Positions 1-40,100 of a stretch of DNA of 40,100 bases are shown here, piece after piece. The translations under genes and the position numbers were made by a program. Position 1 is the first letter of the stretch. Every line of letters begins with the position of its first letter. Source of the DNA: Candidatus Aminicenantota bacterium. Its GTDB lineage: Bacteria > Acidobacteriota > Aminicenantia > UBA2199. Under the pieces are notes generated by a model. It worked only from the letters and a program-made list of their open reading frames with translations. It did not search any database and was not told the origin of the DNA. The stretch covers positions 1-40,100 of the forward strand of contig JAFGST010000037.1 of the NCBI GenBank assembly GCA_016934475.1, in the 5' to 3' direction.

Positions 1-1415
1 GCGAACATGCCCTGGAAATGGGGGCTGAGAGCAGCCAGGGTGGCGATGACCACGGGGTGCTCCGCGGCGGCGGCGACCGCCGCCGCCGGGTCCTTCAGCT
101 CGGCCGCGGTCAGGGCCAGCACGGCCTCCTCGCCGCAGACGCGGGTCACGGCCCGCGAAAGGGAGTCGATGCTGATATCCTGCAGGGGCTCGAGCGGTCG
201 GCCGCAGCGGGGGCAATCCTCCAGCCCCGCGCTGCGGAAGGCACAGCGCCGGCACGAGGCCGCTCGCCCTTCCTCCACCTTCAGGACGCCGCCGCAGCGC
301 GGGCAGGAGGCGATGCGCCGGCATTCCCTGCAGAACAGGTGCACGGACGGCTGCACGCGATTGACCAGGACCAGCGTCTTCCTTCCGGCCATGGTGTTCT
401 GGCGCACGAGCTCCATGATCGACTCCGGGATGCCGCGTTCCCCGCCCTTCAGCGCGTGCACTTGGCAGGAGATGTCCCGAGGCGGGCGCCGGTCGTCGAC
501 GCCCGGCCCGTCCCGATGGAGGAAGGTGGCGCAGGAATGGGACGAGGCCCCGCGCAGCAGGGGGAACTTTCCCGCCTGCGCCCGGATCTCGGCCAGGTGG
601 TCGAGGCGCAGCGGCGAGGCGGAGGGGCGGGCGAAGAGCGGGGAGGAGGCCCGGTCGATGATCAGCAGCCCCGGTCGGGGCAACGGCAGCGTGAGCGCCG
701 AGAGGCCGCCGCATACGACGCCCGATTTTCCCAGGCGATACTCGCGCCACGTCTTTTCCCGGGCCGCCGGCCGTACCGCGGAATGGTAGGGGTCGCTGGC
801 GGGGATGAGCGACTGCCAGTAGGCGCTGGTGGCGATGTCGGGGGCCAGCAGGATGACGCTGCCCCCGGCGTGCAGGACCCGTTCGCAGGCCTCGCGGTAT
901 TCCCGCCCGCGCACCGGGGCCAGGAGCAGGCGCGACGGCGGCGCCCCGTCCCGGTGGAGTTCCGCCGCAACCGGCCCGGGGGGCGCCGGAGCGGGCGACC
1001 TGAAAAAGAGGCGCAGGGGGCCCGCCGCCGCCATGCGTCCCAGCGCGGCGGCGGTGAATTCGGACAGCCGGCGTTCGCGTCCCTCGACCTCCAGGCGCAG
1101 CCCCTGGATGCCCTTCTGGCTCGGCGGCAGGCCGAGGTCGAGCAGGGAGCCGGCGGAGACGAAATAGGCGGAAGCGGCGCGGCGGGTGAACTCCAGGAGG
1201 GAATCATCGGGGACGAACGGGTCGTCGACGACGCCGATGATGTCCTTCAGCCGGCCGCCGTAGGCCGACTCCGGGGCCAGGACCCAGGCCAAGGCGACGC
1301 GGTTCCCCAGCGGCACCAGCACGCGCGTCCCGGCGCCGACGCGCGGGGAATCGCCCGCCACCCGGTAGGTCAGCGGTTCGCAGAGGTTGTAGGAGAGGGA
1401 TACGCTGATCTTCAA
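1..1415 (-). CDS. priA: PriA-like primosomal protein N' (3' end truncated by window edge; helicase motifs degenerate)
   Basis: My reverse-strand reading from TTG at 1415 (overlapping the udg stop as TTGA) is open to the window edge: LKISVSLSYNLCEPLTYRVAGDSPRVGAGTRVLVPLGNRVALAWVLAP..., then a PriA zinc-binding region NRVQPSVHLFCRECRRIASCPRCGGVLKVEEGRAASCRRCAFRSAGLEDCPRCGRPLEPLQ. Not in the ORF track because it has no stop in the window. Confidence 0.82.
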   Translation of the reverse strand, partial: MKISVSLSYNLCEPLTYRVAGDSPRVGAGTRVLVPLGNRVALAWVLAPESAYGGRLKDIIGVVDDPFVPDDSLLEFTRRAASAYFVSAGSLLDLGLPPSQKGIQGLRLEVEGRERRLSEFTAAALGRMAAAGPLRLFFRSPAPAPPGPVAAELHRDGAPPSRLLLAPVRGREYREACERVLHAGGSVILLAPDIATSAYWQSLIPASDPYHSAVRPAAREKTWREYRLGKSGVVCGGLSALTLPLPRPGLLIIDRASSPLFARPSASPLRLDHLAEIRAQAGKFPLLRGASSHSCATFLHRDGPGVDDRRPPRDISCQVHALKGGERGIPESIMELVRQNTMAGRKTLVLVNRVQPSVHLFCRECRRIASCPRCGGVLKVEEGRAASCRRCAFRSAGLEDCPRCGRPLEPLQDISIDSLSRAVTRVCGEEAVLALTAAELKDPAAAVAAAAEHPVVIATLAALSPHFQGMF

Positions 1416-2065
1416 GGGTGCTTGCCGGCGACGATGGCCATCACCTTCTGCATGTCTTCCCAGATCTCCCATTTGGCGCGGGAGATCTCCTCCTTGTCCC
1501 GCTTGTGCAGGATGAAGGCGGGATGGTAGGTGGGCACCAGCGGGATGCCGTTGAAGCTCAGCACCTGGCCGCGAATGCGGCCCATGCTGTGGCTGGTGCC
1601 CAGCAGGTTGTTCAGCGCCACCCGACCCAGGCAGACGATGGCCTTGGGCTGGAGTATGGCGATCTGGCGCAGCAGCCAGGGCAGGCAGGCCTGCACTTCG
1701 TCCTTCAGCGGTTCGCGGTTGTTGGGCGGGCGGCACTTGACGACGTTGCCGATGAAGACGTCCTCGCGGCCCAGCCCCATCTTCTGGATGATCTTGTCCA
1801 GAAGCTGCCCGGCCCGGCCGATGAAGGGACGGCCGAACTGGTCCTCGGTCTCCCCCGGCCCCTCGCCGATGAAGAGGATCCCCGGATGGTTGCTGCCTTC
1901 CCCCGGGACGTAGTGCGACTTGGTCTCGTGCAGGCGGCAGCGGCGGCACTGCAGGATCTCACGGGTCAGGTCGGCCAGGTCGGCGCGCCGGTCGCTTCCG
2001 GGAAGGTGCAGGAACTCCGCTCCCATCTCGCGGTAGAAATTCAGGACCTGCCGCAGCTCGTCCAT
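1412..2065 (-). CDS. udg: Type-4 (family 4) uracil-DNA glycosylase
   Basis: CRRCRLHETKSHYVPGEG, GEGPGETEDQFGRPFIGRAGQLLDKII and TYHPAFIL motifs of family 4 UDG. Confidence 0.96.
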   Translation of the reverse strand: MDELRQVLNFYREMGAEFLHLPGSDRRADLADLTREILQCRRCRLHETKSHYVPGEGSNHPGILFIGEGPGETEDQFGRPFIGRAGQLLDKIIQKMGLGREDVFIGNVVKCRPPNNREPLKDEVQACLPWLLRQIAILQPKAIVCLGRVALNNLLGTSHSMGRIRGQVLSFNGIPLVPTYHPAFILHKRDKEEISRAKWEIWEDMQKVMAIVAGKHP

Positions 2066-2072
2066 CCCGTCC

Positions 2073-2720
2073 CTACGCGGGGCGGCCGGCCAGGCGGGCG
2101 ATCTCGTCCCAGATCCTGGCGGCGAGGCGCTCCTTGCTCATTTTTTCCAGGCGGCGCACGCCGTCGGGGCGCAGCAGGAAGACCTGGTTATCCTCGCCGG
2201 CGAAGGCGGGATTCGCTTCGGATATCTCGTTCAGGACCAGCAGGTCCAGGTTCTTGGCCAGAAGCTTCTTCTGGGCATTGACGAAGATGTCCTCCGTCTC
2301 GGCGGCGAAGCCGACCAGGATCTGCCCCTTGCGCTTGCGGGCGCCGATCTCGAGCAGGATGTCGGGATTCTTCACCAACTCCAGGGTGATGCGTTCGCCG
2401 CCCTTTTTCATTTTCTCGGGATAGTATTTCACGCTGCGGTAATCGCTGACGGCGGCGGCCATGACGATCACCTCGGAGCGCCGGAAGTGCTCGAGGACGG
2501 CGGCCCGCATCTCCTGGGCGGTCTCCACCTGGACGAGCTCGACCTCGTCCGGGAGAAGGGCCGTGGGGCCGCTGATGAAGGTGACCGGGCCGAGGCCGCG
2601 GGAGCGGGCTTCCGCGGCCAGGTGGTAGCCGGTCTTTCCCGAGGAGCGGTTGGAGAGGAAGCGCACCGGGTCGATGGGCTCGACGGTGGGCCCGGAGGTG
2701 ATGAGGATCTTCCTAAACAC
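2073..2720 (-). CDS. coaB: Phosphopantothenate-cysteine ligase (CoaB domain as separate protein)
   Basis: KILITSGPTVEPIDPVRFLSNRSSGKTGYHLAAEA plus GFAAETED; overlaps the upstream CoaC-domain ORF by 8 bp. Confidence 0.93.
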   Translation of the reverse strand: MFRKILITSGPTVEPIDPVRFLSNRSSGKTGYHLAAEARSRGLGPVTFISGPTALLPDEVELVQVETAQEMRAAVLEHFRRSEVIVMAAAVSDYRSVKYYPEKMKKGGERITLELVKNPDILLEIGARKRKGQILVGFAAETEDIFVNAQKKLLAKNLDLLVLNEISEANPAFAGEDNQVFLLRPDGVRRLEKMSKERLAARIWDEIARLAGRPA

Positions 2721-3243
2721 TCGTAATCCCCAGGCAGTGGCGGTAGATCGTCTCGGCGTCGGGAAGGCGGCCGCGTCCGATATCGCGGTTGGCCAGGGGC
2801 CCCTCGGCCGCCTCGATGACCTCGATCCCGCGGGCGCGCAGCCGGGCGAGGTTTTCGCCGACCGCCGGGTTCTCCAGCATGTGCGTATTCATGGCCGGGG
2901 CCACCGCCACGCGCCGGTGGAAGGCGCAGAAGATCGTCGACAGAAGGTCATCGGCGATGCCGCCAGCCATCCTGCCGATGATGTCGGCCGATGCCGGCGC
3001 CACCAGCAGCAGGTCGCACTCCCTGGCGAGGGTGATGTGCAGCAGCGGGTCCTGCCCGGGCGCGAAGAGCTTCAGGAACACCCGGCCGGGCGCGAAGGTC
3101 TCGAAGGTGAGGGGAGCGATGAAGCGCGTCGCCGCCCGCGTCATGACCACCGTCACCGCATGGCCTTCCTGCTGGAAGCGGCGCAGGATGTCCACCGCCT
3201 TGTAGGCTGCGATCGATCCGCTGACGCCGAGGATGAGCTTCAT
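2713..3243 (-). CDS. coaC: Phosphopantothenoylcysteine decarboxylase (CoaC domain as separate protein)
   Basis: MKLILGVSGSIAAYKAVDILRRFQQEGHAVTVVMTRAATRFIAPLTFE...APAMNTHMLENPAV. Start chosen at 3243 (ATGA overlap with the gmk stop); the upstream part of the listed 308-aa ORF is out-of-frame gmk. Confidence 0.93.
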   Translation of the reverse strand: MKLILGVSGSIAAYKAVDILRRFQQEGHAVTVVMTRAATRFIAPLTFETFAPGRVFLKLFAPGQDPLLHITLARECDLLLVAPASADIIGRMAGGIADDLLSTIFCAFHRRVAVAPAMNTHMLENPAVGENLARLRARGIEVIEAAEGPLANRDIGRGRLPDAETIYRHCLGITSV

Positions 3244-3845
3244 CTTCCCCGGCGCAGGAGCGCGCGGACCCGGCCGGCGTTGTGCGCCGTCTGCCGGCCG
3301 AAGGCGACGTACAGGCAGCACAGGTCGGCCAGCGCCGACGCCAGGTCGTCGTTGACGATCACGTAGTCGTAGAGGCGGTAGGAACGCAGCTCCTTCAAGG
3401 CGGCGGCCAGGCGTTGGCGCGCCTCGCGGTCCAGGCGCCGCTGGCGCTGGCGCAGCCTTTTTTTCAGGGCGGCCAGGGTGGGAGGCACCACGAGGACCGC
3501 CATGGCTTCGGGGAACTCGCGCTTGATAGCCCGGGTGCCTTGAACGTCGACATCCAACAGCAGCGGTCGCCCGGCCCGCGATTTGTCCCGCACCTCCCTC
3601 CAGCTTGTCCCGTAGCTCCGGCCGTGCACCTCGGCCCATTCGACGAAGCGCCCCTCGCGCACCATGCGCTGGAAGCGCTCCTCGGAGACGAAGTGGTACT
3701 CCCGGCCCTCGGCTTCGCCGTCCCGGGGGGGGCGGGTGGTGTGCGAGACCGAGAACCGCAGCTCGGGGAACTCCTGGAGCAGCATGCGCGCCAGCGTCGA
3801 CTTGCCGCAGCCGGAGGGGCCGGAGACGATGATGATGTCGCGCAT
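3240..3845 (-). CDS. gmk: Guanylate kinase
   Basis: IIIVSGPSGCGKSTLARMLL, SVSHTTRPPRDGEAEGREYHFVSEERF, LLLDVDVQGTRAIK. Confidence 0.97.
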   Translation of the reverse strand: MRDIIIVSGPSGCGKSTLARMLLQEFPELRFSVSHTTRPPRDGEAEGREYHFVSEERFQRMVREGRFVEWAEVHGRSYGTSWREVRDKSRAGRPLLLDVDVQGTRAIKREFPEAMAVLVVPPTLAALKKRLRQRQRRLDREARQRLAAALKELRSYRLYDYVIVNDDLASALADLCCLYVAFGRQTAHNAGRVRALLRRGR

Positions 3846-3851
3846 GGGTGC

Positions 3852-4736
3852 CTACTCGACGTTCTGGACCTGCTGGCGGATCTTCTCGATTTCACGGCGC
3901 ACCAGGAGGACCTGCCGGTGGATGTCCATGCTGCCGGTCTTGGCGGCGATGGTGTGCGTCTCGCGCAGCATCTCCTGGCTGAGGAAGTCGGCTTCGCGGC
4001 CCTGGGTGACGGCGCGCCGGTCGTGCAGGAGGCGCTTCAGCCTCGACGCATGGGTCCGCAGGCGGTTGACCTCCTCGGTGATCGATGTCCTCTCGGCGCA
4101 CACGGCCGCCTCCTGGGCGATGCGCCTGGGGTCGGTCGGCAGGCCGCGGAGGATCTTCTCGATCTTCCTGCGGTACGTGCGGAAAACCTCGCGTTCCACG
4201 GCCTTCTCGCGGGAACGCAGGGCGGCCAGCAGCGTTTCGATGGCGGCGATGCCGGACAGCAGGTCGCGCTGGATGGCGAGGCCCTCCTGGCGGCGGCTGG
4301 CCAGGAAGGCGCGGAAGACCGCGTCGCTTGCCCGGCGCATGGCGGCCAGGTCCCGCGGGCTCCAGCGCTCCATGTCGTGGTCCAGGCGAAACACCATGGG
4401 CAGCTTGAGCAGGCCGTCCAGCGGCAGGGCCAAGCCGGCGCCGTATTTCTTCTGCAGCGGGGCCAGCCGTTCCACGAGCGCCTCCAGCAGCGGCGCGTTC
4501 AGCTTGATGTCCCAGCCCCCCCGGCCGTGAGGGAACAGGTCCAGGACGACCTCGACCTTGCCCCGCTGCACCTTGCCCTTCACCATCTCGCGGACGGTCT
4601 TTTCGCAGGCCGCCGGGACGCCGCCGCCCTTGAAACCGATCTCCAGGTAGCGATTGTTATAGGACTTGAAGGACACGAAAAGCGAAAAATTCCTTGAATG
4701 GAAGCGCCCCTGGGCGAACCCGGTCATGCTGTTCAT
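3852..4736 (-). CDS. yicC: YicC/YloC family endoribonuclease
   Basis: Start MNSMTGFAQGRF..., FKSYNNRYLEI, and a C-terminal SMDIHRQVLLVRREIEKIRQQVQNVE typical of YicC; immediately upstream of gmk as in many bacteria. Confidence 0.93.
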   Translation of the reverse strand: MNSMTGFAQGRFHSRNFSLFVSFKSYNNRYLEIGFKGGGVPAACEKTVREMVKGKVQRGKVEVVLDLFPHGRGGWDIKLNAPLLEALVERLAPLQKKYGAGLALPLDGLLKLPMVFRLDHDMERWSPRDLAAMRRASDAVFRAFLASRRQEGLAIQRDLLSGIAAIETLLAALRSREKAVEREVFRTYRRKIEKILRGLPTDPRRIAQEAAVCAERTSITEEVNRLRTHASRLKRLLHDRRAVTQGREADFLSQEMLRETHTIAAKTGSMDIHRQVLLVRREIEKIRQQVQNVE

Positions 4737-4739
4737 GGA

Positions 4740-6542
4740 TCACATTATAATGTTCATCTCCGGGAATTGCAAGTTGTATAGGGAATAGTAGAGGCCGCGC
4801 TTTTTCAGCAGCTCACAGTGGTTGCCGCTCTCCTTGATCTCGCCCCTCTCGATGACCAGGATGCGGTCGGCCTCGATGATGGTGCTCAGGCGGTGGGCGA
4901 TGACGAAGGTGGTGCGGTTTTTCATCACCTCGGCCATGGCCTCCTGGATCAGCCGCTCCGATTCCGAGTCCAGGGAGGACGTGGCCTCGTCGAAGATCAG
5001 GATCTGCGGTTCCTTCAACACGGCGCGGGCGATGGAGATGCGCTGGCGCTGCCCGTTGGAGAGAAAGACGCCGCGCTCGCCGACGACGGTCTCGTACCGC
5101 AGGGGGAGCTCCTCGATGAAGCCGGCGGCGCGGGCGACGGTCGCCGCCCGGCGGACGTCCTCGAGGGAATAACGCTTGCGCCCGTAGGCGATGTTGTTCA
5201 GGATCGTGTCGTTGAAGAGGAAGACGTCCTGGGTGACCAGGCCGGTCTGCTCGCGCAGCGATTTCAGGGTGATGGAGCGAATGTCGCGGCCGTCGACGAG
5301 GATCTCCCCGGAATCCGGCTCGTAGAAGCGCAGCAGCAGGCTGGTGATGGTCGTCTTGCCGGAGCCGCTGGCCCCGACCAGGGCCACCATCTCGTTGGGC
5401 CGGGCCAGGAAGGACACGTTGCGCAGGACCGGCACGCCGCGCTGGTAGGAAAACTGGACGTTCTGGAACTCGACCTCGCCGCGGAGGGCCTTGACCTCGA
5501 TGGCCGAGGCCCGGTCGCGGATGGGATTCTCGGCCTGGATGACCTGCCGCACCCTCTCGTAGCCCGCCTTGCCCTGCTGGTAGTCGTTGTGCGCCAGCGA
5601 GAGGCGCTTGATGGGGCTGTACATCAGGAACAGCGCCGTGAGGAACGAGGTGAACTGTCCCGGGGAGAGGGTGCCCTGGGCGATGCGGTGCATGCCCACG
5701 GTGAACAGGCCGGCCGCCACCAGGCCGCCGATGATGTCCATGACCGGCGCGACCAGCGAGTACGCCAGGGCGATCTTGGCGTTGATGCGGAAGTGCTTCT
5801 GGTTGAGGCGGCGGAACTTGGCGATCTCGAACTCCTCCATGTTGTAGGCCTTGACGATCTTGTTGCCCATGGCCGACTCGCTCATGAAGTGGCCGAGGTC
5901 GCCGATGGTCTCCTGGGACTGGAGGCCTCGCTTCTTCACCTTGCGGCCGAAGTAGGCCAGGGGCAGCGCGGCGACCGGGACCAGCACCAGCGACAGCGTG
6001 GCCATTTCCCAGTCCTGGTAAAAGATAACGGCCAGCAGGCCGAAAAGAGTCAGGGTCTCGCGAATGTAGACGGCCAGGGTCTCGGCCACGGCCAGCTTGA
6101 TCTTCTCGATGTCGTTGGAGATGCGCGACACCAGGTCGCCGGTGCGCGCCTTGCTGAGAAAGTCGATGGACTGGTGGATCAGGTGGCGGTAAAGCCGGTC
6201 ACGGATGTTGCGCACCACCTTCAGTCCCAGCGTCTTCATGGAGTAGAGCGAAAGGAACGAGAAGACCGCCTGGCCGAGGAAGGAGACGAACAGCAGCTGG
6301 GGCAGCACCAGCATCAGCCTCTTCTCCTCGATGCCCAGGATGTTCATGATCAGGTTGCGGATGAGCTGGCCCCTTTCGGCCAGATGCCCGCCCCCCTGGA
6401 TGAAGAGCTCGTCGATGACCGGCTGGATGATGATGGCGAAAAAGGCGGTGAACGCCGCCACCATGGCCATGAAGACCAGGGCCAGGGCGAAGCGCTTCAG
6501 GAAGGGCCGGAAATGCTGATAGAGGGAAGTTTCATCGGTCAT
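4740..6542 (-). CDS. ABC transporter permease/ATP-binding fusion, MsbA-like lipid exporter family
   Basis: TM domain followed by GASGSGKTTITSLLLRFYEPDSGEILVDGRDIR, LSNGQRQRISIARAVLKEPQILIFDEATSSLDSESE. Start MTDETSLYQHF at 6542; the extra N-terminus in the 717-aa ORF is out-of-frame pssA. Confidence 0.94.
   Translation of the reverse strand: MTDETSLYQHFRPFLKRFALALVFMAMVAAFTAFFAIIIQPVIDELFIQGGGHLAERGQLIRNLIMNILGIEEKRLMLVLPQLLFVSFLGQAVFSFLSLYSMKTLGLKVVRNIRDRLYRHLIHQSIDFLSKARTGDLVSRISNDIEKIKLAVAETLAVYIRETLTLFGLLAVIFYQDWEMATLSLVLVPVAALPLAYFGRKVKKRGLQSQETIGDLGHFMSESAMGNKIVKAYNMEEFEIAKFRRLNQKHFRINAKIALAYSLVAPVMDIIGGLVAAGLFTVGMHRIAQGTLSPGQFTSFLTALFLMYSPIKRLSLAHNDYQQGKAGYERVRQVIQAENPIRDRASAIEVKALRGEVEFQNVQFSYQRGVPVLRNVSFLARPNEMVALVGASGSGKTTITSLLLRFYEPDSGEILVDGRDIRSITLKSLREQTGLVTQDVFLFNDTILNNIAYGRKRYSLEDVRRAATVARAAGFIEELPLRYETVVGERGVFLSNGQRQRISIARAVLKEPQILIFDEATSSLDSESERLIQEAMAEVMKNRTTFVIAHRLSTIIEADRILVIERGEIKESGNHCELLKKRGLYYSLYNLQFPEMNIIM
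4744..4772 (-). promoter_or_regulatory. Promoter TTGCAA-N17-TATAAT embedded in last codons of the msbA-like gene, driving yicC operon
   Basis: Reverse strand TTGCAA (4767-4772), TATAAT (4744-4749); yicC ATG at 4736. Confidence 0.75.
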
Positions 6543-6553
6543 GGGGCCGTTCG

Positions 6554-7354
6554 TCAATCGCCTTTCTTGGTTTCCGGGCCCCGTTCGGCGCGGTGGCTGT
6601 CGCCGGCGGCCTCCGTGCTCCTGGGCTTGTGCTTGAGGGCCAGGACGACCAGCGGCGACAGCACGTAGATGATGGTCAGGATGGGTATGGTGGTGTCGGG
6701 GAAGATGATCAGGCAGCCGACGACGAATGCCAGCAGGAACAAGATCGGCAGGGTGTTGCGGAAGGCAAGTTTCTTGACGGTGCGGTACTTGACGTTGGAG
6801 ATCATCAACAGCGAGACGACGAGGACGTAGAGCGAGAAGAGCAAGGCGCCCCCGGGGCTCTGCGGGCGCTCGAAGATCAGCACGGCCGAGCAAACGGTCA
6901 TCGCCGCGATGGGAATGGGCAGGCCGATGAAGACGTTGGCCGGCACGACCTGCGCCTCCTTGAACACGTTGAAGCGCGCCAGGCGGATCAGGCCGGCGCT
7001 GAGGAAAACGAAGCTGACGATGCTGCCGGCCTGGGTGAATCCGAACTGGAATCCCCAGCGGAAAACCAGCATGGACGTGACCAGGCCGAACGTGACGGCG
7101 TCGACCAGCGAATCCAGCTGGACGCCGAAGTTGGACTCGGTCCGGGTCAGGCGGGCAATGGTGCCGTCGATGCCGTCCATGATGACGCTAGCGGTCAGGT
7201 AGTAGATCGCCGTCTTGAGATTCTGCCTGGGCCCGACGATGTGGATCAGGGCCATGTAGCCCAGGAAGAGGTTCAGTAGGGTGAACAGCGACGGCAAGAA
7301 AGAGATATGCGTCAGGGCCGCCAGCCTGGGCCTGCGGACCCGCTTGCGCTTCAT
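6554..7354 (-). CDS. pssA: CDP-diacylglycerol-serine O-phosphatidyltransferase
   Basis: CDP-alcohol phosphatidyltransferase motif DGIDGTIARLTRTESNFGVQLDSLVDAVTFG with multiple TM segments. Confidence 0.93.
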   Translation of the reverse strand: MKRKRVRRPRLAALTHISFLPSLFTLLNLFLGYMALIHIVGPRQNLKTAIYYLTASVIMDGIDGTIARLTRTESNFGVQLDSLVDAVTFGLVTSMLVFRWGFQFGFTQAGSIVSFVFLSAGLIRLARFNVFKEAQVVPANVFIGLPIPIAAMTVCSAVLIFERPQSPGGALLFSLYVLVVSLLMISNVKYRTVKKLAFRNTLPILFLLAFVVGCLIIFPDTTIPILTIIYVLSPLVVLALKHKPRSTEAAGDSHRAERGPETKKGD

Positions 7355-7355
7355 T

Positions 7356-7583
7356 TCACCCCGGCTGCTTGCGGAAGGCGCAGATGCGCTTCTGCATGGC
7401 GTCCTTCAGGCGGAGCTTCTCCTTCTTGATGTTCTTCTCGGCCATGCGCTCTTCCTCCGACTTCGGCTTCCGCTGCTGGAGGCGCCGCAGCTTTTCCTCC
7501 AGCTCCTGGTGCTTGACGAACAGCATCTTGAATTCGCTGTCCCTCTCAATGAGAATCTCTTTTATTCTTTGTTCCTCCATCAT
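7356..7583 (-). CDS. Small DUF465/YdcH-like coiled-coil protein
   Basis: 75 aa, charged: FKMLFVKHQELEEKLRRLQQRKPKSEEERMAEKNIKKEKLRLKDAMQKRI. Confidence 0.75.
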   Translation of the reverse strand: MMEEQRIKEILIERDSEFKMLFVKHQELEEKLRRLQQRKPKSEEERMAEKNIKKEKLRLKDAMQKRICAFRKQPG

Positions 7584-8394
7584 TGGCTCCTTTCGCCTTG
7601 GCTTCCTTGTGGTTGCGGCAATACTTCAGGTAGGCCTGCAGGTTCTTGTCCTTGCCGATGATGGACATGGTGGTGATGATCGACTCGATGAAGTTCTCGT
7701 CCAGGACGTTGGTCACGATGTAGTCGAGCCCCTTGGCGATGGCCAGGGAGACGAAGTAGGAGGCGATCAGGTGGCGCTTGGGCAGCCCCTCGGCCAACTG
7801 GGAGATGTTGGCCATGGTCTTGACCTGGGGAAAGTCCAGCTTGAACAGCTCCAGGGTGTCCAGGAACACCCGGCCGCTGTTGAAATCCTCCTCCAGGGGG
7901 CGGATCAGGGGATCGAGCAGGATGTCCTGGCGCTTCATGCCGCGGTCGAGCAGGTGGTCGATGTATTTCTGGGCGATCAGCAGCGCTTTTTCGGGCGTGT
8001 GCGAGTGGTTGCTGCGCTTGTCCTTGATGAGGGCGATGAGCTTGGCGTTCTTCTCCATGATGGTGTCGATGAGGAAATCGATCTTTTCGATGTCGTACTC
8101 GACGGCGCCGACGATGATCGGGTGCTTGGAGATCATCAGGGCGTGCTTCAGGGCCTCGACGTTCTCGCTGACGATCACCAGCTTCGAGCCGAGCTTCTCC
8201 AGCATGGGGATGATCTGGCGCAGGAAAGGCGTCTCGTTGTGCAGCAGGGAGAGGGCGTTGAGCTCGATATACTCGGCGCCGGCCTCGATCTGGATCCGGG
8301 CTTCCCTCTTGATGAACTCCACGTCCATCTTGTTCATGCGGTCCAGCACCTTCTTGTTGGCCGAATTGAGCTTGTTGCCGACGATGGTTGTCAT
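7546..8394 (-). CDS. Pterin-binding (DHPS-like) domain protein, methyltetrahydrofolate:corrinoid methyltransferase family
   Basis: TIVGNKLNSANKKVLDRM...IEAGAEYIELNA...LLDPLIRPLEEDFNSGRVFLDTLELFKLDFPQVKTMANISQLAEGLPKRHLIASYFVSLAIAKGLDYIVTN resembles the AcsE/MeTr fold family. Confidence 0.82.
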   Translation of the reverse strand: MTTIVGNKLNSANKKVLDRMNKMDVEFIKREARIQIEAGAEYIELNALSLLHNETPFLRQIIPMLEKLGSKLVIVSENVEALKHALMISKHPIIVGAVEYDIEKIDFLIDTIMEKNAKLIALIKDKRSNHSHTPEKALLIAQKYIDHLLDRGMKRQDILLDPLIRPLEEDFNSGRVFLDTLELFKLDFPQVKTMANISQLAEGLPKRHLIASYFVSLAIAKGLDYIVTNVLDENFIESIITTMSIIGKDKNLQAYLKYCRNHKEAKAKGANDGGTKNKRDSH

Positions 8395-8424
8395 GGTTTT
8401 TCCCGCTCCGCGAAAAACGACGCT

Positions 8425-8763
8425 TCATACATTGAAGAAATCCTTCAGGATGGCGACCGTGTCGTCGCCGCCGGCCGCCCCGCCCGCGGCGGGACGGACC
8501 TCGATGCCCCGCTGTCGAGCCTTCGCCATGCTCGTTTCGTCAAGCTCGCCGCCGACGATCAGCTTCAGGCCCGCTCCGGCGGCGAGGATCTCCTTCCCGA
8601 CGGGGAACGAGCCGCCGAGTACCAAGGCGTCGGCGTCTCCGGCCTCCATGGCCAGTTGCCGGGGGGTGAGCCCCGACTTCTCATGGACCTCGAACTCGGG
8701 GATCTCGTTGAGTCGGTCCATGGTCCCGGGGGTCAGGGGAACGGCGACGAGGATGATGATCAT
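8425..8763 (-). CDS. Stand-alone N-terminal (substrate-binding) domain of D-3-phosphoglycerate dehydrogenase (SerA-like, no NAD-binding domain)
   Basis: MIIILVAVPLTPGTMDRLNEIPEFEVHEKSGLTPRQLAMEAGDADALVLGGSFPVGKEILAAGAGLKLIVGGELDETSMAKARQRGIEVRPAAGG parallels SerA residues ~1-95; ORF ends after 112 aa. Confidence 0.75.
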   Translation of the reverse strand: MIIILVAVPLTPGTMDRLNEIPEFEVHEKSGLTPRQLAMEAGDADALVLGGSFPVGKEILAAGAGLKLIVGGELDETSMAKARQRGIEVRPAAGGAAGGDDTVAILKDFFNV

Positions 8764-8823
8764 GGCCGTTTACGACCCGGGATGGATGAAACTCCGGCGA
8801 AATGGGGCGATCCGAGCCGATTT

Positions 8824-8871
8824 GAGGTATTTGGGAATCGAATGGATCTCTTTACGACCAAAAAATACCTC
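8824..8871 (-). promoter_or_regulatory. Potential hairpin in the 5' leader of the SerA-domain ORF
   Basis: Perfect 9-bp inverted repeat GAGGTATTT (8824-8832) / AAATACCTC (8863-8871) between the promoter and the start codon. Confidence 0.55.
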
Positions 8872-8890
8872 CCGTTTCCATGCCAGAGGA

Positions 8891-8919
8891 AGAATAGCAG
8901 AATTTCGCCTTCCTGTCAA
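8891..8919 (-). promoter_or_regulatory. Sigma70-type promoter TTGACA-N17-TATTCT upstream of the SerA-domain ORF
   Basis: Reverse strand TTGACA (8914-8919), 17-nt spacer, TATTCT (8891-8896). Confidence 0.75.
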
Positions 8920-8990
8920 CCTTTTTACGGAAAAAACCTTTTCCCCTTGCGGCTTTGCCGTTTCCCCTTTTTCCGTCCCTAAGGGGCGGA

Positions 8991-10067
8991 CTATTTGTTC
9001 TCCGCGGCGAATTTCTCCATGAACTGCACCAGGGCCTTCACGCCCTCCAGACCCATGGCGTTGTAGATCGACGCCCTACAGCCGCCGACGCTGCGATGCC
9101 CCTTCAAGCCGATGAAGCCCGCCTTCTTGGCCTCGTTGACGAATTTCTCCTCCAGCTCCTCCGACGGCAGGCGGAAGGTGACGTTCATCTTGGAGCGGTC
9201 CTTGGTTTCGGCGGTGCCCCGGAAATAGCCGCCGCTGTGGTCGATGGCGTCGTAAATGGCCTTGGCTTTCTCATTGTTGACCTTTTCGACGGCCTCCAGG
9301 CCGCCCAGGGCCTCGATCCAGTCCATGACCAGCTTGATGATGTAGATGGCGAAGCAGGGGGGGGTGTTGTAGAGCGATTTCTCCTTGGCATGGGTCTTGT
9401 AGCTGAGCATGGTGGTCAGCCCCTCGGAGCAGGCCTCGATCAGGTCGTTGCGCATGATGACCAGGGTGACGCCGGCCGGTCCGATGTTCTTCTGGGCCCC
9501 GGCGTAGATCATGCCGATGTTCTTGAAATCGATCCGGCGGCTGAAGATGTCCGACGACATGTCGATGATCAGGGGCACGCCGCCCGTCTCGGGAAACTTC
9601 GCCCACTGGATGCCGCCGATGGTCTCGTTGGAGGTGATGTGGACGTACTGGGCGTCGGCGGAGAGCTTGAGGTCGCCGGGGATGTAGGAGAAGTTCTTGT
9701 CCTCCGAGCTGCCGGCGACGTTCACCGTGCCGAAGAGCTTGGCCTCCTTGATGGCCTTCTTGGCCCAGGCGCCGGTGTTGACGTAGTCGGCCTTCTTGCC
9801 GATGAGCAGGTTCATGGGCAGCATGCCGAACTGCAGGCTGGCGCCGCCCCCCAGGAACATGACGGTGAAGTTCTCGGGCACGCCGAGCAGCTGGCGGATC
9901 TTGGCCTCGGCCGTCGTGATTACGGCCTCGAAGTCCTTGGAGCGGTGGCTGATCTCCAGGATCGAAAGCCCGATGCCGTTGAGGTCCAGGAGCTCCTCCT
10001 GGGCCTTCTTCATCACTTCCTGGGGCAGGATCGCCGGACCGGCGTAGAAGTTATACTTTTTGGCCAT
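8991..10067 (-). CDS. serC: 3-phosphoserine/phosphohydroxythreonine aminotransferase
   Basis: KYNFYAGPAILPQEVMKKAQEELLDLNGIGLSILEISHRSKDFEAV, YAGAQKNIGPAGVTLVIMRNDL (PLP lysine), C-terminal GLKGHRSVGGCRASIYNAM. Confidence 0.97.
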   Translation of the reverse strand: MAKKYNFYAGPAILPQEVMKKAQEELLDLNGIGLSILEISHRSKDFEAVITTAEAKIRQLLGVPENFTVMFLGGGASLQFGMLPMNLLIGKKADYVNTGAWAKKAIKEAKLFGTVNVAGSSEDKNFSYIPGDLKLSADAQYVHITSNETIGGIQWAKFPETGGVPLIIDMSSDIFSRRIDFKNIGMIYAGAQKNIGPAGVTLVIMRNDLIEACSEGLTTMLSYKTHAKEKSLYNTPPCFAIYIIKLVMDWIEALGGLEAVEKVNNEKAKAIYDAIDHSGGYFRGTAETKDRSKMNVTFRLPSEELEEKFVNEAKKAGFIGLKGHRSVGGCRASIYNAMGLEGVKALVQFMEKFAAENK

Positions 10068-10145
10068 AATGGAAAAACCTCCTCGTTGATTTCATAAAAA
10101 AATTATACTCGCGGGTGGAAAAAAAAGCAATCCAGAATCCCGAGG

Positions 10146-10174
10146 TTGCAAAGAAACGCGCGCTCGGCTATAGT
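10146..10174 (+). promoter_or_regulatory. Sigma70-type promoter TTGCAA-N17-TATAGT upstream of penicillin acylase gene
   Basis: TTGCAA 10146-10151, TATAGT 10169-10174. Confidence 0.7.
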
Positions 10175-10210
10175 CGGGCTTCGTGAACGATCCGCGGAGA
10201 TGAACGGTCC

Positions 10211-12652
10211 ATGAAACGATGGTGGAAGGCCCTGTCCGCCTTGCTCCTGCTGGGCGCCGCGTTCTGGGCGCTGGAGACGCGCCACGGCATGGTGCCGCCG
10301 CTGGGAAAGTTCCTCGATCCCTTCACCGGCTTCTGGCGCAACAACGCCGCCGGCGACGCCCTGCCGAGGACCCTGCGCATCCCGGGCCTGCGGGACGGGG
10401 TCACGGTCGCCTGGGACGACCGCCATGTCCCCCACATCTTCGCCGGGAACGAGCTGGACCTCTACCGGGCGCAGGGCTATCTGACGGCGCGCGACCGCCT
10501 GTGGCAGATGGAATTCCTCTCGCGCTACACCGGCGGGCGGCTGGCCGAGATCCTCGGCCCCGGGGCGGTCGCCATGGACCGGCTGCAGCGCCGCCTGGGC
10601 ATGACCTGGGGCGCCGAGAATTTCCTCCAGGGGATCCGGGACGATGCGCGGCTGCGCCGGATCCTCGCCGCCTACTGCGGCGGCGTGAACGCTTACGTCG
10701 ATTCGCTCCAGCCGTCCGGCTATCCCCTGGAGTACAAGATCCTCGACTACGCCCCGGGGCGTTGGACCCCGTTCGACGTCGCCCTCATCCTGAAGTACAT
10801 GTCCTGGTACCTGAGCGGCGAGGGCCGGGATTTGGAACTGACGCAAACGCGGCAGTCGCTGGGCGAGGTCGAGACCGACCGGCTGTTCCCGCTCCAAGCG
10901 CCGTTCCAGGATCCGGTGATTCCGCCGGGAACAAGCTGGGATTTTCCTCCCGCGGAGACGCCGATCTCCCGGGGCCGCGGAGCGCCCGGCGCGGCGCCCC
11001 GGACAGGAAGCGGCACGCGTGGCCGCCCTTTCGCCGCTCGGATCGGCAGCAACAACTGGGCGGTGTCCGGCAGCAAGACCAAGAGCGGTTTTCCCATCCT
11101 GTGCGGCGACCCGCACCTCCAGCTCACCCTGCCCGCGATCTGGTACGAGGCGCAGCTGGCGGCGCCGGGGATGAACGTCGCCGGCGTCTCCCTGCCGGGG
11201 ACGCCGGGGGTGGTGATCGGCTTCAACGACCGGAGCGCCTGGAGCATGACCAATGCCGGGTCCGACGTCCTCGACTTCTATATGATGAAATTCAAGGACG
11301 GCGCGCGCCGGGAATACGCCTGGGGAGAGGGCTGGCGCCCGACATCGAGGCGGCGCGAGAAGATCGAGGTGCGCGGCGGCGAGCCGGTGGCGGAGTCGGT
11401 GCTCTATACCCACCTCGGCCCGGTGCCCTTCGTCGAGCGCCGGCCCGACATGCCCGAGTGGATCCCAGCCGGCGCCGCCATGCGCTGGACCGGCCACGAT
11501 CCCAGCGGCATACTGCGCGCCCTGGTCCTGCTCAACCGTGCCCGGGGCCTCGACGATTTCCATGCGGCCATGGGCTCGTTCGACTGCCCGCCCCAGAACG
11601 TCGCCTTCGCTTCCCGCGACGGCCATGTCGCCATCCGCCACAATGGAAGATTCCCCCTGCGCTCCCGGGGCCAGGGCCGCTTCCTGCTCGACGGCTGCGA
11701 TCCGGCCGCCGAGTGGCGGGGCTGGGTGCCCATGGATCAGGTGCCGGCCGCGGAGGATCCGGAGCGCGGGTTCGTATCGTCGGCCAATCAGGCGCCCGTC
11801 GATGCCTCCTATCCCTACTACCTCGGATGGGACTACGCCGGTTTCGAGCGCGGCCGGCGCATCAACGAGCTCCTGGGGGCCGCCGCCGCGATCACGCCCG
11901 AGGACATGGCGCGCCTGCAGGTCGATGCCCTGAACCTGCGGGCGCGGACCGTCCTGCCGCGGTTGCTGGAGCTGCTCCCCCGGGAGGCGCTTTCGCCTGA
12001 GGAAAGGAAGCGGGCCGAGGAGCTGGGCGGCTGGGATTTCGTCTACCGGGCCGGAAGCACGGAGCCGACCGTTTTCCACCGCTTCTTCGTCGAATTGTAC
12101 GACGCGACCTGGGAAGACGAGCTGGAGATGAAGAGGCTCTTCTCCTGGCCGGGGGCGGACCGGACGGTGGACCTCATCCTGAAAGAACCGGGAGCTTCCT
12201 ATTTCGACGACGTCACCACGCCGACGCGGGAATCGCTGGCCGACATCGTGCGCCGGGCGTTCTCCAGGTCTCTCGAGCATCTCCGCTCCAGGTTCGGCCC
12301 CTTCGGACCGCGCTGGCGCTGGGGAACGGCCCACCCGGTCTCCATCCGGCACCTGGCCCGCATCCCCGGCCTGGGATCCCCCCCGCAGGCGGTCAGCGGC
12401 GGCAGCGAGCTCATCAACGCCGCATCCGGTTCGTTCGGCCCCTCCTGGAGGATGGTGGTGGAGCTCGGTCCCGTGATCCGTGCCTGGGGCGTCCTTCCCG
12501 GGGGCGCCTCGGGGAACCCGGGATCGCGGTTCTACGACGACGGCATCCGGGACTGGCGCGAAGGCAGGGTCCGGGAACTGGTGTTCCTGGAGACGGCCGG
12601 CCAGAGCCATCCGCGCCTCGTCGGCCGCACCGTGATCGGGGGCGGCCGATGA
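10211..12652 (+). CDS. Penicillin acylase (Ntn-hydrolase) family protein
   Basis: N-terminal TM/signal, GYLTARDRLWQMEFLSRYTGGRLAEILG, putative processing site RIGSNNWAVSGSKTKSGFPILCGDPHLQLTLPAIWYEAQL with Ser nucleophile, FNDRSAWSMTNAGSDVLDFY. Confidence 0.95.
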   Translation: MKRWWKALSALLLLGAAFWALETRHGMVPPLGKFLDPFTGFWRNNAAGDALPRTLRIPGLRDGVTVAWDDRHVPHIFAGNELDLYRAQGYLTARDRLWQMEFLSRYTGGRLAEILGPGAVAMDRLQRRLGMTWGAENFLQGIRDDARLRRILAAYCGGVNAYVDSLQPSGYPLEYKILDYAPGRWTPFDVALILKYMSWYLSGEGRDLELTQTRQSLGEVETDRLFPLQAPFQDPVIPPGTSWDFPPAETPISRGRGAPGAAPRTGSGTRGRPFAARIGSNNWAVSGSKTKSGFPILCGDPHLQLTLPAIWYEAQLAAPGMNVAGVSLPGTPGVVIGFNDRSAWSMTNAGSDVLDFYMMKFKDGARREYAWGEGWRPTSRRREKIEVRGGEPVAESVLYTHLGPVPFVERRPDMPEWIPAGAAMRWTGHDPSGILRALVLLNRARGLDDFHAAMGSFDCPPQNVAFASRDGHVAIRHNGRFPLRSRGQGRFLLDGCDPAAEWRGWVPMDQVPAAEDPERGFVSSANQAPVDASYPYYLGWDYAGFERGRRINELLGAAAAITPEDMARLQVDALNLRARTVLPRLLELLPREALSPEERKRAEELGGWDFVYRAGSTEPTVFHRFFVELYDATWEDELEMKRLFSWPGADRTVDLILKEPGASYFDDVTTPTRESLADIVRRAFSRSLEHLRSRFGPFGPRWRWGTAHPVSIRHLARIPGLGSPPQAVSGGSELINAASGSFGPSWRMVVELGPVIRAWGVLPGGASGNPGSRFYDDGIRDWREGRVRELVFLETAGQSHPRLVGRTVIGGGR

Positions 12653-13011
12653 TCGTCCTCGCCCAGGCGTTCATGATCGTCCTGCTGCAGTGGGGCCTGC
12701 AGTCGTGGGTCTGGGTGATGGGCGTGCCGCTGGCCTTCGGCCTGGCGGCCAGGGTCTCCGGCCTGCGGGCGGCCGGCCGCGGCGCCGCTGCCGGCGGCCT
12801 GGCCTGGCTGGGCTCGGCCCTCTACCTTTACCTCACCTCGGGCCGCCTCGTCGCCGGCCGCGTCGCCGCCATGCTCGGATTGCCTTTGCGGTCGGGTTGG
12901 ATCATGGTCGTCGTCTCCGGGATATTGGCCGCCCTTGCCGCCGGCCTGGCCGCTTATGCCGGCGCCGGCCTGCGGGCGGCGCTGGCCGGGACGGAAAAGA
13001 GCCGGTCTTGA
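12649..13011 (+). CDS. Small integral membrane protein, unknown function
   Basis: ATGA overlap with the penicillin acylase gene; 120 aa, mostly hydrophobic segments; weaker support beyond coupling and composition. Confidence 0.65.
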   Translation: MIVLAQAFMIVLLQWGLQSWVWVMGVPLAFGLAARVSGLRAAGRGAAAGGLAWLGSALYLYLTSGRLVAGRVAAMLGLPLRSGWIMVVVSGILAALAAGLAAYAGAGLRAALAGTEKSRS

Positions 13012-13036
13012 TTTTGCCCTTCGGGATGCATACAAT
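13008..13036 (+). promoter_or_regulatory. Sigma70-type promoter TTGATT-N17-TACAAT upstream of the 599-aa protein
   Basis: TTGATT 13008-13013, TACAAT 13031-13036; AAGGAGG ribosome-binding site just before the ATG at 13088. Confidence 0.65.
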
Positions 13037-13087
13037 GAAGCCCCGACCGCGACGGCGGCCGGTACGCTGCGCCGCAAGGAGGTTGCC

Positions 13088-14887
13088 ATGACTTCTTCCG
13101 CCCAGGAAACCCGTGACCTGATCGCCCAGTGGGCCTTCGACGCCCGTCCCATTCTCGGCCGCTTCCACATCTGGCTGGAGAACGTCGAGATCACCTGGAT
13201 GCGCGGCGAGCCGGCCAAGGAGTTCACCAGCGACATCTCGTTCATGGACGGGGCCATGGAGCGGCTCTTCGCCGTCACCGGCGCGGTGACCGCCCTGGGC
13301 ACCCGCCTGTTCGGCCGCTACGGCGCCGGCAAGGGACTGGACAAGGCCGGGCTGAACCAGGCCAAGAAGGACGCCGACGCCATCTCGGCCTACGCCATGA
13401 GCGAAAGCCTGTGGTACCTGTCGCGCCAGCTTCCCGAGAACCACGCCATCATGGTCTGCATCGGCGAGGGGCTGATGCCCAAGGCCGGGGAGACCCCGGA
13501 AATGGGATCCAATCCCCAGCTCGGGTTCGGGCGCGTCTACGCGCGCCCGGCGGTGGCCCGCTGGCTCGATCGCCGGGTGGTGCTCCTGATCAACGATTCC
13601 GCCTACGGCTGGGAGGAGTTCTACCGCGACATCAAGGCGGCGGGCATCACCGTCTGGGGCGCGGCCATCGACACCCTGGAGAACACCTCGCGCTTCTCCA
13701 AGGGGGCGGCGACCGGGCCGATGACCGTCCTGCACCTGTTCGACCAGCCGCTGGCCATCACCCGCCCCTACGAGGGCTACATGGGCAACCTTTTTCTGCC
13801 GCGGGCGGTGGCCGAGCGCGCCGCCGCCGAATCGATCCTCCTCTCCTTCCACACGCCGCGCGAGCTGGTGCTGAAAGCCGTCCGCCTGGCCTATCCCGAT
13901 ATCGCCCCCGAGCGCGTCCATGTCTGGACCCTGGGCGGCAAGAGCCGGGAGGCGCGGCTGGGAGACCTGTGGGGGGAATGGAGCGCCCTGGGCGTGCACC
14001 TCGTCGACGACAGCTTCATGCTGCCGAGCGGCATCCCCGCCTTCAGCGAATCGGGGACCTACGCCCCGACCTACCATATCGGCCCGTATGAGCGCGACGG
14101 CGCGCGCCATCTCTTCCTCTGCGACGGCTACGCCGCCTCGGCCGAGGCCATCCAGGCCGCCAGCCTGGCGCCGATGCTCGACCTGGTGGCCTACGTCTGC
14201 CCCTTCACCTCGACCTTCGAGGTCTCCTCCCGGCGCGAGCGCCTGGTGATGGGCCTCGATTCCGGCGCCGGGGATTTCCCGGCGCGCCTGGGCGAAGTCC
14301 TCGGCCGCGCCGTGGACGCGGAGGCCGCCGCCCGCTTCCGGGCCATGATCGAGGAGGCCCGCCAGGCCGGCATCCCCCTGCACAAGCCCTCGGTCGGGGC
14401 CGACGACTTCTTTCCCGAGAAGAAATGGGACGTCCTGGCCGTGTCGGGCTACATGTGCCCCGATCCCTACTCCGGGGCCCCCGGCGTGGAGGAGGCGGGG
14501 GACGGCCGCTACCGCGTGACGGTGCGCCTGGCCGGCTCGCGTGGCGACAAGCGCATCACCTTCACCCTGCGGCTGATGGAGACCCTGGAACAGAGCTGGC
14601 TGGTATTCAACCCGCTGCTCAGCCGCTTCATGGGTGGCGAGGACTACGAGCGCCGGCCAGTGAAGATCTCCGACTCGGGCCGCATCCGCAACGAGCTGCA
14701 GACGCTGTGCTCGGAGGCGCTGGAGTTCCCGCAGCAGGACCATATCCGCGTCCATTTCGACCGCATCCCGCCCGAGGTGATCCCGCCCGCCTCCCAGGCC
14801 AAGCTGCTCGAGATCCTGCGCTGGTACAAGAAGCACCATCCCATCTGGTTCTACTGGCTGGATATCGCCGCCCCCCGGGGGGGCTAG
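13088..14887 (+). CDS. Conserved-looking protein of unknown function (599 aa)
   Basis: MTSSAQETRDLIAQWAFDARPILGRFHIWLENVEITWMRGEPAKEF... Strong RBS and promoter; I do not recognise a family. Confidence 0.88.
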   Translation: MTSSAQETRDLIAQWAFDARPILGRFHIWLENVEITWMRGEPAKEFTSDISFMDGAMERLFAVTGAVTALGTRLFGRYGAGKGLDKAGLNQAKKDADAISAYAMSESLWYLSRQLPENHAIMVCIGEGLMPKAGETPEMGSNPQLGFGRVYARPAVARWLDRRVVLLINDSAYGWEEFYRDIKAAGITVWGAAIDTLENTSRFSKGAATGPMTVLHLFDQPLAITRPYEGYMGNLFLPRAVAERAAAESILLSFHTPRELVLKAVRLAYPDIAPERVHVWTLGGKSREARLGDLWGEWSALGVHLVDDSFMLPSGIPAFSESGTYAPTYHIGPYERDGARHLFLCDGYAASAEAIQAASLAPMLDLVAYVCPFTSTFEVSSRRERLVMGLDSGAGDFPARLGEVLGRAVDAEAAARFRAMIEEARQAGIPLHKPSVGADDFFPEKKWDVLAVSGYMCPDPYSGAPGVEEAGDGRYRVTVRLAGSRGDKRITFTLRLMETLEQSWLVFNPLLSRFMGGEDYERRPVKISDSGRIRNELQTLCSEALEFPQQDHIRVHFDRIPPEVIPPASQAKLLEILRWYKKHHPIWFYWLDIAAPRGG

Positions 14888-14927
14888 GCAACGCCGTTTT
14901 CGGCAAAGGCCGCTTGAAGGGGGCGGC

Positions 14928-16412
14928 CTACTCCTTGGGCACCCAGAGCAGCAGCAGCATGCCGGGCAGCGAGATGAGGAAGCTGACCAGGAACATTCCC
15001 GGGTAGCCCAGCCAGGAGGCGAGAAAGCCGCTGCTGACGCCGGCGACGATGCCGCCCAGGCTCATCAGTCCCGAGCCGATGGCGAAATGGGCGGCCTTGA
15101 ACTCCGCCTTGCAGATGCGCATCAGGAATGTGACCAGAACCGCCGTGCCCAGACCGCTGGCGAACTGGTCGAAGCCGTGCACGCCGGCGGCCAGCAGCAG
15201 GTTGCCCGTGCCGATGAACAGCGCCGGCGCCGCGCCGGCATGGGCCTCCAGGTAGGGGGAGAGGCCGGCGGCCAGCAGCATGTAGGCGACATTGGTCAGG
15301 TTCTGCGCCAGCAGGAACGGCCAGATCACGCGCCGCAGGCCGAGGCGCGAGATCATCCAGCCGCCGATCATGGCGCCGGCGATGGAGGCGGGGAGGCCGA
15401 CGCCGCCCGAGATCCAGCCGTAGTGCTGGCGGATGCCCAGGTCGATGATGAACGGCGACGCCATGGAGCTGACCATGAACTCGCCGCTGCGCGCCAGGAC
15501 GATGAAGGCCAGCACCAGGCCGATCTTCTCCTGCTCCATGAAGCTGAGGAAGGCCCGGCCGTAGAACGAGTCGGGGTCGCGGGTCAGCAGCGCGGCCAGC
15601 CTGCGGCGCAGGGCGGCGACCAGCGCCAGGGCCAGCACCAGGCCCAGGCCGACGGCGCGGGCGAAGGTCAGCTCCTTCAGCAGCGGCAGCGCCTCCGCCC
15701 AGCCGCGGAAGAGGGCGGAGCGGAAAAAGAGGAAAAGCCCGGCCACAACGGCCGCGGCCAGGGCGGCGCCCGCCAGCAGGCGCGGGCGGGCGAAGATGCG
15801 CGCCATGTGGCGGAAGGGACGGCGCTCGACCTCGCACTCGGGAAGGAAGAAATAATGATAGACGACCAGCAGCCCCAGCAGCAGCCCGGCGCAGAGGAAG
15901 GCCGCCGGCCATGAGAGGGAGGCGCCGACGCTCACGATCACGCCGGTGCCCGTGAGCATGGCCACGCGGTAGGCCATCACGCGGTAGCCGAGGAACTTGG
16001 TCTGCTGCACCTTGTCCAGGGCGGCCAGGTAGTAGCCGTCGATGGCGATGTCGTGGGTGGCGGCGACGAAGGCGCCGGCGAAGAACAGGATGGCGATGAG
16101 GCGCACGCCGCCGGGCAGGGGGGCCAGGAAGGCGGCGAAGGCGACCAGCGCGGCCAGCGCGGCCTGCATGGCCAGCAGCCAGCGGCGCTTGGTGGCGAAC
16201 TCGTCGACCAGCGGCCCCCAGAAGAACTTGAGGATCCAGGGCAGGCCGAAGAGGGTGGTCAGGCCGACGGCCTCGAGGCTGACGCGCATGTCGCGGAAGA
16301 AGAAGGTGGAGACCGAGCGGATGATCGAGTAGGGGAAACCCTCGGCGAAGTAGGTGCTGAAGCACCACAGGTGCGTCTTCCGCCATATCGGGGTCGGCTG
16401 GTTCCCGCTCAT
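14928..16412 (-). CDS. MFS transporter, AmpG-like
   Basis: Starts MSGNQPTPIWRKTHLWCFSTYFAEGFPYSIIRSVSTFFFRDMRVSLEAVGLTTLFGLPWILKFFWGPLVDEFATKRRWLL; about 12 hydrophobic segments. Confidence 0.88.
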   Translation of the reverse strand: MSGNQPTPIWRKTHLWCFSTYFAEGFPYSIIRSVSTFFFRDMRVSLEAVGLTTLFGLPWILKFFWGPLVDEFATKRRWLLAMQAALAALVAFAAFLAPLPGGVRLIAILFFAGAFVAATHDIAIDGYYLAALDKVQQTKFLGYRVMAYRVAMLTGTGVIVSVGASLSWPAAFLCAGLLLGLLVVYHYFFLPECEVERRPFRHMARIFARPRLLAGAALAAAVVAGLFLFFRSALFRGWAEALPLLKELTFARAVGLGLVLALALVAALRRRLAALLTRDPDSFYGRAFLSFMEQEKIGLVLAFIVLARSGEFMVSSMASPFIIDLGIRQHYGWISGGVGLPASIAGAMIGGWMISRLGLRRVIWPFLLAQNLTNVAYMLLAAGLSPYLEAHAGAAPALFIGTGNLLLAAGVHGFDQFASGLGTAVLVTFLMRICKAEFKAAHFAIGSGLMSLGGIVAGVSSGFLASWLGYPGMFLVSFLISLPGMLLLLWVPKE

Positions 16413-16542
16413 GTCCAGCCATCTTATCCTGGCGGCAGTCGTTTTGCAAGCCGGCGGCGGTTGACTTTCGCCCCGATATCCGCACAATAGCCGGTATGCG
16501 AGCGGCGGAAATTTTCCGGGCCGGACGGGGCGAGGATACCCG

Positions 16543-17922
16543 GTGAGCGGCGGCTACGAGGCCACCATCGCCGCCTTCGACCGCCGCATGGCCGGCTACA
16601 TCCCACCGCGCTCGGCGTGGACGCCGGTCGACGAGGCGGTGTACGGGCCGCCCGACCCCTTCCGCGTCCCGGAAGCCGAGGCGCGGCGGCTGCGCCTGGC
16701 GGCGATCCGGTATTCCTTTACCCGCCATTACGAACAAAACCGCTTCTACCATAGGCTCTGCAGTGAGCACGGCTTCGCCCCGCGGCACCTCCGGGGCCCG
16801 GGCGACCTGGCGCGCGTTCCCATGCTCCCCGACCGCCTCTTCCGGGAATACCCCCCCGGCCGCGACTTCGCCCTCTGGCTGGGCAACCTGTTCAGCGGCG
16901 AATTGCCGCGCATCGTCGTCGCCAAGGCCGATCCCGGGCCGGACGCGGTGCTCGAGGCCTTCCGCCGGGCGGGGCTGGAGATCGCTTTCAGCAGCGGCAC
17001 GAGCGGCCGCCTCAAGTTCGTCCCCCGCGACCGCCCGACCTTTCTCGCCCTGCAATACACGTTCATGAAGTCGGTGGTCGCCATGCTGTATCCCCACTGG
17101 GACCGGCGGGCGCACGTCTACCTGATGATGCCCGATCCCCGCCGCACGGCCCTCTATGCCGGGAGAAGCTGCGAGGCTTTCTTCAGCGCCTTCGACCAGG
17201 TGCGGGTCGGCCTCGACCGCGCCGTGTCGGCCGGCCAGGTCCGGGCGGCCATGGGCGGCGGCGGGGGGGTGCGGGGGATGATCGCCCGAAGCCTGGCCCG
17301 GCGCGGGACGAGGCGGCTCGTCGCCGACGTCACGCGCTGGCTGGAGTCCCGCGAGAAGGGCGGGGAGAAGATCGCCCTGGTCGGGCCGCCGTTCGTGCTG
17401 GCCGCGGTGATGGACCGGCTGCAGCGGGAGGGCCGGGCGTTCGCCTTCGGCGAGCGAGCCATGATCGGCACCGGCGGCGGCTGGAAGACCCACGAGGGGC
17501 GGCGCCTGCCGCTGGCCGATTTCCGCGCTCGAGTGGAGCGGACGCTCGGCATCCCGGGCCGCCTCTGCCTCGACGGCTACGGCATGGTGGAGAGCAACGC
17601 CTTCATGGTCCACTGCCCCGAGGGGCATTACCTGCACGTGCCCCATTCGTTCTTCGAGCCGCTGGTTCTGGACAACGACCAGCGCCCCCTGCCCCGCGGC
17701 GAGTGGGGACGCTTCGCCTTCCTCGACGCCTCGGCCGCGAGCTTCCCGGGCTTCATCCTGACCGGGGACCGGGCGCGCCTGCTGGAGCGCTGCCCGGCCT
17801 GCGACCGCCCCGGGCCGGTGCTCGACCCGGAGGTCCGGCGCCTGGACGGCGAGGAGGCGAGGGGCTGCGCCGAGGAGGTTAGGCGCCTCCTGGCCGCGGA
17901 CCTGGGCGGGAGGAGGGAGTGA
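16543..17922 (+). CDS. LuxE/PaaK-like acyl-activating enzyme (acyl-protein synthetase family)
   Basis: GTG start; adenylate-forming motif AFSSGTSGRLKFVPRDRPTF, DGYGMVESNAF, FILTGDRARLLERCPACDRPGPVL. Confidence 0.85.
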   Translation: MSGGYEATIAAFDRRMAGYIPPRSAWTPVDEAVYGPPDPFRVPEAEARRLRLAAIRYSFTRHYEQNRFYHRLCSEHGFAPRHLRGPGDLARVPMLPDRLFREYPPGRDFALWLGNLFSGELPRIVVAKADPGPDAVLEAFRRAGLEIAFSSGTSGRLKFVPRDRPTFLALQYTFMKSVVAMLYPHWDRRAHVYLMMPDPRRTALYAGRSCEAFFSAFDQVRVGLDRAVSAGQVRAAMGGGGGVRGMIARSLARRGTRRLVADVTRWLESREKGGEKIALVGPPFVLAAVMDRLQREGRAFAFGERAMIGTGGGWKTHEGRRLPLADFRARVERTLGIPGRLCLDGYGMVESNAFMVHCPEGHYLHVPHSFFEPLVLDNDQRPLPRGEWGRFAFLDASAASFPGFILTGDRARLLERCPACDRPGPVLDPEVRRLDGEEARGCAEEVRRLLAADLGGRRE

Positions 17923-17923
17923 G

Positions 17924-18904
17924 ATGCTGAAGCCCTGGGAGGTCGTCGGCAGGGGGATGCTGCCGCCGTGGAGCATGGTCAGGGCCAACGCCCGCGGGCT
18001 CCTGGCCATCGCCCGCATCCTGCTGGGGAACCTGGCCGCGGTCAGGGCGCTGATGCGGCAGAGCCGGCGCTGGACCTACGAGCCCCCGCCGCGGGGCTAT
18101 GAGCTGCCGGAGTATGAGGCCGGCATGGTCAACCGCAGCTCGCGGAAGAAATACCTGCGGCCGACGCTGTACTGCGACTGCCGGGATCGCCGGATCACGG
18201 CCATGGCCCAGCGCCTGGGCGCCGGCGGCACGAGCGCCCGCGCCTTTGCCGAGACGGCCTTCGATTTCGTCAAGAGGAACGTCGCCTTCGAGATCTCCCC
18301 GCTGGCCGACGCCGCCGACGTCCTGGGCCGTGGCGCCGGGAGCTGCCTGCACAAGATCTCGCTGTTCGTCGCCCTGTGCCGGGCGGCGGGGATCGAGGCC
18401 CGCTACCGCTTCTTCTCCCTGACCATGCTCGACAACTACATGGAGCCCGAGTTCGAGCGGGCGCCGCTGATCAGGAAATGGTACGACGCCATGGGCTCCT
18501 TCCTGCTCCACGGATCGGGGGAGGCGCGCATCGGCGGCGAATGGGTCTGCGCCGACGTGGGCGCCGAGCCGCCTCGCCAGGCCGCCTCGGGCCTGCCCCT
18601 GACCCGCTTCGGCGAGGATTCGATCGGGCTCTGGCTGTTTCCCGTCCCAGGGACGATGTTCCGCAGCGAATCGGTTCCCCTGGGCCTGGGATGGCCCGCG
18701 AAGTTCCTGATGAAGCGTTTCGCCGGCACGGTGGCGGGATTCAACGCCGGCATCCTCGAGCAGATCGAGAAGGGGCGGCGGATCATCGAGGCGGCGGGGG
18801 GCGAGGCGGCCTACGATGCCGGGGCCCGACGGCGCCATGGGGCGACGGTCGCCGCGCAAGGGCTTCTTGAGCCCAACGAGCGCATCGTTTTTCAGAGGGA
18901 TTAG
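17924..18904 (+). CDS. Transglutaminase-like cysteine-domain protein
   Basis: ARAFAETAFDFVKRNVAFEISPLADAADVLGRGAGSCLHKISLFVALCRAAGIEARYRF (putative catalytic Cys), followed by LLHGSGEARIGGEWVCADV (candidate His/Asp). 1-nt gap after the LuxE-like gene. Confidence 0.78.
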   Translation: MLKPWEVVGRGMLPPWSMVRANARGLLAIARILLGNLAAVRALMRQSRRWTYEPPPRGYELPEYEAGMVNRSSRKKYLRPTLYCDCRDRRITAMAQRLGAGGTSARAFAETAFDFVKRNVAFEISPLADAADVLGRGAGSCLHKISLFVALCRAAGIEARYRFFSLTMLDNYMEPEFERAPLIRKWYDAMGSFLLHGSGEARIGGEWVCADVGAEPPRQAASGLPLTRFGEDSIGLWLFPVPGTMFRSESVPLGLGWPAKFLMKRFAGTVAGFNAGILEQIEKGRRIIEAAGGEAAYDAGARRRHGATVAAQGLLEPNERIVFQRD

Positions 18905-18914
18905 GGCCGCGGAT

Positions 18915-20267
18915 TCAGGGGGCGATCGCGATCCTCACGAAGGGCCCGCGCCCGGGATCGTCCACGGCGAAGGGGGCGGCCAGGGGCGAGCCGCAGACCC
19001 AGACGATCGCGCCGTCGCCGTTCTCCAGCACCGGGCAGAGGCGGCGCAGCGGCGCCGGCACCCCCGAGCTGCGGATCATCTCGAAGACCCCTTGTGCATA
19101 GGGCGCGTGGATCTTGCGGTACTTGTCTACGCGGCGGGCGGACCGGGCCCGCAGGGGAAAGAGGAGCTTGCCGGCCGCGACCAGGACCTGGGAATGATCC
19201 CGGGGCAGGAGGAAACGGAGGGTCGTCTTCAGGGTGATCGCCCGGCCGATCTCCGGGATGGGCCAGGTCCCCGGGCCGGTGATCGGCGCGTCGTAGTCGG
19301 CGATGTGAACCTTCTCCGGAAAGAGCCAGCCCTTGGCGAACTTCAGGTTCAGCCCCGGCAGGGAGAGGCCGCGGCCCGATTCCAGGCTCTCAAGGAAATC
19401 GGCGATGTGCTCGAATCCGACGCCCAGCAGGTTGCCCTTCAGGCGCCGCAGGTACTCGCGGGCCAGGTGGCGGGCCACGGCCGGGTGCAGGCCAGCGAAC
19501 GCCTTGGCGGGGAGGATCGAGCCCAGGAGCATGTGCCGCTCGAGGATCTCCCGCGCCAGGCCCTGGAAGAAGTCGAACTCGTCCTGGATGAGCAGAACCG
19601 TCCTGAAGATCCTCTCCTCGACGTCGGGGGCGGCCTCCCGGGCCGCGGGCATCAGGGCGTGGCGGATGCGGTTGCGCAGGAAATCGTGCTGCAGGTTGCT
19701 CGGATCCTGGTAGTAGGCGATGCCATTGCGCTCCAGGAAGGCCAGGACCTCGGCCTCGGAAAAGACGAGCAGCGGCCGGACGATCTTTTTTTCCTTGCTG
19801 GCGTAAATGGCCGAGAGCCCCTGCAGGCCGCTGCCGCGGAAGAGCTTGATGAAGAAGGTCTCCGCCAGGTCGGAGCGACTGTGGGCGGTAGCCACGCGGG
19901 AATGGGCGAAGCGCCGCGACAGCGACGCGAAGAAATCGTAGCGCGAGAGCGAGGCGGCATGCTCCAGGTTCAGCCCGCTCTCGCTGCGGAAGCGCCGCAG
20001 GTCGCGGCCGCCGACCTCCAGCTCGATGTTGTGCCGGGCGCAGAAGGCGCGCACCCAACTCTCCTCCGCGCCGGCGTCGGGGCGCAAGCGGTGGTTGAAA
20101 TAGGCGGCGACCAGACGGAAGGGGACGTGCGCCTGCAGCTCCTGGAGCAGGAGGGCCAGGGTGACCGAGTCCTTGCCGCCGGAGAAGCCCAGGATGACGG
20201 TGTCGCCGGCCTGGACGAGGCCGTGGGCCTCGATGTTTTTCTTGAATTCCGGGAACACGATTTTCAT
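18915..20267 (-). CDS. tilS: tRNA(Ile)-lysidine synthase
   Basis: PP-loop GFSGGKDSVTLALLL, AAYFNHRLRPDAGAEESWVRAFC, LNLEHAASLSRYDFF, VATAHSRSDLAETFFIKLFRGSGLQGLSAI. Confidence 0.92.
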   Translation of the reverse strand: MKIVFPEFKKNIEAHGLVQAGDTVILGFSGGKDSVTLALLLQELQAHVPFRLVAAYFNHRLRPDAGAEESWVRAFCARHNIELEVGGRDLRRFRSESGLNLEHAASLSRYDFFASLSRRFAHSRVATAHSRSDLAETFFIKLFRGSGLQGLSAIYASKEKKIVRPLLVFSEAEVLAFLERNGIAYYQDPSNLQHDFLRNRIRHALMPAAREAAPDVEERIFRTVLLIQDEFDFFQGLAREILERHMLLGSILPAKAFAGLHPAVARHLAREYLRRLKGNLLGVGFEHIADFLESLESGRGLSLPGLNLKFAKGWLFPEKVHIADYDAPITGPGTWPIPEIGRAITLKTTLRFLLPRDHSQVLVAAGKLLFPLRARSARRVDKYRKIHAPYAQGVFEMIRSSGVPAPLRRLCPVLENGDGAIVWVCGSPLAAPFAVDDPGRGPFVRIAIAP

Positions 20268-20304
20268 GTCTCTAGCGGGCCCTTTCTCCCTGGGAGAGAA
20301 AAAA

Positions 20305-20377
20305 TAGCGGCGGAGGGACTTGAACCCCCGACATAACGGATATGAGCCGTCTGCTCTACCGACTGAGCTACGCCGCC
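20305..20377 (-). tRNA. tRNA-Met (anticodon CAT); tRNA-Ile2(CAT) not fully excluded
   Basis: Full cloverleaf read on the minus strand: GGCGGCG TA GCTC AGTCGGTA GAGC A GACGG CTCATAT CCGTT ATGTC GGGGG TTCAAGT CCCTC CGCCGCT A; no encoded CCA. Acceptor and T arm look like elongator tRNA-Met. Confidence 0.93.
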
Positions 20378-20389
20378 GTTTTCGGGCCC

Positions 20390-20418
20390 ATTATACCCGA
20401 AACGGCACGGATGCGCAA
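20390..20418 (-). promoter_or_regulatory. Promoter TTGCGC-N17-TATAAT for tRNA-tilS transcript
   Basis: Reverse strand TTGCGC (20413-20418), TATAAT (20390-20395), 12 nt before the tRNA 5' end. Confidence 0.7.
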
Positions 20419-20480
20419 CAGCACGGGTCTTCAGGGAGGACAGAGAGAAGAGAGAGGGAAAGGCAGAGGGAAGACAAAAA

Positions 20481-20548
20481 AAATTCCAAATCCCAAGCAC
20501 CAAATTCCAAATAAGCTCCAAATTCCAATCACCCAATGATCCAAACAA
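20481..20548 (+). repeat. AT-rich 'CCAAATTCCAA' repeat, copy A
   Basis: attccaaatcccaagcaccaaattccaaataagctccaaattccaatcacccaatgatccaaac; near-identical to the reverse complement of 25923-25982. Confidence 0.85.
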
Positions 20549-20555
20549 AGAAAAT

Positions 20556-20669
20556 GTCAGTGTCGGTGTTGGCAACAGTTTTATTCGATCGATTGCTGTT
20601 TCAAATCACTTTTCACAAATCATTGATCACTTTGAATCCGCCAAGTTTCTTGCTGACACTGACACTGTC
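20556..20669. repeat. Imperfect inverted repeat with short tandem units
   Basis: GTCAGTGTCGGTGTTGGCAA (20556-20575) vs TTGCTGACACTGACACTGTC (20650-20669): 16/20 complementary. The right arm continues as gacact/gtcact hexamers to 20678. Confidence 0.7.
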
Positions 20670-20678
20670 ACTGACACT

Positions 20679-22034
20679 CTAGAACTTCTTGCTGGCTCCG
20701 GCGCCTCCCGATCGGCCGCCGCCGAACGAGGGCGAAGAGCTGCGGGACGTTCCCGATGAGGATGACGGCGGCGAGGACAGCCGCGGCGTGTTGTGCTCGC
20801 GGGTCTTGGTGTAACCGCACGCCGGATTGACGCAAGTCTCGGTAACCCGCGCCCGGCCGCCGTGCTCTTTTGTCGCCGCCACCAGGGTGGTGGAGCTGGA
20901 TTTCAGCGTTCGGCGCCGGCACTGGGGGCACTTGGAGGCCTTGTTCAGCTTGACCGCCAGGCGCTCCTCGGCGCCGCACCCGGGGCAGCGCCAGAACTCG
21001 TAGTCCATGCCGCCCGCCCTCTCCTCGGCCGCCTCCTCTTCGCTGAGCAGCGGGTCGTCCAGGGCGTCCTTGACCATTTCCATCGGCGCGCCGCACTTGG
21101 AACAGGGGAGGCGGTAGGAGGCCAGGCGGCGCTTCAGCAGCCTTCCGGTGAACAGGCGGCCGAAGGTGGCCAGCGACGGCGCCGCCAGCATGGCGATGAA
21201 CGGCGCGAGGAACTGCCCGCCGAGGTTGGCGACCAGGATGAAGGAGGCCACGGCCGCGATCCAGGCCAGGATGACGCTCGCGGGCGTTTTCCCCGCGATC
21301 TTGGCGCGCGCGGCCCGGCCGCGCGCCCTGTTGAAGCGCAGCAGCGTCCAGGCGCTGGCCAGGAGGGCGAAGGCCAGGATGCCGCCCGCGAAATAGAGGG
21401 AGGAGAGGAGCGGGTCCCAGCCCGGTTTCTTTTCCGCCTCCGGCCGCCGTGGCGCTGCGGCAGGGACGGGCTGTTCGGGCCAGGGCTCAGGATCGGCGAC
21501 GGCCAAAACGACTCCCTGGGCGGCCGCGGCCGTTTTGGCGATCTCGCGCGCGGCCAGGAACAGGCCGCGGCCAAAAAGCCCCTGGTGCAGGAATGGGAGG
21601 CCGCTGTCGTCCAATAGCCGCGAGGCGAGGGCGTCGGGGATGGTCGCCTCCAGGCCGTAGCCCACCTCCAGGCGCAGCATGCGGTCGTCGCGCGAGCAAA
21701 GGAGCAGCAAACCGTTGTCCCTGCCGGCGACGCCGATGGCGAATCTCTGGAACAGCTTCACGGCGAACTCCTCGATCGTCAGGCCGCCCAGGCTGCCCAC
21801 GGTGATCACGGCCAGCTCGATCGTAGTCTTGGCCTGCAAGTCGCGGCAGACGCCGTCGATCAGCACGACGTATTCGGGACCCAGCACGCCGCCGTTGTCC
21901 GTGACGAAGGCGCCCGACGATTGCCGCGGATTGGGCACGTCCTCGATCCTTTCCGCCCGCAGCGCGGGGCTGCGGAAGGAGGCCGCTAGAAGGAACAGGC
22001 AAAAAACCTTTTTCGCGAGGCAGGCAGCATTCAT
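20679..22034 (-). CDS. TPM-domain (YgcG-like) membrane protein with zinc-ribbon-like Cys pairs
   Basis: Signal peptide, GAFVTDNGGVLGPEYVVLIDGVCRDLQAKTTIELAVITVGSLGGLTIEEFAVKLFQRFAIGVAGRDNGLLLLCSRDDRMLRLEVGYGLEATIPD; later CSKCG, CPGCG, CPQC and a Gly/Ser-rich tail. Confidence 0.9.
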   Translation of the reverse strand: MNAACLAKKVFCLFLLAASFRSPALRAERIEDVPNPRQSSGAFVTDNGGVLGPEYVVLIDGVCRDLQAKTTIELAVITVGSLGGLTIEEFAVKLFQRFAIGVAGRDNGLLLLCSRDDRMLRLEVGYGLEATIPDALASRLLDDSGLPFLHQGLFGRGLFLAAREIAKTAAAAQGVVLAVADPEPWPEQPVPAAAPRRPEAEKKPGWDPLLSSLYFAGGILAFALLASAWTLLRFNRARGRAARAKIAGKTPASVILAWIAAVASFILVANLGGQFLAPFIAMLAAPSLATFGRLFTGRLLKRRLASYRLPCSKCGAPMEMVKDALDDPLLSEEEAAEERAGGMDYEFWRCPGCGAEERLAVKLNKASKCPQCRRRTLKSSSTTLVAATKEHGGRARVTETCVNPACGYTKTREHNTPRLSSPPSSSSGTSRSSSPSFGGGRSGGAGASKKF

Positions 22035-22156
22035 GACGACGTCTCCTTGGGTCCTTTTGCGAGCATCTCTCCGGACCGGCCATGATTGTATGCGAAAAGA
22101 AGGCGGATTTCAAAAGGGTAGGCGAAAAAAAAAGATTGTTGAAAAAGCCGGAATAG

Positions 22157-22176
22157 TGTAATATATTTATAATACA
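22157..22176. promoter_or_regulatory. Candidate GntR/YtrA-type operator overlapping promoter
   Basis: TGTAatatatttataaTACA dyad; TTGAAA (22139-22144)-N17-TATATT promoter-like match just upstream of the GntR gene. Confidence 0.45.
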
Positions 22177-22199
22177 ATGAAAACTGAGGGGAAAGGGAA

Positions 22200-22565
22200 A
22201 TGAAGCTGACGATCGACGCCAAATCGCCGCTGCCGGTCTACCAGCAAGTAATCCAAGCGATAAAGCTGGAGATACTTTCCGGAGGATTGCGCGACAACGA
22301 CCCGCTGCCGTCCATCCGCGACCTGGCCAAGCTGCTGCGCATTAATCCCAATACTGTAGCAAAGGCCTATTACGCTTTGGAAGCCGAGGGCTTCTGCGAG
22401 GGTCGCAGCGGCTCCGGCAGCCGCGTCAAGGTCCCGCCTGGGAGGCAGGACGGCCTGCGCCAGGCCATGCTGGAAGGCGAATTCAAAGGGTTTCTGGAAA
22501 AGGCCGCCACCCTCGGTTTTTCCCTGGACGACGTCACGCATTTGATGGAGAGGACAAGAAAATGA
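22200..22565 (+). CDS. GntR family (YtrA subfamily-like) transcriptional regulator
   Basis: LTIDAKSPLPVYQQVIQAIKLEILSGGLRDNDPLPSIRDLAKLLRINPNTVAKAYYALEAEGFCEGRSGSGSRV. Confidence 0.95.
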   Translation: MKLTIDAKSPLPVYQQVIQAIKLEILSGGLRDNDPLPSIRDLAKLLRINPNTVAKAYYALEAEGFCEGRSGSGSRVKVPPGRQDGLRQAMLEGEFKGFLEKAATLGFSLDDVTHLMERTRK

Positions 22566-23431
22566 GCCAACCGATCATCGAGGTCCGCGATCTATCCTTT
22601 GGCTATTCGCAAAAAAAAGTGCTTTCCGGGTTGAGCGTCTCCTTCGCCGCAGGGGAGTGGGCGGTGATCGCCGGCCGCAACGGAGTGGGCAAGAGCACGC
22701 TGCTGCGCGTGCTGGCCGGCGTTCTGCTGCCCGACTCCGGAACCGTCATCCGCTCCGCGGAGACGCCGCCGCAGAAGATCGGCTTCATCTCCGATCGTCT
22801 CAGCCTGTTCGAGGAGTGGGCGGTCGGCCGGGCCATCGATTTCCACTGCCGGGTGTTCGCCGCCGGCGGGTTCGACGACCGCCTGCTGCGCCGTTTGGGA
22901 GTGGGAGGCCGCGCCCGCATCCGCGACCTTTCCGCCGGCGAGCGGGCCATCCTGCACCTGTCGCTGGTCCTGTCGCAGAAGCCGTCGCTGCTATTGGTCG
23001 ACGAAGTGCTGCACATGCTCGACCCCTACATCCGCGAGCTGTTCGTCGAGGCGCTGATCGAGGCCATGGCCCCCTCGCCCAGGGAATCCGGGACCACCCA
23101 GGGAGCGGCGGTGATCACGGTCAACCACACCTTCGGCGAGATCGAGAGGCTTCCCGACAGGGTCCTGGTCATGGAGGACGGCACATTCGCCATCGACGAA
23201 ACGCCGGAAGCCCTGCGCGGCCGGATGAAAAAGGTTGTCGGCCGCCAGTCCTTGCCCGACTCGCTGCCCTGTCGTTTCAAGAGAACCGAGGGCGACTACA
23301 AGGAACATTACATATATCCCTTCCGCGAGGAGATGCGCGAAGGGCATGCCCTGGAGTTCCAGGACATCGCGTTGTCCGAGATCATCAAGGCGTTTATCGG
23401 AGGCGGTTATGAGCAGAAAAGAATGGCTTGA
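22562..23431 (+). CDS. ABC transporter ATP-binding protein
   Basis: VIAGRNGVGKSTLLRVLAGVLLPDSG, DLSAGERAILHLSLVLSQKPSLLLVDE. Confidence 0.95.
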   Translation: MSQPIIEVRDLSFGYSQKKVLSGLSVSFAAGEWAVIAGRNGVGKSTLLRVLAGVLLPDSGTVIRSAETPPQKIGFISDRLSLFEEWAVGRAIDFHCRVFAAGGFDDRLLRRLGVGGRARIRDLSAGERAILHLSLVLSQKPSLLLVDEVLHMLDPYIRELFVEALIEAMAPSPRESGTTQGAAVITVNHTFGEIERLPDRVLVMEDGTFAIDETPEALRGRMKKVVGRQSLPDSLPCRFKRTEGDYKEHYIYPFREEMREGHALEFQDIALSEIIKAFIGGGYEQKRMA

Positions 23432-24329
23432 AGTCGGCAAACAGTCCTTGATTTTCCTCCTGGCCATGGCCGCGATGAACCTTCTGCAGGTCGGCCTGGC
23501 AGGCCTGCTGGAAGGCACCCCCTTACCGATGGAAAAGATCATCATCCTGATGGGGCTCTGGCTGCTCGTGTTCGCCATGTTCCTCGGCCTTTCGCCCTTC
23601 GCCATGGACTCCAAACAGAGGGGACTTGAGTACCTGCTCACTCTGCCCATTTCCCGGCGCCGCCTGCTGTCCATCAAGCTCCTGCCGCGCCTGGCCGCCG
23701 TGGTCCTATTCTACCTGGCGTTCGTCCTGCTGTACTCCCTTTCGGGCCAAAGCCCGTTCGCGGGCGGCTCGGCCTTTTTCAGCCTGGCCTATTTCGCCCT
23801 GTTCTTCATCTCCTTCTCCCTGTCGCTGTACCACGAGAACTTCGTCGTCCAGTTTTTTATGGCCGCCATCGCCTGGTGCGGCTACCTGGCGCTGTGCCTT
23901 TTCGTCGTCCAGCTGGGCTTCTCCTGGAAATTCGCCATGCCGCCGTCCTGGGTGGGGGTGGGGGTTTGGCATGACCTATCCTACGACATTTCCACCCTGC
24001 TTTCAGCCATCGGCGTTTTTCTTTTGCTGCTGGCGCCTTTCGTGGCCTCCATTTTCCTGGTCTTCAAAAAATTCGACTTGAAGCCTGCCCGGGCCTTCAA
24101 CCGCCGCCAGCTGCGGCTGTTCGTCCCCCTGCTGCTGGCAGCCCTGGCCCTCTCCCTGGGAGCCACCTACTTCGTGCAGAAAAGTACAGCCCAGGACATC
24201 TCGCATTCGATTGTCTCCAAAGGAAGGTCAACAGAGAATGTCGGTTCCCATCATCTGCGACAGGGCACGGGGACGATGGGATACGCCTTCCCCGACTTGC
24301 GGAAGCTGAAATTCAAAATATTGAATTAG
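23409..24329 (+). CDS. ABC transporter permease subunit (ABC-2 type-like)
   Basis: MSRKEWLEVGKQSLIFLLAMAAMNLLQ... about six hydrophobic segments; overlaps the ATPase gene by 23 bp. The listed ORF starts further upstream inside the ATPase gene. Confidence 0.85.
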   Translation: MSRKEWLEVGKQSLIFLLAMAAMNLLQVGLAGLLEGTPLPMEKIIILMGLWLLVFAMFLGLSPFAMDSKQRGLEYLLTLPISRRRLLSIKLLPRLAAVVLFYLAFVLLYSLSGQSPFAGGSAFFSLAYFALFFISFSLSLYHENFVVQFFMAAIAWCGYLALCLFVVQLGFSWKFAMPPSWVGVGVWHDLSYDISTLLSAIGVFLLLLAPFVASIFLVFKKFDLKPARAFNRRQLRLFVPLLLAALALSLGATYFVQKSTAQDISHSIVSKGRSTENVGSHHLRQGTGTMGYAFPDLRKLKFKILN

Positions 24330-24400
24330 CGCTTTTCCCCCCCCCGGTACTGAGATATTCCCCCGTATTTCCCTATCTGACCTATACGCAGGAGGCACTC

Positions 24401-25684
24401 ATGAAAAATGGATCCCGGATCGTTTTTGCGGTCATATTCATGCTGGCGGCGACCGTCGTCTTCGCCCAGAGGATCATCGTGACCTTCCCCGGCAGCGGCG
24501 ACGTGCTGCGCCCGGGCCAGAGTTTCACCGTCACCTGGACCACCAGTGGCGAAATGGACGACCGGGTCAGGATCCGCCTCTGGAAGGGGTCGGGGGGGGC
24601 GGCGCGCCGGGTTCACGACTTCACCGACGACACGGCCAACGACGGCGAGCATCCCTGCACCTTGCCCGCCGTCATCACCGCGGCCGACGACTATTACATC
24701 CGCGTCATCACCGTCGACGAGGCCGTCTACGACGACGGGAGCATGTTCTCGATCTCCGGCGCCTCGATCACGGTCAGCTCGCCCATGGAGACCGGCGCAT
24801 ACATGGTGCGGGGCACGACGCCCATACCTATCGCCTGGACCTGCAGCGGGCTCAGCGGCGACGTGCGCATCGAGCTGGAACGATGGGATGGGGCCGGAAC
24901 GCACACGATCCGATCCAGCCACCCTTGCGACGGCTCGCCGCTGAGCTACCCCGTTCCTGACGGCGTGGCCGCCGGCACCTACCGCGTGAAGATCAGCCAG
25001 GGGAGCATCGTGGGCTACAGCGGCCGCATCGGCATCCTGGCCTACGTTCCGCCCAGCCTGACCTTGAGGCAGCCCAACGGCGGCGAGGTCCTGACCCACG
25101 GCGGCATGTACACCATCGAGTGGGACGCCCACAACCTGGACGGCAACCTGCGCATCGACCTGCTGAAAGGGGGTATCCTGTACAAGATCATTGCCGAGAG
25201 CCACATCGTCAACGCCGGCTTCTTCACCTGGCGGAACATCCTCACGAGCGTGAGGTCCAAGGTCGTTTCGGGAACCAATTTCAGGATCCATATCTATACG
25301 CATGACCGGCGCTTCAGCGACCGTTCCGACGCCGATTTCACCATCCAGCCGCGGCCCGGCATCTGGCTGTTCAAGCCCACCGCCGTCGACGTCTGGGACG
25401 AGGACAGCGCCCAGGAGATCCGCTGGAACGCCCAAGGACTCGAAGGGCGCACAGTCTCGATCATCCTGCGCTTTACCTCTGGCTCGCCCCTGAACATCCG
25501 CACGATCGCCGAGGGCGTCCCGGCCATGGATAAGCGCTACGCATGGACGGTAATGGACTTGGAAGCCGGCCCCTACAACCTGAGGCCCGGGACCTACCCC
25601 GACGCCGTCATCACCGTCCGCACCGAGGGCGCTGGCGTGACCTGCGCCGACAGCAGCAAGGAGTTCACCATCCGCAAGAGATAA
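24401..25684 (+). CDS. Secreted protein with repeated Kre9/KNH-type Ig-like domains
   Basis: Signal peptide; four repeats: VTFPGSGDVLRPGQSFTVTW, VSSPMETGAYMVRGTTPIPIAWTCSGLSGDVRIEL, LRQPNGGEVLTHGGMYTIEWDAHNLDGNLRIDLLKGG, LFKPTAVDVWDEDSAQEIRWNAQGLEGRTVSIIL. Confidence 0.85.
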   Translation: MKNGSRIVFAVIFMLAATVVFAQRIIVTFPGSGDVLRPGQSFTVTWTTSGEMDDRVRIRLWKGSGGAARRVHDFTDDTANDGEHPCTLPAVITAADDYYIRVITVDEAVYDDGSMFSISGASITVSSPMETGAYMVRGTTPIPIAWTCSGLSGDVRIELERWDGAGTHTIRSSHPCDGSPLSYPVPDGVAAGTYRVKISQGSIVGYSGRIGILAYVPPSLTLRQPNGGEVLTHGGMYTIEWDAHNLDGNLRIDLLKGGILYKIIAESHIVNAGFFTWRNILTSVRSKVVSGTNFRIHIYTHDRRFSDRSDADFTIQPRPGIWLFKPTAVDVWDEDSAQEIRWNAQGLEGRTVSIILRFTSGSPLNIRTIAEGVPAMDKRYAWTVMDLEAGPYNLRPGTYPDAVITVRTEGAGVTCADSSKEFTIRKR

Positions 25685-25720
25685 GTCTCCGAAAGGATCA
25701 ATCGACGTCGGGCAACAGGC

Positions 25721-25755
25721 GTCAGACGTCGGACATCAGATATCAGACATTAGCA
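25721..25755. repeat. Degenerate heptamer tandem repeat
   Basis: gtcagac gtcggac atcagat atcagac attagca (5 x 7 bp). Confidence 0.7.
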
Positions 25756-25766
25756 TGAAAAAGAAA

Positions 25767-26042
25767 GGTTCCTCACGCAAATTCGTGCACAGAGCACAAG
25801 GCCAGAAGAGGGAGGAATGGGATAAAATTCCAAGCACCAAGCACCAAATCCCAAATAAATTCCAAGTTCCAAATTCCAATGTCCTAAACGAAGGCCATTG
25901 CAAGCATCTTTTCTTCGTTTTGGTCATTGGGTCATTGGAATTTGGAGCTTATTTGAAATTTGGTGCTTGGAACTTGGTGCTTCAGTCCCACTAGATCGCA
26001 CGGCTAATAAGTTAAGCACTGCACAAATTTGTGAGAGGAGCC
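25767..26042. repeat. Composite palindromic element (possible MITE-like element or giant hairpin)
   Basis: Outer arms GGTTCCTCACGCAAATTCGTGCA (25767-25789) and TGCACAAATTTGTGAGAGGAGCC (26020-26042), 19/23 complementary. Inner arms ~25828-25897 and ~25914-25982 carry the CCAAATTCCAA repeat in opposite orientations. Confidence 0.8.
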
Positions 26043-26192
26043 AAAAGAAAAAGCCAAGCTGGGTATGGCGCGCGGCTGGCGGTTGCTGCCTGGTGCCGCG
26101 CGTTTCCCATTCGCCTGATCTCTTCTTTGTTGCAACCATTGGCGGTGTCCCCGCATCTTATCGGGTGAAAGACGAACCACGAGGAGGTCAGA

Positions 26193-27164
26193 ATGGATAG
26201 ATTCAAAAAATTGAATGGAGGCGTGAAGACGGCGGCGATCGCCGCCCTGGTCCTGGTCATGACCGGCGCCCTGGTGCTGCTGGCGGCAGAGAAGACCACG
26301 GCCGCCAAGAGCGAACGCGGTTTCCTAGGGGTCACGGTAAGCGGCCTGGACGAGGGCGAGCGCGAGGACCTCGGGGTGAAGCACGGGATCAAGGTGAACG
26401 CCGTCGAGAAGGAGAGCGCGGCCGCCAAGGCGGGGATTCTCGAGGAAGACGTCATCCAGTCGGTCAACGGCGAGAAGGTACGCAGCCCGCTGGGGCTGAC
26501 CGAGATCATCCGCGATCTGAAGCCCGGCGCGGAGGCCCGGATCGGCCTCTGGCGCAAGGGCAAAGCCCTGGAAGTGAAGGCGGTGCTGGGTGCCTACGAA
26601 AGGCCGAAGCGCTTCGCCTGGCACATGGGCCCATGGTCCAAGGTCGTGCGCTCCCGGGCCTTTCTGGGCGTGAGCATCATGGACCTCGACGACGGCGACC
26701 TGGCGTCCTATTTCAGCGTCAAGGCCGGCGAGGGGATTCTGGTCAGCGGGGTGCAGAAAGGAACGCCGGCGGAAAAAGCGGGCATCAAGTCCGGCGACGT
26801 CATCGTGCAGGTGGGCAAGATGGCGGTCAAGAAGAGCGGTGACGTCCAAGAGGCGCTGGCGGAGCTGAAGGAAGGCGACAGCGTCGAGGTGACGGTCATG
26901 CGCCGCGGCAAGAAGGCGATCCTGAAGGCCGAGCCCGATTTCAACCGCCACCGGCGGATCCTGCGCGTCTTCGAGGGCGACGGCGATTACGACATCGAGC
27001 GCCTCGAGCTGCCCGACATCGACATCGAGATCCCGGAACTCCCGCCCATGCCCGAGATTCCCGACTGCGCCGACATTCTGCAAAAGGTCCACGAAAAGCT
27101 GGACGGCGTGAAGGTCAAGCTCGACCGGCGCCTGAAAAGGGTCGTCGAGGATCTCTGGATCTGA
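26193..27164 (+). CDS. Membrane-anchored/secreted protein with two PDZ domains (no protease domain)
   Basis: N-terminal hydrophobic segment, then FLGVTVSGLDEGEREDLGVKHGIKVNAVEKESAAAKAGILEEDVIQSVNG and FLGVSIMDLDDGDLASYFSVKAGEGILVSGVQKGTPAEKAGIKSGDVIVQVG. Confidence 0.92.
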   Translation: MDRFKKLNGGVKTAAIAALVLVMTGALVLLAAEKTTAAKSERGFLGVTVSGLDEGEREDLGVKHGIKVNAVEKESAAAKAGILEEDVIQSVNGEKVRSPLGLTEIIRDLKPGAEARIGLWRKGKALEVKAVLGAYERPKRFAWHMGPWSKVVRSRAFLGVSIMDLDDGDLASYFSVKAGEGILVSGVQKGTPAEKAGIKSGDVIVQVGKMAVKKSGDVQEALAELKEGDSVEVTVMRRGKKAILKAEPDFNRHRRILRVFEGDGDYDIERLELPDIDIEIPELPPMPEIPDCADILQKVHEKLDGVKVKLDRRLKRVVEDLWI

Positions 27165-27191
27165 TTCATCTCCTTCCCCATTCTCTCCCTT

Positions 27192-27220
27192 GGGACGGGC
27201 TGAGGCCCGTCCCTTTTTTT
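27192..27220 (+). terminator. Intrinsic terminator after PDZ gene
   Basis: GGGACGGGC TGAG GCCCGTCCC TTTTTTT: perfect 9-bp stem, tetraloop, T7. Confidence 0.95.
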
Positions 27221-27234
27221 CCCCCGGAATGGTC

Positions 27235-27831
27235 CTATTTTCTCTTGGAGAAGAGGCGGAGCGGGAAAACGGGGTCGCGCTGTGGCCGCAGCGCCGCCGG
27301 GTAGATCTTCTCGCGAGCCCCGGCCACCTCCTCCACAGAATAGAAGGCGTCGGGCAGGACCCGGCGCACCAGCTCCAGGACCTGCTGCAGGTGCTGGCGG
27401 CGGATCACGGTGAACACGACCTCCACCGGGCCCTCGGCCCCCTGGGCCGGCACGTGGGTGAAGCCGAATTTCATCTCCTGCAGCCGCTGGCGCAGCACCT
27501 CGCTGCCGGAAGGCGTGATGACGCGGATCAGCACCATGCCCAGGGACAGGCGGCGCTCGATGCTTTGGCCGATGGCCGTGCCGGTGGCGAACCCCGCCGC
27601 ATACGCGATGTAGGCCAGCGGGTGCGAGACCGTCTTGATGATCTGGCTGATGACCAGCAGCCAGATCAGTACCTCGAAGAATCCCACCAGCGGCGCCAGC
27701 CAGCGCACGCCCCGCGATATGGCGACGATGCGGATGGTCTGCAGGCTGACGTCGACGATGCGCGCCAGGAAGATCAGCAGGGGCACGATGGCCCAGACGA
27801 ACAGGACCGATTGCGTGAACGGAGGTTCCAT
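27235..27831 (-). CDS. DUF2179/UPF0316 family membrane protein
   Basis: LFVWAIVPLLIFLARIVDVSLQTIRIVAISRGVRWLAPLVGFFEVLIWLLVISQIIKTVSHPLAYIAYAAGFATGTAIGQSIE. Confidence 0.9.
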   Translation of the reverse strand: MEPPFTQSVLFVWAIVPLLIFLARIVDVSLQTIRIVAISRGVRWLAPLVGFFEVLIWLLVISQIIKTVSHPLAYIAYAAGFATGTAIGQSIERRLSLGMVLIRVITPSGSEVLRQRLQEMKFGFTHVPAQGAEGPVEVVFTVIRRQHLQQVLELVRRVLPDAFYSVEEVAGAREKIYPAALRPQRDPVFPLRLFSKRK

Positions 27832-27885
27832 TTTTCATTATAGCATAAAATCCGGGGAACAACGAAGGCCAATCGGGGACGCGGG

Positions 27886-28170
27886 TCAGCGAATCAGGGT
27901 GGCCTCCTGCTCGCGGATCATGATGTTCACCCGCATCGAGCGGTGGAGCATGTCGATGTGCACCACGTGGATCTCCAGGTTCTCTTTCTGCTCCATCGAG
28001 ATGAGCCGGGTGGCGATCTCCATCAGCTGTCCGGTGGTCAGCAGCTCGCAATCCAGGTCGGCGCGGATCTTGGCGAAATTGCCGCTGTCGAACTGGTCGA
28101 TGCGCCGGACCATGAAGCCGTAGCGGACGAACAGGTCATAGATCAGTTGAGGCTCGTACGTATTCTTCAT
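27886..28170 (-). CDS. Conserved-looking small protein, unknown function (94 aa)
   Basis: MKNTYEPQLIYDLFVRYGFMVRRIDQFDSGNFAKIRADLDCELLTTGQLMEIATRLISMEQKENLEIHVVHIDMLHRSMRVNIMIREQEATLIR; start placed at 28170, the upstream part of the listed ORF is antisense to the ACP region. Confidence 0.65.
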   Translation of the reverse strand: MKNTYEPQLIYDLFVRYGFMVRRIDQFDSGNFAKIRADLDCELLTTGQLMEIATRLISMEQKENLEIHVVHIDMLHRSMRVNIMIREQEATLIR

Positions 28171-28267
28171 GGCTCCCAAGGTCCCCGCCGCAGGGGCGCG
28201 CCCATGTAGGTCCATTCTCGGCGAAAGCGGAAGGAAAGTCAATGCGCCGCCCCGGGCGCCGCCGCGA

Positions 28268-28296
28268 TTGCCATGAAGGTCCTTCCGTGCTATAGT
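28268..28296 (+). promoter_or_regulatory. Promoter TTGCCA-N17-TATAGT for ACP gene
   Basis: TTGCCA 28268-28273, TATAGT 28291-28296; ATG at 28307. Confidence 0.65.
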
Positions 28297-28306
28297 GGCG
28301 GCGAAC

Positions 28307-28540
28307 ATGGACGACACGATCAAGGCGATCCTGGCGGAGATCCTGGAGGTCAGGGCAGAGGAGATCGGGGACGATTTCGGTCCCGACCGCTGCCGGAACT
28401 GGGATTCGCTCAGCAACCTGCGCATCGTCACCGCCCTGGAAAAGGCCTTCCGCCTCACGCTGACCTGGGCGGAGATCAGCTCCATGACCGATGTCCGGCG
28501 CATCCGCGACGTCATCGGCCGGCGGCTGGAGGGCAGATGA
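28307..28540 (+). CDS. Acyl carrier protein-like
   Basis: MDDTIKAILAEILEVRAEEIGDDFGPDRCRNWDSLSNLRIVTALEKAFRLTLTWAEISSMTDVRRIRDVIGRRL; DSL phosphopantetheine site. Confidence 0.88.
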   Translation: MDDTIKAILAEILEVRAEEIGDDFGPDRCRNWDSLSNLRIVTALEKAFRLTLTWAEISSMTDVRRIRDVIGRRLEGR

Positions 28541-29064
28541 ACGTCCGCAGCTTCGCCCAGCGCTTCCTGGTCCCGCGCTGGGTCGTGTCGCTCTTCCTGC
28601 TGCTCAAGTTCCGCTGCCGCGTGAGCACCCGGGCCGAGGTCGAGCTGAGCCCCCGGCTGTGGATCGGCCGCGGCAGCGAGATCGGCTCCTTCACCAAGAT
28701 CAAGGCCAGCTTCGGGCCGCTGCGCATCGGCAGGAACTGCTTCATCGGGCCCGGCTGTTTCATCGCCGCCCACGAGGGCGGCGTGACCATCGGCGACGAC
28801 TGCCTGATCAGTCCCAACGTGAGCATCCTGTCCAGCAACTACAACTACCAGCGGCTCGATCTCCCCATCGGCCGCCAGGGATACACCTCGCTGGGAGTGA
28901 CCATCGGCGACAACGTCTGGATCGGCAGCGGCGCCTGCGTGCTGGACGGTGCCGTGATCGGCTCCGGCGTGATCGTGACCCCGAACTCGGTGGTCGCCGG
29001 CAAGGTTCCGGAGAACGTCATCGTCCAGGGCAATCCGGCGAAGGTCATCTTCACCCGGCGCTGA
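28537..29064 (+). CDS. Left-handed beta-helix (hexapeptide) acyltransferase
   Basis: ATGA overlap with ACP; IGRNCFIGPGCFIAAHEGGVTIGDDCLISPNVSILSSNYNY...VTIGDNVWIGSGACVLDGAVIGSGVIVTPNSVVAGKVPENVIVQGNPAKVIF. Confidence 0.94.
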   Translation: MNVRSFAQRFLVPRWVVSLFLLLKFRCRVSTRAEVELSPRLWIGRGSEIGSFTKIKASFGPLRIGRNCFIGPGCFIAAHEGGVTIGDDCLISPNVSILSSNYNYQRLDLPIGRQGYTSLGVTIGDNVWIGSGACVLDGAVIGSGVIVTPNSVVAGKVPENVIVQGNPAKVIFTRR

Positions 29065-29075
29065 GGCGGCCCTCC

Positions 29076-29636
29076 TTATTCCCCAGGACTCCTTTTCCCC
29101 AACAGGAGGCGCAGGGCCACGACGGCGGCGAGCAGGCCGCCCAGGATCACGATCTCCTGCATAGCCGCCTCTAGGTTGTGGCGGTTGAAGAGGCTGGGGA
29201 AGAAATCACCGCTTCGCGCCGAGCGGGTGATGTTGCTGAAGAAAGGCCTGGCGGAGATGAAATAGCGGCCGGAGAACGGCCAGAGCAGGGGCAGGCCGAA
29301 GGGAGCGACGAGGTCGAGGGAGAAATAATCCAGGAACAAGTGAAAGCCGAACAGCAGGAAGGAGACGGCCGCCGGGGGCCAGAAGCGCTTCGTTCTCAGG
29401 AAGAAGAGGCCGCCGGCCAGCGCGGCGACGGCCAGGGCGGCACCGATGCTGTGGAAGGCGCCGTGATGGTACAGGTTGGGACGGCCCCGCAGCAAGCCGG
29501 GCAGGAAATCGGCGTCGGGCAACACGGAAAGGAGGACGAATAAGGCGGCGTCAAGCCAGCGGTTCCTGAAAAAGAAGCCGGGGCGGACCTGCTGGGCCGC
29601 GATGCCGGCCAGGGCGTGCCCGACGGGCAGGGGCAT
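29076..29636 (-). CDS. YdjM-like membrane-bound metal-dependent hydrolase family protein
   Basis: MPLPVGHALAGIAAQ...SVLPDADFLPGLLRGRPNLYHHGAFHSIGAALAVAALAGG...FHLFLDYF. Confidence 0.85.
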   Translation of the reverse strand: MPLPVGHALAGIAAQQVRPGFFFRNRWLDAALFVLLSVLPDADFLPGLLRGRPNLYHHGAFHSIGAALAVAALAGGLFFLRTKRFWPPAAVSFLLFGFHLFLDYFSLDLVAPFGLPLLWPFSGRYFISARPFFSNITRSARSGDFFPSLFNRHNLEAAMQEIVILGGLLAAVVALRLLLGKRSPGE

Positions 29637-29638
29637 CT

Positions 29639-31168
29639 TCAGAACGGGCCCGGGCTCCGGCTCGTCACCCTGACGCGTTCCTGCTCCCAGCGCAGGTCGT
29701 TCCAGGCGAAAAGGGGACGGAGGCGGGGCAGCAGCTCCGCCAGGCGCTGGCGGTTCTCTCCCAGTCCGGTACGGCGGAACACCAGGTCGTCGAGGTGAAC
29801 CACCGCCTCTTCCTCGATCAAAGGCTTCAGCTCGCCCAGGTTGTGGTCGGCCGGGAGCCGCCAGTCGTAAGGGAAGAACCATCGCCCCGACAGCGCTTCC
29901 GCCGGGGGAGCGATCTTCCTGGCCCGGCTGGGGGGAAAGATCCGCCTCAGGGTTTTCTCCGCCACCCGGCGCGACGTGGTGAACTTGACCCCGGATACGC
30001 TGAAGAGGCCGACCGGTCCCTGCCGATCGCCGTGGGCGAGGATCACTTCGCGCCCGGAGAGATCCCCCGATGCGCGGGCGGGGAGGGTACCGGAGTACAC
30101 GTGCTCGATGTCCTGTTCGCGCAGGGTCAGTTCGGGAACGGCGTCGTTGATGTCGGCGATGAAGGCGGCGATATCCTCGGGACGGGGCGATGGCGTCTCC
30201 TCGTCGACCGGGACCGGCACTTCTCCGGTGCCGGCCAGCAGGCGCCTCTTCCAGTTGTGCACGAAGTACGTGTGATCGGGTCGGCAGCGGGGGGTTAGGG
30301 CCAAAGCGTACTCGCTCAGCGCCCTCCTCTTGAACAGGACATTGAAGAGCAGTAGGCGCCGGCGGAAGAGGCGCGGATGGTCCTGGTCAAACCGCTGGGC
30401 CAGCCTTCGGCACCAGGGACCGGCGGCGTTGATGACGACGGGGGCGCGGAATTCAAAGGTCCGGCCCCCCGGGCGATCGCGAGCCAGCACTCCGCGCACC
30501 TGGTTATGGTGCAGGAGCAGGCTCTCCACTTCCACGTAGTTGAGGGCCATGGCCCCCAGGGAGCACGCCCAGCGCAGGGTTTCCATCAGCAGGCGCTGGT
30601 GCTCGGGGATGAAGGCGTCGTACCAGAGGGCGCTTCCCTGCAGCCCCCTGCGATCGACCTGGGGAAACGCGTCGCGGGTGTAGCAGGCGTCGACGATGCG
30701 GCCGGCCGGCAGGCGCTGCTCCTCGCCGACGCCGCGGTTGCGCCTCCATCCCAGCAGGTCGTTGAGCTGCAGGGCGGCGCGCATGATGCTCGCCCGCTTG
30801 AGGCCGCGTCCGTACAGCGGCATCAGGCAGGGAAGCACCCGGACCAGGACGGGCAGGTTCGCCAGGAACCAGCGCCTCTCGGCCACGGACTCGAAGAAGC
30901 GCGGCAGGTCGAGACTCTGCAGGTAGCGCAGGCCGCCGTGGATGGTGCGCAGGTGGTTCCAGCTGGCGGCGCCGCCGAAGTCGTCCCTTTCCAGCACCAA
31001 GGAGCGCTTGCCGCGGCGTCCGGCCTCCAGCGCCAGCATGACACTGTAGATGCCGCCGCCGACGATGATCAGGTCAAACGTCGTTGCCTCCGCTGCGGCC
31101 GCGTTGCGCTCGATGGCCACCCGGGAGCGCGGGATTTCTTGGCCTGCCGGCGGCCGGGCCGGGATCAT
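29639..31168 (-). CDS. FAD-dependent glycerol-3-phosphate dehydrogenase-like oxidoreductase
   Basis: FDLIIVGGGIYSVMLALEAGRRGKRSLVLERDDFGGAASWNHLRTIHGGLRYLQSLDLPRFFESVAERRWFLANLP; VINAAGPW. Confidence 0.9.
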   Translation of the reverse strand: MIPARPPAGQEIPRSRVAIERNAAAAEATTFDLIIVGGGIYSVMLALEAGRRGKRSLVLERDDFGGAASWNHLRTIHGGLRYLQSLDLPRFFESVAERRWFLANLPVLVRVLPCLMPLYGRGLKRASIMRAALQLNDLLGWRRNRGVGEEQRLPAGRIVDACYTRDAFPQVDRRGLQGSALWYDAFIPEHQRLLMETLRWACSLGAMALNYVEVESLLLHHNQVRGVLARDRPGGRTFEFRAPVVINAAGPWCRRLAQRFDQDHPRLFRRRLLLFNVLFKRRALSEYALALTPRCRPDHTYFVHNWKRRLLAGTGEVPVPVDEETPSPRPEDIAAFIADINDAVPELTLREQDIEHVYSGTLPARASGDLSGREVILAHGDRQGPVGLFSVSGVKFTTSRRVAEKTLRRIFPPSRARKIAPPAEALSGRWFFPYDWRLPADHNLGELKPLIEEEAVVHLDDLVFRRTGLGENRQRLAELLPRLRPLFAWNDLRWEQERVRVTSRSPGPF

Positions 31169-32769
31169 TTGTTGCGCCCTGGCTGAGGTTCGCTGGTCGA
31201 GGCGGTCGTTCCCGGAACGGAGAAATCGCTCTGGCGGTTGTTGCGGTCGACGGTCTGGACGCGGAAATGGAGCTGCGGCAGGAAGGGAAACAGGTTGAAG
31301 GTCTGGTAGGCGTTGCCGGTGTTTTGTTTGTAGCGCAGGTCCTCGGGGGAGAAGCCGAACTCGACGTGGAAGTGGCTGAAGTCGGATTCGGGGTTGACGT
31401 CCCAGAAGGCCGTCCGCTGGTGCCGCTCCGGGAAATCGATCACGGAGATGTTTCGGGGCGGAAGGGGCGGGAAGGCGGCCAGGGCGTCGGCGAAGAGGGA
31501 GGCGATCAGGCTGTGCCCTGCCCCGTTGGGGTGGTTTCCCTTCACGTAGATCTCCTCCCCACCGACAACCACGATGCCCGGAGTCTCGAGGAGATCCTTC
31601 CAGCCGTTGGGAGGATTGGTGTTCATGAAAGCACTCAGCGTGTCGATACTGCCAACCCCCTTTTTCTTGGCCAGGTCGAGGATGGCGGCGCTGAAAGAGT
31701 ACAGGCGGTTCCAGTGGATGGTGGTGTTGAATAGGGCGTCCTTGCGCGGCGTCAGGGTGGAGACGATCACGCGCATGTTGAGCTCCAGGGCGGCGTCGAT
31801 GATGTATTCCAGGTTTTCAATGGAGCTGGCAAGGGAGAAATCCCTTTTCCAGACGTCGTTGAAGCCCAGCATCAGGAGGAAGTAAAAAGCGGGATTGTCG
31901 TCCAGGTCCTGGTCCACGTGTAGAATAGCCTCGCGGGTTTCATCACCGATGACGCCCAGGTTGATCGGATAAGCCGGGCCGTAATTCAGGGGCAGGTAGG
32001 TGTCGCGCATTTGGGTCAGATAGCACAGGTCGAGACGCCGGACCGCCTCGATCTGGCCCCAGGTGATGGAGTCGCCGAAACCGATATATGTATTGTAGTA
32101 CTCGGGAGTGGCATCTATGGCCACACGTTCCGGCCGTTTCCGCGGGGGGGACAATCGTGTTGCAGCCAGCAGCTGGGTTTGCCGGGAGCGGCGGTCGAAG
32201 CGGTACTGGAATTTCCCCCAGAGAGACCGGGTCTCGATCTCCAGGCCGCCCTCGTTTTCCCGTACAATCATTTCTTTTTCCGAATAGGGAGTTCGGGTCA
32301 GAGCGATCAGCGACCGGGGTGCCAATTCGTAATAAAATATATCGACGTTGTCCGAGTTGTCGCCCAGAAAGACCAGGGCCCGGAGCCCGCCTTCCTCCTC
32401 CAGAATCTCGGGCAGGCCGAAATAGGCGAAGCCCTCCAAGGGCAGAACCCGGCTGCGACGCTGGCGGTGGTCGTAGTACGCCAGGCGCAGGGATTGGCGG
32501 CGATAGTTCAGCCAGAAGACGTAGAAATTGTTCCCGCCGATGCGTGTGCCCAGGAGGACGTTGTCGCCTCCCATGCCGGCGCTCAGGTCTGTTCCCCGCT
32601 TTTCCTGAAGGATCAGGTCCGTCTGGCCCTGTCTGGTCGCGGCCTTCACGCTGTAGGTCCGGCCCTGGAACTCGAACTGCTCCACGAGGAACGGCCGGTC
32701 CCCCGCCGCCAGCCAGCTGGCCGCGGCGATGATCAGAACGAAAACGGCGATGGATTTTTTATCGATCAT
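31165..32769 (-). CDS. SGNH/GDSL hydrolase with unassigned N-terminal domain and C-terminal beta-rich segment
   Basis: YIGFGDSITWGQIEAVRRL, GVIGDETREAILHVDQDL, LMLGFNDVW, KGNHPNGAGHSLIA (GDS...H block V); signal peptide at N-terminus. Confidence 0.88.
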   Translation of the reverse strand: MIDKKSIAVFVLIIAAASWLAAGDRPFLVEQFEFQGRTYSVKAATRQGQTDLILQEKRGTDLSAGMGGDNVLLGTRIGGNNFYVFWLNYRRQSLRLAYYDHRQRRSRVLPLEGFAYFGLPEILEEEGGLRALVFLGDNSDNVDIFYYELAPRSLIALTRTPYSEKEMIVRENEGGLEIETRSLWGKFQYRFDRRSRQTQLLAATRLSPPRKRPERVAIDATPEYYNTYIGFGDSITWGQIEAVRRLDLCYLTQMRDTYLPLNYGPAYPINLGVIGDETREAILHVDQDLDDNPAFYFLLMLGFNDVWKRDFSLASSIENLEYIIDAALELNMRVIVSTLTPRKDALFNTTIHWNRLYSFSAAILDLAKKKGVGSIDTLSAFMNTNPPNGWKDLLETPGIVVVGGEEIYVKGNHPNGAGHSLIASLFADALAAFPPLPPRNISVIDFPERHQRTAFWDVNPESDFSHFHVEFGFSPEDLRYKQNTGNAYQTFNLFPFLPQLHFRVQTVDRNNRQSDFSVPGTTASTSEPQPGRNK

Positions 32770-32777
32770 GGCGACTC

Positions 32778-32806
32778 ATTGTAGAAGAATTCCGCTGGCT
32801 TGTCAA
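32778..32806 (-). promoter_or_regulatory. Promoter TTGACA-N17-TACAAT for SGNH-glpD-like operon
   Basis: Reverse strand TTGACA (32801-32806), TACAAT (32778-32783); start codon at 32769. Confidence 0.8.
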
Positions 32807-32827
32807 TTTGACGGGCGGAACGCGTGA

Positions 32828-34522
32828 TCAACCGAGCGTGAGCTTACGGTAGTGGATGCGGTGCGGCCGATCGGCCTCGCGCCCCAGGCGGCGCCGGCGG
32901 TCGGCCTCGTAGTCGGAGTAGTTGCCCTCGAACCAGATGGCGTTGCTGTCGCCCTCGAAGGCTAGGATATGGGTGGCGACGCGGTCGAGGAACCAGCGGT
33001 CGTGGGAGATAATGACGGCGCAGCCGGCGAAGTCCTCCAGCGCGTCCTCCAGGGCGCGCAGGGTGTTGACGTCGAGGTCGTTGGTCGGCTCGTCGAGCAG
33101 CAGGACGTTGGCCTCGGCCCTGACGATGCGCGCCAGGTGCAGTCGGTTCCTCTCACCCCCCGACAGCACGCCCGCCTTCTTCTGCTGGTCGCCGCCGGTG
33201 AAGTTGAACCACGAGGCGTAGGCGCGCGAGTTGACCGGCTTGCCGCCGAGCACGAAATTCTCCTGGCCGCCGCCGATCACCTCCCACACCGGCTTCTCCG
33301 GGTCGACGGCGGCGCGCTCCTGGTCGGCGTAGGCCAGCTTGACCGTCTCGCCCAGGCGGATGGCGCCGGCGTCCGGCGGCTCCTGGCCGGTCAGCAGCCG
33401 GAAGAGCGTGGTCTTGCCGGCGCCGTTGGCGCCGATGACGCCGACGATGCCGGCGCGGGGCAGGCGGAACGATAGGTTCTCGAAGAGGAGTTTATCGCCG
33501 TACGATTTGCTGATGTCGCTGGCCTCGATGACCTGCTCGCCCAGGCGCGGCCCCGGGGGGATGTAGATGCGCGCCTCCTCGATGCGCGCGGTCTTGTCGG
33601 CGGCGAGCAGTTTCTCGTAAGAGCTCAGACGCGCCTTGCCCTTGGCCTGGCGGGCGCGCGGCGACATGCGCACCCATTCCAGCTCGCGCTGCAGCTGGCG
33701 CTGCTGGCGCTCGGAGGCCTTGGCCTCGCCGGCCAGCCGCTGTTGCTTCTGCTCCAGCCAGGAGGAGTAGTTGCCCTTCCAGGGGATGCCCTCGCCGCGG
33801 TCGAGTTCCAGGATCCACTGGGCGACGTTGTCCAGGAAGTAGCGGTCATGGGTGACGGCGATGATCGTCCCCTTGTAGTGCTGCAGGTGGTGCTCCAGCC
33901 ACTGCACCGATTCGGCGTCGAGGTGGTTGGTCGGCTCATCCAGGAGCAGGATGTCGGGCTCCAGCAGAAGCAGGCGGCACAGGGCGACGCGGCGCTTCTC
34001 GCCGCCCGACAGGTTGGCCACCGGCGCGTCCCCGGGAGGGCAGCGCAGGGCATCCATGGCCGTCTCCAGGCGGTTGTCCAGGTTCCAGGCGTCCATCGCG
34101 TCCAGCCGCTCCTGGATGGCGGCCTGGCGGGCGACCAGCTTCTCCATCTCGGCGTCTCCCAGGGAGGGGTCGGAGAATCCTTCGTTGACCTTGTCGAACT
34201 CGGCCAGCGTGTCGAGCACCGGCTGCACGGCTTCGGAGATGACCTGCTTGACCGTCTTTTCCGGATCGAGCCGCGGCTCCTGCTGCAGGAAGCCCAGCGA
34301 GTAGTCGCGGGCCGGGATCACTTCGCCCTGGAAGTCCTGGTCCACGCCGGCGATGATCTTCAGCAGGCTGCTCTTGCCCGATCCATTCAGGCCGATGACG
34401 CCGATCTTGGCCCCGTAGTAGAAGGAGAGGGAGATGTCCTTGAGCACCTGGCGGTGCGGCGGGTGGACGCGGCTGACGCCGGCCATGGAAAAGATGATCT
34501 GCCTGCCTTCATCCTGGGCCAT
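32828..34522 (-). CDS. ettA: Energy-dependent translational throttle protein EttA (ABC-F)
   Basis: Two ABC domains (GLNGSGKSSLLKIIAG, GANGAGKTTLFRLLTG), LSGGEKRRVALCRLLL, LSGGERNRLHLARIV, HYRKLTLG C-terminus. Confidence 0.96.
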   Translation of the reverse strand: MAQDEGRQIIFSMAGVSRVHPPHRQVLKDISLSFYYGAKIGVIGLNGSGKSSLLKIIAGVDQDFQGEVIPARDYSLGFLQQEPRLDPEKTVKQVISEAVQPVLDTLAEFDKVNEGFSDPSLGDAEMEKLVARQAAIQERLDAMDAWNLDNRLETAMDALRCPPGDAPVANLSGGEKRRVALCRLLLLEPDILLLDEPTNHLDAESVQWLEHHLQHYKGTIIAVTHDRYFLDNVAQWILELDRGEGIPWKGNYSSWLEQKQQRLAGEAKASERQQRQLQRELEWVRMSPRARQAKGKARLSSYEKLLAADKTARIEEARIYIPPGPRLGEQVIEASDISKSYGDKLLFENLSFRLPRAGIVGVIGANGAGKTTLFRLLTGQEPPDAGAIRLGETVKLAYADQERAAVDPEKPVWEVIGGGQENFVLGGKPVNSRAYASWFNFTGGDQQKKAGVLSGGERNRLHLARIVRAEANVLLLDEPTNDLDVNTLRALEDALEDFAGCAVIISHDRWFLDRVATHILAFEGDSNAIWFEGNYSDYEADRRRRLGREADRPHRIHYRKLTLG

Positions 34523-34560
34523 GTCCCCTCCTTGGGCTTCCGGGGTACCCCTTTCCTTCC

Positions 34561-35829
34561 TCAGCGAAACGCTTGACGCGGCCCGCGCCGCGGGCCGCCG
34601 CGGGAGCGCCCCCCGCGCGGGCTTCCCCCGTGCGGCCGGCCACCTCGCTCCCCGCGGCGTTCGCCGCGGTCGCGGAACACCATGCCGCGGCTCTTGTCGG
34701 GCAGGAAGAGCTCGTCCTCGGGGAAGACGGCAGGGATCTTGTAGTGGAGCAGCTCCTGGATGGGATCGAGGTTCAGCACGTACTTCTCGCAGGCCAGGGT
34801 GACGGCCTTGCCGCTCTTGCCGGCGCGGGCGGTGCGGCCGATGCGGTGCACGTAGCTCTCGCTCTCGTTGGGCACGTCGTAATTGACCACCATGTCCAGG
34901 TCCTCGATGTGCAGGCCGCGGGCGGCGACGTCGGTGGCCACCACGATCTTTTCCTTCCCGGATTTGAAGTCGTCGATGATCTGCAGACGCTTGCTCTGGG
35001 CCAGGTCGCCGGTGAGGAACTCGTTGGGATGGCCGTTGAGCTCCAGGCGGCGGCTCAGGCGCTCGGTGTCGTGCTTCATGTTGGTGAAGATCAGGACGCT
35101 GCGCGGCCTGTCCCTCTTCAGGATCCCCAGAAGCAGGCTGACCTTCTCCTGGCTGCCCACGTGGTAGAGTTCCTGGCGGACGGCGTCGACGGTGATCTTC
35201 TCCGGCGTCACCGAGATGCGCTCGGGCTGGTTCATGTGCTCGCGGGCGATCTGCAGCGCCGGGCCCGAGAGGGTGGCGCTGAAGAGCATGGTCTGGCGGT
35301 ACTGCAGGGCCGGCACCCGGCGCAGGATGCGGCGGATGTCGGGCAGGAAGCCCATGTCGAAGAGGCGATCGGCCTCGTCAATGACCAGGAATCCGATGCC
35401 CTTCATGCTCAGTGTTCCCTTGCCCTCCAGGTCGAGCAGCCTTCCCGGAGTGCCGACCATGATGTCGACCCCCCTTTTCAGCTGGGCCTCCTGGCGGTGG
35501 TAGCCCACGCCGCCGTAGAAGCAGCCGGTCTTCAGTTGCAAGTGGCGGCCGATCCGCTTGGCCTCGGCCTCGATCTGCACGGCCAGTTCGCGGGTGGGCG
35601 CGACGATCAGCGCCCGGCGCCAGGCGGCGGCCACGGACTTCTGGCGCTGGAAGATGGTGATCAGGAAGGCGGCGGTCTTGCCCGTGCCGGTCTGGGACTG
35701 CACGGCCACGTCGCGGCCACCCAGGGAGTGGGCTAGGGTCTTTTCCTGGACCGGGGTCAGCTCGGTGAAGCCCATGTCGCGGATACCCTGCAGCAGCAGG
35801 GGATCGAGTTGCAATTCGTCGAACGTCAT
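34561..35829 (-). CDS. DEAD-box RNA helicase with RG-rich C-terminus
   Basis: AVQSQTGTGKTAAFLI, APTRELAVQIEAE, VIDEADRLFDMGF, FSATLSG, HRIGRTARAGKSGKAVTL; tail RGGRPHGGSPRGGRSRGGPRRGPRQAFR. Confidence 0.97.
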   Translation of the reverse strand: MTFDELQLDPLLLQGIRDMGFTELTPVQEKTLAHSLGGRDVAVQSQTGTGKTAAFLITIFQRQKSVAAAWRRALIVAPTRELAVQIEAEAKRIGRHLQLKTGCFYGGVGYHRQEAQLKRGVDIMVGTPGRLLDLEGKGTLSMKGIGFLVIDEADRLFDMGFLPDIRRILRRVPALQYRQTMLFSATLSGPALQIAREHMNQPERISVTPEKITVDAVRQELYHVGSQEKVSLLLGILKRDRPRSVLIFTNMKHDTERLSRRLELNGHPNEFLTGDLAQSKRLQIIDDFKSGKEKIVVATDVAARGLHIEDLDMVVNYDVPNESESYVHRIGRTARAGKSGKAVTLACEKYVLNLDPIQELLHYKIPAVFPEDELFLPDKSRGMVFRDRGERRGERGGRPHGGSPRGGRSRGGPRRGPRQAFR

Positions 35830-35946
35830 CGTGTTTTAATACCTCGTGTTCATTTTCGTTACGCGATCGGGAAAATTGCTCGTGGGAGACGAAGTGAGGG
35901 ATCGATTCGTTTTCTTTCTCGCAACGCCCAAATCTCTTAATGTAAA

Positions 35947-35975
35947 ATCATAGCCTAAAACGGAGGGATTGTCAA
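35947..35975 (-). promoter_or_regulatory. Promoter TTGACA-N17-TATGAT for helicase-ettA
   Basis: Reverse strand TTGACA (35970-35975), TATGAT (35947-35952); implies ~110-nt leader before the ATG at 35829. Confidence 0.8.
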
Positions 35976-36027
35976 ATCCTTGGGAGCGGCAGGGACCGGC
36001 GACCTTCCATGCGCATGCCGGCTCCGT

Positions 36028-37053
36028 TCACCGTGACCGTTCGATGAAGCTACGCTCCTGCAACCGCGAGTGGATCACCCTGGCGAACAGCTCGTTCGCC
36101 CTGGCGTTGGGATGGTTGTCCAGCCGGTTCAGGATGACGTCGGTCCAGCGGGTGTGGACGAAGGCCGTGGACGTGTCGATGACGGGCAATCCGTGTCTTT
36201 GCGCCAGCCGCATCAGCCGGGTCGTTTCCGATTTTTCCCTGTCATGATGCTGCAGAAGAATGATCCATATCGGCACGGCGCGTTCCTCGGCGATCTGCCG
36301 CAGCTGGGAATAGATCTCCCTCGTTTTCCGGACCGGGAGCGGATCCCCGGCCGCTCCCGGGCGATCATCTTCCCGGGTCGCGGTTTGCTTCGTCCGGAAG
36401 AGATTCCCCAGGCGGCTGCCCGCGACCGCCTTCAGGAAGAAGGATTCGAAAAAAGGATGGGTCCTGGGCTTCACCACGTAGGGCTCCCGGAAATGGCGGT
36501 CGGCGTGGAATCCCTCGAACGGATGACTCTGGCAGAAGAAAACCAGATCCGGATCGTACCTCAGGGCCCGGTGGCGCAACGTGGCCACATATTGACGGGG
36601 ATCGTATCCGGCCACGGCAAAATTGATGAATTCATGGGATGGCGCGGAGGCGTTGCCGTTCAGGCGGGCTTCCAAAATGGAATGGAACGTCTCCTCGATT
36701 TCCAGCCCCGAGCCCATGGTGAACGAATCTCCCAGCACGGCCACGCGGAAGGTGCCCGGCGGTTTTTCCCTGCGGTATTCCTTGTCGCGCAATCCAGTGG
36801 AGTTGGTTTGAAACCTCGCCATTTTGAAGACCGTGTCCAGGTTGGGACGAAGCTCATAGATGATCTCGGGGTGAGGTGACCGCCGGAGCAATCCCGAGAC
36901 CCCGAAGCTGTGGACGCTGTCCATTTTTCGCAAGCTGAAACTGGCGAATCCGAACAGAAAGAAACGGGTCGCCTGCTCGAGGAACAGCGCGCAGGCCATG
37001 GAGACGAGGATTACTTTACCTGCCTGTGCTGCCGTTCTGCCCTTGATCTTCAT
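36028..37053 (-). CDS. SGNH/GDSL hydrolase-like membrane-anchored protein
   Basis: FRVAVLGDSFTMGSGLEIEETFHSILEARLNG...FINFAVAGYDPRQYVATL. Start set at MKIKG (37053), preceded by GGAGG and downstream of a promoter; the listed start at 37116 lies upstream of that promoter. Confidence 0.85.
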   Translation of the reverse strand: MKIKGRTAAQAGKVILVSMACALFLEQATRFFLFGFASFSLRKMDSVHSFGVSGLLRRSPHPEIIYELRPNLDTVFKMARFQTNSTGLRDKEYRREKPPGTFRVAVLGDSFTMGSGLEIEETFHSILEARLNGNASAPSHEFINFAVAGYDPRQYVATLRHRALRYDPDLVFFCQSHPFEGFHADRHFREPYVVKPRTHPFFESFFLKAVAGSRLGNLFRTKQTATREDDRPGAAGDPLPVRKTREIYSQLRQIAEERAVPIWIILLQHHDREKSETTRLMRLAQRHGLPVIDTSTAFVHTRWTDVILNRLDNHPNARANELFARVIHSRLQERSFIERSR

Positions 37054-37075
37054 GGTCCTCCGCTTCCGTAACGCG

Positions 37076-37103
37076 ATTGTAAGGAAAACGGCCGGTGATT
37101 GCA
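37076..37103 (-). promoter_or_regulatory. Promoter TTGCAA-N16-TACAAT for SGNH-like gene
   Basis: Reverse strand TTGCAA (37098-37103), TACAAT (37076-37081). Confidence 0.65.
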
Positions 37104-37193
37104 ACGCCGGCGGCATGGATGCCGGCCGAAGCGATGGCCGGCCGGGAGTCCGGAGGCCGATGCCGTTCTTGCGGGCTCCCGCCCCGCCGCCCC

Positions 37194-37222
37194 TTGTAAA
37201 ATCCCCTCCACTGTGCTAAAAA
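37194..37222 (+). promoter_or_regulatory. Promoter TTGTAA-N17-TAAAAA for GT2 gene
   Basis: TTGTAA 37194-37199, TAAAAA 37217-37222, ATGATG at 37226-37231. Confidence 0.55.
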
Positions 37223-37225
37223 AGC

Positions 37226-38218
37226 ATGATGAACAAGACACGGGTATCCATCGTCATCCCGGTGTTCAACGAGTCCGAGAACGTGGGTGTGCTCCACGGG
37301 GAGATCGCCGCATCCGTAAGGGATCGCCCCGAGGATTTCGAGATCATCTTTGTCGACGATGGCAGCTCCGACTCCTCCCTGGCCGAGATGAAGAAGCTCC
37401 GCCCGCTCGACCCCAGGGTCAAGATCGTCCAGCTGCGCAAGAACTTCGGCCAGAGCGCCGCCATCTCCGCCGGCTTCGCCTGCAGCCGCAGCGACGTGGT
37501 CGTGGCCATGGACGCCGACCTGCAGAACGATCCGGCCGACATCCCCCTGCTGCTGGACAAGGTGGCCGAGGGCTTCGACATCGTCAACGGCTGGCGCCGC
37601 CGCCGCCGTGACAAGTGGCTGACCCGGCGCCTGCCCTCCTATTTCGGCAATCTCCTCGTCTCCTGGATCACCGGTGTCAAGCTGCACGATTACGGCTGCA
37701 CGTTGCGCGGCTTCCGCAGCGACGTGGTCAGGAACCTGAAGCTGTACGGCGAGATGCACCGCTACATCCCGGCCATTGCCTCGCGCATGGGCATCCGCTC
37801 GACCGAGGTCGTGGTCAACCACCGCGAGCGCAGGTTCGGAAAATCCAAGTACGGATTGGGCCGCACATTCCGCGTCATCCTCGACCTGATCTCTCTCAAG
37901 TTCCTGCTGGCTTACTCGCACCGGCCGCTGCAGGTCTTCGGCGGCGCCGGGCTGTTGATGTTCCTGGCCGGGCTGGTCAGCGGCATCTACCTGACTTACA
38001 CTAAGTTCGTCCTGGGCCAGGGCATCGCCGGCCGTCCACTGCTGTTCTTCACCCTGTTGATGTTCTTCCTGGGCTTCCAGGCTATCTCCCTGGGGCTGCT
38101 GGCCGAGATGCTCTCGCGCATCTACCACGAGGGGCTGGACAAGGACGAATATTCCATACGCGAGCTCATCGGCTTTGACCATGACCATATTGATGATCGC
38201 CCCCGAGCCGTTCTTTGA
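37226..38218 (+). CDS. Family 2 glycosyltransferase (polyprenyl-phosphate sugar transferase type, GtrB/ArnC-like)
   Basis: RVSIVIPVFNESENVGVLHGEIAASV...IIFVDDGSSDSSLAEMKKL...VVAMDADLQNDPADIPLLL; two C-terminal TM segments. Confidence 0.95.
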   Translation: MMNKTRVSIVIPVFNESENVGVLHGEIAASVRDRPEDFEIIFVDDGSSDSSLAEMKKLRPLDPRVKIVQLRKNFGQSAAISAGFACSRSDVVVAMDADLQNDPADIPLLLDKVAEGFDIVNGWRRRRRDKWLTRRLPSYFGNLLVSWITGVKLHDYGCTLRGFRSDVVRNLKLYGEMHRYIPAIASRMGIRSTEVVVNHRERRFGKSKYGLGRTFRVILDLISLKFLLAYSHRPLQVFGGAGLLMFLAGLVSGIYLTYTKFVLGQGIAGRPLLFFTLLMFFLGFQAISLGLLAEMLSRIYHEGLDKDEYSIRELIGFDHDHIDDRPRAVL

Positions 38219-39371
38219 GCCGCGGGGGACCCCTTTCTCCGAGTTCTTCCGCATCCAGGCGCTCTCGGCTCTCGGCCACCGCGTCGACCTGGTCACCTAT
38301 CCCTTCGGGAGCGACAAGGACGTCCCCGGACTGCGCATCTTCCGCTGTCCGCGCCCTTTCTGGATCAAGGGGGTCAAGACCGGGCCTTCGGCGTCCAAGC
38401 TGGCACTCGATTTTTTCCTGTTCTTCAAGGTGCTTGGCCGGCTGCGGAGCGGCAGCTACGACCTGATCCACAGCCACGAAGAGGGGAACATCATGGGGGT
38501 CGTCTGCCAGAAGCTGTCGGGGATCCCGCACCTGTACGACATGCATTCCTCGCTGGTGCAGCAGATGACCAATTTCCAATTCACGCGCTCCCGGCTTGTC
38601 GTCCGATTTTTCCGGGCCATCGAGCGCATCTCCCTCAGGAACGCCGCCTCGGTCATCGTCATTTGCCGGGCGCTGCTGGATTACGCCTCCGGGATCACCT
38701 CCGCGGACAAGCTGACCCTGATCGAGAATTTCATGGACGACCGCCCCGCGGTCGCGGACGAGGCCCGGATCGACCTCCTGAGAAGCGAGATCGCCCCGCG
38801 GGGCAAGAAGATCGTCCTGTACGCCGGGACCCTGGAAGCCTATCAGGGCATTCCGCTGCTGCTGGACAGCCTGCGTCTCCTGGAAGACGAATTTCATCTG
38901 GTGCTGATCGGCGGCACGCCGCCCCAGGTGGAAAGCGTGCGCCTTCAGCTTCGGTCGCGGGGGCTGGACCAGCGCGCCTCGCTGCTCGGGCGCCGTCCCG
39001 CCGACGAGATCCCGGGGTTCCTGCAGGCGGCCGATGTCCTCGTGTCGCCGCGCACCCTGGGCAGCAACATCCCTTTGAAAATCTACTCCTGCCTGGCCAG
39101 CGGCGTTCCGCTCGTGGCCACCGACCTGCCGACCCATACCCAGACCCTCAGCGCCGACATTGCCGTCCTGGCCGCCCCGCTGCCGGAGGCCTTCGCCGCC
39201 GGCATCCGTGCGGCCTCCGGCCTGCGCGGGAGAAGGATCGCGTCCCGGGCCCGGGAATTTTTCCGGCGCAATTACTCCCCGAAGCGGTACCAGGAGCTCG
39301 TGGCCGCGGCGCTGGCCAAAGCCCTACCGGCCTCGACGGCCGCGTTTGACAAAAAAAAGACGATATGCTAG
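38175..39371 (+). CDS. Family 4 glycosyltransferase
   Basis: TILMIAPEPFFEPRGTPFSEFFRIQALSALGHRVDLVTYP...VLYAGTLEAYQGIPLLLDSLRLL...IPLKIYSCLASGVPLVATDLPTHTQ. Listed start is TTG at 38175; ATG at 38181 also possible. Confidence 0.93.
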   Translation: MTMTILMIAPEPFFEPRGTPFSEFFRIQALSALGHRVDLVTYPFGSDKDVPGLRIFRCPRPFWIKGVKTGPSASKLALDFFLFFKVLGRLRSGSYDLIHSHEEGNIMGVVCQKLSGIPHLYDMHSSLVQQMTNFQFTRSRLVVRFFRAIERISLRNAASVIVICRALLDYASGITSADKLTLIENFMDDRPAVADEARIDLLRSEIAPRGKKIVLYAGTLEAYQGIPLLLDSLRLLEDEFHLVLIGGTPPQVESVRLQLRSRGLDQRASLLGRRPADEIPGFLQAADVLVSPRTLGSNIPLKIYSCLASGVPLVATDLPTHTQTLSADIAVLAAPLPEAFAAGIRAASGLRGRRIASRAREFFRRNYSPKRYQELVAAALAKALPASTAAFDKKKTIC

Positions 39372-39494
39372 AGAAAATCGGGAGGCCGGAGATGATGCAT
39401 TCCGCCCGGACGGCAGCCGCGACAGGAAGCGGAGGGAGTTCAGGAAGGCGACGCGGGATTTCCGGTTGCGCTGGAGAAGGCCGCACGGATTGAA

Positions 39495-40100
39495 ATGGAC
39501 ATTCATTTCTATGCCAAGAGCGACATCGGCAGGGTCCGGGCCGCCAACGAGGATTTCTTCCTCAACGAGAAAATCGCCGAGAATGAGTTTTTGTTCATCG
39601 TCGCCGACGGCATGGGGGGCCACCAGGCCGGAGACGTAGCCTCCAAGTTGGCCTCGGAGACCTTCCTTGAGACCTACCGCAGCCTGCGCCGCAAGAACAC
39701 CCCCATCCAGGCCGCCATGGAGGCGGCGGTGCGCAAGGCCAACTCGGTGGTGTTCCGCAAGGCGGCGGCCGACATAGAGAAAAGGGGAATGGGCACTACG
39801 TTCTCGGCCATGATCATCTCCGGGATGAAGGCCCATGTCGCCCATGTCGGCGATTCCCGCGTTTACCTGGTGCGCCGCAACCGGATCCGGCGCATAACCA
39901 CCGACCACTCCTTCGTTGAAAAGCTGGTCGAAGAGGGGCGGATCTCGGCCGACGAGGCGCGCGAACATCCCCAGAAGAACGTCCTCTACATGTCGCTGGG
40001 AGCCCGGGAAAACTTCACGCCGGAGATCATGAACGACATCGTCCTGGAGGAAGGCGACGCCATGGTCATGTGCACCGACGGCCTGAGCAACATGATCGAC
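39495..40100 (+). CDS. PP2C-family serine/threonine phosphatase (truncated by window end)
   Basis: MDIHFYAKSDIGRVRAANEDFFL...FIVADGMGGHQAGDVASKLASETFLETY...GMGTTFSAMIISGMKAHVAHVGDSRVYLVRRNRIRRITTDHS...DAMVMCTDGLSNMID. Confidence 0.95.
   Translation, partial: MDIHFYAKSDIGRVRAANEDFFLNEKIAENEFLFIVADGMGGHQAGDVASKLASETFLETYRSLRRKNTPIQAAMEAAVRKANSVVFRKAAADIEKRGMGTTFSAMIISGMKAHVAHVGDSRVYLVRRNRIRRITTDHSFVEKLVEEGRISADEAREHPQKNVLYMSLGARENFTPEIMNDIVLEEGDAMVMCTDGLSNMID

Follow-up and report, generated by a model that had tools for sequence, protein, structure and literature searches.

The IVP/S23 proteins have so far been known mainly from broken-up ribosomal RNA genes; their structures have been solved, and we know of no function or catalytic activity assigned to them. 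In the 23S rRNA IVS of Leptospira and Coxiella a stem-loop carries a PF05635 open reading frame (ORF) in its loop, with tandem heptamers (GACAGAT) ahead of the ORF in Coxiella, and mobility of these IVSs has long been suspected (PMC4990558); a five-membered IVP ring is reported by Lin et al., as cited in PMC4990558. IVP has also been described in rRNA insertions (PMC11270868) and listed among the functions associated with CRISPR-Cas loci (PMC3936711), and PF05635 has been reported to be homologous to Avd of diversity-generating retroelements (PMC10053308). A separate literature treats STRR and TAACTGA repeats, degenerate 7-bp units in intergenic DNA whose horizontal spread is suspected by a mechanism that is not evident (PMC4679880). 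Like the locus described here, MITEs are short and multicopy, with terminal inverted repeats (TIRs), a target-site duplication (TSD) and no transposase gene, and REP/REPIN elements with RAYT are likewise dispersed hairpins tied to a short protein-coding parent. No account joining the IVS heptamers, the heptamer repeats and the IVP genes of cas loci was found in the open-access literature searched, an absence that is no proof of novelty.

Our analysis concerns a 276-bp palindrome in a window of 40,100 nucleotides from the draft genome of a Candidatus Aminicenantota bacterium (79.8% complete, 271 contigs). Genomes are given G-numbers and compared loci L-numbers; the window element is L001 and its genome G000. 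We consider it probable that the palindrome is a non-autonomous, MITE-like insertion derived from an IVP/S23 mobile element. The relevant features of the window are as follows.

20481 to 20554, plus strand (gene orientation): copy A, a lone arm of the same core, adjoining a tRNA gene.
25699 to 25761, plus strand: a second, different heptamer array (GACGTCGG.. / AGACATCAG..), lag-7 self-identity 0.69.
25759 to 25766, no strand: left TSD, AAAAGAAA, identical to 26043-26050.
25767 to 26042, no strand: complete long-form element, MITE-like and gene-less, 276 bp, with TIRs at both ends and a TSD.
25767 to 25789, plus strand: left TIR, GGTTCCTCACGCAAATTCGTGCA, complementary to the right TIR at 19 of 23 positions.
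25825 to 25885, plus strand: left heptamer array of CCAANNN units, pairing with the right array; lag-7 self-identity up to 0.71 at 25824-25887.
25886 to 25927, no strand: apex or loop with inner stem AAACGAA/TTCGTTT, at the position of the IVP gene in L032 and L094.
25928 to 25985, minus strand: right heptamer array, pairing with the left array.
26020 to 26042, minus strand: right TIR, reverse complement GGCTCCTCTCACAAATTTGTGCA, shared by full copies.
26043 to 26050, no strand: right TSD, AAAAGAAA.

The first-pass annotation had delimited the palindrome and described its 23-bp outer arms from the letters of the window, and both descriptions were borne out: the boundaries 25767-26042 are the true ends of the element, marked by TIRs and by a perfect 8-bp direct duplication on both sides. 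This duplication, the heptamer units and the dozens of copies go beyond what had been noticed before. The 23-bp imperfect TIRs (TIR GGYTCCTCNCRCAAATTTGTGC) are common to full copies in several species, and a search by pattern turned up 26 TIR-like sites, spread over 5 of the 16 genus genomes. Perfect 8/8 TSDs also flank L003 (TGATTTCT) and L036 of G015 (AAAATATT), so that three copies carry one; the duplications are imperfect at L008 and L295 (7/8) and at L006 (6/8), and none was seen in the older copies L054 and L278. The neighbours of the window element are a Kre9-like-domain gene and a PDZ gene, and the short orthologous gap in two relatives, G015 (L102) and G013 (L103), lacks it. In G001 and G004 other heptamer-type palindromes precede the PDZ gene, in gaps matched through the PDZ gene. 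The element is 90.5% identical to a G015 copy over 275 bp, whereas the DNA of the PDZ orthologue is only 71% identical. Together, these features make it very probable that the window copy was inserted via TIR and TSD; the TSD shows that a staggered cut duplicating 8 bp brought the copy into the Kre9-like/PDZ gap. TIRs, a TSD of fixed length and multicopy status without a transposase gene are all found in the window element, and the annotation's suggestion of a MITE-like element is thus supported by copy number, TIRs, 8-bp TSDs and empty orthologous sites; its remark that no transposase is encoded also stands, the 276 bp containing no such ORF.

Copies of the element are abundant within the genus. 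Where the annotation had called for a search for further copies with matching boundaries, whose absence was to count against it, dozens were found in the source genome alone: 101 BLAST pieces at about 40-50 places, each palindromic copy yielding two pieces. This copy number is an underestimate, because several TIR copies of G000 with near-identical interiors fall at contig ends. All 16 genus genomes carry copies, with 15-49 match rows each, and the 25 genomes searched outside the genus gave two weak single matches. Full-length or near full-length relatives of the window element occur in G000, G003, G004, G008, G013 and G015. About a quarter of 40 compared copies share the outer TIR part and most consist of the core alone, and since most core copies stand without the TIR part, the TIR form may be chimeric, combining an IVP palindrome with a MITE of separate origin. 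The match to copy A, which the annotation had noted as nearly identical, reverse-complemented, to the right inner arm, is real: its stretch 20486-20554 corresponds to element positions 143-211 (the right arm), reverse-complemented, at 90%, and it is a single arm rather than a second palindrome. Beside copy A, at 20556-20680, opposed GTCAGTG.../...CTGACACTGACAC repeats form a further palindrome next to a TPM-domain gene. Core copies at L009, L014, L019, L020, L024, L025 and others are nested in outer arms of another heptamer family (CGTGACGCGTAACG / CGTTACGCGTCACG), and look as if elements insert beside or into one another.

The core of the element consists of two inverted arrays of degenerate CCAANNN heptamers with the period of 7 that characterises STRR-like repeats. 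The inner arms and innermost stem described by the annotation are present, the main arm pair (25830-25872 / 25935-25977) being 43 nt long and 84% complementary. The comparison with shuffled controls that it proposed gave a folding energy of -118 kcal/mol, where the shuffled sequences averaged -68.8 (z = -10.6; 0 of 200 shuffles as low), with z = -10.2 for the opposite strand. Such a stable fold on both strands, at a gene junction, might be expected of a domesticated structured RNA, be it a terminator, an mRNA stabiliser or a regulatory hairpin, kept for its function, and the annotation had listed a structured ncRNA among its readings. The comparative data do not bear this out. Compensatory changes affect only 1 of 15 pairs in 40 aligned genus copies, the Rfam scan of the window matched a tRNA alone and no family for the element, lone arms such as copy A occur, and the element is present or absent at orthologous sites; across phyla, a test of base classes lent only weak support (chi2 p = 0.012). 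We therefore regard a structured RNA with its own function as very unlikely. Near the apex of L003, L010, L026 and L295, on one or both arms, lies a micro-insert of about 20 bp with a CCCC..GGGG hairpin (GTCCCCGCCAGGGGA) that resembles a separate REP-like unit.

The origin of the core is indicated by gene-bearing relatives. On contig C140 of G000 (L032) the same core opens at its apex around an IVP gene, and in G003 (L094) the same core carries a gene whose protein is 92% identical to that of L032; Pfam, NCBIfam and the PDB sequence match 2rld identify the IVP fold family (PF05635, a four-helix bundle). As a measure of selection, the two genes give a dN/dS of 0.079, with 26 synonymous and 11 nonsynonymous changes. 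The 62 nt outside the L094 array run colinear with the end of the MITE, its TIR included (score 52-54, against a best of 28 in 1000 shuffles), and because they align end to end, the gene-bearing L094 has a MITE terminus on its assembled side. The window copy itself holds no PF05635 ORF in its loop, and the earlier statement that it lacks coding capacity is correct to that extent; its loop nevertheless appears to keep remnants of the IVP/S23 gene that is intact in these two relatives. The minus strand at 25927-25907 reads ATGACCAAAACGAAGAAAAGA (MTKTKKR), which is probably a relic of the IVP start codons, and the apex probably also retains a 3' untranslated remnant of the gene; the N-termini of IVP relatives in other phyla likewise start at the arm's CCAATGACC. 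As the ORF has been lost here yet kept in L032 and L094, we file the window copy as a derivative rather than as a member of the IVP/S23 elements, and we hold with high confidence that it descends from an IVP element as a MITE-like form without the gene. The apex is shared among the aligned gene-less copies, for which one deletion derivative that spread is the simplest reading, gene conversion between copies being possible. Copies can apparently persist without a resident IVP: in the 93% complete genome G015, at least 42 match rows were counted and no IVP gene was detected. From their flanks, L032, L094 and the gene-less L040 of G011 appear to be one orthologous site, and L032 and L094 were accordingly dropped as proof that the gene-bearing form is mobile within the genus.

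The enzyme that moves the element was sought in the same genomes. The annotation had suggested looking for a transposase with matching TIRs, and none, nor any IS with the element's TIRs, was found in the 16 draft genus genomes (ISL3, IS6, IS256, Y1 and TIR pattern search). Among candidate movers, neither the ISL3 nor the IS6 family is represented in the genus, and IS256, present in 3 genomes, has no TIRs that match. Genes for Y1 transposases were found in all but one of the 16 genus genomes, and with the dispersed intergenic hairpins they would fit a REP/REPIN-like element moved by a Y1 (RAYT/IS200-type) transposase on hairpin DNA; the element, however, flanks none of the 20 Y1 loci fetched, and G003 is rich in window-type copies with no detectable Y1. 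Its units are heptamers, not REPs of 20-40 bp. Set beside the REP pattern of a GTAG/CGTC tag on a 20-40 bp palindrome, its length does not fit; core ends read GTAGGACT in some copies. Y1 enzymes are not known to make 8-bp TSDs, and the REP/REPIN case has units of another length, another partner protein and another target duplication, which makes this explanation most improbable. A stronger competitor is an ordinary MITE of an unseen IS, moved by a DDE transposase, with the captured IVP hairpin a passenger without a role. TIRs with an 8-bp A+T-rich TSD are typical of DDE elements, the TIRs occur in a minority of core copies only, and the elements of other phyla and of plasmids are without them. 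Against this, the gene-bearing L094 has the same outer end, core-only copies are dispersed too, no IS with such a TIR turned up in the 16 genomes, and it is IVP-type sequence on which the examined TIR sites lie. We regard the passenger explanation as possible but somewhat doubtful. The element also departs from described MITEs in that its interior is an IVP-type heptamer hairpin, its gene-bearing relative encodes a four-helix bundle instead of a transposase, and no partner transposase was found in the genus.

On the preferred reading, derivation from an IVP/S23 mobile element, the parent would have had the layout TIR, spacer, heptamer array, IVP gene, inverted heptamer array, spacer, TIR. Paired with each other, the arrays would fold single-stranded DNA or RNA into a long hairpin, and recognition of this heptamer hairpin by the cognate IVP could give the family its specificity; that IVP takes part in movement we rate as an even chance. 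A recombinase or transposase recognising the TIRs would then cut and join the strands in trans, and whether this is a DDE-type enzyme is in our estimate equally balanced. Insertion would finally be tolerated at gene junctions, where the hairpin would either fold out of the way or be cleaved by RNase III, as has been shown for the IVS in 23S rRNA.

Evidence that IVP genes and their arrays move as a unit comes from cyanobacterial plasmids, where IVP genes lie between STRR-type heptamers. Comparison of filled and empty sites reveals that gene and arrays were gained as one unit at gene junctions, as between Trichormus plasmid C and Nostoc linckia and others (flanks about 98%), Picosynechococcus PCC 7003 and 7002 (between cas10 and cmr3), Nostoc MS1 and Trichormus plasmid A, and Aulosira and Tolypothrix. 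In the Trichormus insertion a 13-bp gap receives the gene and arrays with a possible 5-bp duplication, GTAAT, and the other plasmid insertions include one probable longer duplication. On cyanobacterial plasmids, the IVP genes at L348, L349, L365 and L366 occupy cas2-cas1, cas6-cas4 and cas10-cmr3 junctions, and empty sites exist for cas2-cas1 and cas10-cmr3. The presence of IVP genes in defence operons should thus be read with caution as to function, since those on plasmids look like insertions that separate cas genes or other members of an operon, and relatives have the empty sites. These plasmids also bear on the proposal that the heptamer arrays are products of polymerase slippage at their present sites, with an appearance of mobility only, and that the IVP genes are there by chance. 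Slippage has been proposed for heptamers (PMC4679880), and L350 and L351, the same IVP locus on two closely related Planktothrix plasmids, differ by whole heptamer units (CCCCAAT, CGTAAAT), a strain-level expansion and contraction. Yet most loci have their arrays in inverted orientation about a single gene, the copies share complex non-repeat parts (TIRs, apex), the filled and empty pairs record a one-step gain, and TSD and TIR contradict slippage for the window element, leaving it a most unlikely explanation.

Beyond the plasmids, inverted heptamer arrays lie on both sides of nearly every PF05635 gene examined from the genus and class, the heptamers differing (GTGACGA, GGGTCTA, CGGTATA, AGACGTT, GTTCGAC and others). 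Around the genes for relatives of the L032 protein, which share 56-73% identity with it and come from many phyla, the arrays remain of CCAAAT/ACAAAT type, with some altered to CGAAAT or CTAAAT types, as read by eye for about 50 of 80; one family search used a hand-written family consensus, not a database sequence, as its query. For inverted flank complementarity, 135 of 181 IVP loci from many phyla exceed the 99th percentile of random windows and 60 of 181 that of mismatched flank pairs, with flank self-identity peaking at lags 7, 14 and 21, and neighbouring genes are co-directional in 114 of 130 and 108 of 128 cases. The minimal IVP element is about 430-600 bp, with one four-helix-bundle gene of roughly 115 aa. 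No TIRs like those of the window element were found at elements in other phyla and plasmids. Co-evolution of protein and heptamer was considered and rejected: the correlation is strong in the whole set (Mantel r 0.52) and in the named set (0.40) but weak in the phylum set (0.14) and nil in the genus/class set (0.00), and heptamers are clearly shared by close relatives only.

Several differences set these loci apart from the systems described above. The window contains no rRNA and the element's neighbours are protein genes, so it does not lie inside a 23S rRNA; in contrast to the 23S IVS, window-type elements occupy gaps between protein genes and have long inverted heptamer arrays, dozens of gene-less copies, TIRs and 8-bp TSDs. 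The STRR papers found make no link to IVP, whereas here inverted array pairs surround IVP genes, and unlike in Avd systems, inspection of the loci brought to notice neither a reverse transcriptase nor a template repeat. IVP heptamer elements look like an under-recognised class of mobile element, and the mobile heptamer-hairpin family around IVP is widespread and apparently so far undescribed. That IVP genes flanked by inverted heptamers form one widespread minimal class across phyla, inserting at operon junctions with IVP as its own specificity or mobility factor, and comprising the 23S IVSs, the cyanobacterial STRR heptamers and the cas-locus IVP genes, with the window element as its MITE form, we put forward tentatively, as a proposal slightly short of even likelihood. 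If true, the role of IVP/S23, the scattered heptanucleotide repeats and the mobility of the 23S IVS would merge into one testable question. In the window itself, the unrelated heptamer array at 25699-25761 abuts the left TSD of the element and resembles the arrays around the IVP genes L073 and L089 (in G002 and G003).
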